A model generated the notes under the pieces. It saw only the letters and a list, made by a program, of their open reading frames with translations. It was not told the DNA's origin and searched no databases. Source: Renibacterium salmoninarum ATCC 33209 (GTDB taxonomy: Bacteria; Actinomycetota; Actinomycetes; Actinomycetales; Micrococcaceae). From it: a stretch of 64,000 bases of DNA. The translations under genes were made by a program, and so were the position numbers. The stretch's first letter is position 1; each line of letters begins with the position of its first letter. The DNA lies in assembly GCF_000018885.1 (NCBI RefSeq), contig NC_010168.1:2108001-2172000 (forward strand). The letters run 5' to 3'. This document shows, one piece after another, positions 1 to 64,000 of the stretch.

Positions 1-257
1 TCGTTGAGGCCCTAGAAACCCACCAGGCGGCTTATCGTGCCGCTGGCGGTACCGCTACTCGAATTTTGTCCGAAAGCTACGGTTCCTTGGCTGGTAGCCC
101 CGATGCCATTGATATTGAACTGCGCGCTTCCTGGACGCCCGAGAGTTCAGATGTTCAGGCGCACTTAGAAGCGTGGTCAGATATGGTCTGCACCTTTGCC
201 GGCTTGCCACCGCTGCCAGAAGGCGTCAGCGCGTTACCGAATAGGCGTCGGAATTGA
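1..257 (+). CDS. DUF3000 family protein, C-terminal part (cut by window edge)
   Basis: An open frame runs in from the left edge (codons from position 3) and ends at TGA 255-257, giving about 84 C-terminal residues. The tail contains ILSESYGSLAG, IELRASWTP and AGLPPLPEGV, which match the end of the actinobacterial DUF3000 family as I remember it. The family has no established function. It usually sits directly upstream of an RNase D/HRDC gene, as here (55 nt gap, same strand), so the two are probably cotranscribed. The true start lies outside the window. Confidence 0.75.
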   Translation, partial: VEALETHQAAYRAAGGTATRILSESYGSLAGSPDAIDIELRASWTPESSDVQAHLEAWSDMVCTFAGLPPLPEGVSALPNRRRN

Positions 258-311
258 GACGAATAGTTCTTGGGTCAACTTGCGCCAACTGACAGATAAA
301 CTAGGACCATC

Positions 312-1754
312 ATGAGTTTGCCGAACGATGGAACCGAATCCAACGAAAAACTTACCCGGAGTCGATCTGGCCGGGTCAGCCGCCCCGCCAGCAAAGCCGG
401 AAATGCTGGTAAAGATGAGAACCTCGTGGCACCTAGCCCTGAGGGCGCCGGTCCCGAATTAGCCGGTCCCGAATTAGCCGATGGGACGGCACTAGATCTT
501 TCGGCAATCCCAGAGATCATCGAACTCAATGCTCCGCGCGACGGCGTGCCGTTGATTATCAACACAGCCGAGGGATTGGAACGGGCCGCTAGGGCGCTAG
601 CAAATGGCAGTGGTCCAGCAGGCGTAGATGCCGAACGAGCCTCCGGCTTTCGCTATGGCCAAAGAGCGTTCCTGGTACAGATTCGGCGCGAAGGTGCCGG
701 CACTTGGCTGATTGACCCAGAGCCATTTGACGATCTCAAAATCATTGACGACGCGCTGAACGGCGTCGAGTGGATCCTGCATGCAGCTAGCCAAGATTTA
801 CCGTGCCTTTCTGAGCTAGGTATGTGGCCCAGTGCGCTGTTCGACACTGAGCTAGCCGCCCGAATTGCTGGGCTACCCAAGGTTGGCCTAGCCGCCGTCG
901 TCGAACAACTGCTGGGCTTTGGCCTGGCCAAAGAACATTCCGCCGCTGATTGGTCTACTCGTCCACTGCCAGAACCTTGGCTGCGGTATGCAGCGCTAGA
1001 CGTCGAAGTCCTCGCTGAATTGCGCGAGGAGCTCATTGAACTTCTTGAGGCCGACGGCAAACTAGAGTGGGCAACCCAGGAATTCCAAGCGATTTTGGCT
1101 GCAGGACCACCACCGCCAAGAATTGATCCTTGGCGGCGCACTTCCGGGGTGCACCAGCTTCGAGATCGAAAGCAATTGGCTGCGGTTCGGCAGCTCTGGT
1201 TAGAGCGTGACGCGCTGGCGCAGAATCGTGATGTGGCCCCCGGGCGTTTATTACCAGATTCCGCACTCGTCGCCGCAGCGCGCGCCATGCCAGATACTGT
1301 TCCGCAGCTATTGGGCACTCCCGGTTTTCACGGTCGCGCAGCCCAACGAGAAGCACCGCGCTGGCTGCGCTCCATCGCGGAAGCTAAGGCCAGTAAAGAG
1401 CTGCCTCCGCTACATCTACCCAGCAGTTCGCCGCCGCCACCACGCGCTTGGGCGGATAAAGACCCTGCGGCAGCGGCTCGATTCGCCACGGTTCGTCCCC
1501 GCCTATTTGAGTTGGCTGAGCAGTTGAACCTGCCGGTGGAGAATTTACTGACGCCTGATTTTGTTCGACGCATTTCATGGCGACCGCCCGCGGAGATTTC
1601 CGCAGAATCGCTTGGTTCAGCGCTTGCTGATCTGGGTGCTCGCCCGTGGCAAATTGAGCTGAACACTCCGGGACTTCTCGAGGCGTTCATCCATCCGGAT
1701 CCGCTGCCGACTAAAGAGACAGCGGCAAAAGAGGCCACAGCGCACAACGACTAG
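312..1754 (+). CDS. rnd: Ribonuclease D-like 3'-5' exonuclease with HRDC domain
   Basis: 480 aa. The DEDD exonuclease domain spans about residues 80-245: D106 and E108 in GVDAERASGFRYG, D162 in ASQDLPCL, and Y226/D230 in LRYAALDVEVL, so the DEDDy metal-binding set looks complete. An HRDC-type helical region follows from about residue 275. The family trims 3' ends of stable RNAs in the cytoplasm. The first 65 residues are low complexity and include a perfect 15-bp tandem duplication (448-477) encoding GPELAGPEL. A hairpin terminator follows at 1769. The upstream neighbour is the DUF3000 gene. Function is by family; exact RNA substrates are unknown. Confidence 0.9.
   Translation: MSLPNDGTESNEKLTRSRSGRVSRPASKAGNAGKDENLVAPSPEGAGPELAGPELADGTALDLSAIPEIIELNAPRDGVPLIINTAEGLERAARALANGSGPAGVDAERASGFRYGQRAFLVQIRREGAGTWLIDPEPFDDLKIIDDALNGVEWILHAASQDLPCLSELGMWPSALFDTELAARIAGLPKVGLAAVVEQLLGFGLAKEHSAADWSTRPLPEPWLRYAALDVEVLAELREELIELLEADGKLEWATQEFQAILAAGPPPPRIDPWRRTSGVHQLRDRKQLAAVRQLWLERDALAQNRDVAPGRLLPDSALVAAARAMPDTVPQLLGTPGFHGRAAQREAPRWLRSIAEAKASKELPPLHLPSSSPPPPRAWADKDPAAAARFATVRPRLFELAEQLNLPVENLLTPDFVRRISWRPPAEISAESLGSALADLGARPWQIELNTPGLLEAFIHPDPLPTKETAAKEATAHND
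448..477 (+). repeat. 15-bp in-frame tandem duplication inside rnd
   Basis: Two adjacent perfect copies of CCGGTCCCGAATTAG. It adds five codons to the low-complexity N-terminal leader of the RNase D protein without touching the nuclease domain. Copy number could vary between strains. Confidence 0.9.
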
Positions 1755-1768
1755 CCGTCCCTGCTTGA

Positions 1769-1800
1769 AAGGCGATGTTACTAACGAGTAACATCGCCTT
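1769..1800 (+). terminator. Hairpin terminator after rnd
   Basis: Perfect 14-bp stem (1769-1782 with 1787-1800) around the loop AACG, beginning AAGGCGATG. It lies between rnd and the fadA-like gene, and separates the two transcription units. Confidence 0.75.
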
Positions 1801-1865
1801 AGTGGTGCGGTGTACCAATGGAGCCCCGCCGATCTCCTGAGAGTTTCCGGAAAGAGGAGCAACAG

Positions 1866-3110
1866 GTGAGCCCAAATACACGGCAAGTCCGTGAGGTAGT
1901 TTTTGTTGACGGAGTTCGAACCCCCTTTGGAAAAACTGGCGAAAAGGGCATTTATTCAGATGTCCGTACCGATGACCTGGTGGTCAAATGTATCCGAGAG
2001 CTCATGCGACGCAACCCTTCGCTGCCTCCCGAGCGGATCGACGAAGTTACGATCGCGGCAACCACCCAGACTGGTGACCAGGGTTTGACCATCGGGCGCA
2101 CCGCCGCTCTCTTATCTGGCCTGCCGAAATCCGTACCCGGCTTCGCTATTGACCGGATGTGCGCTGGCGCAATGACCGCTGTTACCACCACCGCATCGGG
2201 CATTGGATTTGGCGCCTACGACGTCGTCATTGCTGGCGGCGTCGAGCATATGGGCCACCACCCCATGGGATCTGGCGCAGACCCCAACCCGCGTTTCATG
2301 TCCGAGAGCTTAGTTGACCCGGCCGCGTTGAACATGGGAAATACTGCAGAGAATTTGCACGACCGGTTCCCAGCAATTACTAAAGAACGCACCGACCGAT
2401 ACGCCGTCAATTCACAGAACAAGCTGGCTGCGGCCTACGAAAAAGGCCAAATTCAACCCGATCTAGTCCCGGTGGCCGCATCAAAGGTGCAGCCGCACAG
2501 CGCTGAGGAGAAAAATCCAGGCCACGTTTGGAACCTCAACACCGTTGACGAGCCACCGCACCCGGGTACCACGATGGAGGATTTGGCGTCGTTGCGGACA
2601 CCGTTCCGCCCGCATGGGCGGGTTACCGCTGGAAACGCCGCAGGCCTTAACGACGGCGCGACGGCAGCCATCTTGGCCTCAGCAGAAGCCGCTGAAGAAT
2701 TGGGCCTGACGGTCAAAATTACGATGGTCAGCTATGGTTTTGCCGGCGTTGAGCCCGAAGTCATGGGCATCGAACCGGTCCCAGCAACCGAAAAAGCACT
2801 CAAGAATGCTGGCCTGAGCATCGACGATATTGGTCTGTTTGAAATCAACGAAGCGTTCGCGGTTCAGGTACTTTCCTTCCTCGATTACTTCGGTATTGCC
2901 GATGAGGACCCGCGCGTGAACCGTTACGGCGGTGCGATTGCGGTAGGTCACCCGTTAGCATCCTCGGGCGTGCGTCTGATGAATCAATTGGCCCGGCAGT
3001 TCGAAGAAGATCATTCGGTCCAGTACGGCATCACCACCATGTGCATCGGCCTGGGCATGGGCGCCAAGGTCATCTGGGCCAACCCGCATTTTGAAGGAGC
3101 CGCAGCATGA
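1866..3110 (+). CDS. fadA: Acetyl-CoA acyltransferase (3-ketoacyl-CoA thiolase)
   Basis: 414 aa from the GTG at 1866, chosen because AAGAGGAG lies just before it and the protein then begins in the usual thiolase way (REVVFVDGVRTPFGK). An ATG at 1818 in the same frame would add 16 unlikely residues. The acyl-accepting cysteine is C99 in DRMCAGAM. The later motifs NEAFAVQ, GGAIAVGHPLASSG and CIGLGMGAKV carry the remaining catalytic residues (Asn/His/Cys/His set). It cleaves 3-ketoacyl-CoA in the last step of beta-oxidation. Its stop overlaps the start of fadB (ATGA), so the two are translationally coupled and likely form the trifunctional complex. Confidence 0.93.
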   Translation: MSPNTRQVREVVFVDGVRTPFGKTGEKGIYSDVRTDDLVVKCIRELMRRNPSLPPERIDEVTIAATTQTGDQGLTIGRTAALLSGLPKSVPGFAIDRMCAGAMTAVTTTASGIGFGAYDVVIAGGVEHMGHHPMGSGADPNPRFMSESLVDPAALNMGNTAENLHDRFPAITKERTDRYAVNSQNKLAAAYEKGQIQPDLVPVAASKVQPHSAEEKNPGHVWNLNTVDEPPHPGTTMEDLASLRTPFRPHGRVTAGNAAGLNDGATAAILASAEAAEELGLTVKITMVSYGFAGVEPEVMGIEPVPATEKALKNAGLSIDDIGLFEINEAFAVQVLSFLDYFGIADEDPRVNRYGGAIAVGHPLASSGVRLMNQLARQFEEDHSVQYGITTMCIGLGMGAKVIWANPHFEGAAA

Positions 3111-5269
3111 GCAGCATCAAGGACCAGTTCGGTAAACTCACCGACCTCTTCCCTACCGAAGTCGTCACACATTCTTATGCTCAAGATGTGACGTTGCCGG
3201 GACTACCGGGCGAAAAGCCAAAGACCTTCATACTGATCACCTTGGACAACGGACTGGACCACAAGCGGCCCACCACACTGGGGCCGAATACTCTGGTTGA
3301 GCTTGGCACGGTACTTGAAACCCAGCGCGAGCGGACCGCCCGCGGCGAGATCGCCGGCGTCGGCATCACTGGTAAGCCGTACTTTCTGGTCGCTGGTGCG
3401 GATCTGTCCGCCGTCGGCTCGATCGGTGAAAGCGAACAGGGCAAATGGATGGCCCAGTTGGGCCACGAGGTCTACAGCCTCCTCAATAACCTCGGCGTAC
3501 CCAGCTTTGTCTTCATCAACGGTCTAGCTCTGGGTGGCGGCCTAGAAATCGCCCTGAATGCGAACTACCGCACCGTTTCCACTGGCGCCGGTGCTCTCGC
3601 GTTACCCGAAGCGTTCCTCGGCCTAGTGCCGGGCTGGGGCGGTGTTTATCTACTCCCCCGATTGATCGGGCCGGAAAATGCCGTCAAGGTCATGATTGAA
3701 AACTCGCTCAACAACAATCGCACCACGTCGGGCGCGCAGGCGTTCCAGCTGGGCATTGCCGATGAACTCTTTGAGCCGGCCGATTTCTTGGAGCAATCCT
3801 TGCTCTGGGCGGCCAAGGTCATCGCTGGCGAGACCACTGTGGAGCGAGCCAATGCGGTTTCCGAGCCGCTGATCGCCGACCAGTCTGCGGCTTGGGATGC
3901 TGCGGTGGCTAAGGCAAAAGCTGTGGTCAAGGCGAAAACCTCCGATGCGGCACCAGCACCGCTTCGTTTGATCGAGCTGCTCGAAAAGGGCAAAAATTGG
4001 TCGAAAGAAGAAGCATTTGCGGCAGAAGACGATGCGCTTGCTGATTTGATGCAGACGGATGAATTCCGCGCCACGGTTTACGCTTTCTTGGACTTGGTGC
4101 AAAAACGCGCGAAACGCCCTGCTGGCGCCCCGGACAAATCGTTGGCTAAGCCAGTAACTAAGGTCGGCGTCGTCGGCGCGGGACTGATGGCGGGGCAATT
4201 CTCCCTGTTGTTTGCCCGGCAGCTCAAGGTACCCGTTGTCATGACTGATATTGATCAAGAACGGTTCGATAAGGGTGTGGCCTATGTGCACGGTCAAGTC
4301 GACAAATTACTGGCTAAAAAGCGAATCTCACCGGACGCGGCAAACCGGACCAAAGCACTTGTGGCCGGCCCTGTCTCGAAGCAAGCCTTTGCCGACGCCG
4401 ACTTTGTTATCGAGGCGGTTTTCGAAGAACTTCAGGTCAAGAAGAACGTCTTCGCGGAGCTGGAAGAGATCATTTCAGCAGACTGCGTGCTGGCCACTAA
4501 TACCTCATCGCTTTCGGTAACCGAAATGGCGGCCGATCTGAAGCACCCAGAACGCGTAGTAGGTTTCCACTTCTTCAACCCCGTCGCGGTGATGCCACTG
4601 CTGGAGATTGTTCGTGCGCCGAAGACATCCGATGCGGTGCTAGCAACTGCATTTGAGACCGCAAAAGCGCTAAAGAAGAATGCCGTCCTGGTCAAAGACG
4701 CAGCTGCGTTTGTGGCCAACCGCATTTTGCTCCGTTTGATGGGCGAGGTCGCTAGGGCCTTCAACCAAGGCACCGACGCCAAAACTGCAGACACCGCTTT
4801 GAAGCCAATGGGCTTGCCGATGTCTCCGTTTACGTTGCTTTCCATGGTTGGCGTTCCCGTGGCGTTACACGTTTCCGAATCGCTACACAGCGCCTTCGGC
4901 GATCGGTTCTGGGTTTCGCAAAATCAGCAACGACTCATTGACGCCGGTAAAAAGGGTATCTGGGAAATCGGCGAAGACCGCAACCCGTTCGTGCCGCAAG
5001 ATACCTTAGACCTGCTTGAATTCGGGGACACTCCGATCAGCGGCGAAGCACTTCTAGTCCAAACGCAAGATGCGCTGGCCGAGGAAATCGGGCTCATGCT
5101 CGACGAAGGTGTGGTGGCCGCGGCTGAGGACATCGACCTGTGCATGATCTTGGGTGCGGGCTGGCCAATGTATCTGGGTGGCATCACACCGTATCTGGAT
5201 CGCGTCGGCGCTTCAGAGCGCGTCAACGGCAAGCGATTCCACGCACCGGGCGTAGCTTCACGCGCCTAA
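3107..5269 (+). CDS. fadB: Fatty acid oxidation protein: enoyl-CoA hydratase / 3-hydroxyacyl-CoA dehydrogenase
   Basis: 720 aa, the usual length of the FadB/FadJ alpha subunit. The N-terminal crotonase domain (about residues 20-230) contains INGLALGGGLEIAL and GLVPGWGG. The NAD-binding domain starts near residue 350 with VGVVGAGLMAG. The dehydrogenase part follows with ATNTSSLSV and GFHFFNPV, where the His is catalytic, then the C-terminal dehydrogenase domains. It hydrates enoyl-CoA and oxidises the product before the thiolase step. It overlaps fadA by 4 nt. Its 3' end overlaps, tail to tail, the last 12 nt of a truncated response-regulator gene on the other strand, which suggests a deletion scar right after fadB. 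Confidence 0.94.
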   Translation: MSSIKDQFGKLTDLFPTEVVTHSYAQDVTLPGLPGEKPKTFILITLDNGLDHKRPTTLGPNTLVELGTVLETQRERTARGEIAGVGITGKPYFLVAGADLSAVGSIGESEQGKWMAQLGHEVYSLLNNLGVPSFVFINGLALGGGLEIALNANYRTVSTGAGALALPEAFLGLVPGWGGVYLLPRLIGPENAVKVMIENSLNNNRTTSGAQAFQLGIADELFEPADFLEQSLLWAAKVIAGETTVERANAVSEPLIADQSAAWDAAVAKAKAVVKAKTSDAAPAPLRLIELLEKGKNWSKEEAFAAEDDALADLMQTDEFRATVYAFLDLVQKRAKRPAGAPDKSLAKPVTKVGVVGAGLMAGQFSLLFARQLKVPVVMTDIDQERFDKGVAYVHGQVDKLLAKKRISPDAANRTKALVAGPVSKQAFADADFVIEAVFEELQVKKNVFAELEEIISADCVLATNTSSLSVTEMAADLKHPERVVGFHFFNPVAVMPLLEIVRAPKTSDAVLATAFETAKALKKNAVLVKDAAAFVANRILLRLMGEVARAFNQGTDAKTADTALKPMGLPMSPFTLLSMVGVPVALHVSESLHSAFGDRFWVSQNQQRLIDAGKKGIWEIGEDRNPFVPQDTLDLLEFGDTPISGEALLVQTQDALAEEIGLMLDEGVVAAAEDIDLCMILGAGWPMYLGGITPYLDRVGASERVNGKRFHAPGVASRA

Positions 5270-5719
5270 CCCACTCCGCCCCAACCCCGTCGCACCGTAG
5301 CGCTGCGAGACGTCGACGACGGCGTCCTGGTCGAGACTGCGCCCAGCAGCCAGAAGTCGTCGATACCTGGCATAACCTCGTAGTTTGGCGCTCAATGCCT
5401 CAGCACCAAAAGGTTTGATCAGATATCCGAGCGCACCGCGACGCATTGCCTTGTGAACGGAATCAACATCGCTCGCAGCACTGAGAACCATCGCGTCAAC
5501 GTCAAGATTTCGCAGCAAGTCAAGCCCGTTCCAATCGGGTAAGTAAATATCGATAAGAACCAAATCGGGTCGCAAAGAGGATACCGCGCGCAACGCAGCT
5601 TCGCCGCTGCCCACCGGATCTAGCGCGGAAAATCCTGCCGTAGCCTCGACGTAGGCTACGTGCAAGCGCGCCACATGAAAGTCGTCATCGACTATCAACA
5701 CTCGCAAGTCATCAGTCAT
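5258..5719 (-). pseudogene. Response regulator, CitB/DcuR type, lacking its DNA-binding domain
   Basis: 153 aa. An intact receiver domain (about residues 1-125) has the acidic pocket DDD near the N-terminus, the phospho-acceptor Asp in LVLIDIYLPDWNG and the Lys in YLIKPFGAEAL. Family members are usually about 220-240 aa with a C-terminal helix-turn-helix. Here the protein stops in the linker after LDQDAVVDVSQRYGATG, and the gene runs into the end of fadB. I infer that a deletion removed the effector domain. It overlaps the kinase gene by 8 nt (ATG inside the kinase end), as expected for a two-component pair. A functional single-domain receiver is possible but less likely, because the partner kinase is also broken. 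Confidence 0.75.
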
Positions 5720-7381
5720 TTTTTACCGTCTCCGTCAATACCTGTTCCAACCTGGCAAGAAAAACTGCTCCTGGGCCACCCACCCGGCCCGGAGACAATA
5801 AACTAACTTCGCCGCCGTCCAGCCGGGCCAATTGCCTCGATAAAGCTAACCCTAGGCCTTCGCCTAGGCCGCTCGGCGCACCGTGCAGAGCCGAGGTGCT
5901 GAAGCCCTCATCGAATAACTGATCTACCAAAGCTGCTGGCACGCCATCTCCCGAGTCCGCAACGGTGAGATGCACGCTGCTGCCATCGCTCAGTAGTTCA
6001 ACTTCCACCCAGCGCTCGGTTGATTCACCATGCACGGCCGCAGTGATGGCATTGTCACCCAAATTTCCAAGCACCGTCGTCGTGTTCTGGGCGTCCTGCA
6101 ACTGTGAGTGCAAAGACGTTTCCGTGCCTAGCCTTAGCCGCACGCCACGTTCGGCGGCTTGAGTACTTTTCGCGCCCAGGAAGGCCAATAGATAGGTGTC
6201 AGAAAGCAACTGCCCATTTTCCAGCGGGAACCGAAGCGGTCCGGTTTCGAGAGTGCTTCGCACATAATCAGCCGCCTCAGCACTGCGTCCAATGTCGATT
6301 AGTCCGACGACGGCGTGCAGCCGGTTAGCAAATTCATGCCGCTGGGCGCGCAGAGCTGATGTCAAGGTACTGACTGCATCGAGCTGGCGGCTAAGCGCTT
6401 GGACGGAGGTTCGATCCCGCACCATGACGACCCAGCCCAAATCATGTTTTCCGCGGACTACCTTGAGTGCGTTCGCCAGGAGAACAGAGCGACCCAGCAC
6501 AATCTGAACACTTTCAGCGGGGTCTTGCTGCTCGCCGTCCAGCGTATCCAGATGGGCGTGGTCCAAGAGTGCCACTAGCCCTTCAGGCAGCCCTAGTTGG
6601 TCGAATACGGTACCTTCCGGCGCTGTTAGACCCAATAGTTCCGCTGCTTTGTCATTGCAGATCGTCACACGTTTATCCGCGTCTAGTCCGATGACCCCTT
6701 CGGCCAAGCCGTGCAAAACCACTTCCTGGTTCTGCACCAGCGCACCAATTTCTTCCAGTTCTAGGCCCAAAGTGTGCCGACGTAAACTACGCATCAAGAA
6801 ACTTGTGCCGCTGGCACCGAGGGCTAACGCAATCACGCTGACGGCCAAAATTGGTCCCACCGCACCCCAGAGGTCATCCAGAACTTCTGAGGTGGCAAAC
6901 CCCACGCTTACTTCACCAATGATTGCGCCGCCGCTCCCCCGGATGGGGGCCTTGGCCCGCACCGAGGATCCGAGCGAGCCTAAATCAGTCTCGACTACCT
7001 CTTTGCCCGCCAATGCTTCGTCCGGGCTGGTGCTTACTCAGCGGGATTCGGGTGCGCCCAGCGCAAACCGTGCACATCTGCCACAACCACAAAAAGCGCA
7101 CCGGTTCGCAGCCTAATTTCTTCGGCAAGGTCTTGCACCGGGCCGGCGGCGAGCTCGGTGGAACCAGGCAATACGCCGTCGGTACGCTGCAAAACATCTT
7201 GGACCGTGTCGTTTTCAGCGACGGTTTGCGAAACGGCCAACGCCTTAGCGCCAATTTCCGCCACCAGTCGCTGATAACTGAGCCAACCAAAAACTCCCGC
7301 GGCCAAGAGCACAACAAAGAGAATGACCAGGATCTGCTGGATCAACAGTCGGGAGGAAAACGTCAAGGGCCGCGGCATCAA
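5712..7381 (-). pseudogene. Sensor histidine kinase, CitA/DcuS type, frameshifted
   Basis: Two ORFs make one kinase. The N-terminal piece (7381-7034, 115 aa) has a membrane segment at residues 12-34 and the start of the extracytoplasmic sensor, ending HPNPAE then TAA. The C-terminal piece (from about 7025 to 5712) resumes in another frame with STSPDEALAGKEVV, then a second membrane helix, a PAS domain (EGVIGLDADKRV), the phospho-accepting His in RAQRHEFANRLH, an N box GNLGDNAITAA and G boxes DSGDGVP and GLGEGLGLAL. The family reads HPNP followed by a few residues and then this serine/threonine stretch, so about 10-13 nt seem to be deleted at about 7030. A TTG at 7013 could start a shortened kinase, but the sensor would be lost. 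Likely ligand class is citrate or C4-dicarboxylate. Confidence 0.85.
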
Positions 7382-7420
7382 GCCAAGTTTAGAGCAGCGC
7401 CAGCGGAGAACAGGAACAGC

Positions 7421-8400
7421 CTAGAACAACGCAACCTTGGGCGTCCACGGAAAAATCTCCTCGAGGGCGAGCAAATCTTCCGCGCTGGGCTGCCAGGAAG
7501 CCGCTTCGGCGTTGATACGCACCTGCTCTGGCTTAGTGGCTCCAGCAATCACACTCGCAGCTGAAGGCTGTGCGGCTAACCACGAGAAGGCAACCTGAAG
7601 CTCAGTCAGATTCCGCTCCCGCGCGAACTCGCCAAAGGCTTCCAACTGCGACCAATCGGCCTTTTCCAACAGGTTAGTGCGCGAGTGCGTCAATCGACTG
7701 CCAGCAGGCGCTTCACCTCGGCTGTATTTCCCGGTCAGCAAGCCATTGGCAAGCGGGAAGTACGGCAGCACGCCAAGACCAAATTCTCTGCCGCTGGTAC
7801 TACCTCAAGCTCTGTTCGACGGTCTAAGAGATTGTAATGATTTTGTGCGGACACGAACGAAGCGTAACCGCCAATTCTGGCTTCATACGCGGCTTCAGCT
7901 ACTTGCCAACCGGTGAAATTGGAATGGCCAAAGTAGCGAATCTTTCCCGCAGTCGCAAGCTCGTCCAAGGTCGCCAGCGTTTCTTCGATCGGCGTGATGC
8001 CGTCTGGGCTGTGGTACTGATAAAGATCAATCCACTCGGTGTTTAGTCGGCGCAACGAGGTTTCAACGGCCTTGACGATATAGCGGCGCGAACCGCGAGC
8101 ACCCCAATCAACGCCGTTAGCGCCCTTGAGGTCTAGGCCAAATTTTGTCGCCACCACAGCGTCGTCCCGTTTGCCGCCAGCCAGTGCTCTGCCCAGCATT
8201 TCTTCACTCAACCCAGGCGTGCGACCATAAGCGTCAGCAACATCGAATAGCGTGATTCCGGCATCAATAGCGGCATGTACGACGGCGTCAGTGCCCTCTT
8301 GACTTTCGGTCACGGTGCCGGGGCGGCCCAAGTTATTGCAGCCTAATCCAACGGTGGAAACCATGAGTCCAGAATTGCCCAGCGGGCGGAAGTCAGTCAT
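7421..8400 (-). pseudogene. Aldo/keto reductase, frameshifted
   Basis: The N-terminal 200 or so residues (from 8400) carry the family signature: LGLGCNNLGR, D and Y in DVADAYGRTPG, K in VVATKFGLD, and H in YQYHSPDG. After EVVPAA the frame fails. The next frame continues REFGLGVLPYFPLANGLLTGKY to the normal C-terminus ending at 7421. Restoring one base at about 7791 (gcggca-n-gagaattt) joins them into a roughly 325-aa reductase. The family reduces aldehydes/ketones with NADPH. As read here, the protein would lose its last third, including the cofactor-binding end, so it is probably inactive. Confidence 0.9.
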
Positions 8401-8439
8401 GAGATAAGCCTAGTGCGCCAGGCCTTAAAGCTCAGAATG

Positions 8440-8991
8440 CTAGCTATTCGGCCTTGCTTGCCACTGCAAATTTCGGCCATCGAACGGCCCTCCATGTGCT
8501 AGCACCATTCGGTGCACCTCGTCACAGGCGCTTTGCATGCTACGGATTACTTCAGCCGGATAACCGTAACGGATTTGATGCTCCGCAAACTCGTCTTCGT
8601 CATCTACCCAAGTGCGGCCGTTATTCACAATGACGTCAAGATCCATATCGATCAACGTCATCTCCCAGCGATTACCGCATTCTAGCCTGGCCCACTTGAT
8701 ATCGGTAACAATATCTACGTACAGCGACGTGCCGTCAGGTTGATCTTTGTCATAAAAGGTAGCAACCCAGTGCGCATCAAAGGGTATGAGAAGCACCGCC
8801 GCAGACTCTGCCAAAAATGCGGCACCTGGTTTAGCCACAAAAGCTCCGGCAGTTTGATACACCCAATGCCCATACTCATCAGCGCCAAGGTAAAAACCGG
8901 GGACGGTCCAATGCGCAGCACCGTCCCATTTGCGATTTCGCGCAACGACAAATTCACCCGCAGAAATCTCGGGCCGATCCACCCCCGTCAC
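8440..8991 (-). CDS. DUF402 domain protein
   Basis: 183 aa from a GTG start that overlaps the dxs stop codon (GTGA), so it is coupled to dxs. The central part has the DUF402 pattern: H and W residues in the first third, then YVDIVTDI, the acidic stretch [23 protein letters not shown], and the tail. DUF402 includes FomD-like nucleotide hydrolases that use metal bound by these acidic residues, but the substrate here is unknown. No signal peptide or membrane segment. Intact. Confidence 0.8.
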
Positions 8992-10961
8992 AGCGTGGGA
9001 AATTGGCCGGTATGGGTGATTTGCTCATTGGGTAACGGCCGGGCAAACGGGACCTTGGTGCCCAAAACCTGCGCGACGACGTCGTGCGCTACTTTTTGGG
9101 CGGTCAAGCCGACTCGATCCAAGACTTGGCCACGGCTGCCATGAGCCAGGAACTCCACCGGTAACCCAACTTCATTCAGTGCCGTGTCCACGCCAGCCGC
9201 GCGCATCTCCTGCCTAATCCTGGAGCCAACCCCGCCAGCGCGCACGCCATCTTCAATCACAATGACGATTCGATGCTGGGCCGCAAGCTCAATAATCGAT
9301 TGTGGCACCGGCAACACCCAACGAGGGTCTACAACTGTTGAGGAAATCCCCTGCGCGCCCAGTAAATTCGCCACCTGAAGCGACATTTCGCTCATTGCTC
9401 CGACCGAGACGAGGAGCACGTCATTTTCGGTTGAGCCGGCTGGTCGGCGTGCCAGGATATCAACGCCGTCATCGAGCCGTTCGATGGCTTCCACTTCGGC
9501 ACCGACATTTCCTTTCGAATATCGGAGCACCGTTGGGGCATCAGATATCGCAACGGCTTCGCGTAGTTCTTCGCGCAGCCGAGTGGCATCGCGCGGTGCA
9601 GCCAAGTGCAAGCCGGGAATGATCTGCAACATGGAAAGATCCCACATACCGTGGTGGCTTGGACCGTCGGGACCAGTTACGCCAGCACGGTCCAACACCA
9701 CGGTCACCCCGGCCTTGTGCAAAGCAACATCCATCAGCAATTGGTCAAAGCCACGATTGAGGAAGGTCGCATACATGGCCACCACTGGGTGCAGGCCACC
9801 AAAGGCCATACCAGCAGCCGTGGTCAGCGCATGCTGTTCGGCAATACCCACATCAATCACGCGTTGTGGATGCCGTTCAGCCATCCGGTGCAGACCCACC
9901 GGAATCAACATCGCAGCCGTAATGCCCACGATGTCATCGCGCTCGTCGGCAATTTCGGCAATCTCTTCGGCGAAAACAGAGGTCCAAGACTGCGCTGTGG
10001 AGGGATCGAGCGGCAAGCCAGTTTCTGGATCAATCACGCCAACGGCGTGGAACTGGTCTGCTTCATCAGCCCGAGCCGGCGCATAACCGCGTCCCTTGTC
10101 CGTCATCGCATGCACAATGACTGGGCCGGCATAGTTTTTAGCTGTCTGCATGGCAGATTCGAGCGCTTTTTGATCGTGACCGTCGACCGGTCCGATGTAC
10201 TTCATGCCTAAATCTTCAAACAGACCTTGCGGAGCCCACCAATCTTTCACGCCCTTCTTTGCTGCGTGTAAAGACTTGTACATGAGCTGGCCCAGAAAGC
10301 CGCCGTTTTGCAGTTTGTTCTTGGTCCAATCCAGGTTGCCTTCATAGGCTTTGTGCGTGCGTAACGAATCGATCGCGGGCCGAAGCGATCGGAGATAGTC
10401 TGCTAAGCCGCCAACCGTCGGCGCATAGGAACGGCCATTGTCATTGACCACAATCACTACTCGACGGTCTTTATCCGCTGCGATATTGTTTAGCGCTTCC
10501 CAGGTCATCCCGCCGGTCAGCGCGCCGTCGCCAATGACCGCAACGACGTATCGATCACCCTCGCCGTTGAGTACGCGCGCCCGCGAAATTCCGTCGGCCC
10601 AAGAAAGTGACGACGAAGCGTGCGAACTTTCGACGACGTCGTGCACTGATTCGCCGCGATCGGCATAGCCGGAAAGTCCGCCTTGTTGGCGGAGCGTGGA
10701 AAAGTGCTGCCGACCGGTGACCAGCTTATGTACATAGGACTGGTGCCCAGTGTCGAAAATAATGGAATCACGGGGCGAATCGAAAACTCGATGAATGGCT
10801 AAAGTCAGTTCAACAACGCACAGGTTAGGGCCAAGATGCCCGCCGGTTTGAGCTACATTGCTAATCAGGAAATCACGAATCTCCTGTGCCAGCTGAACTA
10901 ACTGCTCATCGCTGAGTCGGGCGAGATCCGCCGGATGCTGGATTGTCTCCAGAAGTCCCAT
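8988..10961 (-). CDS. dxs: 1-deoxy-D-xylulose-5-phosphate synthase
   Basis: 657 aa, full length for the family. It condenses pyruvate and glyceraldehyde 3-phosphate with thiamine diphosphate, the first step of the MEP isoprenoid pathway in the cytoplasm. Visible motifs are H in [11 protein letters not shown], the ThDP/Mg motif [16 protein letters not shown], the pyrimidine-domain sequence [15 protein letters not shown] with its catalytic Glu, and [15 protein letters not shown]. The C-terminal transketolase domain is present (VEDGVRAGG region reads [13 protein letters not shown]). It is followed by the coupled DUF402 gene and preceded by a large hairpin that isolates it from aconitase. Confidence 0.96.
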
Positions 10962-11010
10962 CGTTCCTCATTTCGTCAATAATCTAGCTTCGATTGTACC
11001 GCTCCGACGC

Positions 11011-11075
11011 AAAACGCTGCATCACTTTTCGGGTTTATGAGCGTTTCATAAACCCGAAAAGTGATGCAGCGTTTT
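11011..11075 (-). terminator. Very long hairpin between acn and dxs
   Basis: A perfect 30-bp inverted repeat (11011-11040 and 11046-11075) with a 5-nt loop. The arms begin AAAACGCTGCATCACTTTTC, so each strand ends in GCGTTTT. Position fits a bidirectional terminator for acn. The outer arm is shared with another hairpin at 47705-47765, so it may be a dispersed element rather than an ordinary terminator. Confidence 0.8.
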
Positions 11076-11087
11076 GGTGATACGTGA

Positions 11088-13937
11088 CTAGCTCGCGCTG
11101 ATTTGGCGCAATACGTACTGCAAGATGCCGCCATTACGGTAGTAATCGGCTTCACCTGGCGTATCGATGCGTACGACGGCGTCGAAAGACTTCTCCGTGC
11201 CATCAGCCTTAGTCGCGGTGACCTTGAGCGTCTTCGGCGTACGACCCTCATTGAGCTCGGTCAGACCGGTGACCGCAAAGGTCTCGGTGCCATCGAGATC
11301 GAGAGTTGCAGCGTTCTCGCCTTCTGGGTACTGCAGCGGAACAACGCCCATACCGATCAGGTTAGAACGGTGGATGCGCTCGTAGCTTTCAGCGACGACA
11401 GCCTTGACGCCCAGCAACGCAGTGCCCTTGGCTGCCCAGTCACGAGATGAGCCTGAACCGTATTCTTTGCCGGCCAAAACGACCAACTGAGTGCCAGCGG
11501 CAGCGTAGTTCTGCGCGGCATCGTAAATGGTGTTCTGCGGGCCGTTGTCCTGGGTGAAGTCGCGAGTGAAGCCACCTTCGACGCCGGCACCATTGTTCTC
11601 GCCAGCAAGCAGCTGGTTGCGTAAACGAATGTTCGCGAAAGTACCGCGAATCATCACTTGGTGGTTACCACGGCGCGAGCCGTAGGAGTTGAAGTCCTTG
11701 CGGTCAACACCCTTTTCCAAAAGGTACTTTCCAGCAGGGCTATCCGATTTGAACGAACCAGCCGGTGAGATGTGGTCGGTAGTGACCGAATCGCCCAACT
11801 TCGCCAAAACCCGAGCGCCAACAATGTCCTGCACCGGGGTGAGTTCCATCGTCATGCCATCGAAGTACGGGGGCTTCTGCACGTAGGTGGAGTTCGGATC
11901 CCAATCGAAGGTGTTGCCCTCCGGAGTGGGAATGCTCTTCCAGCGATCGTCGCCTTCAAAGACTGAGGCGTAGCTGGAGACGAACATCTCCTTGTCGATG
12001 GAATCATCCATGACCTTCTGCACTTCAACCGGGTCCGGCCAAATGTCGTGCAAGAAGACGTTGTTGCCGGCCTCATCCTGACCTAGCGGATCAGCATCGA
12101 AGTCGAAGTCCATTGATCCGGACAGTGCGTATGCAATGACGAGCGGCGGCGAAGCCAAGTAGTTCATCTTGACGTCCGGGTTGATCCGGCCTTCGAAGTT
12201 TCGGTTACCGGAAAGCACCGCGGTGACGGCCAGGTCTTTGTCCTGAATCGCTGCCGAGATTTCGTCTTCCAACGGACCCGAGTTGCCGATGCAAGTGGCA
12301 CAGCCATAGCCCACGGTGAAGAAGCCCAGCTTCTCCAAGTACGGAATCAGACCCGACTTCTCGTAGTAGTCAGTGACAACCTTGGAGCCGGGCGCAACCG
12401 AAGTCTTAACCCAAGGCTTGGAGACCAAACCTTTGTTGACGGCGTTACGGGCGAGCACTGCGGCTGCCAACATCACCGAAGGGTTAGACGTGTTAGTGCA
12501 GGAAGTGATCGACGCAATGCTTACCGCACCGTGATCCAATTCAAACTCGCGACCATCGGACATTGAGACCTTGGCCGGGTTCGAGCTACGGCCAAACGCA
12601 CCGTTTGCCGCTGAGACCAAGACCTTGCGATCGGAATCTGTCGCATGGTTGTCCGCGTGATTGAAAGACGGCGAATCAGAGGCCGGGAAGCTTTCATCAA
12701 GCGACTCGTCAACACTGCCGTCTTCGATGTCCTCGTGACCCACTGCAACGTAATTATGCAGATCCTTACGGAACTGCTCCTTCGCGTCGGTGAGCTGGAT
12801 CCGATCCTGCGGGCGCTTCGGTCCGGAGATCGAAGGAACCACAGTGGATAGGTCTAGTTCAAGGTACTCCGAGAACTTTGGCTCGTGCTCAGGATCATGC
12901 CAGAGACCCTGTTCCTTGGCGTATGCCTCAACCAAGGCAACATTGTCATCCGGACGGCCAGTCAGCTTCAAGTAGTCGATGGTGACCTGGTCGATAGGGA
13001 AGATCGCCGCCGTCGAGCCGAATTCTGGGCTCATGTTACCGATCGTCGCACGGTTAGCCAACGGCACCGCGGCAACGCCTTCGCCGAAGAACTCGACAAA
13101 CTTGCCCACGACGCCGTGCTTACGCAGCTGCTCGGTGATGGTCAGTACGACGTCGGTCGCGGTCGCGCCCGCCGGAATAGCGCCGGAGAGCTTGAAGCCC
13201 ACGACGCGCGGGATCAGCATGGAAACAGGCTGGCCCAGCATGGCCGCCTCGGCCTCAATGCCACCAACACCCCAACCAAGGACGCCAATTCCATTAATCA
13301 TGGTGGTGTGCGAGTCGGTACCAACTACGGTGTCCGGGTAAGCACGGAGCACGCCGCCAACTTCACGGGTCATCACTGTCCGAGCCAAGTACTCCAGGTT
13401 TACCTGGTGCACAATGCCGGTTCCCGGCGGAACGACCTTGAAGTCATCGAATGCGGTTTGGCCCCAACGCAGGAACTGGTAACGCTCGCCGTTGCGCTGG
13501 TATTCGATCTCCATATTGCGCTCGACGGCGTTCGCATTGCCAAAGACGTCGATCTGTACCGAGTGGTCGATGACCAGTTCAGCAGGCGCCAAGGGGTTCA
13601 CTCGAGTGGGATCGCCACCGAGTTCCTTGACTGCCTCACGCATGGTTGCCAAGTCCACCACACACGGCACGCCGGTGAAGTCCTGCATGATCACCCGAGC
13701 CGGGGTGAACTGAATTTCGGTATCGGGCTGAGCATTGGGATCCCAATTGCCCAGGGCGTGGACATGGTCCGCAGTGATGTTGGCGCCGTCCTCGGTGCGC
13801 AACAGGTTTTCCAACAATACTTTTAAGCTGAACGGAAGATCCTTAGACCCCTCAACGCTGCTCAATCGGAAAATCTCGTATTCGGTCCCGGCGACATTAA
13901 GTACGCCTTTGGATCCGAAGCTGTCCAGATTACTCAC
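11088..13937 (-). CDS. acn: Aconitate hydratase (AcnA type)
   Basis: 949 aa, the length of the large AcnA/IRP-type enzymes. It interconverts citrate and isocitrate in the TCA cycle using a 4Fe-4S cluster. Cluster cysteines are visible in [11 protein letters not shown] and [14 protein letters not shown]. Other active-site motifs are [20 protein letters not shown] near residue 200 and the swivel-domain [14 protein letters not shown] near residue 790. An acidic spacer with the unusual repeat [14 protein letters not shown] lies near residue 410. A likely DtxR-type iron box lies 53-71 nt upstream of the start. A 30-bp hairpin follows. Confidence 0.96.
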
Positions 13938-13989
13938 TACAGGACTCCTCTCACCTCAGCATTTATCTTTGTCTCGCGGGAGTCAGGTC

Positions 13990-14008
13990 GCTAGTAAGGC
14001 TCACCTAA
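13990..14008 (-). promoter_or_regulatory. Candidate DtxR/IdeR-type iron box upstream of acn
   Basis: On the plus strand the 19-mer GCTAGTAAGGCTCACCTAA ends in AGGCTCACCTAA, a perfect match to the right part of the actinobacterial iron-box consensus TTAGGTTAGGCTCACCTAA. Overall 14 of 19 positions agree by my count. It lies 53-71 nt before the acn start, a normal operator distance. The left half is poor, so binding is a prediction only. Confidence 0.4.
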
Positions 14009-14032
14009 ATGAGCCCTACTACGTTTATAGAG

Positions 14033-16564
14033 TCACTCCCGTTCGGAGACGGCACCGCGGCGTTTGAGTATCCGGTAGAGGATTTCGATCGCCACACAGC
14101 CTAGAAATACTACTCCTATAGTAACCGCCAGCACGGATCCGCTTGGCGCCGCGAGTTCGAAGAAACTACGGGAGAACGGCACGATGAATACCAAGATCAG
14201 CAGCACTAAGATGCCAATCACTACCATGGCCCGCCAGCGGTCAAATGGCCGGGCAAGCACGGCAAGCACCCATAGCGATAGCAATAAGATCGTCATGGTT
14301 GACGCCGTTTGGCTGTCTTTAAGTTGATCTGCAGCATTCAAGGTGAGGTCTGGATAGGCTCGCGCGAAGCTGTATACGCCAACAATGCAGAGCGCGATGA
14401 CCGCGCCAACCGGTACTGAGAAGGAAAGTACTCTACGTAAAAATCCGGGTTGGTAGCGGCGCTTATTTGGCAACAGGGCCAAGAAGAATGCCGGAATACC
14501 AATGGTCAAGGCGCTCGTGATGGACAGCTGGCGTGGGATGAAGGGATATTGCCAGAGCAGCACGCCAATCACCAAGGAAATGATGATTGCTTGAGCAGTT
14601 TTGGTCAGGAAGAGGTTGGCCACCCGCTCGACGTTCGCAATAACTCGGCGCCCTTCAGCAACGACGCCGGGCATCCGAGAGAATTGACCGTCCAGAAGCA
14701 CCAATCGCGATACTGCCTTAGTCGCAGCGGCACCGGAACCCATCGCAATGCCAATATCGGCATTTTTCAGGGCGAGCGCATCGTTGACGCCATCGCCGGT
14801 CATGGCCACGACGTGGCCACGCTTTTGCAAAGCCAGCACAATAGATTTCTTCTGTTCTGGAGTCACTCGGCCCAAGACTTGCTCTTTTTCCAGAACAGTG
14901 CCTAGCTCGTCGAGATCCTCGGGAAGATTGCGTGCATCGTAGCCTTGGCCAACATTCTGGAAGCCGACTTCGCGCGCGACCGCGGCCACCGTACGCGGGT
15001 TGTCACCTGAGATTACCCGTAGATCTACGCCTTGTTCGCGGAAGTAAGCAAGCGTTTCAGCGGCGTCCGGCCGGACTTTTTCTCGGAAAGTGAGAATTGA
15101 CACAGGTACCAAATCAGCTGGTAACACGTCCGTTTCGACTACGTTTTCTGCGCGAGCTAGGACCAGGGCGCGTAGACCTTGCTCGGCTAGCTCCCCTGCT
15201 CGTTCTAGTGCCTCGCGATGCGCTTCTACATCGGCTGAAAGCACCATCTCGGGGGCGCCAAAAACCCAGCCTCCAGTGGGAGCATCACTCGCATCGCCGT
15301 CGTTCGTCAAGGAAACCGAGCTCCACTTCCGTGCGCTGTTGAAAGGGACGTTCGCGGCGGCCTTCGACTTCGGCAACTGCGAGTATTTTGCAGCCAAACA
15401 AGCTGCCGTGGCGTTCGCATTTTCATCGGCGCCGATCCAGGCAAGTACTTGGTCCCAGCCCACCGTTTCCTTGAGCTCTTGATCGGCGTCGAAAACAATC
15501 TCGCCCTCAGTCAAGGTTCCGGTCTTATCGAGGCATACCATATCGACGCGAGCAAGGCCTTCAACTGCGGGGAGTTCCTGGACGAGCACTTGTCGTCTGG
15601 CCAATGTCACCGCGGCCAGGCCGAAGGAAATGCTAGTCAAAAGCACCAGGCCTTCTGGAATCATCGCCACGATTGCCGCAACGGCAGAGACCACGGCGTC
15701 CTTCCACGCTCCGGACTCCAGTGCGTGTTCCCAGCCGCCCTTAGCCTGCATCTGACCGTTGATCACGATGAGGATGATCGGGATGAGCGCCCAAGTAATG
15801 TAGAGGACGATCTTGTTGATCGAGTTCCGAATCTCCGAGTTGACCATGGAGAAGCGTTTCGCTTCGGCAGTGAGTTTCGAGGCAAATGATTCGCGGCCAA
15901 CCCGACTTACGCGGGCGGTTCCGGAGCCTGCAACGACAGCCGAGCCGGAAAGCACCTCGTCGCCAACCGCTTTGTCGATCGGATCCGATTCACCGGTGAG
16001 CAGCGATTCGTCAACTTCCAGACCTTCGACTTTGAGCACGACGGCATCTGCAGGTATCTGGTCCCCTGCTCGGAGCACCAAAACATCGTCGTAGACCACG
16101 GATTCAACTTGGATGTCTTGGACCGTCCCGGAACGAAGTGTTCGGGCTTTGGGTGCATTCAAGACAGCTAATTTGTCCAAGGTTCGTTTGGCGCGGTATT
16201 CCTGCACGACGCCGATCGCGGCATTTGCGATCACGATGAAGCCGAAGAGCGCGTCCCGCCAGTTGCCCACAATCAGAATGATGATGAGGCAGACGCCCAA
16301 GACGATATTGAACAGCGTGAGGAGATTAGATCGAAGGATCTGACCAATAGTTCGGCTGGAGTCGTTCGGAACCGCGTTGTCCAGGCCGAGAGCCGCGCGT
16401 TCTGAAACTTGCTTTTCGTCCAGGCCAGAACTAGCAAGTTTCGCGTCGTCCACCGCGGCGAGCTGCGTCTTTGCGCTGATAAGCGCCTCAAGATGCGCTT
16501 GCTGCTTGGCGTCAGCATGGCTGGTTTTAGTCGGGCTGGGCTTTATGCGGGTTGCGCTGCTCAT
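14033..16564 (-). CDS. Cation-transporting P-type ATPase, CtpE-like
   Basis: About 843 aa from ATG 16564, preferred because GGTGA precedes it; a GTG at 16576 adds four residues. The order is actuator with LLTGESDPID (about 195), a membrane pair with the ion-site motif IPEGLVLLTS (about 310), the phosphorylation motif CLDKTGTLTEGE (about 350), the hinge MTGDGVNDALALKNADIG (about 595), and six C-terminal membrane segments. The PEGL motif and length resemble mycobacterial CtpE, a calcium transporter, so Ca2+ is the best guess for substrate; other cations cannot be excluded. Located in the cytoplasmic membrane. Three copies of a 10-bp repeat lie upstream at 16636. Confidence 0.88.
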   Translation of the reverse strand: MSSATRIKPSPTKTSHADAKQQAHLEALISAKTQLAAVDDAKLASSGLDEKQVSERAALGLDNAVPNDSSRTIGQILRSNLLTLFNIVLGVCLIIILIVGNWRDALFGFIVIANAAIGVVQEYRAKRTLDKLAVLNAPKARTLRSGTVQDIQVESVVYDDVLVLRAGDQIPADAVVLKVEGLEVDESLLTGESDPIDKAVGDEVLSGSAVVAGSGTARVSRVGRESFASKLTAEAKRFSMVNSEIRNSINKIVLYITWALIPIILIVINGQMQAKGGWEHALESGAWKDAVVSAVAAIVAMIPEGLVLLTSISFGLAAVTLARRQVLVQELPAVEGLARVDMVCLDKTGTLTEGEIVFDADQELKETVGWDQVLAWIGADENANATAACLAAKYSQLPKSKAAANVPFNSARKWSSVSLTNDGDASDAPTGGWVFGAPEMVLSADVEAHREALERAGELAEQGLRALVLARAENVVETDVLPADLVPVSILTFREKVRPDAAETLAYFREQGVDLRVISGDNPRTVAAVAREVGFQNVGQGYDARNLPEDLDELGTVLEKEQVLGRVTPEQKKSIVLALQKRGHVVAMTGDGVNDALALKNADIGIAMGSGAAATKAVSRLVLLDGQFSRMPGVVAEGRRVIANVERVANLFLTKTAQAIIISLVIGVLLWQYPFIPRQLSITSALTIGIPAFFLALLPNKRRYQPGFLRRVLSFSVPVGAVIALCIVGVYSFARAYPDLTLNAADQLKDSQTASTMTILLLSLWVLAVLARPFDRWRAMVVIGILVLLILVFIVPFSRSFFELAAPSGSVLAVTIGVVFLGCVAIEILYRILKRRGAVSERE

Positions 16565-16635
16565 AGTGTTCACCACTCTATGGGGTTAGTTGCACCCTTG
16601 AAATCACCCTTGAGTATGAATCATTGACGAAAACG

Positions 16636-16665
16636 AGCACCCATTAGCACCCATTAGCACCCATT
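16636..16665. repeat. Three tandem copies of AGCACCCATT
   Basis: Perfect 10-bp unit repeated three times, 72-101 nt upstream of the P-type ATPase start. It lies about where a promoter or operator would be, with one helical turn per unit, so it could place a regulator on one face of the DNA. It could equally be a simple slippage repeat. Confidence 0.85.
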
Positions 16666-16761
16666 ATTATTTGCATCACCTCGATCCGTGGATAGTTATC
16701 GTCAAGCTTTGGATTCAAGCTGGCATTTCGCAAAAATCGATCCAACCAATTGCCGCCAGGG

Positions 16762-16932
16762 TTAGCTGACGAAAAGCTCAAGCTCGTCGGCGTCGAAATA
16801 GTTTTGCGTGACGTCCGTGATTCGCACGAGGTACTTCCCTCGTTTTTCGTCGAGGTGAACTACGGTACCAACATTCCCAGTCATCGTTTTGCCGGTAATT
16901 TTTACGGTCTGACCAATCTTGAAATTGTCCAT
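16762..16932 (-). CDS. Small KOW/SH3-like protein
   Basis: 56 aa from an ATG at 16932 (MDNFKIGQTVKITGK). The pattern of an opening FKIGQTVKI, GNVGTVVHLDEKRGKYLVRI and a final acidic/aromatic stretch YFDADELELF looks like a single small beta barrel of the KOW or SH3 kind. An upstream in-frame start would add 11 residues that do not fit. Function unknown; such domains often bind RNA or protein. It stands alone between the ATPase promoter region and the divergent DUF222 gene. Confidence 0.55.
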   Translation of the reverse strand: MDNFKIGQTVKITGKTMTGNVGTVVHLDEKRGKYLVRITDVTQNYFDADELELFVS

Positions 16933-17098
16933 CAAACAAGCATATAAGCGCGGACTTTTGAGCAATCGCTACCCCCTACCTCGGTTCGTTTGATTCTTGC
17001 ACGTTCCCAAGTCACTTCATGCCTAGTTTTTACAAATTAGTATATTATTTCTAATTCATTCTCTTATTATCGTCTTTAGCTTCGATTAGTGTTGATAT

Positions 17099-18457
17099 AT
17101 GGAGGCCGCCTCGACCGTGACAACCCGCCTAGAGCGTGCTCAGTCGCTGTTGACTGAGGCGTTGGCTGAGTTCGCCTGCCATGCTGCGTCGCTGACCTCG
17201 CAGGACTTGCTCCTAGCCAGCGATTTCATCGAGAAGATCTCGCGACAAATTGACCATAGTCAGATCATCGCCGCATCAGCATTTGAATCTATTGGGCTGC
17301 CAGAAGGTAGCGCTCAGTTTCGGGATGTCGCAGGGTTTTTACAGGCTCGACTAAGGATCACCCGCTCTGAAGCGCGACGACGATTAGAGCTCGGTAACAA
17401 AGTCCTCGCAAGCAAGAGTTTGATCGGAGCTGAGATTCCGGCGCGGTATCCCCTATTAGGCGCCCTGTCCAGCCAGGGCGCGGTCTGTAAGTTGGGACTC
17501 AAGATTGCGGTAGATGCCCTGGATGAAGCTACCTCGATCGTTTCACGGCACAGAAATTCACCAGAGCTACTTTCTCAGATGGAAGAAAGTCTGGCCCAGG
17601 GTCTGACGCAGCATCATCCTGATTTCGTCAAGCAGCTTTGCAAACGCTGGTCAACGCTTGTGGATCAGGACGGCCAAGCACCAAGCCCGTCCGAACTTAG
17701 ACAACGGCAAGGCCTATTTCGGCGAGGCGAGTATCGCGGTCTTACTCACTTCGAGCTATGGGCGGATCAGCTGCAACCCGAAACTCTTCTAACCGTCATC
17801 AATGCCGGAACGAATCCGCGCAAGCAGACCAGCGATTCATCTCATGCTGAGGACCGAAGCCGGCCACAGCAGCAGCTGGACTCGGTTATCAGTGCACTGG
17901 GTTCAGCTCTCACCGCTGAGGTTCTCCCCGGAACCGGTGGGCACCGTCCACAAGTACACGTGACTGTTGATTACCGGCAGCTACTCGCAGAAATCCACGA
18001 GTCCGAGAATGAATCTGCAGTCCAGCAAAGATCTACCGCCCAATTCACTGGACCGATCGGCGCGCATAACATCCGAACGATTGCTTGCGATGCTGAACTC
18101 ATTCCAGTAGTTCTTGGCGATACGGGCGAGATCCTCGACGTCGGACGTCGGAAACGTTTTTTCAGCCGATCACAACGCGCTGCTTTGGTTGCTCGTGACC
18201 AAGGTTGTGCTTTCCCGAGCTGTTCGATCCCGTCGAGTTGGTGCGAAGCGCACCATATTCGTTGGTGGCAACATGGCGGCGAAACTTCGACCTCTAACGG
18301 AGTGCTGCTTTGCTCGCACCACCATCACCTGATCCATCAAGGGAAATGGAGCATTGAGAATCGAACAGGTAGACCAGAATTCAGACCGCCACCATGGATA
18401 GATCCGCGCCGTACATTGATTCGGAATTCGTACCATCAGATTCCGGCTGCCGCGTAG
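17099..18457 (+). CDS. DUF222 and HNH endonuclease domain protein
   Basis: 452 aa. Residues about 30-330 are the helical DUF222 region typical of a family expanded in actinobacteria. The C-terminal HNH domain (about 365-425) has C in CAFPSC, the histidines of CEAHHIRWW, N in STSNGVLLC and HHHHLIHQGKW. A nuclease role is implied by the domain but the biological role is not known. The start is uncertain: ATG 17099 is used, and GTG 17117 has GGAGG before it at a long spacing. The 70 nt upstream are strikingly AT-rich compared with the rest of the window. A CTTAGGG repeat begins directly after the stop codon. Confidence 0.82.
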   Translation: MEAASTVTTRLERAQSLLTEALAEFACHAASLTSQDLLLASDFIEKISRQIDHSQIIAASAFESIGLPEGSAQFRDVAGFLQARLRITRSEARRRLELGNKVLASKSLIGAEIPARYPLLGALSSQGAVCKLGLKIAVDALDEATSIVSRHRNSPELLSQMEESLAQGLTQHHPDFVKQLCKRWSTLVDQDGQAPSPSELRQRQGLFRRGEYRGLTHFELWADQLQPETLLTVINAGTNPRKQTSDSSHAEDRSRPQQQLDSVISALGSALTAEVLPGTGGHRPQVHVTVDYRQLLAEIHESENESAVQQRSTAQFTGPIGAHNIRTIACDAELIPVVLGDTGEILDVGRRKRFFSRSQRAALVARDQGCAFPSCSIPSSWCEAHHIRWWQHGGETSTSNGVLLCSHHHHLIHQGKWSIENRTGRPEFRPPPWIDPRRTLIRNSYHQIPAAA

Positions 18458-18499
18458 CTTAGGGCTTAGGGCTTAGGGCTTAGGGCTTAGGGCTTAGGG
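18458..18499. repeat. Six tandem copies of CTTAGGG
   Basis: Six perfect 7-bp units fill the gap between the convergent DUF222/HNH gene and the RNA methyltransferase gene. The stop codon of the methyltransferase (TAA on the minus strand, 18487-18489) and its last codons RPKP lie inside the repeat. Read on the minus strand, CCCTAAG contains TAA and the unit is 7 nt long, so any frame meets a stop within three units. Confidence 0.97.
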
Positions 18500-19803
18500 C
18501 GCAATAATGCCACGGTCTCTAGATGATGCGTGTGCGGATACAAATCGAAAGCTCGAAGCTGTGTCAGTTCCCAGCCCGCGCGGAAGAAATATCCCAGATC
18601 CCGAGCAAACGATGCTGGATCGCAGGAAACATAAGCCACTGCTTTCGCGCCACTAGCTGTAATCCGACCAACCACCGCTTTACCGGCACCAGCCCGGGGC
18701 GGATCCAACACGACGACGTCGAGCTTTCTGGAACTTTCGCGTGCGGCGGTGGCAAGAACGCGCTCCACTCGGCCGGGCAAAATCTGCACTTCCGCTCGGC
18801 CCGCGAAATTCAGTTTCGCGTCCTTACTGGTCACGGGCGAGCCTTCAACGGAAAGTACCCAGCCCGTGCTGCCAACCGCATCGGCAAGCAGAGCCGTAAA
18901 CAAACCTGCTCCAGCGTACAGATCAGCCGCTGCAGCACCCGGCAATAGATCATCACCAAGATAGTCGCCAACCGCTTCAGAAAGCACTTTCGGGGCATTC
19001 CGGTGAATCTGCCAGAACCCGTCCCCGCTGACTCTGAATCGCTTATCCGCAACGGTCTCCTCTAACCAACCGCGTCCGCGCAAGGCAGAAACCCGGCTGG
19101 TCTTAGGCTCCCAATGCAAAGTGAAAACGCCTTCGGGAAGCTGTTTAGCGACCCGCGCCGCAGCCTGCTTAGCCCCCGAGAGAAGCAGTAACGGCCCATC
19201 CCCCGACGTCGGCGCGGCGATTTCCACGCGCTCTACCCCGGTAAAATCAAGACCCCACAGGTCTAAGCCACGAATTCCTCGGACTGCTAACGGCATCTCC
19301 TGCACCGGCAATACTTGGTGGGAGCGGTGCGCATGCATGCCCAACGCACCCTCGTCAGTCACGGTAAATCCAGTTCGCGTACGCCAACCTAAGCCGGCCG
19401 GATCCTCACCGGAAACTTCCTCGACCAAAGGAGCCAAATCTATGCCCGCAAGCCGTTGTAATTGCTCTGCTAAAACTGCGGATTTAAGCTCCCGTTGAAC
19501 CGGACGACTGATATGACCAAATTCTGCACCGCCAATAGGCAGCCGACCGTCAGCATGTGCTTGCAAGGAATCAGCTGCTGCCCAGAAATGCGGTAATCGC
19601 GCACCAGGGTACTGGGCAGACTCTTCGAGCACCTCAATGACATCGGCGCGCCAAAAACTCGCGTCTTCCTCAGCTTCAGTTAGCGAAACCCGTACCCGTT
19701 CACCAGGCAAAGCATGTCGAACAAAAATTACTCGGCCTTGCTGCCGAGCCACGAAATGACCGCCATGCGCTACTGGGCCGACGTCGAGAATTAGTTCGGT
19801 CAC
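18487..19803 (-). CDS. TrmA/RlmD-family RNA (uracil-5-) methyltransferase
   Basis: 438 aa. An N-terminal TRAM-like barrel (about 1-60) includes VGPVAHGGHFVAR and VRHALPGERVRV. The SAM-binding site is ADLYAGAGLFTALLAD. The motif LDPPRAGAGK and the catalytic Cys in VAYVSCDPASFARDL follow. The C-terminal HHLETVALL holds the general-base Glu. It methylates C5 of uridine in tRNA or rRNA. The classical N-terminal iron-sulfur cysteines of RlmD are not obvious. The next gene upstream is the KimA-like permease, 2 nt away, so both are probably one operon. The last codons lie in a heptamer repeat. Confidence 0.85.
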   Translation of the reverse strand: MTELILDVGPVAHGGHFVARQQGRVIFVRHALPGERVRVSLTEAEEDASFWRADVIEVLEESAQYPGARLPHFWAAADSLQAHADGRLPIGGAEFGHISRPVQRELKSAVLAEQLQRLAGIDLAPLVEEVSGEDPAGLGWRTRTGFTVTDEGALGMHAHRSHQVLPVQEMPLAVRGIRGLDLWGLDFTGVERVEIAAPTSGDGPLLLLSGAKQAAARVAKQLPEGVFTLHWEPKTSRVSALRGRGWLEETVADKRFRVSGDGFWQIHRNAPKVLSEAVGDYLGDDLLPGAAAADLYAGAGLFTALLADAVGSTGWVLSVEGSPVTSKDAKLNFAGRAEVQILPGRVERVLATAARESSRKLDVVVLDPPRAGAGKAVVGRITASGAKAVAYVSCDPASFARDLGYFFRAGWELTQLRAFDLYPHTHHLETVALLRPKP

Positions 19804-19805
19804 AC

Positions 19806-21827
19806 TCAGTCCAGTTCTTGGTAACGCCGAGCGGATTCAGAAGATTTGAGTTGCCACGGCACCGAGGCAACCATCACCCCGGGCTCAAAGTGCAGACGAG
19901 TCTTGATCCGCAGCGCCGTCTGGTTATGCACCAGCTGCTCCCACCACTTACCCACGACGTATTCCGGAATGTAAACCACCACAAGATCCCTTGGCGACTC
20001 ACTGCGGATATTCTTCACATACTCCATGATCGGCGTCACGGTCTCGCGGTAAGGGCTAGCCAGCACAGTCAACGGCACCGGAATCTGCAGTTTGTTCCAC
20101 TCGTCGATGGTCTCCTGAGTCTCTTCAGGATCGTTATCCACCGTAATCGCATCGAGTTGCGATGGCCTGGACGCACGAGCGAAGGCCAATGCTCGCAACA
20201 CGGGCTTGCGCACATGTGAAACAAGCAAAACTGCGTGCACTCTAGTTGGCAATGCACGGGGTGCAGAATCCTCGTCCACAGCCAGTTCCCGAGCGACATT
20301 CCGGTAGTGCGCTTGGATGCTCCACATGATCAAGAAAAGGAACACCATCGCCAACAAAGCGATCCAAGCGCCCTGCTCGAATTTAGTGATCAGAACAATT
20401 ACCAAAACGGACAGGGTCATACAGAACCCCAGCGTGTTAATGGTTCGAGACTTAATAATTCGAAGCTTTTCTGCCCGCTCCTTGACGAGCTTGAATGCAC
20501 GTCCCCAGTGGATCATCATGCCCAGCTGGCTTGCCGTGAACGAAATGAATACTCCGACGATATAAAGCTGAATCAACTTTGTGACGTCCGCGTTGAAGGC
20601 GATGATCAGCACAATAGCGCCCACGGCTAGCGCGATGACGCCGTTGCTGTAGGCCAAGCGATCGCCTCGGGTGCGCAGCTGCCGCGGCAAATAGCCATCT
20701 TGAGCAAGAATCGACGCGAGTACTGGGAACCCGTTGAATGCAGTGTTGGAGGCAAATACCAAGATGACTCCAGTGGCCGCCACAATGATAAAGAAGATCA
20801 CCGAGCCTGAACCAAAAATGGTAGAGGAAATCTGGCTGATCGCCGGATTCTGCACATAGTCCGCGGGCGGCGGCTGGCCGTTGATCAAAAATTCTTTCGC
20901 CGGGTCCTGCACAATGTGCACCCCGGTGGCATTAGCCAGATACAGAATTCCGGCGAGCATCGCGGCCGCAACTGCACCGAGAAATAGCAAAGTAGTCGCC
21001 GCATTTTTGGACTTAGGTTTGCGGAAGTTCGGCACGCCGTTACTAATCGCTTCAACACCGGTAAGCGCGGCAGCACCCGAGGAGAACGCGCGCAGTAGCA
21101 AGAACGTACCGGCTAGCCCCACGATGCCCTGTTCGTATTCCGGCACCGGGATGATTTCAAAATGCGCGCTCGGCGCTTGACCTAGGTGGCCAGTAACCGC
21201 CTGGACAATCCCGACGACGGTCATGCCCAGAATGCAGACCATGAAGATATATGTGGGCACAGCAAAGACGCTGCCAGCCTCTTTAATGCCGCGCAAATTG
21301 ACTAGCGCCAATAGCACCACACCGATTACCGCGATCCAGGCTTGGGTGCCGTGCATTCCGGGGATCGCCGTGGCAAGGTAATTGGCCGCAGAAGACATTG
21401 ACACTGCCACCGTCAGCACGTAGTCAACAAGTAGCGCAGAGGCCACGGTCAACCCAGCAAATTTACCAAGGTTGGTATTGGCAATTTCGTAATCGCCACC
21501 ACCAGAAGGATAGGCGTGCACGTTCTGCCGGTATGAGGCCACAACCGTAATCAGCACCACCATGACGGCCAAGCCAACCAAAGGCGAGATCGTGACCGCA
21601 GCAGCACCGGCCAGCGCCAAGGTAAGTAGGATTTCGTCAGGCGCATAAGCCACAGAGGACAAAGCATCTGAGGCAAAGATGGGCAGCGCAATCCGCTTCG
21701 GCAACAATGTATGCGCAAGCCGGTCGTTGCGGAACGGCCGGCCGACGACCACCCGTTTCAAGGCGTTGAAAAATGTCAGCACAATCCCCACTTTGCGGAA
21801 TGTTGGCGGCGAGTGCAAGAAACTCAC
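19806..21827 (-). CDS. APC-superfamily permease, KimA-like potassium importer
   Basis: 673 aa with about 12 membrane segments in the first 510 residues and a soluble C-terminal domain of about 150 residues. SDALSSVAYAPDEIL, YPSGGGDYEIANTNLG, LLVDYVLTVAVSMSSAANY and the C-terminal WWEQLVHNQTALRIKTRL closely follow Bacillus subtilis KimA (YdaO), a high-affinity K+/H+ symporter controlled by c-di-AMP. The neighbours across the divergent promoter are two TrkA proteins, which supports a potassium role. An IS3-family element now sits 70 nt upstream of its start. Annotation pipelines often call it an amino acid permease; I consider K+ more likely. Confidence 0.8.
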   Translation of the reverse strand: MSFLHSPPTFRKVGIVLTFFNALKRVVVGRPFRNDRLAHTLLPKRIALPIFASDALSSVAYAPDEILLTLALAGAAAVTISPLVGLAVMVVLITVVASYRQNVHAYPSGGGDYEIANTNLGKFAGLTVASALLVDYVLTVAVSMSSAANYLATAIPGMHGTQAWIAVIGVVLLALVNLRGIKEAGSVFAVPTYIFMVCILGMTVVGIVQAVTGHLGQAPSAHFEIIPVPEYEQGIVGLAGTFLLLRAFSSGAAALTGVEAISNGVPNFRKPKSKNAATTLLFLGAVAAAMLAGILYLANATGVHIVQDPAKEFLINGQPPPADYVQNPAISQISSTIFGSGSVIFFIIVAATGVILVFASNTAFNGFPVLASILAQDGYLPRQLRTRGDRLAYSNGVIALAVGAIVLIIAFNADVTKLIQLYIVGVFISFTASQLGMMIHWGRAFKLVKERAEKLRIIKSRTINTLGFCMTLSVLVIVLITKFEQGAWIALLAMVFLFLIMWSIQAHYRNVARELAVDEDSAPRALPTRVHAVLLVSHVRKPVLRALAFARASRPSQLDAITVDNDPEETQETIDEWNKLQIPVPLTVLASPYRETVTPIMEYVKNIRSESPRDLVVVYIPEYVVGKWWEQLVHNQTALRIKTRLHFEPGVMVASVPWQLKSSESARRYQELD

Positions 21828-21884
21828 GGGCGGATACGAAAATATGAAGCTAAAACAACTGAGCTGTTACCGGGACCAGATCGA

Positions 21885-21896
21885 CAACTGCACAAC
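21885..21896. repeat. Direct repeat flanking the insertion sequence, left copy
   Basis: CAACTGCACAAC directly abuts the left end of the IS and is repeated exactly at its right end. IS3-family elements usually duplicate only 3-5 bp, so part of this match may come from a pre-existing CAACTGCA octamer repeat at the target. Confidence 0.85.
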
Positions 21897-21923
21897 TGAA
21901 CCGTTACCGGTTTCTTGCCGCTT
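21897..21923. repeat. Left terminal inverted repeat of the IS
   Basis: Begins TGAACCGTTACCGGTTT and pairs with 23213-23239 over 27 positions with two mismatches (positions 18 and 19). The orfB stop codon lies directly after it. Confidence 0.93.
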
Positions 21924-22997
21924 TTATGCGAGCCCCTGCACCGGTTGGGCCGGGATGGTTTCTTTAGCGTAATACACTACTTCGTGTTCTGTCGGTGGGA
22001 TGTCTCCGATGCTGGTGTGTAGGCGGTCGTTGTTGTACCAATCGATCCAGGCCAAGCTGGCCCATCCAACCTCATCGATGGTTTTCAACGGCCCGTTGCG
22101 GAAGGGAGAATCTTCTCGGACGGCTTCAGTCTTGAACAGGCCGATGGTGGACTCGGCCAAGGCGTTATCGTAGGCGTCCCCGACAGAGCCGATTGATGCT
22201 GCGATGCCCTCCAGAGTCAGGGTTTCCCCGAAATGCAAGGAAGTGTACTGGGACCCGGCGGCGGAATGATGGATCAGCCCTTCTGCGACCGGATGCCTGG
22301 TGCGTGTCCGCTGCCATAAGCCCATCCTGAGTGCTGTGCTCACCAGGGCGGTGTCCTTGATCGTGGAGATGTTCCAGCCCACGATGTACTTGGAGAAACA
22401 ATCAATGATGAACGCGACATAGACGAAACCTGCCCAGGTGCGCACATAGGTGAAGTCCGCAACCCAGCGCTGATTTGGGCCAGCTGCGGTGAAGCACCGA
22501 TCCAATAAATCCGGGGCACGGTCATGGTTTCGGTCCGGCACCGTGGTGCGCACACCTTTGCCCCGTACCCGGCCTTTCAAACTCAACAAGCTCATGAGCC
22601 GGTTCACCTGCCGGTAAGAGACCTCGAATCCTTTCCGACGCAGCCAAGCCGTCATTTTCCTCCTCCCGTACATTCCCTCCGGTGTCCCTACCGTTCCTAG
22701 CAACGCATCCATAACCGAAGCCTCTGCCATGTCCCGGACCGAAGCGGTGGAGACCTTCCAACTACGGTAGGTCCGGGCAGTGACCGTTAAGCCCTGGCCA
22801 CGCAGGACCTTGCAGATCACCTCGACTGCCCAGCCAAGGAAGCGTTGTTCATCGATGAATCCCCTGATCAATGCTTCGCGGGGGTCGAGTTCCCCCGCGA
22901 AGAAAACCGACGCAGCCTTCACAATCTCTAACGACTCACGCAGCTCACGATTCTCACGTTTGAGCGCACGTACCTGCTCCGATTCCGTCGTGGACAT
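21924..22997 (-). pseudogene. IS3-family transposase OrfB with end of OrfA, catalytic Asp replaced
   Basis: 357 aa. It starts with the coiled tail normally found at the end of OrfA (VRALKRENRELRESLEIV) and continues into the OrfB core. The integrase core has the first Asp in WVADFTYV and the Glu in NALAESTIGLFKTE. The second Asp, normally in HHSDxGSQYTS, is Ala here (HHSAAGSQYTS, codon at 22260-22262). That single A-to-C change should abolish strand transfer. The frame is the same as orfA upstream, with only a stop between them. Confidence 0.88.
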
Positions 22998-23021
22998 CCC
23001 TACCCTGGCCCCGGCATCAAT

Positions 23022-23186
23022 TTAGGCCTGCCTCACCCAACGACGTAGGGATTCCTTCCCAACCCCGACTTTGCCGCCCACAGCAGCACAAGCAGCCATC
23101 AACGATGGATACTCCTGGAGATGATCCAAAACCAGCCGCACCGACCTGTCCCGAACCTCCCGCGAAAACTTCCGATTCATAACCAT
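23022..23186 (-). pseudogene. IS3-family OrfA, cut short by an in-frame TAA
   Basis: 54 aa, beginning MVMNRKFSREVRDRSVRLVL, the helix-turn-helix that binds the IS ends, with GVGKESLRRWVRQA at the end. A TAA at 23022-23024 follows. After the stop the same frame reads IDAGARVGMSTTESEQ, the normal continuation of OrfA. The usual IS3 arrangement has OrfB in the -1 frame, reached by ribosomal slippage, so both the stop and the single frame are unusual. Confidence 0.8.
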
Positions 23187-23212
23187 CAATACTTCCTTCC
23201 AAACTCAAAAGG

Positions 23213-23239
23213 AAGCGGCATAAAACCGGTAACGGTTCA
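23213..23239. repeat. Right terminal inverted repeat of the IS
   Basis: Reverse complement of the left end over 27 positions with two mismatches. It is 27 nt beyond the orfA start, a normal distance. Confidence 0.93.
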
Positions 23240-23251
23240 CAACTGCACAAC
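23240..23251. repeat. Direct repeat flanking the insertion sequence, right copy
   Basis: CAACTGCACAAC, identical to 21885-21896, followed by TGCA. Together with the left copy it implies insertion into a stretch of CAACTGCA octamers. Confidence 0.85.
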
Positions 23252-23374
23252 TGCAGGCTTTGGATGCAGGCTGCGCACACAAGCATTGATGCGTGGTTAG
23301 AATTGGCTCCAGCACCGATATCGCTGAAAACGTCAGTCTTTAGCGGTGTAATTCAGAGAAACCAAGGAGATCCA

Positions 23375-24049
23375 GTGGCACACTACGTGATCATGGGCTG
23401 CGGCCGAGTGGGTGCTACTTTGGCTCACACCCTTGAGTATTCCGGGCATTCAGTAGCAATCATCGATCAAGATGATCGCGCGTTTCGGCGGCTACGCAAC
23501 GGCTTCAGCGGTCGTAAAGTCACCGGAATCGGCTTTGACCGTGAAACCCTGCGACAGGCCGATATTGAACAAGCCTACGCTTTCGCCGCTGTCTCCAGCG
23601 GTGACAACTCAAATGTTTTAGCCACCCGGGTGGCTCGAGAAACATTCCATGTGGAACATGTTGTCGCCAGAATCTATGACCCCGGCCGAGCCGAGATCTA
23701 CCAGCGCTTGGGTATTCCCACCGTCGCGGCAGTCCGTTGGAGTGCGGACCAGGTACTGCGCAGAATTCTTCCCGAGCAGAGCATCAGCGGTGACTTCCGT
23801 GAGCCTTCGGGGCGTTTGATCTTGAGCGAAGTGTCACTGCACGATGGCTGGATTGGCCGTCACCTCGACGACATTGAGCGTGCCAGCGGAGCCCGGGTTG
23901 CCTACTTGACCCGATTCGGCGAGGGAATTCTGCCGGGCGACGAGACAAGTTATCAACAAGGCGACACGGTGCACGTCATGCTCGAAGTGGCAAAAATTGC
24001 CGATATTGAACGCATTCTGGCCACCGGGCCGGCAAAGGAGTCAGAGTGA
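23375..24049 (+). CDS. trkA: TrkA-family potassium uptake regulatory protein (first copy)
   Basis: 224 aa from GTG 23375, chosen because AAGGAGA lies 5 nt before it and the product then opens directly with the Rossmann strand (AHYVIMGCGRVGATLAH). The RCK_N domain has GCGRVG and the acidic IIDQDD; a C-terminal RCK_C domain follows from about residue 140. It binds NAD(H) or nucleotides and gates a Trk/Ktr potassium channel in the membrane. The second TrkA overlaps it by 4 nt. No TrkG/TrkH pore gene is in the window. The IS copy ends 135 nt upstream and may have separated it from its promoter. Confidence 0.9.
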   Translation: MAHYVIMGCGRVGATLAHTLEYSGHSVAIIDQDDRAFRRLRNGFSGRKVTGIGFDRETLRQADIEQAYAFAAVSSGDNSNVLATRVARETFHVEHVVARIYDPGRAEIYQRLGIPTVAAVRWSADQVLRRILPEQSISGDFREPSGRLILSEVSLHDGWIGRHLDDIERASGARVAYLTRFGEGILPGDETSYQQGDTVHVMLEVAKIADIERILATGPAKESE

Positions 24050-24735
24050 AGGTCGTCATCGCCGGTGCCGGTAGCGTTGGTTCTTCGATTGCCCGTGAGC
24101 TTCTTGCCCATGGACACGACATATTGCTTATCGATCCGAAACCCGAAGTTATCGGTCGCAGCGGCTTACTCGGTGAGCGTTGGCTCGTAGGCGACGCCTG
24201 CGAAATTTCGACCCTACGTGAAGCAAAGCTGGACGAGGCCGACGTCGTAGTCTCAGCAACCGGCGACGACAAGGTAAATCTTGTGGTCTCGCTTTTAGCA
24301 AAGACCGAATTTGGCATCGGCCGGACAGTTGGTCGGGTAAATAACCCGAAAAACGACTGGATGTTTGATGACTCTTGGGGCGTCGACGTCGCCGTCAACA
24401 CCCCCAGGTTAATGACCGCTCTGGTGGAAGAGGCTGTTGAGATTGGCGACCTAGTGCGGCTACTCACGCTGCAAACCGGAGTGTCCTCGCTCGTGGAGTT
24501 CACCGTCCCGGAAGACTCTGAGTTAGTCGGGGCCACCGTTGGCTCGATTCAATGGCCAGTGGATGCCACTCTGGTAGCAATTCTCCGCGACGAAGCTCCG
24601 ATCACACCAAGCGTGGACGATGTGATCGACGGACGCGACGAACTGTTCTTTATCAGTACAATTCCAGCGGAGGATGACCTCAGGGCGCTTCTGGGCTCAC
24701 GTCGGCCGAATGCTCAGGATCAGCAGCAACCGTAG
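24046..24735 (+). CDS. trkA: TrkA-family potassium uptake regulatory protein (second copy)
   Basis: 229 aa. It opens with KVVIAGAGSVGSSIARELLAHG, a Rossmann site, and has the acidic LLIDPKPE. RCK_C follows from about residue 135. It overlaps the first TrkA by ATGA-type overlap, so the pair is translationally coupled, like the ceoB-ceoC pair of mycobacteria. Its last 56 nt overlap the DUF3159 gene on the opposite strand. Confidence 0.9.
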   Translation: MKVVIAGAGSVGSSIARELLAHGHDILLIDPKPEVIGRSGLLGERWLVGDACEISTLREAKLDEADVVVSATGDDKVNLVVSLLAKTEFGIGRTVGRVNNPKNDWMFDDSWGVDVAVNTPRLMTALVEEAVEIGDLVRLLTLQTGVSSLVEFTVPEDSELVGATVGSIQWPVDATLVAILRDEAPITPSVDDVIDGRDELFFISTIPAEDDLRALLGSRRPNAQDQQQP

Positions 24736-25450
24736 CCGCAGGTCGAGAGACCATCCAGGCTAGCCAAAGCGCAAGCGCATAAAGCGGCACGCCCATAGCA
24801 AGCCTGGTGGCGCCCAAGGCGGGAAGATTCTGCGCGAAGTAGAGCGGCACTTGCACCAATAGTCGAAGCACGAACAGCGCCAGCACGATCCAAGCCGCGA
24901 GCTGATAAGCCCGCAACCGATCAGCTTTCGCGCGCCATTCTAGGTTTTCGCCTCGGATAAAACCGAAAATAAGGCCGGTAATAGGCCATCGAGCCACAAT
25001 GGATATCAATATCACCGCGATGCTGATCGCATTGGTCAAGAACCCTGGCACGTAGTAGTCCAAAGCATTTCCAGTACTACCGGAAAAAAGTGCACAAATA
25101 GCTATGCCGGCCAAGCCGGAAAACGCTTGAATGACCACGCCGCGTTGTACCAACCGCACCACGGTAAAAATAACCGCCACCGCGATTGATGAGATGAGTG
25201 AAACCGTCAGGTTTCCGCTCACAATAATGCAGACCAGGAAGACTAATCCCGGTAGCAGCGTTTCGGCCAGCCCACGCCAGCCACCAACTGCTTTCATAAT
25301 GTCTATCTGGCCGTGCTCGTTGCGCGTTATGCCAGAATTTGCTGCATACTGGCCGGCCAGCTCGGCAAATGAGGGCTGCTTGGCAACGCTTTCTTTGCTT
25401 GAGTCTGGTTCTTCACTCGGGTTTGGCTGGCTCACGCTGTTTTCGCTCAC
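24680..25450 (-). CDS. DUF3159 family membrane protein
   Basis: 256 aa. A soluble acidic N-terminus (about 1-60) is followed by five or six hydrophobic segments between residues 62 and 240. The region GQIDIMKAVGGWRGLAETLLPG and the motif GFIRGENLEWR are typical of DUF3159, an actinobacterial membrane family of unknown function. Its 3' end overlaps the second trkA tail to tail. Upstream it overlaps the OB-fold gene by 4 nt, placing it as the last gene of a dut-DUF3710-OB-DUF3159 operon. Confidence 0.82.
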   Translation of the reverse strand: MSENSVSQPNPSEEPDSSKESVAKQPSFAELAGQYAANSGITRNEHGQIDIMKAVGGWRGLAETLLPGLVFLVCIIVSGNLTVSLISSIAVAVIFTVVRLVQRGVVIQAFSGLAGIAICALFSGSTGNALDYYVPGFLTNAISIAVILISIVARWPITGLIFGFIRGENLEWRAKADRLRAYQLAAWIVLALFVLRLLVQVPLYFAQNLPALGATRLAMGVPLYALALWLAWMVSRPAATVAADPEHSADVSPEAP

Positions 25451-25818
25451 GCCGGGTACTCCTGGAATTCGGGTTTTCCAATGATTTCGTATCGCGGATT
25501 GAAAACCGTGGGCAATCCTTCATGCCGAGCGACCATGCCTTCAAACCTCAGTTCAGTACCCGCTTCGATTCCAGGCACATTCCGCCTGCCCAGCCAAATA
25601 AGCCGAACACGGTGACTACCACGAGGCGCTTCAACAGCCCGGTCACGAGAAAGCTGCGGAGCATACTTGTCCACGTCGGTCACAACGGCGGTGAACTGTG
25701 GTGACATCGAACCGGGCTGAATCGTGATCGATTCAATATAGCCCCGGCACAGTGCCCGGCCACGTTCGGGCAGCTGGCTAATCGCGGTTAGCTCAGTTTT
25801 CGCGGTGAAGTTACCCAA
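25447..25818 (-). CDS. OB-fold nucleic-acid-binding domain protein
   Basis: 123 aa if it starts at the TTG at 25818, which overlaps the DUF3710 stop (TTGGGTAA) and has GGAG upstream. The frame stays open further up, but only in a shadow of DUF3710. The body (RGYIESITIQP ... FTAVVTDVD ... VRLIWLGRRNVPGI ... GTELRFEGMV) is a single OB barrel like those at the end of RecG. This small protein is found next to DUF3710 and DUF3159 in many actinobacteria. Nucleic-acid binding is inferred from the fold only. Confidence 0.78.
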   Translation of the reverse strand: MGNFTAKTELTAISQLPERGRALCRGYIESITIQPGSMSPQFTAVVTDVDKYAPQLSRDRAVEAPRGSHRVRLIWLGRRNVPGIEAGTELRFEGMVARHEGLPTVFNPRYEIIGKPEFQEYPA

Positions 25819-26599
25819 TCTGGGTGATCTCCGGACCACGGTCAATAGGCCCAAATTTGCCCGCTTCACCGGCGGCCGGCTCATCGGCAGCAACCTGACC
25901 TTGCGTGTCCGGCACTGCATCCTTCGGCAAACTCAGCGGAAGCAAATCACGAGGGGGCATCGGTACCTCGCCTCGAACAACCACCACGGCACGGAATAGC
26001 GCTTCAAGTTCATTCGCTGCTTCAGATTCCAGTGCAGCGTCACCACCGAGCACCCCACGCAAGAACCAGCGCGGACCATCGACGCCAATGAATCGAGCCA
26101 CGCGGAAGCCCTTGCTGCCATCGGCCGCTTCGGCGGGCAATTTAGCCAAAATCTCCGGGCCGAAAGTGCTATGCAGCTCTTCGACGCTGCCACCTTGTGA
26201 AGCGACAGAAAGCCCAATCTGTTCGCGAATATCCGGCCAAAGCCCCTCGGAGCGGGGCGCCGCAAAGGCCTGGAGTTGGAGGCTGGAGCCCTCTAGATCC
26301 AAAGTCACGGCAATGACCCGCTGACTGCTTTCCTCGACCTCTAAGCGCAGCTGTAGGCCGTCGTGCGGGGTAATCAACAAGGCGCCAAGGTCAACGTAAC
26401 CGTCATGGCTTTCAATCTCGTCAATATCGAATGGACCATGCTCTTCACGCTCGTAAGCGGAGTCCAGCGGATCGGCCGCGGCTAGCTCGGTTGATTCCAA
26501 CTCAGCGTCGGTTGAATCCAACTCAGATTCAGTCGCCACAGTCTCTGCCGTTTCTTCGGCTGATTTGTTGGAATTGGATTGTTTACGCCCGAAAACCAT
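25811..26599 (-). CDS. DUF3710 family protein
   Basis: 262 aa. A long acidic and Glu/Ser/Thr-rich leader (about 1-65) precedes a conserved body with YVDLGALLI, LQLQAFAAPRSEGLWPDIREQI, GPRWFLRGVLGG and a C-terminal Pro-rich tail. These are hallmarks of DUF3710, an actinobacterial family of unknown function that sits next to dut. It is 12 nt downstream of dut on the same strand and overlaps the OB-fold gene at its 3' end. Confidence 0.82.
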   Translation of the reverse strand: MVFGRKQSNSNKSAEETAETVATESELDSTDAELESTELAAADPLDSAYEREEHGPFDIDEIESHDGYVDLGALLITPHDGLQLRLEVEESSQRVIAVTLDLEGSSLQLQAFAAPRSEGLWPDIREQIGLSVASQGGSVEELHSTFGPEILAKLPAEAADGSKGFRVARFIGVDGPRWFLRGVLGGDAALESEAANELEALFRAVVVVRGEVPMPPRDLLPLSLPKDAVPDTQGQVAADEPAAGEAGKFGPIDRGPEITQIG

Positions 26600-26611
26600 G
26601 ATGTTCCTCTG

Positions 26612-27112
26612 CTATGCCTGAATAGGGGTAGAAGTGAATCCGCCGGTGGAGCCGAACCCACCCGTGCCACGTACTGAGTCCGGCAATTCGTCAACCTGCA
26701 CAAAATCGGCGTACTCAACGCGCTGAATGACCATTTGGGCAATTCTATCGCCGCGCGAAAGTGTGATTGATTGATGTTGATCAGTGTTTAGCAAGGTCAC
26801 GGCAATTTCGCCTCGATAACCGGCATCAACGGTGCCCGGTGAGTTCACAATAGTCAGGCCGTGTTTTGTAGCTAACCCCGAGCGTGGATGAATCAAAGCC
26901 ACATAACCCTCGGGTAAGGCAATTGCGACGCCGGTAGGAGCCAACACCCGCTCGCCAGGAGCAATCACCAGATCAATACGGGTTCGCAGATCCGCTCCCG
27001 CATCCCCCGGGTGGGCGTAACTAGGGGCTTCAAGCTCGGCGTCGAGCATTTTCAGCTGCACCGGTAGGGACCTTGCCACCAAACTGGGGCCAGTCGAGAT
27101 TGCCTCGGACAC
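26612..27112 (-). CDS. dut: dUTP diphosphatase
   Basis: 166 aa from GTG 27112, chosen because GGTGGAGGAA lies 5 nt before it; a longer frame from 27223 has no such site and exceeds family length. The five dUTPase motifs are visible: HPGDAGADLR (1), PRSGLATKHG (2), NSPGTVDAGYRGEI (3), RGDRIAQMVIQ (4) and RGTGGFGSTG (5, the C-terminal arm). The trimeric enzyme hydrolyses dUTP to dUMP and PPi, keeping uracil out of DNA and feeding thymidylate synthesis. It is first in the dut-DUF3710-OB-DUF3159 operon. Confidence 0.95.
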   Translation of the reverse strand: MSEAISTGPSLVARSLPVQLKMLDAELEAPSYAHPGDAGADLRTRIDLVIAPGERVLAPTGVAIALPEGYVALIHPRSGLATKHGLTIVNSPGTVDAGYRGEIAVTLLNTDQHQSITLSRGDRIAQMVIQRVEYADFVQVDELPDSVRGTGGFGSTGGFTSTPIQA

Positions 27113-27316
27113 GAATCTTCCTCCACCACATTGCACGGCTATTGTCATCGGGGCCGGAGCCTCCGCGCAATACTCTATCGGCACTTCCTGGAAGCTCTTT
27201 GCGCGCTGCCAAGAAGCTTCCAATCAAAATCACTGAACTCTTGTTGAACATTGTGCAAACAGATCAGGAACCATCAAAATTTCGCAGCTCACAGCGAAAG
27301 ATGACAAGCTGAAGCC

Positions 27317-27796
27317 ATGCGGCACAATGATTCTAATGCACTACGCCCCACCGATATCGTCTACGCTGAACGGCTCTGGCCCGCATTCTGGATGTGGCTT
27401 GTCGTGATAGGTATCTCGGCAGCCGGCATTTTAATCCTGGCACCAATCAGCATAGTCGCAGGATTCTCGGCCGCAGTGGTATTGCTTGTTCTCCAGGCAG
27501 CGTTTTTGATCATGAGCACGCCCAGAATCGAAGTTGATGCAAGCACGCTAACCGTCGGCCGAGCAAGCATCGAGCGGAAATTCATTGGTTCAGCTGCCGC
27601 GTTTCGCGATGATGACGCCTTTGCGCAACGCGGCCCACAGCTGAATGGCCTCGCCTACCTGTGCCTTCGCGGCTGGATTAGCCCCGTAGTGCGGATCGAA
27701 GTCCAGGATGCCTCTGATCCCACACCGTACTGGTTAACCTCGACGAGGCGGCCCGAGCAGCTTGTCGCTGCCCTGACCGCCTCGAGTGTCGAATAA
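27317..27796 (+). CDS. DUF3093 family membrane protein
   Basis: 159 aa. YAERLWPAFWMWLV begins the conserved part, followed by two closely spaced membrane helices (about 24-66), then a beta-rich soluble domain with WISPVVRIEV and WLTSTRRPEQLVAAL at the end. This is the actinobacterial DUF3093 layout. Function unknown. It is divergent from dut and its end lies 1 nt from the end of the DUF4193 gene. Confidence 0.85.
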   Translation: MRHNDSNALRPTDIVYAERLWPAFWMWLVVIGISAAGILILAPISIVAGFSAAVVLLVLQAAFLIMSTPRIEVDASTLTVGRASIERKFIGSAAAFRDDDAFAQRGPQLNGLAYLCLRGWISPVVRIEVQDASDPTPYWLTSTRRPEQLVAALTASSVE

Positions 27797-27797
27797 A

Positions 27798-28097
27798 TCA
27801 GCCTTCGCAATCTTTGCAGAACAGCAAGCCGTTCTTTTCGCGCGCAATCTGCGAACGATGCCGTACCAAGAAACACGACGAACAAGTAAATTCGTCGGCT
27901 TGGGCAGGCAAAACCCGTACAAGCAGTTCCTCGCCGGACAAATCTGCACCAGGAAGCTCGTAACTGTCGGCCGCTTCGGCCTCGTCCTCATCGACAACCG
28001 CCGACTGTTTGTCGGTACGGCGGGACTTCAATTCTTCAATTGAGTCCTCACTGAGTTCGTCGTCGGTCTTCCGCGGCGCATCGTAATCAGTCGCCAT
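27798..28097 (-). CDS. DUF4193 family zinc-ribbon protein
   Basis: 99 aa. An acidic N-terminus (DELSEDSIEELKSRR) is followed by the zinc-ribbon cysteines CSSC and CKDC about 24 residues apart. The conserved ends LVRVLPAQADEFTCSSC and LLFCKDCEG are typical of DUF4193. No catalytic function is known. It is conserved at this position in many actinobacteria, next to the DUF3093 gene. Confidence 0.88.
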   Translation of the reverse strand: MATDYDAPRKTDDELSEDSIEELKSRRTDKQSAVVDEDEAEAADSYELPGADLSGEELLVRVLPAQADEFTCSSCFLVRHRSQIAREKNGLLFCKDCEG

Positions 28098-28489
28098 AGT
28101 TCTATACTCACGCTCCGGTCTTTTTTCAATGTCTCACCAGGCCCTCTCAAGAGCCTCCGACGATCAAACGTCGTAAGGCCCTATTTTGCGCCCGGTAACG
28201 GGGTGATTTTTCCCGAAAATCTTCCCAAACGCCAGTCCAAGCGTCATAATCCCCTATGATTTCCCTCACAACGAAGGAAAATCCCTGGAAAATCACAGTA
28301 ATTTCACTGTTTGACGCGAGCGATCGAACCTTTTGGTTCGTCCGTTCTGCGAATGGCATACGCCACCATACAACATCCGCCACGCCTATGCTGGTCGTAG
28401 GATTTGGGCGCGTTCAATGGCAAAGTTTCTAATGAATAGCTGGGAGGACCGAGTTTCCAGTGGGCTCAGTGAATCGGGTGAGAAAAAGT
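28098..28489. other. Intergenic region between DUF4193 and sepH
   Basis: 392 nt between divergently transcribed genes, so it should hold both promoters. I see only a small 6-bp hairpin (CGAACC-TTTT-GGTTCG at 28325-28340). An open frame at 28147-28383 on the minus strand has no recognisable protein character. Confidence 0.6.
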
Positions 28490-29764
28490 ATGCAGGATCT
28501 TCGTTTAGTAGGTGTTCACGATGACAGCGAACACTTACTGCTCAGCGGGGCTGGCGGTGAGATCTACCGGTTGCCTATCGATGAAGCGTTGCGAGTGGCC
28601 TCCTCTCGCACGCCGTTGCGGCAAAATGTTCTGGCTGCGTCTACGTCCAAGCCACTTGCCCCTGGCGAACGCCTCTCTCCCAAAGACATCCAACAGCGGA
28701 TCCGTGGTGGCGCTAGCGCCACCGAAGTAGCCGAGGCCGCAGGCGTGCCTATCGAGCATGTGGAACGCTATGAGGGCCCAGTTTTAGCTGAGCGCGAACA
28801 CGTGGCCCTTCTGGCGCGTCGCGTCGAAGTCTCAGACGCAATCCCCAGCCACGACGGCTACCGCTCGGCGTTTGGCGACGATCCAGCCAGCCTTGATGAA
28901 ATGGTCTCCTACCGGCTCACGGCTATGGGCATCGACGCCAGCACAGTCGAATGGGATGCCTGGCGCAGACCAGACGGCCAGTGGGCCGTTACCGCCGCCT
29001 TCACCCCCGGTGAGGCACAACAATCCAGCGTCGGCGAATCTGCGCCCGCACAATGGGTCTACAACTCGTTACGCAAGAGCATTCAGAATGCTAATCGCTG
29101 GGCACAATTGCTCAGCGAGATTGAACCGCTTGATTCGCCGTTGCCGTCCCGCAGGCTAACCGCCGTCGCCGACCGGCCCTTTGACTTCGAAACCGATCGT
29201 CCTGAGGATCTCGAAGAAACGGCGACCCTTGAATCCGCGCCAAGCACGCCAGAAGATAAATCTTCCGACGAGTCCGACGGTCTGCTAGACCTATTGCGCG
29301 CACGACGCGGTCAACGTATCGGCACCGACGAAGACGACGACGATGCGCTGGCATTGTTGCTCACCGAAGGCATACCCGCGGCACATCCGCGCAATGAAGA
29401 CAATAACGATGATGATGCTGGCGACGCCGCTGAAGCGGATGATTCTGCTGAGCTTGCCGAGCAACCCGCCTTTTTCCCCGCGTTATCGTTGGCTCCTAAC
29501 CCGGTTGAACGCCCCGCGCAAAGTGATGACTTTAGCGGAACGGTCCGTCCGGACCCACTTGAACTTTCCGAAGGTGTCAGCACGCTCACCCGGGAAATCA
29601 AGATCTCCGCGCAGCCACAGGCGAAGTCTGCCGAGCCGCCGGCGAAGCCCATTGATCAAGAAGAAGACGCTGCCCCGGTGGCCGACCGCCGCCCTGGCAT
29701 CAAACCGAAGCGATCCAGCGTACCGAGCTGGGACGAGATCGTCTTTGGCACTAAGACTGAGTGA
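28490..29764 (+). CDS. sepH: Septation protein SepH
   Basis: 424 aa from ATG 28490, chosen because homologues start MQDLRLVGVHDD and GGTGAG lies 7 nt upstream; a GTG at 28460 is possible. The N-terminal DUF3071 domain (about 1-170) contains an HTH-like stretch, IQQRIRGGASATEVAEAAGV. A long acidic, disordered middle (about 250-340) and a basic tail ending KPKRSSVPSWDEIVFG complete it. SepH binds FtsZ and promotes Z-ring assembly in actinobacteria. The end is 3 nt from the end of tdk on the other strand. Confidence 0.88.
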   Translation: MQDLRLVGVHDDSEHLLLSGAGGEIYRLPIDEALRVASSRTPLRQNVLAASTSKPLAPGERLSPKDIQQRIRGGASATEVAEAAGVPIEHVERYEGPVLAEREHVALLARRVEVSDAIPSHDGYRSAFGDDPASLDEMVSYRLTAMGIDASTVEWDAWRRPDGQWAVTAAFTPGEAQQSSVGESAPAQWVYNSLRKSIQNANRWAQLLSEIEPLDSPLPSRRLTAVADRPFDFETDRPEDLEETATLESAPSTPEDKSSDESDGLLDLLRARRGQRIGTDEDDDDALALLLTEGIPAAHPRNEDNNDDDAGDAAEADDSAELAEQPAFFPALSLAPNPVERPAQSDDFSGTVRPDPLELSEGVSTLTREIKISAQPQAKSAEPPAKPIDQEEDAAPVADRRPGIKPKRSSVPSWDEIVFGTKTE

Positions 29765-29767
29765 GTT

Positions 29768-30433
29768 TCATTTCTCCGTGCCCCAGGGCAGCAACTGGTC
29801 TTGTTCGGAAATCTGCTGCGCTCCAGCCGCAGTAACTTGCCGCGTATAGTGCTTTCGGCAGAGCGTCTCATACCCGACGCTAGGCACCGAGCTTGAGGTT
29901 TCGGTAACCACATCGCCCACCACTACCTGGGCACCTTCTACGACCATCACTCCGTCGAGCGTACGGGCATTGTGGGTGGCCCGGCTCCCGCACCAGCAGA
30001 GGGCTTCCACCTGAAGCACCTGCACTCGGTCAGCCAACTCAATAAGTCGTTGTGAGCCAGGAAAGAGCTTCGTGCGAAAATCCGCGGTAATGCCGAAGCT
30101 AAAAACATCGACGTCCATCTCGTCGACTATTCGCGCTAGCTGCTCAACTTGAGCTGGCGTGTAGAACTGGGCTTCATCACAAATCAGATAGTCAACAGAT
30201 TCATTCATCATCTTGTGCGCCACAACAACGTGCCAGAAATCGGTATCTGGAAGCACCTCAATCGCTTCGGTTTGCAAGCCCAACCGACTCGAGATGACGG
30301 ACTCCCCCGCTCGATCGTTGCAGCTAAAGAGCAATCCAGTCCTACCACGAGCGCTGTGATTGTGATCAAGTTGCAGCGCAAGCGTGGACTTGCCGCAATC
30401 CATCGTGCCGGAATAAAAAACCAGTTCAGCCAC
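29768..30433 (-). CDS. tdk: Thymidine kinase (type II)
   Basis: 221 aa. The P-loop is YSGTMDCGKSTLAL (residues 7-20). The second nucleotide motif is YLICDEAQFY, where the Glu is catalytic. The zinc-binding cysteines include CWCG and CRKHY. The lasso region SVGYETLCRKHY binds thymidine. It phosphorylates thymidine with ATP in the salvage pathway. Its start overlaps the end of the phosphatase gene by 8 nt, and the group phosphatase-tdk is probably cotranscribed with DUF5998. Confidence 0.94.
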   Translation of the reverse strand: MAELVFYSGTMDCGKSTLALQLDHNHSARGRTGLLFSCNDRAGESVISSRLGLQTEAIEVLPDTDFWHVVVAHKMMNESVDYLICDEAQFYTPAQVEQLARIVDEMDVDVFSFGITADFRTKLFPGSQRLIELADRVQVLQVEALCWCGSRATHNARTLDGVMVVEGAQVVVGDVVTETSSSVPSVGYETLCRKHYTRQVTAAGAQQISEQDQLLPWGTEK

Positions 30434-31667
30434 GTCTACTTGTTCTCGCTTTGTTCCGAGGTCCTTGGACCGGTATTTGCAGGAGTGGTACAGCCCGCTC
30501 GGCCTTTGTTAGGGAGCCATGCTGACCCACAATGGCCATTGCATGCGCGGAGACCCTGCGAAGGTCGTAGAAAGCGACAGGCTCCCGCGCCGCAATCAAT
30601 AAATCACCAATCCGGCCAAGAACTTCAGGCCGAACTTCACCGAAGTATCCTTTTGCTACCGCCTCTGCTCGGCTGAGCACCCACGCCTTAGCTCCCCAGG
30701 CTGAACGCCAAGCTGCAGCAAGCGCCTCAGGATCCGCATCGGCCTCGAGATAAAGCTGCACTAAACGCGGCTCACCGGCAGTGTGCCGCACACCTGCAAC
30801 CAGCTCGGGAGTTGCCGAGTAGTCCACTCGCTGCGATTCAGGAACGTCCACCATGCCGTGATCCGCCGTCAGTAATAACAAAGTTCCGGGTGGTAGCTGT
30901 TCGGAAAGCCGTTTGACGGCAGCGTCCAATTCTTCAAGCTCATGCTCCCATTGCGCGGAATCTACCCCGCGCCGGTGCCCGGCCTTATCTAGCTCAGACC
31001 AATAGAAATACATCAATAACTCGGGCTCTGCCGCCATCAGCTCCGCGGCAGCAGCGGTGCGGGCGTGTGCAGACCCCGCGGCGACGAATCGGCTGCCGCG
31101 AAGCGCCGCGCGGGTCATCGCTGAATCGGCAAATTTTGGCAAGCTGACAGTAGCCGTAGGAAAGATACCTTCGAGCTGTTCAAAGACCGTAGGGTACGGC
31201 TGCCAGCTGAGCGGATCGACGCCGGCGTCCCAATTGCCTAAAAGATTGACCACTTCGTCTTGGCTCGGATCTAAGACATCATAGCCAACCATGCCATGTA
31301 GCCCAGGGGCGACGCCGGTGCCCAAGCTGGATAACGAGCTTGCCGTGGTTGATGGAAAGGCAGAATTAATCGTTCGGCTTACTCCGCCGGCCAGATTCCC
31401 AGTAAGCACACTTCGTAAAAATGGGGCGTGCGCAATCTTGCGCTTCAACAAAGCTGAACCCAGCCCATCGACCAAAACGACGCAGACTCGGCGCGCAGCC
31501 GGCAGTCCGAGCAAATTTTCAAACCTGCTGGCACCCATCGCGGCGGCCGAACTTGTCAGCACGCTAGCCAATGAGGCTGCGCCGTACCCCGGAGACTCCG
31601 GCAAACTCACTGTTTGCGCATTCCCATTCTGATCAGCGGTGATGGTTACGCCCCAGTCGAGTGCCAA
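30426..31667 (-). CDS. Nucleotide pyrophosphatase/phosphodiesterase-like protein (alkaline phosphatase superfamily)
   Basis: 413 aa. Metal-site motifs are VVLVDGLGSALL (Asp), the nucleophile Thr in SAFPSTTASSLSSLGTG, LHGMVGYDV, YWSELDKAGHRRGVDS and LTADHGMVDVP. These define the type I phosphodiesterase/NPP group. No clear signal peptide, so it may be cytoplasmic. Substrate unknown. The TTG start overlaps DUF5998 by 35 nt; a GTG at 31610 would remove the overlap and is an alternative. The gene context (tdk downstream) hints at nucleotide metabolism, but this is weak. Confidence 0.85.
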   Translation of the reverse strand: MALDWGVTITADQNGNAQTVSLPESPGYGAASLASVLTSSAAAMGASRFENLLGLPAARRVCVVLVDGLGSALLKRKIAHAPFLRSVLTGNLAGGVSRTINSAFPSTTASSLSSLGTGVAPGLHGMVGYDVLDPSQDEVVNLLGNWDAGVDPLSWQPYPTVFEQLEGIFPTATVSLPKFADSAMTRAALRGSRFVAAGSAHARTAAAAELMAAEPELLMYFYWSELDKAGHRRGVDSAQWEHELEELDAAVKRLSEQLPPGTLLLLTADHGMVDVPESQRVDYSATPELVAGVRHTAGEPRLVQLYLEADADPEALAAAWRSAWGAKAWVLSRAEAVAKGYFGEVRPEVLGRIGDLLIAAREPVAFYDLRRVSAHAMAIVGQHGSLTKAERAVPLLQIPVQGPRNKARTSRRG

Positions 31668-32349
31668 GGTTAGCTAAGCCGCCTTTGGCCGGACCACCTT
31701 TCGCCGGGCCGGTTCTAGCTACGGTAACTTCTGGAATGGCAAGAATCTGGGTATTCACCGCGCGCAACGCTCGAGCAAAAATTTTGGCATCTTGCACAGC
31801 CTGCAAACCATCTGCTTCAGCGCTAATGCGTAGCGCGAGGTCCTCCTGCGCTATGTTGCCGGTGTAGCCGTGATCGGCTTCGCATTGCGGATCGCCGCAA
31901 GCCGCGGGACCAATATCGATCCTTTGTCCACCGGACCACCCAATCGAAACGGTCAATTCTAGGACCGGATCTGAGGGACGGTAATCCTGAGGTTGGTTGT
32001 AGAGATAACTCAAAACAACAGATCGGATTTGGCTAACCGGCACGGATTCTGTGGATACTTGCGCAACAACTTGTTCACCAGCTTCATCAAGTTGCTGATC
32101 GTCCACGTGCACAATGATCAGCATGTCGTCGGTGAGCGCCAGCACTGTAATGTGTCGATGAACTTCGGTCCGATCAAAATGTGTTTCCAAATGCGCCAAA
32201 TGCGAAAGACAATCGCGACCGTCTAGCGCATCCCGCACCACGTCCGCCACTAACAACGGATAAAAACCCGCACGCTGTAAGGCTTGGTCCAGGGTCTGAC
32301 CTTGTGCCGAGGGCGAGGCAGCAGAGCGAAATGCATTCATATCGGTCAT
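31633..32349 (-). CDS. DUF5998 family protein
   Basis: 238 aa. Conserved parts are QRAGFYPLLVADVVRDAL, LETHFDRTEVHRHITVLALT, the Cys pair region GPAACGDPQCEADHGYTG, and LALRISAEADG. These match an actinobacterial family without known function, often beside the phosphatase gene. The C-terminus carries a small imperfect repeat (GPAKGGPAKGG). No membrane segments. Confidence 0.72.
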   Translation of the reverse strand: MTDMNAFRSAASPSAQGQTLDQALQRAGFYPLLVADVVRDALDGRDCLSHLAHLETHFDRTEVHRHITVLALTDDMLIIVHVDDQQLDEAGEQVVAQVSTESVPVSQIRSVVLSYLYNQPQDYRPSDPVLELTVSIGWSGGQRIDIGPAACGDPQCEADHGYTGNIAQEDLALRISAEADGLQAVQDAKIFARALRAVNTQILAIPEVTVARTGPAKGGPAKGGLANLGTRLGRNHHR

Positions 32350-32400
32350 TTTCTCAGAAAGCGGGCCATCAAGCTAACCGCCAAGTTGATTCGGGCCAGA

Positions 32401-35112
32401 TTATGCGTTCATCGCCCGACGCGCACTGTCAGTGCGCTGCGCTGCGTTGCCCAACTTCACCGAAACCGACAGAACTGTCACAGTTTCGCTACCGGCCAGT
32501 ACCGGATTGAATTCAATTGAGGCAACTTCTGGATGTTGGTCCTTGAGTGCAGCCAATCTCGCCACAAGTTCTTCCAAGGCTGATATTTGCACGGGTGGCA
32601 AACCCTGATAGCCAAAAAGCCGAGCCGAGGCCTTGGGTGAGCGAACCAATTCCGCGACATCGGTATTGGATCACGGCGTCACTCGATGCGCCCAGTCATC
32701 AAGCAAATTCACCGCGTCTCCTGCCAGACCAAAAGAAATCACCGGCCCAAGCAATGGATCCTCGATCGCTCGCAAGGTACAAGACTGGCCCACCGGGGCC
32801 ATTGACTGAACTTCCAAGTCGAATTCACCAAAAGGCTGTAACGCCCGGCGCATTTGCGCAATATTTGCTCGCAGCGACTCTGCGTCCGCGATATTCAGTC
32901 GGACTCCGCCTAAGTCCAAGCGATGCCGCAGCGCTGAATCCATCGTTTTGACCGCAACGGGCCAGCCGAGCCGTTGCGCTGCGGAAACTGCTGCGTCATC
33001 TGAGGTGAAAGGAGCTGAATCGAGAACCTGAATGCCATAAAAACTCAGTAACTGGTTGGCGTCAGTGGAGTCAAGTGTCACCAATTCAGCACCAGAAACT
33101 TGGGCGAGCTTACTCTCAATAAATTCTTCGGCAGCATGGTGATCGACGCCGGAAGGCTCATCGAAGGCACCCTTTTCCCGCCGAAGCCATGCCGAATAAC
33201 GCACGACGGCGGCGAGCGCGGAAATGGCGTCCCCCGGGCTTGAGTACGAGGGCACGCCAGCTGGCGCGTCAACCGCGCCAGCACCGGCCAAGCCATCGAC
33301 TAGTACCTCAGGATCTAGAATTCCACTAAAGGCAACAAGCACGGGCTTCCCGCTCCGTTGCGCACATTCGGCAAGCAATCTGGCAATCTCCTCCGGACCA
33401 AGACCTCGGGCCGGCATGAGCGTCACGATGACCGAGTCAACCTGGCTATTGCCCAATGCCAACAACAATTTCGCACGCAATCGTTGCAATGCCGCTTCCC
33501 CGCCGTCGTCCAAACCTAAGTCGGTGATGGTCTCAACAACATTGAGTTCACGTTGAATGGCGGAATCTGCGACCACTCTAGCCAAGGCCAGAGAGTTGCT
33601 CAGTACCGCTAAACCTGGACCGGCTGGCAGCGATTGGTTCACCACAATCTGGGCGACGTCGGCAAGCTCATCAATCGTGGTGACCCGAATAACCCCGGAC
33701 TGGCGCAGCATCGCATCCAGGGCACCTGCCGGCGCTTGCGTGGTGCGTACTGCATGCCCAGCAGGCAGTTGCAGCCCCAAAGCATCCGACTTTGCGACAA
33801 TAACCGGTTTTGTTCGAGATAACCGACGTGCCAGCCGGGAGAATTTTCGTGGGTTACCAATTGACTCTAAATACATTCCGCATACTGCGGTGTCCGCGTC
33901 GTCTTCCCAATATTGCATCAGGTCATTACCCGAGACATCTGCTCGGTTGCCTGCCGAAAAAATGCTCGACATGCCGAGCCCCCGCTTGGCACACGAAGCA
34001 TAAAGCGCTGCGCCGAGCGCCGCAGATTGGCTAAAAAGACCCAGGCTCCCCCGCTTAGGCAACTGCGGAGCAAGCGAAGCGTTGAGCGAGACACGTGGCC
34101 GCGTGTTGACGAGCCCTAACGACGCCGGGCCAATGAGTCGCATGCCACCAGAGCGTGCTTCCCGCACTAACTCACGTTGCACGCTCAAGCCCAAGTCGCC
34201 CTCATCAGCAAAGCCGCCAGTGGCGATCAGCACACCTTTGACACCGGCGGCAGCACACTCGCGAACAACACCAGGCACTTGTTCGTACGACACTGCAATA
34301 ATCGCTAAGTCGATGGTTGTCTCAATGGCCGAAATTGACGGATAGCTTTGCGGGTCGTGCGGATTGACTCGATACACCGTGCCAGTGAAATGGTCTGAGT
34401 CGATGTGTTCCAGCAATTGAGCACCCAAGCCCAGAATTGATTCGCCCCTTGACTGCTGGTTTGCTGGGCTTCGACCCACGCCAATCACGGCAACCGATTC
34501 GGGTGATAGTAAGCCCTCAATGCTCCTGGCTTCGGCACGATGCTCTCTGGATTCCATCACCGCACGAGACTTTTCGGTCGGATCGATATCAAAGCTCAGA
34601 CTTACGACGCCGTCGTCGAAATGTCTACTGACCTCATAGCCTGCCTCAGCAAAAACCGTGAGCATTTTGCGATTCTCGGGTAATACCTCGGCGGTAAAAC
34701 GGGTCACCCCGTTTTCTCGGGCAGCGGCTGCCAAATGTTCGAGCAGAATCGAGCCAAGTCCGCGGCCTTGATGAACATCAGAGATGTTGAAAGCAACCTC
34801 GGCAACCGTCGGATCATCAAGTCGGTCATATCGACCAATGCCAATGATTGCACCGGCCACGGTAATCACAAAGGCGACCCGGTTGTGGTAATCGACCTCG
34901 GTAAAACGACGCAGTTCCTTATCGCTCAAGACCGATTTATAGGTGAAGAAGCGCATATAAATCGAGTTCGCCGATTGACCGCCGTGGAAGGATTGGACAG
35001 CTTCGACGTCCTGAGCGGAAATGGGATGCAAGTGCGCGGTGGCACCGTCACGGAGCACCACGTCTGCTTCCCAATGGTGCGGATATGCCGGTTCCGCAGG
35101 CGAATCGCTCAT
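32401..35112 (-). pseudogene. GNAT / acyl-CoA synthetase (NDP-forming) fusion, interrupted by an in-frame stop
   Basis: Domain order is an N-terminal GNAT acetyltransferase (about 1-175, RGLGSILLEHLA motif), a CoA-binding Rossmann domain (SVAVIGVGRSP), a succinyl-CoA-ligase-like domain with the likely phospho-His region, and an ATP-grasp domain (WPVAVKTMDSALRHRLDLGG). This resembles Pat-type protein acetyltransferases and ADP-forming acetyl-CoA synthetases. The frame ends at TGA 32671-32673 after WAHRVTP. The same frame continues SNTDVAELVRSPKASARLFGYQG to a natural stop at 32401, clearly the end of the ATP-grasp domain. One base change explains the lesion. The truncated 813-aa product lacks about 90 C-terminal residues; the GNAT part could still work. 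Confidence 0.85.
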
Positions 35113-35319
35113 GGTTTCACCTTACTGCGTCAGAGATTTCAGCACATGAAACCCCTTTCCGCTGGGTGATCCTGTTCAAGCTCTCGGCGGAAAGCACTAC
35201 GGAAGCAAAACCGTGGTAATCCGGGGATTTTGCGCGGGAACACCATACGATGGGTATGAGGACCATCCAGTCCTTTCAGCACATCAGACTTGGTCCAGCC
35301 CTAAGGAACATTCAGCAGC

Positions 35320-37875
35320 ATGGCAAGGCGCACGTCACCGAAAGCCCCGGAGACCGGGGACTTCACCGAAAACATCATCGACATCGATGTATCCCAGGAA
35401 ATGGAAGGCTCCTTCCTCGAGTACGCCTATTCGGTGATCTACTCTCGGGCGCTGCCTGATGCCCGCGACGGCCTCAAACCGGTACAACGCCGCATTTTGT
35501 ACATGATGAGCGAAATGGGTTTGCACCCTGATCGCGGGCACGTCAAAAGTGCGCGCGTCGTGGGTGAAGTGATGGGCAAGCTGCACCCGCACGGCGATAC
35601 CGCAATCTACGATGCCATGGTGCGCATGGCACAGGACTTTTCCCTGCGCTTGCCACTGATTGATGGCCACGGCAACTTTGGCTCGCTCGACGCCGGACCA
35701 GCTGCGCCGCGTTACACCGAAGCTAGGCTTGCCGCAGCCGCCTTGACGCTCACCGATCACCTCGATGAGGATGTGGTCGATTTTGTGCCGAACTACGATA
35801 ATCAGCTCACCCAGCCAGAAGTCCTTCCGGCGGCCTTCCCCAATCTGTTGGTCAACGGCGCCACCGGCATCGCTGTTGGTATGGCCACCAACATGGCACC
35901 GCACAACCTGGTCGAAGTCATTTCGGCCGCGCGGCATCTGATTGCGCATCCTGAGGTAACTTTGGACGATGTCATGCGCTTCGTCCCCGGCCCAGACTTG
36001 CCTACCGGCGGTCGGATTGTCGGTCTTGACGGCATCCGGGAAGCCTACGAAACCGGTCGTGGTTCCTTCAAAACTCGAGCCAAGATCGACGTCGAACAGT
36101 TGACTGCGCGCCGAACCGGCCTAGTTGTCACTGAGCTGCCTTATACGGTGAGCCCGGAAAAGGTCATTGAGAAGATCAAAGACGGGGTCAACGCGAAGAA
36201 GCTGCAAGGCATCTCAGACATAGTGGATCTTACTGACCGTAACCATGGCTTACGGTTGGTCATCGAGTTGAAGAACGGTTTCAACCCGCAAGCGATCATT
36301 CAACAGCTCTACAAGCTCACCCCGATGGAAGACTCTTTCGGCATCAACAATGTCACCCTCGTTGACGGCCAGCCAAAGACGTTGGGTTTACTCGAGCTGC
36401 TCCGCGTATACGTTGCACATCGGATTGATGTTGTTCGACGGCGCACGGCGTTCCGTTTGGGCAAGAAAAAAGACCGTCTGCATTTGGTCGAAGGCATGCT
36501 GATCGCGATTCTGGATATCGATGAAGTCATCCAGATCATCCGGACGTCTGAAGAGACCGCCGCGGCACGTGACCGGCTCATTGCAATTTACGACCTCAGC
36601 GAAATACAGGCGAACTATATTCTGGAACTTCGCCTGCGGCAGCTGACTAAGTACTCGCGGATCGAGCTCGAAAAAGAGCAAGATGAGCTGCGCAAAGAGA
36701 TTGAAGAACTGGAACGGATTTTGAATTCAGAACCGGTTTTACGCGAATTGGTTTCCAGCGAGTTAGCCGAGATTGCGGAAAAGTACGGCACACCGCGTCG
36801 CACGGTGCTGCTGGAATCCGAGGCCGTTTCGCCAACCGTAGCCAAAGCACTTGCCGCGGCAACGACCCCGGGTAAAGCTACGCCGCTAGCGCTCGAAATT
36901 GCCGACGATCCTTGTTGGGTGTTGCTGAGCAGTTCTGGCCAGATTGCCAGAACTAGCACTCGCGAAGCGCTTTCCGACTCTGGCGCCCGGACTAAACATG
37001 ACGTCTTCAAGTCGGTTATTGCCACTAGTGCCCGCGGCGAAGTCGGTGCTGTGACTTCCGCAGGACGGATGTTGCGGCTGCAAGTTCTCGACATGCCGGT
37101 CCTTCCACCCACGGCAGGACTGCCGAATTTGGCCGGTGGCGTGCCGGCGAAAGAGTTTATTACCTTGCTCAAGGGCGAAAGCCTGATCAGTTTCGTGCCA
37201 ATCGACGCCGTCGTTGCGCTGGGGACCAAACAGGGCATCGTGAAGCGAGTGACACCCGAGTACCCGCTCAATCGCGAGGACTGGGAAATCATCTCGCTCA
37301 AGGACAAAGACTCGGTGGTTGCTGCCGCCGCTGCGCAAGACGACGATGAGCTAGTTTTCATCACAGAGCAAGCGCAGCTGCTGCGATTCAGTGCCACAGC
37401 GGTTCGTCCACAAGGTCGAACCGCCGGTGGTATGGCCGGCATCAAGCTGGCCAGCAATGACGTGGTTTTGAGTTTCGCGGTAGTTGCAGCTGGCGATCCC
37501 GCGGCCGTAGTGGTGAGCATTTCTGGCAGCACCGATGCCCTACCAGGGACCGCCCCAGGCTCAGCGAAGGTTAGCGACTTCTCCGAGTACCCGCCCAAGG
37601 GCCGGGCCACCGGCGGTGTGCGTGCGCACCGTTTCCTGAAGGGCGAAGACATTTTGCTGTTGGCCTGGACCGGGCACGGACCCGCGAAGGCGGCTTCCTC
37701 CGCTGGCGTTGCCCGGGCGTTGCCGCTTGAGCATGGTCGCCGGGACGGGTCCGGAATACCACTGACGCAATCAATTGACGAGATTGGCCCTTCGCTTGAT
37801 GGCTACGTTTCCGAGCCCGAAGAAAACTCCGTTGGATTGGTCCTTGAAGCTCCACTTGAGAGCTCAGCTGACTGA
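35320..37875 (+). CDS. parC: DNA topoisomerase IV subunit A
   Basis: 851 aa. The active tyrosine is Y132 in [10 protein letters not shown]. The quinolone-resistance region reads [10 protein letters not shown] with Thr at the position of E. coli GyrA Ser83. A coiled-coil region (about 440-480) and C-terminal beta-pinwheel repeats follow. Subunits of type II topoisomerases are hard to tell apart by eye; I call it ParC because the parE-like gene is nearby and no replication-origin genes (dnaA, dnaN, recF) accompany either. It decatenates daughter chromosomes. The end overlaps the broken vanW gene by 12 nt. Confidence 0.88.
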
Positions 37876-38773
37876 GTTAGCTACCGATTCGCTTGGTTTT
37901 TGGCTCAAGATGGCTGACTTGATCAAGTCCCGGTCGTAGCAGACCAGGCCATTGTTTTCGAGAAGTTCTTCGTGTAGCACTTGGTTTCCGGTGCGCTTGT
38001 CTGTTACCGTTCGGATAATCCTGTTGTGCCGGAAAATTTGCTCGCCCGCCTGGTAAAAGTAAGCGTCCTCTTCATGTACGTGATATTTCAACGGCAACGG
38101 CTGTTCGGCACGAAGCTCGCCGCGTAAATGCTCTTCGGTGAGATAAACAATAATCTGGAATGACTGGTCTAAGTTATTACGAAAGCGGTAGTCAAGATAG
38201 TTGTAAACGATTGAAGTACCCGTACCGTAAGGGATTTGCCGGTTAAAGTCTGGAAACAGGTCATAGGCGCTGTGGTGGTGATACTCAACGATTTCCAACG
38301 GGCTGTGCAAAATCATCCAATGTAGAAGGTTTGTAAACTGGCACATTCCGCCGCCAACTCCAGAGGCTGCCCTGCCATGGCTGATCACCACGCCCTCTCG
38401 ATATCCGAGCCTGGTATTAACTGGGCCCACCAGCCGCCAAAACGAAAAGGTCTCTCCTGGCTTGATGATGACTCGGTTCACTTTGGGCGCCGAGAGCCCC
38501 CAAGCTAATAGCTTTGTTCTCCTGCAATTCCAGATCGACGTTTCCAAGCTTGCGACGAATCAGCGAGTTGTGTTTGTAAACCAGCACCGGTAAGGGCAGC
38601 TCCGACGATTCGGAGGCGAATTGGACACGGGAAAACCTATTCTGGAGCTTCCGGAACGCTAGCAACTTCGCGACAGAAATTCGGTAGGTCAGTGGGTGAA
38701 GTTCACTGAAAAGTCGTCGTGCCACAAGATCACATCTTTCGCTAAGGAGTTGGTGATCTAAAGATAAGTCCAT
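37864..38773 (-). pseudogene. vanW: VanW family protein, frameshifted
   Basis: The N-terminal part (38773 down to about 38500) ends LVYKHNSLIRRKLGNVDLELQENKAI in short pieces typical of VanW. The rest resumes in another frame with LSAPKVNRVIIKPGETFSFWRLVG, GVGGGMCQFTNLLHW and DLFPDFNRQIPYGTGTS. Removing one base from the C5 run at 38497-38501 joins them into about 300 aa. VanW was first seen in vanB gene clusters, but most homologues are chromosomal proteins of unknown function and do not imply resistance. The slip in a homopolymer could be a real mutation, a phase switch or a sequencing error. Confidence 0.85.
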
Positions 38774-38828
38774 TCGATGATGTAAATAGTCACTTCGAGG
38801 GATTTGGCTTATAACGCTTTGAGAACTT

Positions 38829-39151
38829 TTAGTGACCGCCGTCGAGGTTTAGCGCCACTACCCCGGCCACAATCAAGGTGATGCCGATAATTTTCGTCAC
38901 GGACAAGGGCTCTTTGAAAAGCCAAAAACCGATTACCGCTATCACCGCAGTGCCAACTCCGGACCAAATGGCATAGGCGGTACTTACTGGCACCTCTTTG
39001 AGCGCAAGGCTCAGTGCGTAGAAAGAGATTGCGTAACCAACGACGACGCCGACCGAGGGCCATAATTTCGAGAAGCCATCCGAAACCTTCAACAACGACG
39101 TTGCCACAATCTCGCAATCGCAATCGCGATTGCGAGGAAGAGATAGGGCAT
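38829..39151 (-). pseudogene. Small multidrug resistance (SMR/EmrE-like) transporter, frameshifted near its start
   Basis: The C-terminal 92 residues (from GTG 39107) are a good SMR protein: ATSLLKVSDGFSKLWPS, SFYALSLALKEVPVSTAYAIWSG, and two further helices. The first helix with its essential Glu lies upstream: ATG 39151 gives MPYLFLAIAIAIA and then shifts frame. One missing base at about 39113-39115 would restore AIAEIVATS, including the catalytic Glu. The break is inside a palindromic GCAATC/GATTGC repeat. The shorter ORF lacks that Glu and part of helix 1, so it should not pump. It begins 1 nt after the GNAT stop, as last gene of the cyd transcript. Confidence 0.8.
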
Positions 39152-39152
39152 C

Positions 39153-40136
39153 TCAGAGAACCCTGTCGAAAGCCATTGATCGTCGAACCGCGCTGTAGCC
39201 CATTCGCTCGTAAAGCGTATTTGCGCCGGTTGGGTTTTCAGTATCTACGTCCAAAGAGGCCACATCCATTCCCGCCGCCCTGAATCTGCGCATGGCTTCA
39301 GCCAACAAAGCCGCAGCGATCCGGCATCCTCGGTAAGCTCTTCGAACTCCGATCAGCTCGGTATAGCCTTCTTTGCGGCCAAAACTGCTGAAGATATCTT
39401 GGTCATAACTGGCCAGCTGATAACCCGCCACTTCCCCGGTTGAAGCGTCCAAAACCACCAAACTCCAATCCGCACGGAAAAGTGGGTGTTCTACGGTATC
39501 TCGCCAAGTTTCCAGATCACGCGTTTCCGAACCCCAATGGTCAGCGAAGACTTCGTTATGCGCCAATCGAACAGCTTCCGAATGCTCCGAGGAGAAAGTA
39601 GTGACCACCAGGTTTTCGTCAAGATCGATGACCGGAATCTCTTCGGATAACGGCCGATGCATTTCGGAAAAATAGCGAACGATATTGAACCCGTTTGCGG
39701 TGAACAACTCTTGGGCAACCGGGTTGTTATCCTCAGCGTAAGTGCGGGCAATTTCTGGGCTCTGCTGACGGGCGGAAAATCGATGCGCTACCCGCTCAAG
39801 CTGCCACTTAAGTAACGCCGAGCCAATACCCCGACGTTGCCACTCCGGATCAACCCCGCCAGAGACATAGGCTTTAGCACCCTCAGGGTTCTTACGAACT
39901 TGAGCAAACGCCCGAGGAATCCCTCCGTGGTCAACACCAATTACGGTATCGAGCAATGGATCATTTTTGCTCGAGTTCAAGGAGTTTTCTAAATCTTCCA
40001 GCTGGTCGTGCCAAGGAGCTTTTTCTGCGGAGAAAATACGTAAGATCAGTTCGTACCATTGCGCCAAGTCGGCTTTTTCAATGGGGCGGAATTCCAATTC
40101 CGAGCCCACAGCAGTGTCCAATCCAGGCAAGTTCAT
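39153..40136 (-). CDS. Tandem GNAT acetyltransferase, mycothiol-synthase-like
   Basis: 327 aa with two GNAT domains. The first (about 12-165) has the acetyl-CoA loop VDPEWQRRGIGSALL. The second (about 170-325) has VRRAYRGCRIAAALLAEAMRR and the closing NPTGANTLYERMGY. Length and two-domain layout resemble MshD, which makes mycothiol, but this looks like a paralogue and its substrate is unknown. Its ATG overlaps the cydDC stop (ATGA), so it is translationally coupled to the cytochrome bd assembly exporter. CydDC exports thiols in E. coli, which makes the link suggestive. Confidence 0.82.
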   Translation of the reverse strand: MNLPGLDTAVGSELEFRPIEKADLAQWYELILRIFSAEKAPWHDQLEDLENSLNSSKNDPLLDTVIGVDHGGIPRAFAQVRKNPEGAKAYVSGGVDPEWQRRGIGSALLKWQLERVAHRFSARQQSPEIARTYAEDNNPVAQELFTANGFNIVRYFSEMHRPLSEEIPVIDLDENLVVTTFSSEHSEAVRLAHNEVFADHWGSETRDLETWRDTVEHPLFRADWSLVVLDASTGEVAGYQLASYDQDIFSSFGRKEGYTELIGVRRAYRGCRIAAALLAEAMRRFRAAGMDVASLDVDTENPTGANTLYERMGYSAVRRSMAFDRVL

Positions 40137-43100
40137 ACCCCAACCCTATCGTTGACACCGTCAGCTCCGCTCGCAGATTTGACGCCGAGTTTCAGCTGAA
40201 TATCAGTAGCCTGAACGTCCTGCGGTCGGTGAGTAATGAGAACAACGGTTTTCGCCCGCAAACTACTACGCAAGTCCGACATTAGCGCCGCAGCAGAGCC
40301 GGCATCCAAATGCGCTGTCGGTTCATCAAGTAACACGACGTCTGCCCGGGTAAGCAATGCCCGAGCCACGGCGATCCTTTGCCTCTGACCACCAGATACC
40401 AACCCGCCGGCGTCGCCCAATCGAGTTTCCAGACCAGCGGGCAAGTGGCTAAGCCACTGTGCAAGTCCAACTTCATGTAGTACCTGGTGCAGTTCGAGTT
40501 CGGAAGGCGGATCAGATTTTTTCCGCGCGAGCGCCAGGTTTCCGCGAAGTGTCGAGTTGAAAAGATGCGCTTCTTGCGGACACCAGGCGATACTCCCATG
40601 CACTGCCACACGGCCAGAGACGGGTGCGGTGAAGCCCATTAGAGTAGCCAGAAATGTAGATTTTCCAGCGCCGGATGGACCCGTCACGGTGAGCCAGTCC
40701 CCTTGGGCAAGCTCGAGGTCGATGCCATCGGCAACGCTGAGGCCCTGCCATCCGATGCTGAGTTGCCGGGCTTGAATGGTGTTGTTCGATGTTGCCACTG
40801 GTACGTGCGGAAGCTCCGGCACTTGTAGTTCCCTAGCAACCGAACGCCACAGTCGGCGCAGTAGTGGCAGACCGGGCGCAGATTGCACCAAAGGTGAAAA
40901 GACGTCCAACAAGCCAAGCTGAAGCAAGACCAGCGCAACTAAAACTTCAATTCGAAGCTGCCCGCTAGTGACCAACGGTGAGCCTAACGCGATCATGCCG
41001 ACGGAACCCGCGCACGCAAGAGTGGTGAGCAGTGCCAAACCTAGACCTTCGGCCCAAGCACCGCGTTGCGCCAGAGCCGTCGATTTTCGGTCTAAGGCAA
41101 ACAGCCTGCTAAGCAAAGGCTGTTCGATGCCATTGCTGCGAAGTTCAGCGGCCGAGCCCAGCAACACGGTCAACTCGCTTATCAGCTTGCTCCGTTGCGC
41201 CTGTTCTTGGTTCCGAGATCTGCTATCCGCCCACAACGCAACGGCTGGGCAGAGCAACACTGCGCCTAGCAGGATCACCACCTGAAAACCGAGCGCCTGC
41301 GGAAACAATAACGAGGTGCTGACAATCACGGCAACAGCAGCCAAGACCGCGGTTATCGGAGGCAAGAGTACCCTGGGCGCCAAATTTCGCAGTGCGTCCA
41401 CATCACCGATCAATCGAGGTAATACAGAGTCCCCCCGGCTGAGCTCCCGGTTAGCGGGCAACGACTTGCTTAGCGCGTCCCAAAGCCTGCCGCGCAACCG
41501 ATCAGCGGCAGCGAACATCGACTGATGGGTGTTGAGCCGCTCGACGTATCGGGCGACGGCGCGCAGCAAGCCAAAGAACCTCACTCCCACAATTGCGGTG
41601 AGTAAGTAGAGCACCGGTGGTTGTTGGCTCGCGCGAACAATTAGCCAGCCGGAAAGTGCCGTGAGTGCGAGCGCGGCCAAAGACGCTATGACACCGAAGA
41701 AAATCGACCCTAAAAATGCTGGTAGCCAAGGTTGTAAAATGCGCAAGAACTGGACGATCCCTGGCACTAAAGTAGTTTTGAATCGTTGCTCACTAGTTAC
41801 CGTTGACTGCTGATCGATAATGCTGCTGTCAACGCCGCTGCTGTCATTTCGACGGCCGTCTTCATCGCCCGGCGCGAGCGGTTCCTGGGCCGGCGGTAAG
41901 ACCTCTGCGCGGGAATCCAGCCCCGGATCAGCATTGCTTGTCGGGGCCACCAACTCAAGCTGTTGGTCGGCAAGGGCCAGAACTCTGGCGTCGTGGCTGA
42001 CTATCAGCACCGTCGCCCTGCCACGAAGCGATATCAGGGCATCTTCGATAAGTCGGGCCGAGGCCGCGTCCACGTGCGCGGTTGGCTCGTCCACCAGTAC
42101 CTTATCCGCTCCGCAGTCAACTCGAACTAGCACCCGTGCCAAGGCCAAACGTCGGAGCTGACCAGGGCTGAGCCATGCTGGATGCTGATTTTCTCGGCCA
42201 GCCAGCCCCACTGATGCTAAAACCTCAGCGGCCGACTGTGGGTCGATGGCCCCCCAGAGCAGAAGTTCCTGCATGACGCTGCGCTCAGTGCTACCTGGAT
42301 CCTGTGGCAACCAGGCCACATGCTTGGCATCAATCCCGCGCACGCTCCCGGCTAGATCTGCTTCAGCCGAAGTCACCGTGCCGATCAGGGCGCCTAGCAA
42401 AGTGGACTTACCACAGCCACTGGCACCTGAGATTGCCAGAATCTTTCCCCGTGGAACGGAAAAACTTACCCCCGACAGGGCTGGTACTGCTCGATCGAGG
42501 TATCGGACGCTTAACTCCGAGACATTCAGTTCTGCCCCCTTGCCGCCGGTCGTTGCGAGGCGATCACCGATCGGAGCGGCTAATTCTTCTTTGCTGCGCC
42601 GCATCGCCTCGCGTCCGTCGTCACTCGCGTGGAAGGCCGTGCCCAGCTCACGCAACGGCAGGTAGCACTCTGCCACCAAGATCAGCACCAGGAGCCCCGT
42701 CCCGAGATCAAGCTGGCCATAGACAAGCCACACTCCGATGAAAACTGCGACCAACGCAACCGATAACGTCGCAATCAGTTCCAAAGCGAGCGCCGAAAGA
42801 AAGGCCACACGCAACGTCGCCATCGTCGTGCGTCGATAATCGTTGCCCAGCCGATCTAAAGCTGCGCGTTGTTCGCGGGCTCGACCTAAACCAATAAGTA
42901 CCGGCAGTCCGCGCGCTAACTCGGTCAGTTGGCTGGAGAGCCTGAGTAAAGCACCGGTTGCCTGGCTCACCTTGTCTTGCGTGAACCACCCGATCAGGGC
43001 CATGAAAACCGGCACCAACGGAACGGTAAGAACCACGATTAGCGCACTGACCCAGTCGGCGGCCAAAATTCTGACACCGATAATGGCCGGAACCGTGGCG

Positions 43101-43492
43101 GCGCTGACCAGGGCTGGCAAATACTGATGGTAATAGCCATCAAGCGCGTCCAATCCGCTGCTTGCCAGCACCGTCGCACCTCCACGCTGATTTGCTTGCT
43201 CAGAGCCTGCTCTAGCAATCCAATGCTGAGTCAGCTCAACGCGAAACTGTTCTTTGGCACCTAATGCGGTTCGTTTCGCGCTGACCTGCACCGCCCAAAC
43301 CATCACTGAGCGGACGACGGCGGCTGCCGCAGCAAGGCTCAATGAAGCCAGCACCGGGGTGCCGTTGATCGCAGCGACAATTGAACTGGCCAGGCCATCG
43401 GCGAACACCACCATTGCAGCAGCTTTGATGGCGTTGAGCAGCCCGAGCAAATAGATGCCCGGCATACTGGAACGGGGAATTTCGGGTTTCAC
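40133..43492 (-). CDS. cydDC: Thiol reductant ABC exporter, CydD-CydC fusion
   Basis: 1119 aa: two complete ABC half-transporters in one chain. The CydD half has six membrane segments, Walker A SGASGCGKSTLL (about 350), signature LSPGQLRRLALAR and Walker B KVLVDEPTAH. A 60-residue linker follows, then the CydC half with membrane segments (about 590-870), Walker A TGPSGAGKSTFL, signature VSGGQRQRIAVAR and VVLLDEPTAH. In E. coli separate CydD and CydC are needed to mature cytochrome bd and move thiols or haem. The start is GTG, 9 nt after the cydB stop. It is followed, with overlap, by the GNAT gene. Confidence 0.94.
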   Translation of the reverse strand: MKPEIPRSSMPGIYLLGLLNAIKAAAMVVFADGLASSIVAAINGTPVLASLSLAAAAAVVRSVMVWAVQVSAKRTALGAKEQFRVELTQHWIARAGSEQANQRGGATVLASSGLDALDGYYHQYLPALVSAATVPAIIGVRILAADWVSALIVVLTVPLVPVFMALIGWFTQDKVSQATGALLRLSSQLTELARGLPVLIGLGRAREQRAALDRLGNDYRRTTMATLRVAFLSALALELIATLSVALVAVFIGVWLVYGQLDLGTGLLVLILVAECYLPLRELGTAFHASDDGREAMRRSKEELAAPIGDRLATTGGKGAELNVSELSVRYLDRAVPALSGVSFSVPRGKILAISGASGCGKSTLLGALIGTVTSAEADLAGSVRGIDAKHVAWLPQDPGSTERSVMQELLLWGAIDPQSAAEVLASVGLAGRENQHPAWLSPGQLRRLALARVLVRVDCGADKVLVDEPTAHVDAASARLIEDALISLRGRATVLIVSHDARVLALADQQLELVAPTSNADPGLDSRAEVLPPAQEPLAPGDEDGRRNDSSGVDSSIIDQQSTVTSEQRFKTTLVPGIVQFLRILQPWLPAFLGSIFFGVIASLAALALTALSGWLIVRASQQPPVLYLLTAIVGVRFFGLLRAVARYVERLNTHQSMFAAADRLRGRLWDALSKSLPANRELSRGDSVLPRLIGDVDALRNLAPRVLLPPITAVLAAVAVIVSTSLLFPQALGFQVVILLGAVLLCPAVALWADSRSRNQEQAQRSKLISELTVLLGSAAELRSNGIEQPLLSRLFALDRKSTALAQRGAWAEGLGLALLTTLACAGSVGMIALGSPLVTSGQLRIEVLVALVLLQLGLLDVFSPLVQSAPGLPLLRRLWRSVARELQVPELPHVPVATSNNTIQARQLSIGWQGLSVADGIDLELAQGDWLTVTGPSGAGKSTFLATLMGFTAPVSGRVAVHGSIAWCPQEAHLFNSTLRGNLALARKKSDPPSELELHQVLHEVGLAQWLSHLPAGLETRLGDAGGLVSGGQRQRIAVARALLTRADVVLLDEPTAHLDAGSAAALMSDLRSSLRAKTVVLITHRPQDVQATDIQLKLGVKSASGADGVNDRVGV

Positions 43493-43501
43493 GGCAGGCT
43501 C

Positions 43502-44503
43502 CTAGTGTGCCGGAAGGCTCTTGGTACTGATTCGTTTCCGAAAAACCCAGTAAGTCCAGCCCTGGTAAGCAAGCACTAGCGGAACACCAAAACAAGCGAT
43601 GATGCTGATCAATCCGAGGGTGTATTCGGAAGCCGATGCGTTCTGCACGGTCAGGTTAAACTCTGCGGAGAGCGTCGACGGCAAAACGTTCGGGAACAGA
43701 CTGAAAAATATTGTCGCGAATACGCTGAGAAGAAAAACTCCACAGCCCAAGAATGCCCAACCTTCTCGATGTTTCTTGGCAGCAAAAATTGCGCTGTCTA
43801 CCGCAACGACCGCCAGTCCAATCAACAACCAGCCAAGCGGCTTCGCATTGATGATCTGCACTGCTATCGCCCAAACGAGCATAGGTAATAAGGCTAGTGG
43901 TGCGGCTCGGCGAAAAAGCATACGAGCTCGGACTCGCACGGTACCATCGGTTTTCAAGGCCAAAAATGCGGCCGCGTGGACAAGGCAAAACAGCAGCACA
44001 GCAGCCCCGCCCAACATTGCGTATCCGTTGAACCAGGCAAAAGCACCACCGACTCGGTCTCCGTTAGCGTTCAGCGGCAGCCCGGTGCTGGTCAATGCCA
44101 AGGTTGCACCGATGCCGAATGCCGACGTTGCTGAACCGAGCAGAATGGCCCAATCCCAGGTGTTCTGCCACCGTGGAGAAGCCACTTTGCCACGGTATTC
44201 AAAAGCGACGGCACGGAAAATCAGACCAAGCAATACGAAGATCAGCGGCAGATAGAGCGCCGAGAGCAAGGAAGCGTACCAAAGCGGAAAGGCGGCAAAG
44301 GTCGCCCCAACAGCGGTAATAAGCCAGACCTCGTTGCCGTCCCAGACCGGGCCCACTGTGTTGAGCAGCACGCGGCGTTCCTCATTATTGCGGGCAAAGA
44401 GTTTCATCAGCATGCCAACGCCTAAATCGAATCCCTCTAAGAAGAGGTAACCAGTCCACAGCACCGCGATGACCACAAACCACAAAGTTGGTAGGAATTC
44501 CAT
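43502..44503 (-). CDS. cydB: Cytochrome bd ubiquinol/menaquinol oxidase subunit II
   Basis: 333 aa with about eight or nine membrane helices. It starts MEFLPTLWFVVIAVLWTGYL, followed by the conserved FLEGFDLGVGMLM and GPVWDGNEVWLI. These are signatures of CydB. It forms the bd oxidase with CydA in the cytoplasmic membrane, reducing oxygen to water with high affinity. It lies 78 nt downstream of cydA and 9 nt upstream of cydDC. Confidence 0.96.
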   Translation of the reverse strand: MEFLPTLWFVVIAVLWTGYLFLEGFDLGVGMLMKLFARNNEERRVLLNTVGPVWDGNEVWLITAVGATFAAFPLWYASLLSALYLPLIFVLLGLIFRAVAFEYRGKVASPRWQNTWDWAILLGSATSAFGIGATLALTSTGLPLNANGDRVGGAFAWFNGYAMLGGAAVLLFCLVHAAAFLALKTDGTVRVRARMLFRRAAPLALLPMLVWAIAVQIINAKPLGWLLIGLAVVAVDSAIFAAKKHREGWAFLGCGVFLLSVFATIFFSLFPNVLPSTLSAEFNLTVQNASASEYTLGLISIIACFGVPLVLAYQGWTYWVFRKRISTKSLPAH

Positions 44504-44581
44504 TAGCTCGTCTCCTTTAGATCGGCAACCGGCATCTCGAGCTGCAATCCTGGCCCGGCCTGCTCAGCGGTAATAGACCGC

Positions 44582-46192
44582 TCAGTAAGCAAAGGCGAGT
44601 ACATCGTCGTCGTCCTTGTTCTTGGTCCCGTCGGTTTCATCGTCGTTCTCGCTATCAGGTGGCGTTGCTAGCTCGGGCATTGCAGAGAGCACGCCGCCCC
44701 GGACGTATTTGAAGAGCAGAAACACTTCGACAATCAGCAGGACCGCATAGACCGCGACGAAAGCCACCAAAGAAAAGATCAGCTCGCCCACGCTCACCCC
44801 GGGAGAAACGGCAGCAGCGGTGAACATGAACACCGGATCGATGCCGGTCATTTGCGGATTAGGCGCTACAACGAAGGGCTGGCGGCCCAACTCGGTAAAG
44901 ATCCATCCCGCAGAGTTGGCGCCAAAGGGGGCGAGGATGCCGAATACTGCTAGCCGCATGAGCCATTTGGATTCTGGTACCGTGCCTCGGCGGGCAATAA
45001 AGAACGCCACAAATGCTGCCAATGCCGCGATGCCACCGAAACCGATCATCATCCGGAATCCCCAGTAGGTCACTGCCATCACCGGTACGTATTGAATCGG
45101 CTGCCCGGCTCGATCGCCGTAGATCGGGTTATCTGGCAGGTTTGTGCCATATTTCGCCTGGTACTCAGGCAGCAAAGAGTTCACGCCTTTGACTTCGGTA
45201 CTGAAATCACCGTGCGCCAGGAAGGACAACAGCCCGGGGATTTCGATGACGGCGGCAACGTCATTACAGTTTTTCGCGCCGACGTCGCCAATGGATAGCA
45301 CGGAGAAGCTAGTGCCGTTCTGGCAAGCAGCCTCTGCCGCGGCCATCTTCATGGGCTGCTGCTCGAACATCAATCTGCCCTGTAAATCGCCGCTGATCGC
45401 AGTTCCAGCAAAGGCGATCATGGCCACCACCGCACCAATCCGCAGCGAACGGATCCACACTTTATGGTCAGTCTTGTCCCGACCGGGGTGCTGTACCTTG
45501 CCGTTGACGACGGCGCTCTCACCGACGACAACTCGCTTCTTGGCGTCAACGGTATCGATGCCAAGCTTGCGCCGCTTCCACAGGTGGTACCACGAGATGC
45601 CGAGCAAGAAGCCACCCGCTACGGCAAGCGCACCAAAGATTGTGTGTGGAAAAGCAACCAATGCAGTGTTGTTAGTGAAGACCGCCCAAGCATCGGTCAT
45701 TCGGGGCCGGCCATCGACTACTGTGACGCCCACCGGATGTTGCATCCAAGAATTAGCAACCAAGATGAAGTAAGCGCTCACCACCGAGCCCAACACAGCA
45801 ATCCAAAGGCAGACTAGATGGATTTTCGCGGGTAGTTTCTTCCAGCCAAAGATCCACAAGCCAAGAAACGTTGATTCGACGAAGAAGGCCAGTAATGCTT
45901 CCATTGCCAGCGGCGCGCCAAACACATCACCAACGAATCGGCTGTACTCACTCCACGCCAGGCCAAACTGGAACTCTTGTACCAGCCCAGTCGCGACGCC
46001 CAGAATGAAATTGATCAGGAATAGCTTCCCCCAGAACTTAGTCATTCGGAGATACTCGGGCTTTTTGTTCCGCAACCAGAAGGTTTGCAGTACGGCTATC
46101 AAAAGGCCCAGGCCGATAGTGAGCGGAACCATCAGGAAGTGGTAAACGGTAGTGATGCCGAATTGCCACCGAGCGATATCGAGAGCTTCCAT
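44582..46192 (-). CDS. cydA: Cytochrome bd oxidase subunit I
   Basis: 536 aa. Haem ligand His19 is in TTVYHFLMVPLTIG; further motifs are GLVQEFQFGLAWSEYSRFVGDVFGAPLAMEALLAFF in consecutive pieces and TELGRQPF, the GRQPW-like site. A short hydrophilic Q-loop around residues 250-340 is present. The C-terminus is acidic (EDDDVLAFAY region). It oxidises quinol and, with CydB, reduces oxygen. The upstream region holds the TTCTAC/GTAGAA palindromes shared with the divergent blaI-like gene, so cyd expression is likely repressed by that protein. Confidence 0.96.
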   Translation of the reverse strand: MEALDIARWQFGITTVYHFLMVPLTIGLGLLIAVLQTFWLRNKKPEYLRMTKFWGKLFLINFILGVATGLVQEFQFGLAWSEYSRFVGDVFGAPLAMEALLAFFVESTFLGLWIFGWKKLPAKIHLVCLWIAVLGSVVSAYFILVANSWMQHPVGVTVVDGRPRMTDAWAVFTNNTALVAFPHTIFGALAVAGGFLLGISWYHLWKRRKLGIDTVDAKKRVVVGESAVVNGKVQHPGRDKTDHKVWIRSLRIGAVVAMIAFAGTAISGDLQGRLMFEQQPMKMAAAEAACQNGTSFSVLSIGDVGAKNCNDVAAVIEIPGLLSFLAHGDFSTEVKGVNSLLPEYQAKYGTNLPDNPIYGDRAGQPIQYVPVMAVTYWGFRMMIGFGGIAALAAFVAFFIARRGTVPESKWLMRLAVFGILAPFGANSAGWIFTELGRQPFVVAPNPQMTGIDPVFMFTAAAVSPGVSVGELIFSLVAFVAVYAVLLIVEVFLLFKYVRGGVLSAMPELATPPDSENDDETDGTKNKDDDDVLAFAY

Positions 46193-46227
46193 TTCAACCT
46201 CTTCTACGTCTTGTTTAGAAAAACAGT

Positions 46228-46254
46228 GTAGAACATTTTCTACTGCTCGTAGAA
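46228..46254. promoter_or_regulatory. Operator array for a BlaI-type repressor between cydA and blaI-like gene
   Basis: Half-sites GTAGAA-N4-TTCTAC-N5-GTAGAA overlap at 46228-46254, giving two interlocked palindromes (46228-46243 perfect, N4; 46238-46254 perfect, N5). A further TTCTAC half-site is at 46202-46207. It is 36-62 nt before cydA and 83-109 nt before the divergent regulator. BlaI/MecI/CopY repressors bind such TAC-rich dyads as dimers. The N5 form recurs at 63436-63452. Confidence 0.65.
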
Positions 46255-46336
46255 ATTAGCGCAAAAACGCGCTACATTGGTATCTGCAGTATTGGCGATC
46301 ATGCTAGAAAATATTTCGTAAGAGTTGAGGATAAAA

Positions 46337-46708
46337 ATGGCGACGTTGGGCGAATTGGAGCGATCCGTGATGGATCTGCTGTGGCAACAGCCAGCACCGC
46401 TCACTGCCAACGAGCTGCGGGATCTGCTCTGCCACTTGGAAGCATCGCAAGGTAAGGAACTCGTGGTGACCACGGTGTTGACGGTGCTCTCCCGGTTAGA
46501 GAAAAAGGGTTTAGTCGAGCGCGAACGCGATATTCGTCCGCACCGCTACCGCGCTGTTACTTCGCGCGAAGAGCACACCGCAGAACTTATGCATGAAGTA
46601 CTGGGCTCAGCACCAGATCGCGAAGCGGTGCTGGCACGATTCATCGGTTCAGTATCCGCTGATGAAGCTTCCACACTACGCAAACTGCTGGGCTACAACG
46701 AGCGCTAG
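46337..46708 (+). CDS. BlaI/MecI/CopY-family transcriptional repressor
   Basis: 123 aa from ATG 46337, chosen because TTGAGG lies 6-8 nt upstream; an in-frame TTG at 46325 is weaker. The winged-helix domain (about 1-75) has LGELERSVMDLLWQQ, TVLTVLSRLEKKGLVERERD and the wing RPHRYRAV. The C-terminal dimerisation helices follow. Such repressors are inactivated by proteolysis after signal from an M56 partner, and the next gene encodes one. It is divergent from cydA and the shared region carries palindromes, so it probably represses itself and cyd. Confidence 0.9.
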   Translation: MATLGELERSVMDLLWQQPAPLTANELRDLLCHLEASQGKELVVTTVLTVLSRLEKKGLVERERDIRPHRYRAVTSREEHTAELMHEVLGSAPDREAVLARFIGSVSADEASTLRKLLGYNER

Positions 46709-46738
46709 CTGATACGGAGCAGAGACTGAGGTCGACTC

Positions 46739-47695
46739 TTGGGTCTTGACCCGCTCACAACAACCGCTTGGGTGCTTGCGGCGCTCGCGGTCATTTTGGC
46801 TTGGCCAGCTCCTTTGGTGCTTTCTCGCGCGCATTGGCCGCGACGCTCCCCTGCCATGGCAATGATTCTCTGGCAGGCAGTTGGCCTTGCTGGCGGATTG
46901 TCTATGATCGGCGCCATGCTGACCTGGGGATTGGCGCCGCTAGGAAGCAATATTCTGGCCGCCTTTGGCCGGTTGATAGACATCGTCTTTTTCAATGCGC
47001 CGATCGGCGGGCTGCGGTTCTGGCATGCTTTCGCCCTTTCTGCTGCTGGGCTGTTGGGTGCACATCTGCTCTTCACCTTGCTGCTCACCTACGTACGGAT
47101 CCAACGGCAACGCAGCCGGCACCGGGAGCTGCTATTACTACTTTCCTCGCCATCAGCGGAGCGCCCCGGCACCGTTGTGATCAACCACGCTGCACCAGTC
47201 GCGTATTGCCTGCCAGGTGGTGCTCGATCGGTCACGGTGCTCTCAGATGGTTTGCTGAAGCTCTTCAAACCAGAAGAACTTCAAGCCGTGTTGACTCATG
47301 AACAAACGCATCTCTTGCAACGGCACCATCTGCTCCTATGGGCCTTCGCCGCCTGGAAATCTGCACTACCGTGGCTGCCGACCTCACGACTTGCGCAAAG
47401 CGCGGTCAACGAACTGATCGAGATGCTTGCCGACGACGCCGCCCTCTGCGAGGTGCCAGAGCCCACCTTAGTGCGCTCCATTGCTTTAGTAGCCTCTGGC
47501 TCGGCACACAGCCCGTCTCCGGCGCCCTCGTCGGATAATCCAGACTCGGATGGCACCACGGCGTCCAGAATTCAACGGCTGATTCACCCGGAACCACCAT
47601 TAGCTGCGCCGTTACGGGCGCTCATATTGGTCGGCTCGCTGTTACTACTAGCAGCACCAACCGCGCTGCTAGTTATCCCAGCACTCCTCAGCTAA
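46739..47695 (+). CDS. M56-family membrane metallopeptidase (BlaR1-like, no sensor domain)
   Basis: 318 aa from TTG 46739 with GAGG upstream. Membrane segments flank a cytosolic zinc-protease domain with the HExxH motif LTHEQTHLLQRH (about residues 185-196) and the third-ligand region NELIEMLADDAAL. Four or so helices are predicted, the last near the C-terminus. Classical BlaR1/MecR1 have an added extracellular penicillin-binding sensor of about 250 residues, absent here, so it must sense something else. It sits 30 nt downstream of the blaI-like gene and is the likely protease partner. Confidence 0.88.
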   Translation: MGLDPLTTTAWVLAALAVILAWPAPLVLSRAHWPRRSPAMAMILWQAVGLAGGLSMIGAMLTWGLAPLGSNILAAFGRLIDIVFFNAPIGGLRFWHAFALSAAGLLGAHLLFTLLLTYVRIQRQRSRHRELLLLLSSPSAERPGTVVINHAAPVAYCLPGGARSVTVLSDGLLKLFKPEELQAVLTHEQTHLLQRHHLLLWAFAAWKSALPWLPTSRLAQSAVNELIEMLADDAALCEVPEPTLVRSIALVASGSAHSPSPAPSSDNPDSDGTTASRIQRLIHPEPPLAAPLRALILVGSLLLLAAPTALLVIPALLS

Positions 47696-47704
47696 ATATT
47701 CCAG

Positions 47705-47765
47705 AACGCTGCACAACTTTTCGGCCTTAAACATTCGTTTTAAGGCCGAAAAGTTGTGCAGCGTT
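47705..47765. terminator. Long hairpin between the M56 gene and parE
   Basis: A perfect 27-bp inverted repeat (47705-47731 and 47739-47765) with a 7-nt loop lies between convergent genes, as expected for a bidirectional terminator. Its outer arm AACGCTGCACAACTTTTCGG is nearly the same as in the hairpin at 11011-11075. Confidence 0.8.
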
Positions 47766-47784
47766 TGAAGTTTCTGGCTGTGGA

Positions 47785-49896
47785 TTAGGCGTCGAGGCGT
47801 TCCCGATCGAGCATTGCCGAGCCGGCGATAATAAATTCTTTGCGCGGTGCGACGTCGGAGCCCATGAGCAGCTCAAAAGTCTTCTCGGCCGCCTCAGCAT
47901 GTGTTGCGGTAACTCTGCGCAAGGTTCGATGCCGTGGATCCATCGTGGTTTCGGCCAGCTGATCGGCATCCATTTCGCCCAGACCCTTGTAACGCTGGAT
48001 CGGCTCTTTGTAGCGCTTGCCCTCTTTTTCTAACCGCTTGAGCAAGTCATTGAGCTCATTTTCGGTATAGGTGTAAATCAACTCATTCGCCTTTTGACCA
48101 TGATTGATTACCTCAACTCGATGCAGCGGCGGCACTGCGGCGTAAACGCGGCCAGCATCAATCATCGGGCGCATGTAGCGGAAGAACAACGTCAGCAAAA
48201 GAGTGCGAATATGTGCCCCGTCGACGTCGGCATCCGTCATGACAATGATCTTGCCGTAGCGTGCGCCCTCAATGTCGAAGGAACGGCCAGACCCGGCGCC
48301 AACCACTTGGATGAGCGCCGCGCATTCGGCGTTGGAGAGCATATCCCCCACCGAAGCCTTCTGCACGTTCAGGATCTTGCCACGTATCGGCAGCAAAGCT
48401 TGGAAGTCGGAGGAACGAGCCAGTCGTGCGGTGCCCAGCGCGCTGTCGCCCTCCACGATGAACAATTCCGTGCGCTCAGTTTCTTCGGACCGGCAATCCG
48501 CCAATTTAGCGGGTAGCGAAGAGGTTTCCAAGGCATTCTTGCGCCGCTGAGTTTCTTTGTGTACCCGCGCCGAAATCCGCGACTTCATTTCGGAAACAAC
48601 TTTTTCCAATAACAACGCCGATTGGGCCTTGTCATTGCGATTCGACGAATTCAGCTTCGCGGTAATTTCTTGCTCAACCACTTTGGCCACAATCGCACGC
48701 ACTGCAGGCGTGCCAAGAACCTCTTTGGTCTGGCCTTCAAACTGGGGCTCGGCCAGTCGCACGGTGAGCACCGCCGTCAACCCGGCCTGAACATCATCCT
48801 TTTCGATCTTGTCGTTTCCGGCCTTGAGCTTGCGGGCATTCGCTTCAATGACTTTGCGGAAAGTCCTCAACAGCGCTTGCTCAAAACCTTCTTGATGCCT
48901 GCCGCCCTTTGGCGTGGAAATGATGTTGACGAAGCTGCGCATCGTGGTCTCGTAACCGATGCCCCAGCGTAAGGCAATATCCACTTCACAATCGCGCTCG
49001 ACCTCAGTTGGCATCATGTGGCCATTATCATCAAGCACCGGGACGGTCTCTTTGAAGCTCGCGGTGCCGTGTAATCGCCAAATATCCGTTACTGGTGCAT
49101 CGACAGCTAGGAAATCTACAAACTCTGAGATACCGCCGTCGTGATGAAACACCTCTTTGTGCGGACCTAACTCGCCCGCAGTATTAGCTAAGCCTCGTTC
49201 GTCCCGAATGGTGATCCGCAGCCCCGGGACTAAGAAAGATGTTTGCCGCGCCCTAGCGGCAAGCTCCTCGTAGGAGAACTTCGCATCCGGGGTGAAAATC
49301 TGTTGATCCGCCCAATATCGAATTCGAGTTCCGGTAACGCCACGTTTCGTAGTACCAATAACACCGAGTACCGACTTTTGTACGAAAGGCTCAAAGGTCG
49401 AATTGGGGCTCAGCGAACGCCCGGTTTCTTTGAAGACTCCCGGCTCACCGCGACGGAATGACATTTGGTATGTTTTGCCACCGCGATCAACTTGAGCATC
49501 CAGGCGAGCCGATAGCGCGTTGACGACGGAAGCGCCGACGCCGTGCAAGCCGCCGGAAGCAGCATAAGAGGACCCACCAAATTTTCCACCAGCATGCAGT
49601 TTGGTCAGCACAACTTCGACGCCGGTCAAGCCAGTTTTCGGCTCAATGTCGACCGGAATACCACGCCCATCGTCGTGCACTTCGACGGAATTGTCCTTGT
49701 GTAAAATCACCAGAATCTTCTGGCCGAAACCGCCCAGCGCCTCATCGACGGCGTTGTCGAGAATCTCCCAAAGACAATGCATCAAGCCACGGGAATCGGT
49801 GGAGCCGATATACATACCCGGCCGTTTGCGCACCGCGTCCAGCCCTTCGAGAACTGAAAGGTGGCGGGCGTTGTAATCGGATTTTGTGGCGGCCAC
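47785..49896 (-). CDS. parE: DNA topoisomerase IV subunit B
   Basis: 703 aa. The GHKL ATPase part has LDNAVDEALGG, DDGRGIPVD and GLHGVGASVVNALS. The TOPRIM domain has EGDSALGTARLARSSDFQA and the metal site MTDADVDGAHI. The C-terminus has QRYKGLGEMDADQL. It is the ATPase partner of ParC, placed 12 kb away and opposite in orientation. The downstream neighbours DUF7455 and sigA are typical of Arthrobacter-like genomes for the parE gene. GyrB would also have these motifs; context decides. Confidence 0.9.
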   Translation of the reverse strand: MAATKSDYNARHLSVLEGLDAVRKRPGMYIGSTDSRGLMHCLWEILDNAVDEALGGFGQKILVILHKDNSVEVHDDGRGIPVDIEPKTGLTGVEVVLTKLHAGGKFGGSSYAASGGLHGVGASVVNALSARLDAQVDRGGKTYQMSFRRGEPGVFKETGRSLSPNSTFEPFVQKSVLGVIGTTKRGVTGTRIRYWADQQIFTPDAKFSYEELAARARQTSFLVPGLRITIRDERGLANTAGELGPHKEVFHHDGGISEFVDFLAVDAPVTDIWRLHGTASFKETVPVLDDNGHMMPTEVERDCEVDIALRWGIGYETTMRSFVNIISTPKGGRHQEGFEQALLRTFRKVIEANARKLKAGNDKIEKDDVQAGLTAVLTVRLAEPQFEGQTKEVLGTPAVRAIVAKVVEQEITAKLNSSNRNDKAQSALLLEKVVSEMKSRISARVHKETQRRKNALETSSLPAKLADCRSEETERTELFIVEGDSALGTARLARSSDFQALLPIRGKILNVQKASVGDMLSNAECAALIQVVGAGSGRSFDIEGARYGKIIVMTDADVDGAHIRTLLLTLFFRYMRPMIDAGRVYAAVPPLHRVEVINHGQKANELIYTYTENELNDLLKRLEKEGKRYKEPIQRYKGLGEMDADQLAETTMDPRHRTLRRVTATHAEAAEKTFELLMGSDVAPRKEFIIAGSAMLDRERLDA

Positions 49897-50202
49897 GTGG
49901 AGGCGCTCCTTCGAAGGTCATACAGTGCCAGTTTCCTGGACATATTGAGCTTTTTCAGACTATCGCTTTCCAAGCTGCTCGCAGCGCAGGCTGGCCGTAC
50001 GACGCCTCAGATAACGGCCAAGCCGTGTCCTGAGGATTCGGCGAAAAGTGGACGTTTATGAAATTGCAATACGCGGACAGCGAAAGAAGACCCAGCCTGA
50101 GATGGTTTGGAACCGCATAATGGTTGTATAGATGTACAAGCATTAGAGCTGGAGCACCTGTAGAGGCGAAAGCGTCACGGGGCCAGAAATGAAGGAGGGG
50201 TC
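49897..50202. other. Intergenic region upstream of the DUF7455 gene and of parE
   Basis: 306 nt between divergent genes. It should hold both promoters. On the plus strand, GTATAGATG around 50127-50135 could be part of a -10 region for the DUF7455 gene, whose ribosome site AAGGAGG is strong. I see no other structure. Confidence 0.5.
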
Positions 50203-50427
50203 ATGACAACGGCAATTATAAGTCGTGAACTGAATGCTTTGGATCGCTGCGATCGTTGTGGCGCACAAGCTTATGTCAGGGTAGTCCTTGAGTCCTCTGG
50301 CGGAGAACTTCTATTCTGCGCGCACCATGCACGCGCAGTTGAAGCGACGCTAAAACCGATTTCGGGACAGTGGCACGATGAGACCTCCCGGTTGTTTGAA
50401 AAAGCACCGGTTCTTATCGAGGACTGA
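50203..50427 (+). CDS. DUF7455 family small zinc-finger-like protein
   Basis: 74 aa with a strong AAGGAGG 7 nt before ATG. Two pairs of potential metal ligands, CDRCG and FCAHH, form a likely zinc ribbon. The sequence ALDRCDRCGAQAYVR is typical of the actinobacterial DUF7455 family found between sigA and parE. Function unknown. A 17-bp hairpin terminator follows. Confidence 0.85.
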   Translation: MTTAIISRELNALDRCDRCGAQAYVRVVLESSGGELLFCAHHARAVEATLKPISGQWHDETSRLFEKAPVLIED

Positions 50428-50453
50428 GCAACTATGTACTGAACAATCGTGTT

Positions 50454-50491
50454 AAGAAAGGCACCTAGCGCAATCGCTAGGTGCCTTTCTT
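50454..50491 (+). terminator. Terminator after the DUF7455 gene
   Basis: Perfect 17-bp stem (50454-50470 with 50475-50491), loop CAAT, arm AAGAAAGGCACCTAGCG, ending in TTTCTT. An outer CTGAACA...TGTTCAG pairing may extend it. Confidence 0.88.
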
Positions 50492-50658
50492 GTTCAGTCT
50501 GTGTTCGAGTTAGCAGCTAATAAGTTGGTTGCATCGTGGCGACAATATCCCACGGAGTTGGTATTCTCGGAGGGACATACCCATTTCTTCCCAGTGAAAA
50601 TGCTAGCTAGGTGGGAAATCGTGGAAAAGCACCAGGCTCCTTGGGAATGAACTTGGGA

Positions 50659-50698
50659 ATGAAAAGGAGCGGGCCCACAGGGCGCCGCTCCTTTTCAT
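50659..50698 (-). terminator. Terminator of the sigma factor gene
   Basis: 14-bp stem (50659-50672 with 50685-50698), arm ATGAAAAGGAGCGG, 12-nt loop. It lies 43 nt past the sigma factor stop on the minus strand. Confidence 0.78.
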
Positions 50699-50740
50699 GA
50701 AGATATGCGAGACTTTCGCAACGGCTATCGCCGAAGATTT

Positions 50741-52129
50741 TTAGTCCAGGTAGTCGCGCAATACCTGAGAACGCGAGGGGTGACGCAACTTAGACATCGT
50801 CTTGGATTCGATCTGCCTAATCCGCTCGCGCGTGACTCCGTAGACTTTACCGATTTCGTCTAAAGTCTTCGGCTGGCCATCAGTAAGTCCGAAACGCATT
50901 GCGACGACGCCCGCTTCACGCTCCGAGAGCGTGTCAAGCACCGAATGTAATTGCTCCTGCAACAAGGTGAAGCTAACTGCGTCAGCCGGTACAACGGCTT
51001 CAGAGTCCTCGATCAAGTCGCCAAACTCTGAATCGCCGTCTTCACCCAGGGGCGTGTGCAATGAAATCGGTTCGCGACCGTACTTCTGTACCTCGACGAC
51101 CTTTTCAGGAGTCATGTCGAGTTCAAGCGCCAATTCTTCCGGCGTAGGTTCCCGACCCAGGTCTTGCAGCATCTGGCGTTGTACCCGAGCAAGCTTGTTG
51201 ATCACTTCAACCATGTGCACCGGAATACGAATGGTGCGAGCTTGGTCAGCCATTGCCCGCGTAATTGCCTGGCGGATCCACCAAGTCGCGTAGGTGGAGA
51301 ACTTGAAGCCCTTGGTGTAGTCGAATTTCTCAACCGCACGGATCAGGCCCATGTTGCCCTCTTGGATCAAGTCCAAGAACAACATTCCACGACCGGTGTA
51401 ACGCTTCGCAAGCGAAACAACGAGTCGCAAGTTCGCTTCGAGCAAGTGGTTTTTTGCCCGCTTACCATCGTGGATAACCCACTGATATTCGCGGTTTAGC
51501 TTCTCGGTGATCTTGCCATCATCAGCTGCAAGCTTTTCTTCCGCGTACAGACCGGCTTCGATCCGCAGAGCCAAGTCGACTTCCTGCTCAGCGTTAAGCA
51601 GCGCGACTTTACCGATCTGCTTCAGATAATCTTTGACCGGGTCCGCCGTTGCGCCCGCGGACATAACCTGCTGCACCGGCGCATCGTCGTCGTCAGCATC
51701 TGAATAAACAAAACCTGATCCGGCAGTTTCTTCGGCTTCTTCCGGAGCGTCTGCAGTTTCGGTCTCCGCCGAATCCGCTACGCCTTCAGTGCTTTCGTCA
51801 TCAGCACTCTCCGCGGAGTCATCCGCTTTAGGCTTGCGTCCACGCGTCGGCTTTACTGCGGCGTCATCTTCCGAGAGCGCAGCTTTCTTCGCGGCTGCAG
51901 TAGCAGCTCGCTTCTGTGCCGGTGTGAGTTTTTCTTCGATTGTGACAGCGTCAGGGATTTCGGTTACCTTCTTCGCGGAGGGCTTCTTAGCAGCCAGGGT
52001 TTTAACAGCCGCAGTCTGAGCGACAGGGGCGTCCTTCACCGCGGCGCGGGTGCGAGCCGTGGATGTTTCAGCCGAAGCGGAATCCTCGGGGGCAGCGGTT
52101 GCGCTGATCTTCCGTGCAGTTGGAGACAC
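50741..52129 (-). CDS. rpoD: Primary RNA polymerase sigma factor (RpoD/SigA/HrdB)
   Basis: 462 aa. An Ala/Lys- and acid-rich leader (about 1-150) is typical of actinobacterial primary sigma factors. Region 1.2 ([16 protein letters not shown]), region 2 with [20 protein letters not shown] and [13 protein letters not shown], region 3 and region 4 with the [19 protein letters not shown] are all present. The C-terminus SQVLRDYLD is canonical. It directs RNA polymerase to housekeeping promoters. A TTGACA (52186-52191 on the minus strand) with an upstream 11-bp dyad may belong to its promoter. Confidence 0.96.
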
Positions 52130-52473
52130 TGATTACCTTTCCTTGCAGCTTGTAGTGTTACCTGCGCGCAACACCACTATGACCCTGTCAAGTCCGTGAT
52201 CGTCATCACTCACGATCGCGGACAGCAGAGTCAGTATGTAGAACTGCTGAGAGCGGCTTCTCGTTCCCAAATTGCTAAAGGTAATTCGAGCTCGAAGCTA
52301 CGTGAATAACTCACGGACCCCACCGGGTCGTCCTGATATTGTCTCACGGATCTTCGAGCTCTTAGAATCGACGCGGCCGAACGCTGCACGCCGTTCCCGA
52401 AATTAACTGAATACCAGCCGTGAAAATGCCCAGTAGCCATTTCTTTACACAAGACAATCGTTAGCTGCTAAAT
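52130..52473. other. Intergenic region upstream of rpoD
   Basis: 344 nt between the end of the broken DUF4192 gene and the rpoD start. It holds the dyad at 52193-52222 and a TTGACA that may be the rpoD -35 element. An open frame at 52231-52452 on the minus strand has no protein-like features. Confidence 0.55.
52193..52222 (-). promoter_or_regulatory. Dyad upstream of a TTGACA element before rpoD
   Basis: TCCGTGATCGT and ACGATCGCGGA face each other across 8 nt (10 of 11 pairs). On the minus strand this dyad directly precedes TTGACA at 52186-52191. It could be an operator for the rpoD promoter. No clear -10 hexamer was found at standard spacing, so the assignment is weak. Confidence 0.3.
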
Positions 52474-53671
52474 CTATGCGACGTTGGGCCCGTGCTGTTG
52501 CCAAGCAGTTTTTGGATCCTTTGCCCAATGACAGAGCACCCCTTCAGCTAGTAGTTCATCAAAGAGTTCGGCCAGTCGGTACCGCGGTACTACGGCCAAC
52601 GCAGAGTCCACATAGCATCCAGCCTTGCTACCTCGACCTTTACACCATTCCAGCCAGGCAAGAATGCTCAGCACGGCTGCACTTGCCGTCCTGACACTGT
52701 CGCCGTCTTGGGCTGACGGTTCCGATAAATGAGCTGCCGATAATGACCTCTGCTGCGGTGAAGTCGCAAGGTTCAGCACACACACGGCAGCAATCTGACG
52801 AAGAATTTCCTCAAAGCGAGTCAGCCGGTCCCAAGGTGGCGCAATCTCCGGACTACCAAGAAGTAGCTCAGTAGATTTTGGCAAGTTGGCTTGTTCGCGG
52901 TCGGTTAAAGCCGACACCATCACAGCATCTCGCAAGTAAATATTCGCAAGCGTGGCGCCCAAATATCCCAAGGACTCCGCGGTTTCGATTCGAGATCCGA
53001 ATTGCGTCGACCTCGCGACGTCCCAGGCGCGTAGCGCCGACTCAAAAGTCGGCTCGTCAAAACGAAGCAAACCAACTTGAGCAACTTCGCGCCGTAGGAC
53101 CTTTCGTGCCCTAGACCTTTTCGTGGCGCTTACCGAGGGCAAAGTCATCGCGGACGGCAGATCCGCATCGTAACTACTCCCCCGAAAAATCAGTTCTGCA
53201 CTCATGGTGCTTTCACGGACATTTTGCAAATTTTGTCCGCTCAAAGAACAGCATTCCTCGTCCCGGCAGAGATAATCACGCCAATTGCTTTCACCGACCC
53301 ACCACGCATCACGCAGCGGCATTCCCACTTCAGAAAGCGTCACGCCCAGCATCAACAACAACTGATCGAACCCAGGATCCACCGAATCGTTCCAGTCCAT
53401 CCCGGTATTATAGGACAGCCAGCGAACCATCCGCGCGGCCGTCGAGCCTGAGGTGGCTGGCAATCTGCTCGGAAAATTCACGATAGTCGGACATATCTCC
53501 GCCCCGAGCCAGCAAATCTAAGCGCAAGCTAGCTCCAACCCGATTGCCAGAGATTGCAAGCACCACCAACGACATCTCCGGCCAGTAACCAAGAGCGTGC
53601 GGCACATAAGCCAAAATATCTTGCGGCTGGCTAGCTGAAATTAGATTGCTTGAAGCTGATGAAGAGTTCAT
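52474..53671 (-). pseudogene. DUF4192 family protein, frameshifted
   Basis: The N-terminal ORF (from 53671) has the family start ISASQPQDILAYVPHALGYWPEMSLVVLAISG and ends ADGSLAVL, in consecutive short pieces. The main part resumes in another frame with SYNTGMDWND, GMPLRDAWWVGESNWRDYLCRDEECC and STMSAELIFRGS. A 2-nt deletion (or 1-nt insertion) at about 53410 explains the break. The full protein would be about 395 aa. DUF4192 is an actinobacterial family of unknown function often beside sigA. The 335-aa ORF could start internally but would lack the first domain. Confidence 0.83.
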
Positions 53672-53804
53672 AGATTCAGCTTGTGGCTGTCACATGCTGC
53701 GAAACAGCTCAGCTCATGTGGGGAAACTGCACAAAACTGCAGCTGTGCAGGAAAACTAAGAAGTTAGGGGAAACCAGCGCACCGGACTCTCCATCAGAAG
53801 AATC

Positions 53805-55160
53805 TTAACCATCAGATTCTTTCCGGGTCTTCTTCTGCAATTGGTACCGTCGACGCCTTGCCCGGTAACCGCTCAGCGCCTCCCGCAACGGCGGCACAGA
53901 CACGCCGTCGGAAGCCATCCGCCGTCGCACTTCACGCCTACTCAGCAATACTGCGCCAACGCCAAAAGCAATCACTAAAAATTGCACGCTAAGCGCGATT
54001 CGGAACGAATCAAGCGCGTAAAGCATCCCGTGCGAGTAGCCCAGGTTATTAAGCAAGTCCAAAACCAGTCCCACGATATACATCGTGATCAGGGCTGCAA
54101 TAAAGCCACCCACATTCACGATTCCAGTATCTGTTCCCATCCGGTGCGCCGGGTTAAAGGTCCGGGCAAAGTCAAAGCCAATCATTGCCGCGGGCCCACC
54201 CACACCGAGCACCGCAATGAGCACGATCAGCAGCCAAAGCGGTGCGGGACCCGGATAGAGCAACACCAAAGCCCACACTAAAGCAGTCAAAATGGCGATG
54301 ACTAACACCAGCGTCGATCGGCGTAGCGGATGCCGGCCCACCCATCCGCCTAGCCACGGGCTGCTCACCAATCCCACCGGAATGAAAAGAGTGAGCAGCA
54401 ATGAAGCTTGCGACGGCGGGAGCCCCCGACCAGAGACCAAAAACGGATAACCCCAAGTCAGCAGAAATACCGTGCCGGAAAACTGCAAGGTGAAATGGCT
54501 CCACATTCCGAGCCGAGTACCGGGCTGCCGCCAAGCAGCAGCAACGGAGCCAGCAATATCCCGCAGCCTGCCCGGCGGATGCGCCCTGGGCAAATCAGCG
54601 GGATAATCTAGAACGAATATTCCGGTCAACACCAAAGCCAATAGCGACAATGCCGCAGCGCTAACAAAAGCAGGGCTCCAACCAAACTGGCGCAATACCG
54701 CAGCAAATTGAATTGCACTCAACAGCTGACCCAATTGGCCGATCATCGCGGTGAGCTGAGTCAACAACGGAATTCTTCGTGCGCTGAACCAGGCCGGAAG
54801 CAATCTCAATACCGCAATGAAGGTCATTGCATCGCCTGCGCCGAGCAACACCCGACCCACCAAGCCAGCGGGCACCGAAGTCGCTGCTGCCAGCTGAAGC
54901 TGACCCAAAAGCATCAATAACGCGCCCGCTGAGACCATCAACTTCGGCCCGAATCGGTCGACCAAGGCGCCAACCGGAATCTGCAAAGCGGCATAAACCA
55001 GCAATTGCAGGACCGAAAAAGCGGATAACGCTGCAGCAGTAGCGTTGAACCGTTCAGTCGCGTCTAAGCCCGCAACACCGAAACTGGTTCGTTGGCAGAT
55101 CGCCACGACATAAGCGAAGACGCCGACGCCCCAGCTGAGCCAGGCGCGTCGGGTATCCAC
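53805..55160 (-). CDS. Major facilitator superfamily transporter
   Basis: 451 aa with 12 membrane segments. It starts RRAWLSWGVGVFAYVVAICQRTSFGVAG; the loop 2-3 motif is GALVDRFGPKLM, with the second-half equivalent GGWVGRHPLRRSTL. The central loop and C-terminal basic tail (SGYRARRRRYQLQKK) are cytoplasmic. No substrate can be inferred. It is 27 nt downstream of the PAC2 gene and may be cotranscribed. Confidence 0.88.
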   Translation of the reverse strand: MDTRRAWLSWGVGVFAYVVAICQRTSFGVAGLDATERFNATAAALSAFSVLQLLVYAALQIPVGALVDRFGPKLMVSAGALLMLLGQLQLAAATSVPAGLVGRVLLGAGDAMTFIAVLRLLPAWFSARRIPLLTQLTAMIGQLGQLLSAIQFAAVLRQFGWSPAFVSAAALSLLALVLTGIFVLDYPADLPRAHPPGRLRDIAGSVAAAWRQPGTRLGMWSHFTLQFSGTVFLLTWGYPFLVSGRGLPPSQASLLLTLFIPVGLVSSPWLGGWVGRHPLRRSTLVLVIAILTALVWALVLLYPGPAPLWLLIVLIAVLGVGGPAAMIGFDFARTFNPAHRMGTDTGIVNVGGFIAALITMYIVGLVLDLLNNLGYSHGMLYALDSFRIALSVQFLVIAFGVGAVLLSRREVRRRMASDGVSVPPLREALSGYRARRRRYQLQKKTRKESDG

Positions 55161-55187
55161 GGCAAAAGCTTACTGCCCAGCAGCAAC

Positions 55188-56144
55188 CTAGCCCGTCGTG
55201 TCGTCTCGCTCTGCTGTGTCGTCTCGCTCTGCGAGGTAAGCCTCAATAGCAGCGCCCAGCTCATCAGCGTCCGGCAACTCATCGCCGTCGCCCGCAAGCA
55301 GCGAACGCACAGGAGTGTCTTGTTGGCGCTCGTCGTATTGCAGCTCCAACCGGCGGACAACGCCCTGTACCTCGCTCGAAGTCTGCACCTGGTCCGCAAT
55401 TTGCCGTTCTACGTCGCGACCAGATTCTCGCAACCGATCGGTGGGCAGCATAAGCGATGCGGCAGCGCCTAAGTACTCCAACGCAGCAACGGCAGCTCGC
55501 GGATACTCAGCATCAGCAAGATAATGCGGTACGTGCACCGCATAACCGGCAATGTTTCGTCCCGATTGACTCAGCCGCAGTTCAAGTAAATGGCCAATTG
55601 CCGAAGGAATCTGCACCGTGGCCTTCCACGAGGACATGCCTTCAATCAAATCTGGCCGGTTGCCGTGCACGGTCACGCCAATAGGTCTTGTGTGCGGCAC
55701 CGGCATCGGAATCGAATGCACCCAAGCCACCAAATTGACGTCAAGACGCTCTACCAGCGCTACGACGGCGGCGCTGAAACGCTCCCACTGTAAGTCAGGC
55801 TCGTTGCCTGCCAGGAACAGAAAGGGCTGCCCTAAACCGTCGACCATCCGGTACAAAACCATCTCTGGCTGCCGATAGTCGGTGAGGTGGTCTTCAACAA
55901 AACTAATCTGCGGGCGGCGTGATCGGTAGTCAATCAGCTGATCGATGTCAAAGATCGCAACCGGTTCAGCATCCAGCTTATCTAATAGCTCAGCGTTGAT
56001 CTGACTGACCACTTGGCCGGCATCCGAAAAGCCAGTAAAGCCCATCAAAAGGTTGAGACCGCGCAAGCCCTCGTCTTGGAGCATCGCACCATTGGTGGCG
56101 TACAGAGTATCCGGATCTCTCAACGGCACGTATTTAATTTCTTT
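55188..56144 (-). CDS. PAC2 family protein (proteasome assembly chaperone-like)
   Basis: 318 aa from ATG 56144, chosen because AGGATCAGG precedes it and homologues start there; an upstream in-frame start at 56174 is weaker. The PAC2 domain (about 25-265) has GLNLLMGFTGFSDAGQ, FDIDQLIDYRSRRP, FLFLAGNEPDLQWERF and GYAVHVPHYLAD. In eukaryotes PAC2 helps assemble 20S proteasomes; in actinobacteria the role is not settled. The C-terminus has an 18-bp tandem duplication giving AERDDTAERDDT. It probably forms a unit with the MFS gene. Confidence 0.85.
   Translation of the reverse strand, partial: KEIKYVPLRDPDTLYATNGAMLQDEGLRGLNLLMGFTGFSDAGQVVSQINAELLDKLDAEPVAIFDIDQLIDYRSRRPQISFVEDHLTDYRQPEMVLYRMVDGLGQPFLFLAGNEPDLQWERFSAAVVALVERLDVNLVAWVHSIPMPVPHTRPIGVTVHGNRPDLIEGMSSWKATVQIPSAIGHLLELRLSQSGRNIAGYAVHVPHYLADAEYPRAAVAALEYLGAAASLMLPTDRLRESGRDVERQIADQVQTSSEVQGVVRRLELQYDERQQDTPVRSLLAGDGDELPDADELGAAIEAYLAERDDTAERDDTTG
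55198..55233. repeat. 18-bp in-frame tandem duplication at the end of the PAC2 gene
   Basis: GTGTCGTCTCGCTCTGCT occurs twice in a row, the second copy with one changed base at the end. It adds six residues to the disordered C-terminal tail. Confidence 0.9.
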
Positions 56145-56323
56145 CATCCTGATCCTCCCGCAACGGTCTGTCATTCTACCGATTTCTTCTTACAACGTCG
56201 TTGAGGCCCAGAAACATTCCGCCGCATGGAACGGTTCTCAATTAGCGAAAGAAAAGACTACGATCAACTAAAGTGGCAGCGAATGCTACTAACCCAATCC
56301 ACCCCCAGCAGTGAGGATCTTTC

Positions 56324-57841
56324 ATGGCTCAGAACAGCGTCGTTTCGCTTGCATCAGTCAATTCGCCAGCCGGTACTTTGGAGGGCGATGCGCTGGTCAT
56401 CGGAGTGGTCAAAGGTTCAGATGGTCCGGTTCTTTTTGAAAGTCCGCTCGACGCCGCTGAAACCGCTGCCCTCAATGATTCGCTCACGACCCTGGGCGTC
56501 AGCGGAAATATCGATAGCCTGCATCGCTTACCTGCGCCAGCTGAAGTCAAAGCAAAAATTTTGGTGCTTGCCGGGCTGGGAGCAGTTCAAGACGGCGCTC
56601 CGAACGCCGAAGCACTACGCAAGACGGCCGGTTCTGCGGTTCGCCAACTAGCTGGTTTGGATACTGTTGTCATCGCCCTACCCGCCGCAGATGCAGCTCA
56701 GTTGGCCGCAGTAGCCGAGGGCGCAGCGCTAGGCGCATACCGTTATGCAGCGCGCCGCAGCGGTGACGATTCAGCCAAGCAGTCCGTGCAGAACGTGATC
56801 ATTTCAAGCGCAATCAATACCCGGGCGGCCAAGACGATTCTGAATCGCGCCGCCGTCGTGGGTAAAGCCGTCAACGCCACCCGCACGCTAGTCAACGAGC
56901 CGCCGAGCCGCCTCTACCCTGAAACTTTCGCTGAGGCAGCGAAAGAACTAGCCAAGGGCTTGCCGGTTAAAGTAACGGTTTGGGATGAGAAGAAACTTGA
57001 AAAAGACGGCTTCGGCGGCATCCTCGGCGTAGGCCAAGGATCCTCACGCCCGCCGCGGCTGGTGAAGGTTGAATACTCCCCCGCACGCGCCAAGAAGCAC
57101 ATTGCCCTGGTCGGCAAAGGCATCACCTTTGATAGCGGTGGAATCTCACTCAAGCCAGCTGCCTCCATGATGACGATGAAATGCGATATGGCTGGTGCCG
57201 CGTCAATCCTGACCGCTGCGCTCGCCGCCGCGGAACTGGGCTTGCCAGTCAAGGTCACCGCGTGGCTCTGCATCGCGGAAAATATGCCCTCGGCCACGGC
57301 AACTCGCCCCTCGGACGTCATCACCATCTTCGGTGGCAAGACGGTTGAAGTTCTCAATACCGACGCCGAAGGCCGCCTGGTAATGGCCGACGGCCTTGCT
57401 ATCGCGTCCACCGAGCACCCCGATGTGCTTTTGGACGTGGCAACGCTCACCGGTGCGCAGGTTATTGCGCTGGGCAATCGCACCAGCGCGGTCATGGGTG
57501 ATGAGCAACTCAGCAACTCGGTGAAAGAAGCTGCTGATAAGTCCGGAGAACTCTTCTGGACCATGCCTATCCCCGACGAGCTTCGGCCAAGCCTGGACTC
57601 CCCTGTCGCTGATCTGGCGAATATCGGTGAAAAGGCGGGCGGCATGATGACCGCGGCAGCCTTCTTGGCAGAGTTTGTTGGCTCCGCAAAATCCGGTGCC
57701 AAGATTCCGTGGGCGCACTTGGACATTGCTGGTCCAGCGTTCAATGAATCTGCGCCTTACGGCTACACACCGAAGCACGCAACCGGCGTGGCCGTTCGTA
57801 CTTTGTTGAGCTTTGCCGAAGGCGTTGCAGCCGGAAAATAG
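56324..57841 (+). CDS. pepA: Leucyl aminopeptidase
   Basis: 505 aa, M17 family. The N-terminal domain (about 1-165) binds DNA in some homologues. The catalytic part has GKGITFDSGGISLKPA, with Lys and Asp metal ligands, and the signature NTDAEGRLVMADGL. Two Mn/Zn ions are expected. It removes N-terminal residues from peptides in the cytoplasm. A hairpin follows 10 nt after the stop. Confidence 0.96.
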   Translation: MAQNSVVSLASVNSPAGTLEGDALVIGVVKGSDGPVLFESPLDAAETAALNDSLTTLGVSGNIDSLHRLPAPAEVKAKILVLAGLGAVQDGAPNAEALRKTAGSAVRQLAGLDTVVIALPAADAAQLAAVAEGAALGAYRYAARRSGDDSAKQSVQNVIISSAINTRAAKTILNRAAVVGKAVNATRTLVNEPPSRLYPETFAEAAKELAKGLPVKVTVWDEKKLEKDGFGGILGVGQGSSRPPRLVKVEYSPARAKKHIALVGKGITFDSGGISLKPAASMMTMKCDMAGAASILTAALAAAELGLPVKVTAWLCIAENMPSATATRPSDVITIFGGKTVEVLNTDAEGRLVMADGLAIASTEHPDVLLDVATLTGAQVIALGNRTSAVMGDEQLSNSVKEAADKSGELFWTMPIPDELRPSLDSPVADLANIGEKAGGMMTAAAFLAEFVGSAKSGAKIPWAHLDIAGPAFNESAPYGYTPKHATGVAVRTLLSFAEGVAAGK

Positions 57842-57851
57842 TACGTCAACG

Positions 57852-57893
57852 CGGGTGTGATCTGCCGGTATTGCGATCCGCAGATCACACCCG
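57852..57893 (+). terminator. Hairpin after pepA
   Basis: Perfect 14-bp stem (57852-57865 with 57880-57893), arm CGGGTGTGATCTGC, 14-nt loop. It lies 10 nt after the pepA stop. No T-run follows, so it may work as a weak terminator or as an RNA stability element. Confidence 0.6.
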
Positions 57894-58099
57894 TGAGTGA
57901 ATCGCGACACAAAGGGCCACTGACACACTGTCACAGGTGGAGAGAGCGTGCGCTGGACGCTAAGGTAAATGCTGAAAGTATTTCCCTTAGCGTGCCGGGC
58001 TTAACCAGTGGACTCGGCGGGCGCTCAGGGAAGTTCAGCAAACGACTGCGCTATCGACCATCACATTGTTAAGCAGTCATTACGCGAGGGAGCGTTCAC

Positions 58100-59509
58100 G
58101 TGAGCGATCAGCCGGCACAGCCGACTCAGCAAGAATTCGACATCCTGATTCTCGGTGCCGGCAGTGGCGGATACGCGGCTGCTTTGCGCGCCGTCCAGCT
58201 CGGATTCACCGTTGGCTTGGTTGAGAAGGGCAAATTGGGCGGCACTTGCCTGCACAATGGCTGCATTCCGACCAAAGCGCTCTTGCACTCCGCCGAATTG
58301 GCTGACCACGCACGAGATTCCGCCAAATACGGCGTCAATGTAGAACTGCAGAGCATTGATATCGCCGCAGTGAACGCCTACAAAGATGGCATCATCGCCG
58401 GAAAATACAAGGGCTTGCAAGGACTCATCAAGTCCAAGAAGGGCCTCACCGTCATCGAAGGCGAAGGCAAGCTCTCTTCGCAGAACACCGTGACGGTGAC
58501 CGACGCTGAAGGTAAAGCCACTGCGTATACCGGTAAGAACATCGTTCTTACCTCAGGCTCATACTCACGCAGCCTGCCCGGACTAGAAATCGGTGGCCGC
58601 GTCATCACTTCCGATGGCGCACTGAACCTCGACCGCATCCCGAAGAGCGCGATCATCCTGGGTGGCGGCGTGATCGGTAGCGAATTCGCCTCGGTCTGGA
58701 AGTCTTTCGGTGTTGACGTCACAATCATCGAGGGCTTGCCTTCGCTGGTGCCGAACGAAGACGCAACCATCATCAAGACGCTTGAGCGGGCTTTCAAGAA
58801 GCGCGGCATTAACTTCTCCACCGGCATCTTCTTCCAAGGCGTTGAACAAACCGACGACGGCGTCAAGGTCACCCTGGTTGACGGCAAGACTTTCGAAGCC
58901 GAACTATTGCTCGTCGCTGTAGGCCGCGGTCCGAACACCGCCGGACTGGGCTACGAAGAAGCTGGAATCCCGATGGATCGCGGTTTCGTGTTGGCCAACG
59001 AGCGTCTACATACCGGCGTCGGCAATATCTACGCGATCGGTGACATTGTTCCTGGCTTGCAGCTGGCGCACCGCGGCTTCCAACAGGGCATTTTCGTCGC
59101 TGAGGAAATCGCTGGTTTGAACCCGGTCGTCATCAAGGATGTCAACATTCCCAAGGTCACCTACTGCGATCCCGAGATCGCTTCGATCGGCCTCACCGAA
59201 AAGCTCGCGCAAGAGAAGTACGGCGCTGAGAACGTTGAGAGCAAAGAGTTCAACCTGGCCGGTAACGGCAAGAGCGCCATCATCGGCACTAGCGGCACGG
59301 TCAAAATGGTCCGCCAAAAAGATGGCCCCATTGTTGGTGTGCACATGATCGGCGCTCGGATGGGCGAACAGATTGGCGAGGCCCAGTTGATTGTGAACTG
59401 GGAAGCTTACCCGGAGGACATTGCTCCGTTGCTACACGGCCACCCCACCCAGAACGAAGCGCTCGGCGAGGCCGCAATGGCACTCGCTGGCCGCCCTTTG
59501 CACGGCTGA
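58100..59509 (+). CDS. lpdA: Dihydrolipoyl dehydrogenase (E3)
   Basis: 469 aa from GTG. The FAD site is LILGAGSGGYAAALRA. The redox disulfide is GGTCLHNGCIPTKALLH (Cys pair separated by four residues). The NAD site is ILGGGVIGSEFASVW. The second FAD site is IYAIGDIV, and the C-terminal catalytic HxxxxE is GHPTQNE. It reoxidises lipoyl groups of pyruvate, 2-oxoglutarate and other complexes. sucB follows 81 nt downstream on the same strand. Confidence 0.96.
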   Translation: MSDQPAQPTQQEFDILILGAGSGGYAAALRAVQLGFTVGLVEKGKLGGTCLHNGCIPTKALLHSAELADHARDSAKYGVNVELQSIDIAAVNAYKDGIIAGKYKGLQGLIKSKKGLTVIEGEGKLSSQNTVTVTDAEGKATAYTGKNIVLTSGSYSRSLPGLEIGGRVITSDGALNLDRIPKSAIILGGGVIGSEFASVWKSFGVDVTIIEGLPSLVPNEDATIIKTLERAFKKRGINFSTGIFFQGVEQTDDGVKVTLVDGKTFEAELLLVAVGRGPNTAGLGYEEAGIPMDRGFVLANERLHTGVGNIYAIGDIVPGLQLAHRGFQQGIFVAEEIAGLNPVVIKDVNIPKVTYCDPEIASIGLTEKLAQEKYGAENVESKEFNLAGNGKSAIIGTSGTVKMVRQKDGPIVGVHMIGARMGEQIGEAQLIVNWEAYPEDIAPLLHGHPTQNEALGEAAMALAGRPLHG

Positions 59510-59590
59510 ACATGGTTCAATACCGCTTAAGCACTAGGCTCATTACCAAGACGAACAAAAGCGCATCGCTGAAGGAGAGACGGGGACGAC

Positions 59591-61291
59591 ATGTCTGAAT
59601 CCGTGAATTTACCGGCACTCGGTGAAAGTGTCACCGAGGGTACGGTTACCCGCTGGCTCAAACAAGTCGGCGACCGAGTCGAAGTCGACGAGCCGCTGTT
59701 GGAAGTTTCTACCGACAAAGTAGACACCGAAATCCCGTCGCCAATTGCTGGCGTGATTGAAGAGATCCTGGTAGCTGAGGACGAGACTGCAGACGTCGGC
59801 GCACCGCTGGTCCGCATCGGCACCGGCGACGGCGCTGCGGCTCCCGCAGCTGAACCGGCCGTGGCAGAGGCGCCGGCAGAGGCAGCTGCTGCACCAGCCG
59901 CAGCGGCGCCGGCAGCTGCCGAGCCGGTTGCGTCCGCACCGGTTGCAGCAAGCGAAGGACACGAAGTGACATTGCCCGCACTGGGTGAAAGCGTCACCGA
60001 AGGTACGGTTACTCGCTGGCGCAAAGCCGTTGGTGACAGCATTGAGGTTGACGAGCCGTTGCTTGAGGTTTCCACCGACAAGGTTGACACCGAGATACCT
60101 TCACCGGTAGCCGGTACGCTTTTGGAAATCCGAGTTGCTGAAGATGAAACAGCCGACGTCGGCGCAGTGTTGGCCGTAGTGGGCTCGGCTTCCGCCGCGG
60201 CAGCTCCGGCCGCACTCGCACCGGCTGCGCCAGTTGCCGCACCAGTGGGGACACCGGTCGCTGCAGCTCCGGCACCGGTTCCTGCCGCGCCAGCTCCAGT
60301 TGCTACTGCCCCAGCGGCCGCCGCACCTGCAGAGCCAGCACCGGCAGCTGCTCCGGCTTCCGAATCGAACTACGTCACTCCCCTGGTTCGTAAGCTCGCG
60401 AACCAGCACGGTATTGATATCTCCTCGCTCAGTGGCACCGGCGTCGGCGGCCGAATCCGCAAGCAAGACGTGCTGGCCGCTGCAGAGTCGGCAAAAGCTC
60501 CGGCTGCTGCAGCCCCAGCAGCCGCTACCGTTGCGGCTCCGGCTGCGCCTTCTGCGCCGTCGCCGCTGCGTGGAACTGTTGAAAAAGCACCACGAATTCG
60601 GCAGGTCATTGCCCGTCGGATGCGCGAGTCCTTGGATACCTCGGCACAGCTCACTCAAGTGCACGAAGTTGATATGACCCGGATCGCTAAGCTGCGTAAT
60701 GCGGCGAAAGCCACGTTCCAGGCACAAAACGGCGGCGTGAAGTTGACCTTCTTGCCCTTCATCGCAAAGGCGGTGGCCGAGGCGCTCAAGCAGCACCCGA
60801 AGGTCAACGCCTCCTACGATGAGGAAAAGCAAGAAATTACCTTCCACGACGCGGAACACCTGGCGATCGCCGTCGACACTGACCGTGGTTTACTTGTTCC
60901 GGTGATCGCTGACGCTGGCAACTTGAACCTGGCCGGTATGGCCAGCAAGATCGCTGACGTAGCCTCCCGGACCCGCAACAACAAGATCGGTCCGGATGAA
61001 CTATCCGGTGGCACGTTCTCGATCACCAACTTCGGCTCGGTTGGCGCGCTCTTTGATACCCCGATTATCAACCAGCCGCAGGTCGCGATCCTCGGCGTCG
61101 GCTCGATCGTGAAGCGTCCGGTAGTTGTGACCGATGCTAATGGCGACGACACCATTGCGATCCGCCAGATGATGTACCTTTCGATGACGTATGACCACCG
61201 GTTGGTTGACGGCGCCGATGCGGGACGATTCTTGCAGACGCTGAAAGCACGTTTGGAAGAAGGCGCTTTCGAGGCTGACCTGGGTCTCTAA
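59591..61291 (+). CDS. sucB: 2-oxoglutarate dehydrogenase E2 component (dihydrolipoamide acyltransferase)
   Basis: 566 aa. It has two lipoyl domains (about 1-76 and 121-195), both with the lipoylated Lys in VSTDKVDTE. Ala/Pro-rich linkers follow each. A peripheral-subunit-binding domain (about 258-295, [16 protein letters not shown]) and the catalytic acetyltransferase domain (from about 335) end with [16 protein letters not shown], where the His is catalytic. In actinobacteria this E2 can serve both pyruvate and 2-oxoglutarate dehydrogenase. It likely follows lpdA in one operon. A strong terminator lies after it. Confidence 0.95.
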
Positions 61292-61306
61292 AAGCGGCTA
61301 GTTTCT

Positions 61307-61346
61307 CAAAGCCGGGGTAACTAATTTCAATTAGTTACCCCGGCTT
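61307..61346 (+). terminator. Rho-independent terminator after sucB
   Basis: Perfect 19-bp stem (61307-61325 with 61328-61346), arm AAAGCCGGGGTAACTAATT, 2-nt gap at the centre, then a T-run (GGCTTTTT). Confidence 0.95.
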
Positions 61347-61488
61347 TTTGCTGCCCAAATCTGAGCGTTGTCGGTGAATTCACAGCAATAAATCCCGAAA
61401 GATGCAGGAAGTTTTTCAATAATTTGAACGGGCACATTTCCATTCAAACGGCGCACAACCCAGCGCCCTGACATTCAGGAAACTTCTC

Positions 61489-63265
61489 ATGATGAAGAAA
61501 ACCCGATACGGATGACTGGCAGCAGCAGTTGTTGTCGCGGTCTCCGGAGGCACCATTGGCGCTGCCGCCGCGGCTCCCTCGGCAAAACACTCGGACAACG
61601 CCGTCCAGGTTATTGAATTCCAAGCCACCGGCATGTACACCGATAAGGTCAAGCCCCTGCTAGCCCCTTACGACGTCGAGGCTACGTCCGCCACGTCAGG
61701 CACTATTTTTTGGCAGCCACCAGGTTGCGTTAGACCTAGCAGCCAAAGGCATCAAGGTTGTCAAGGAAACCCCTTACGGTAGCGATTTCACCGCGGCTCC
61801 CGCTTCGCGAGCAGCAGCATCTTCACCCTTGCCAGACCGGGTAAAGAACAATACTTATGAAACCTATTTCGGCGGTTATAAAACCATTGCGGCTTATCAA
61901 AAACTTGCCACCGATATTGCCAGCGCATACCCGGAATTTGCTCAGTATGTCGATTATGGCGATTCTTGGCAGAAATCCAAGGGACAAACCGGACACGACC
62001 TCTTTGCACTGCGGATCACAGCTAACGCGAAAGACAGCAGCGATTGGAAGAACAACACCAATCACAAGCCTCGTTTTGTTTTCAGCGGCCAAATCCACGC
62101 GCGTGAAATCATCGGTAGCGAGTTTGTCTCTCGATTCACCGCCGACATTCTCAACGGCTACGGAACCGATGCAGAAGCTACCGCCCTGCTTGATTCGACT
62201 GAAGTTTGGGTTGTTTTCGGCACTAACCCGGACGGCATCGCTACCGTAGAGAAGGGCCTGAAGACGGCCAGTACCACTTCAAGTGGCGACGGTAACCCGG
62301 CAGCCAACAACACCGCTTGGCAGCGCAAAAACATGGACACTGACGGCTACAACGGTGGTACTAGCGACTACACGCGCAGCCAGCCCGGCATCGACTTGAA
62401 TCGCAACTGGTCGTATGGCTGGGGCGGCCAGGGCACCTCAAATGATCCGACCGATCAGTCTTACCGCGGCAAAGGCCAGCTTTCGGAGCCAGAGTCCAAA
62501 CAGCAAGCGGCCTTCTTCACCCAATTATTTGGCTCGCACCCAGTAACCGACTCGAACCCGGCTCCGGACACCACGCAAGGAACCGTGCTCAACTTGCACA
62601 GCTACTCCAACCTGGTGATCTATCCGTATGCCTACGACAACACGGTGATTCCGCCGAACATCGATGCCATTAAGAACCTCGGCTTCCGGCAGAGTTTCTA
62701 CAATAATTTCGAAACCGGCACCGCCGGCGATGTCATCTACAACGCTGCTGGTGGCGATATTGACACCATTTACCAAAACAACGGCGTCCCGGCTTACACC
62801 TGGGAGATCGGCACCAGCAGCCAGGGCGGATTCTTCCCCGCGTTCTCCCGGACCGAAGGCTTGTACAACAAGTACCGTGGCGGCATTTTCTACGCTGCCA
62901 ACGCTGCTTCAGCTCCGTACAAGACACCGGCCGGCCCAACGGTCACGAACCTGACCGGAACTCGCAACAGCGATAAGTCAGTTTCGATCAAGGCAACGGC
63001 AAACGACAATGCCTTTGGCACCAACCCTTCAAGCAGCAAACCTGACGCACAGAATGTTGTTGCTGCAGAGTATTCAGTAGGTAAGCTCCCAGCGGCTGCT
63101 GGACAAGGAACTACCCTGACTCTCACCGATGGAAATGCTAACTCGACTACCGAATCGTTTAACGGAACCGCTAGCAATGTTCCGGACGGCAAGCAGACAA
63201 TCTTCGTTCGCACTAAGGACCCAGACGGCAACTGGGGCCCTGCGAAGGCAGCTTTTGTCCAGTAG
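61489..63265 (+). pseudogene. Secreted M14 zinc carboxypeptidase with a stop in the signal peptide and a frameshift
   Basis: A start at ATG 61489 opens MMKKTRYG and then meets TGA at 61513-61515, where a residue before the hydrophobic LAAAVVVAVSGG core of a signal peptide is expected. The frame then continues until about 61706-61711, a run of six T, where one base too many shifts it. The rest, from HQVALDLAAKGIKVV, is intact to 63265. The catalytic domain has HxxE in QIHAREIIG, the second His in LNLHSYSNLVIYPY, IDLNRNWSYGW and the catalytic Glu in YTWEIGTSSQGG. A C-terminal domain of about 110 residues follows. As read, nothing functional can be exported. A start at 61829 would give an unsecreted 478-aa fragment. 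Confidence 0.87.
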
Positions 63266-63312
63266 TTTCTTTCGATCAGTAATATCGCTAAATAACTAGA
63301 TATTGCAGCAAC

Positions 63313-63358
63313 AAGATGGTGAGGAACTGCCCTGATTCCGGCAGGTTCTCACCATCTT
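63313..63358 (+). terminator. Terminator after the M14 carboxypeptidase pseudogene
   Basis: 19-bp stem with two mismatches (63313-63331 with 63340-63358), arm AAGATGGTGAG, loop of 8 nt. It lies 48 nt after the stop. Confidence 0.8.
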
Positions 63359-63435
63359 TGCTGCCGCATTGTCCTGCCGCGATGGGGAAGAATAAAAAAG
63401 ATCCAAAATTTATCGAGAATGTGTCAGTAACATGC

Positions 63436-63452
63436 TTCTACGTCCCGTAGAA
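63436..63452. promoter_or_regulatory. Second copy of the BlaI-type operator TTCTAC-N5-GTAGAA
   Basis: Perfect 6-bp half-sites separated by 5 nt (GTCCC). The same spacing and half-sites occur at 46238-46254 next to the blaI-like gene. It ends 7 nt before the ATG of the membrane-protein gene. The hexamer TAGAAT (63448-63453) inside it could be a -10 element, in which case the mRNA may be leaderless. Confidence 0.6.
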
Positions 63453-63459
63453 TATTTTT

Positions 63460-63810
63460 ATGGACTTCGTCAAATACTTATTGATATTTCTGCACATTCT
63501 GGGTGGCGCGGCAATCGTGGGCGGCTGGTTCGCCAACTTTAAAAAGCCCACCATCTTGCCCATCCAACTCTGGGGCGCAATTGCGCAACTTGTCACCGGA
63601 CTGGCACTGGTTTGCCTAGCGGGAGCCACGCACGCGCCGTTGAACTACATCAAGATCACCGTCAAACTGTTGATCGCCATCGTGGTTTTGGTGCCAGCGA
63701 TCATTGGCTTCCGTAAAGCACAAAAGAACGAGCCGGTTTCCACCGGGCTGGCACACGCCGTTGGCGGAATGGCCCTGATCAATATCGCAGTGGCAACGCT
63801 CTGGCACTAA
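63460..63810 (+). CDS. Small four-helix membrane protein
   Basis: 116 aa with four hydrophobic segments at about residues 5-23, 36-56, 64-85 and 96-114. The beginning FVKYLLIFLHILGGAAIVGGWFA has a His in the first helix (HILGG), as in some haem- or quinone-associated membrane families, but I do not recognise the family. No clear ribosome site precedes the ATG. An operator palindrome shared with the cydA/blaI region lies directly upstream, so it may belong to the same regulon. Confidence 0.75.
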   Translation: MDFVKYLLIFLHILGGAAIVGGWFANFKKPTILPIQLWGAIAQLVTGLALVCLAGATHAPLNYIKITVKLLIAIVVLVPAIIGFRKAQKNEPVSTGLAHAVGGMALINIAVATLWH

Positions 63811-64000
63811 TTTTGTCTAGGGCTACAAATGCACTGGTGTAGCAGTCACCCCGTTGGCTCGCGTCCAATTCCTTGGCGCGAGCCAACTGTGCGTTCAGGC
63901 TAGCAACTTGCCTCGGATTGGCAAGGTTCTGGGAATCGATGCCACGAGCTACCTAGGATGGACTAGCAAGTAATTTTCATCCCGAGGAAAGAGCGATAAT
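63811..64000. other. Region after the membrane-protein gene to the window edge
   Basis: 190 nt without a recognisable gene. The last bases read GAGGAAAGAGCGATAAT, which looks like a ribosome site followed by the first two bases of an ATG, so another plus-strand gene probably starts at the window edge. Confidence 0.5.

Follow-up and report, generated by a model that had tools for sequence, protein, structure and literature searches.

A BlaI-linked operator dyad at the cytochrome bd operon of Renibacterium salmoninarum and at respiration and haem-protein genes of its relatives

We have analysed a stretch of 64,000 nucleotides from Renibacterium salmoninarum (the window), which lies within a single contig of 3,155,250 bases, and found that the gap between cydA and a divergent blaI gene carries a dyad, TTCTAC-N5-GTAGAA, that recurs before blaI in most genomes of the family. 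We consider it likely that a BlaI dimer on this dyad controls the cyd operon, its own blaI-protease operon and a wider set of respiration and haem genes, and that the partner protease relieves this control when respiration is impaired. The operator, the link to BlaI, the target genes and the architecture of the protease are computed here, and from these we infer binding, repression, cleavage and the signal.

A preliminary description of this DNA had read GTAGAA-N4-TTCTAC-N5-GTAGAA between cydA and a divergent blaI gene, and both the letters and the gene layout proved exact (46228-46254). The letters run GTAGAA (46228-46233), CATT, TTCTAC (46238-46243), TGCTC and GTAGAA (46249-46254), and an additional TTCTAC at 46202-46207 was absent from that description. 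The gap is flanked by cydA (44582-46192, minus strand) and blaI (ATG at 46337, plus strand), and the zinc-protease gene then follows blaI. The features of the window that concern us are the following.

40133..43492, minus strand: fused cydD-cydC exporter gene (TIGR02857 and TIGR02868, over cut-off)
43502..44503, minus strand: cydB, cytochrome bd subunit II (PF02322, 337.1 bits)
44582..46192, minus strand: cydA, cytochrome bd subunit I (PF01654, 506.9 bits)
46202..46207: TTCTAC half-site, remnant of a third dyad, whole in L021 and L022 (alignment)
46228..46233: GTAGAA half-site, remnant of a dyad kept whole in two congeners (alignment against L021 and L022)
46238..46254: intact operator dyad TTCTAC-N5-GTAGAA in the cydA-blaI gap (exact match and conservation before blaI)
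46273..46278, plus strand: TACATT, putative -10 of the blaI promoter, 18 nt past the operator (inferred role)
46337..46708, plus strand: BlaI-type repressor gene, 123 codons (PF03965)
46739..47695, plus strand: BlaR1-type membrane zinc protease, 318 codons, without sensor domain (profile and fold comparison)
63436..63452: second exact dyad of the window, ending 7 bp ahead of an ATG (exact match)
63460..63810, plus strand: 116-aa membrane-type protein (4TM), with a dyad at the equivalent place in relatives (no Pfam match)

A perfect inverted repeat with 27-nt arms and a 7-nt loop (47705-47765) is also present between the protease gene and a convergent topoisomerase-type gene, and is probably a two-way terminator.

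The preliminary description had proposed interlocked palindromes in the gap. On the one hand, GTAGAA-N4-TTCTAC has a single exact match in the window, and at up to two mismatches it has 4 matches where 0.98 are expected, a number that none of 100 shuffles reaches. On the other hand, we collected 104 blaI loci, one per family genome (BlaI of at least 90 BLAST bits, own locus included, five further family BlaI matches being left out as weak), and within 400 bases before blaI the N5 dyad stands in 99 of them, often in two or three copies, whereas GTAGAA-N4-TTCTAC is found in 11, where two dyads stand close. When gaps of 0-30 bases from TTCTAC to GTAGAA were counted upstream of the 104 genes, 205 were of 5 bases, two were of 6 and the rest were of at least 20. 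We conclude from this comparison that conservation falls on the 17-bp dyad TTCTAC-N5-GTAGAA and that GTAGAA-N4-TTCTAC is the junction of neighbouring half-sites, so that of the two proposed palindromes the N5 dyad is retained and the N4 form is rejected as an operator. At exact stringency the conservation of the N5 dyad is far beyond chance, and the 3.155-Mb genome holds it at three exact places. Loose matching was rejected as proof: at up to two mismatches there are 63 dyad matches in the genome against 130 for the reversed control pattern, and loose matches carry no meaning alone because the control outnumbers them.

Among the same 104 loci, cydA lies within 600 bp in divergent orientation in 93, blaI is followed by a protease match in 102, and five have no dyad before blaI. 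Two congeners, whose BlaI is 94% identical, keep three intact dyads, whereas the window keeps one together with two half-sites. At the position of TACATT, the pattern TA...T recurs across 94 loci (T 74%, A 80%, last T 74%). At cydA the dyads come in pairs, 41 of the 70 being 24-25 bp apart from centre to centre, and alongside them we saw no shared -10 on the cydA side. In six other loci (L124-L129), more distant BlaI-type genes (37-40% identity) are followed by a protease match and preceded by no TTCTAC-N5-GTAGAA.

The presence of the dyad follows BlaI. In 120 family genomes, 108 of the 109 with a BlaI match carry the exact dyad, compared with none of the 11 without one (Fisher p ~1e-14), and in 149 genomes of the order it is carried by 22 of the 23 with BlaI at 150 bits or more, compared with 4 of the 126 others (p ~3e-21), although both p-values overstate independence because the genomes are related. 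All four of the latter belong to family f15 and have a weaker BlaI match. Six family genomes lacking BlaI have a long cydA match and zero dyads (G033, with a cydA match of only 27 residues, was excluded), whereas six with BlaI and without a cydA match have 5-15 dyads each. The exceptions are G090 and G124, in which BlaI is present and the dyad absent, and in family f6 two of seven loci (L244, L245) are without a dyad. On these counts, the dyad is linked to BlaI rather than to cydA in family genomes, and the earlier suggestion that the BlaI-type protein acts at cydA and at its own promoter gains support from genome comparison. The genus g13 (G012, G042, G066, G089, G107) has 9-15 exact dyads per genome and a cydA that is distant or unmatched; the sites fetched from it, which are a part of those in G012, G042 and G089, include those of a ctaB-type gene, ctaC, sdhC, isocitrate lyase, hemQ and an ABC ATPase gene.

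BlaI itself matches PF03965 over residues 4-118 (77.7 bits, cut-off 22.6) and is the sole match to this profile in its genome. Its score against TIGR02698 of NCBIfam (CopY/TcrY) is 29.2 bits, below the cut-off of 121.95. The Phe of the cleavage site in Staphylococcus aureus is invariant in 13 aligned rows, and the residue before it is not Asn in our BlaI. The closest solved structure is 2g9w (E 7.6e-20), which we take to be Rv1846c. As for the neighbouring protease, the preliminary description had assigned it to family M56 and had noted that it lacks the beta-lactam sensor. The M56 profile stays under its cut-off (PF05569, 20.2 bits against 31), whereas the M48 profile exceeds it (PF01435, 37.6 bits against 20.3); the protein carries an HExxH zinc site on a core of transmembrane helices and metalloprotease domain, and its best fold match is the transmembrane and zinc domain of BlaR1. 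No penicillin-binding sensor domain was matched by Pfam, and in the loci of the taxonomic family at most 189 residues (median 139) follow HExxH. Judged by its predicted architecture, the partner is a BlaR1-type membrane protease with no room for a beta-lactam sensor domain, as had been noted.

The three exact sites of the R. salmoninarum genome are located in the cyd/blaI gap, in the gap between hemQ and a gene that we read as protoporphyrinogen-oxidase-like, and at 63436-63452 before the 116-aa gene. There are nine one-mismatch sites, three of which stand at promoters that are marked in relatives and were annotated here: one precedes an atpI-like ORF followed by atpB, one an ABC ATPase gene and one the gene of a 130-aa protein. 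The first has a glycosyltransferase-4 gene on one side and the atpI-like ORF on the other; the gene order is presumably alike here and in Mycobacterium tuberculosis. Among 15 own-genome loci at one or two mismatches (L005-L019), six contain a homologue of a labelled gene somewhere, with the site upstream of it in L007, L009 and L013 and on the wrong side in L010, L015 and L017. The site of L009 (1501-1517; G000:C1:1982685) is a one-mismatch dyad between a gene for a penicillin-binding protein with a MecA_N domain and the divergent ABC ATPase gene.

To describe the target genes in the family, we fetched every exact site (108) of 19 genomes, which were not random but mostly listed first or chosen by hand, and assigned a site to a labelled gene when it lay at most 400 bp upstream, with 60 bp of overlap allowed. 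A small recurring set of labelled genes accounts for 105 of the 108 sites, the other three being without assignment. cydA and/or blaI have 44 sites, hemQ 18, hmp 11, a membrane-type protein of ~130 aa (MSP) 10, the 116-aa protein (4TM) 7, histidine phosphatase/YceI 4, a globin-like ORF 3 and a flavin-oxidase-type protein 2; lactate dehydrogenase, hemA/hemE, an ABC ATPase, ctaC, an atpI-like ORF (an exact site, in G008) and a dihaem cytochrome c have one each. Of the 19 genomes, 17 have a cydA match, and the dyad marks cydA in all of these. Pfam profiles back the labels hemQ, Hmp (by both its globin and its reductase domains), hemA, hemE, ctaC, cytochrome c, lactate dehydrogenase, histidine phosphatase, YceI, the flavin-oxidase type and the ABC ATPase, whereas the globin-like, atpI-like, 116-aa and ~130-aa proteins have no Pfam match over cut-off and are named from a reading of their sequences. 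The marked genes sdhC, ctaB-type and isocitrate lyase come from genus g13, outside the 19. The 116-aa protein (window 63460-63810) and the ~130-aa protein (L188 1551-1940) have sites in 7 and 10 of the 19 genomes, respectively. A known function was sought for both, and no Pfam match over cut-off supplied one; these two small membrane-type proteins may be respiratory accessory proteins.

The labels were derived from the same loci, and we therefore tested them on eight family genomes that had played no part in the labelling, which hold 24 sites away from cydA and blaI. Sixteen of these 24 sites were labelled, against a background of 12% of locus positions and 0 of 6 decoys. The labels are hmp (4), hemQ (3), ABC ATPase, flavin-oxidase type and 130-aa protein (2 each), and the 116-aa protein, histidine phosphatase/YceI and a weak universal-stress match (one each). 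hemQ is marked in 18 of the 19 genomes of the first set compared with 3 of the 8 fresh ones. Outside the family, only two of nine fetched sites away from blaI were labelled (Hmp at L266 and a weak 25% match at L269), and for this reason we claim the wider regulon for the family only. Within it, these gene labels indicate that the regulon is wider than cyd and that a set of respiration and haem-protein genes stands under the same dyad. Of the two-gene module inducing cyd that had been proposed, the dyad at cydA stands; the module does not serve cyd alone, since the dyad also precedes hemQ, hmp, cytochrome genes and others and is retained by the six BlaI genomes without a cydA match. The proposed respiratory rather than beta-lactam setting agrees with the predicted identities of the dyad-marked genes, and the earlier interpretation is, overall, partly supported.

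cydA is also marked in its own right. In G004 and G035, cydA and blaI are on separate contigs and two dyads lie 58-89 bp upstream of cydA, and a distant cydA (41% identity) in G042 has two dyads at 149 and 172 bp. When genome_contigs (84,980 species according to its description) was scanned for two dyads 3-33 bases apart, at least 120 stretches were returned. Among the 120 listed, 103 adjoin cydA: 93 adjoin both cydA and blaI and 10 cydA only, with 7 adjoining blaI only and 10 neither. With a stricter BlaI threshold, the 80 titled stretches of these 120 divide into 61, 8, 5 and 6, respectively. Titles among the listed stretches include Arthrobacter, Cryobacterium, Leifsonia, Geodermatophilus, Blastococcus and Pseudonocardia, and the six titled stretches adjoining neither gene are outside Actinobacteria by title. 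Among the soil relatives that share this locus are Paenarthrobacter nicotinovorans (L342), Arthrobacter oryzae (L307) and Pseudarthrobacter sulfonivorans (L295). Tandem dyads without cydA or a profile BlaI match were observed, among the listed stretches, in L284, L299, L304, L324, L331 and L348, whose titles name Clostridia, Prolixibacteraceae, Verrucomicrobiales, Oscillospiraceae and Marinifilum. In a class-level search limited to the best-scoring 24 new BlaI loci (~108-132 bits), 12 have a cydA-like gene in the 3-kb locus, nine of which start in divergent orientation no more than 200 bp from blaI. AC-N5-GT dyads, some with half-sites TACTAC or TACGAC, lie upstream in 21 of these 24 loci, and loose AC-N5-GT dyads do so in 7 of 7 loci of family f14, both being raw loose counts without a chance control. 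We tentatively raise, as a possibility that we hold to be somewhat doubtful, that in ancestral Actinobacteria BlaI and a sensor-less BlaR-type protease served as master regulator of both aerobic respiration and the supply of haem proteins, with a coupling to cydA over much of the class, and that the control of beta-lactamase in mycobacteria would be a later borrowing.

In the mechanism that we favour, a BlaI dimer would bind the dyad in the cydA-blaI gap and control both the cytochrome bd operon and the blaI-protease operon. Through the same dyad it would reach, in its own genome, hemQ and the small membrane protein (exact sites) and probably the ATP-synthase operon (one-mismatch site), and in relatives hmp, cytochrome and globin-like genes as well. 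On the blaI side, the operator covers the predicted -35 position and therefore fits repression by occlusion. The BlaR1-type protease, with its transmembrane helices and zinc site and without a beta-lactam sensor, most likely removes BlaI by cleavage. The inducing condition would probably be an impaired aerobic chain, through nitric oxide, low oxygen or a blocked haem-copper oxidase, and on removal of BlaI the bd oxidase and the haem supply would rise together.

Other explanations have to be considered. According to the available passages on the PetR-PetP system of Synechocystis, a BlaI-family factor is paired with a BlaR1-type protease, copper activates PetP and PetR is degraded. By analogy, copper could activate the protease here, the module could swap the copper-free cytochrome bd for a copper oxidase, and the signal would be the copper supply. 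The copper-oxidase subunit gene ctaC (G008, G089) and a multicopper-oxidase gene (L253) are near sites; however, hmp, hemQ and the globin-like genes, which are not copper genes, recur more often, and we consider such a copper switch unlikely. PetR is also described, in the same passages, as repressing petE and activating petJ, which raises the idea that BlaI represses some promoters and activates others, possibly cydA. The pairing of the dyads at cydA and the lack of a visible shared -10 on that side are in keeping with this idea, but the operator at the -35 of blaI and the dyad 7 bp before the start codon at 63436 both fit repression, and dual regulation seems to us improbable.

The usual description of BlaI-BlaR would make this a module for envelope or beta-lactam stress, with respiration as a side target. 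It can point to the one-mismatch site beside the MecA_N penicillin-binding protein gene and to M. tuberculosis, where BlaI also controls blaC according to the available text. However, the protease is without the sensor domain, none of the three exact own-genome sites stands at a cell-wall gene, and no beta-lactamase was recognised among the ORFs of 40000-53000, five of which were scanned with Pfam; we give this explanation little credence. That the dyad is read by another regulator, with BlaI as a bystander, is very improbable, considering that the dyad tracks BlaI and not cydA in the 120 family genomes and tracks BlaI again in the 149 genomes of the order.

Control of respiration by BlaI on the dyad, as we prefer to read it, is of a kind already known, because BlaI has been described at the cyd and atp promoters of M. 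tuberculosis. In passages citing Sala 2009, BlaI of the BlaI-BlaR pair (Rv1846c-Rv1845c) binds the cytochrome bd and ATP synthase promoters, and BlaR is without a sensor domain; BlaI is also described as binding the promoter of Rv1303, which is co-transcribed with the ATP-synthase genes. The two systems share the sensor-less protease and sites at the cytochrome bd and ATP-synthase operons (with one mismatch at atp here), but differ in that blaI is divergent from cydA here, the operator is defined, exact sites stand at hemQ, hmp and other genes, and no blaC-type target was found among the three exact sites. What our comparison would add is the operator, the regulon and the wide linkage to cydA. 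PetR-PetP, as described, resembles the present pair in standing beside electron-transfer genes, where it is described as swapping a copper protein for a haem protein, but its targets are different. With BlaI-BlaR1 and MecI of S. aureus, our system shares the repressor family (the profile matches MecI and BlaI chains at E 4e-7 to 4e-6), the protease fold and the Phe at the cleavage site; unlike them, it has no beta-lactam sensor domain, and it has respiratory targets and TTCTAC half-sites with a 5-base spacer. The CopY/TcrY copper repressors belong to the same superfamily and give a sub-threshold NCBIfam match, but a membrane protease and not a copper pump follows the gene here, and the score is under the cut-off. 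Passages of PMC5473688, PMC5874750, PMC12565901, PMC7924339, PMC8265638, PMC9834060, PMC13421787, PMC7896320 and PMC7771538 were consulted, and the matching passages of PMC10581053 concern blaIII. Among the matches listed by the literature search, we found no paper in which BlaI controls cyd or haem genes in Micrococcaceae and none on the present operator or regulon.

In summary, this study provides an operator and a gene list that are ready to test for a family of repressors whose known role lies mainly in antibiotic resistance. It would place the BlaI family where the terminal oxidase is chosen and where haem synthesis ends, and offers a possible reason for the reported presence of M. tuberculosis BlaI at ATP-synthase and cytochrome bd promoters. 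The question of what a sensor-less BlaR senses may thereby become approachable in harmless soil relatives.
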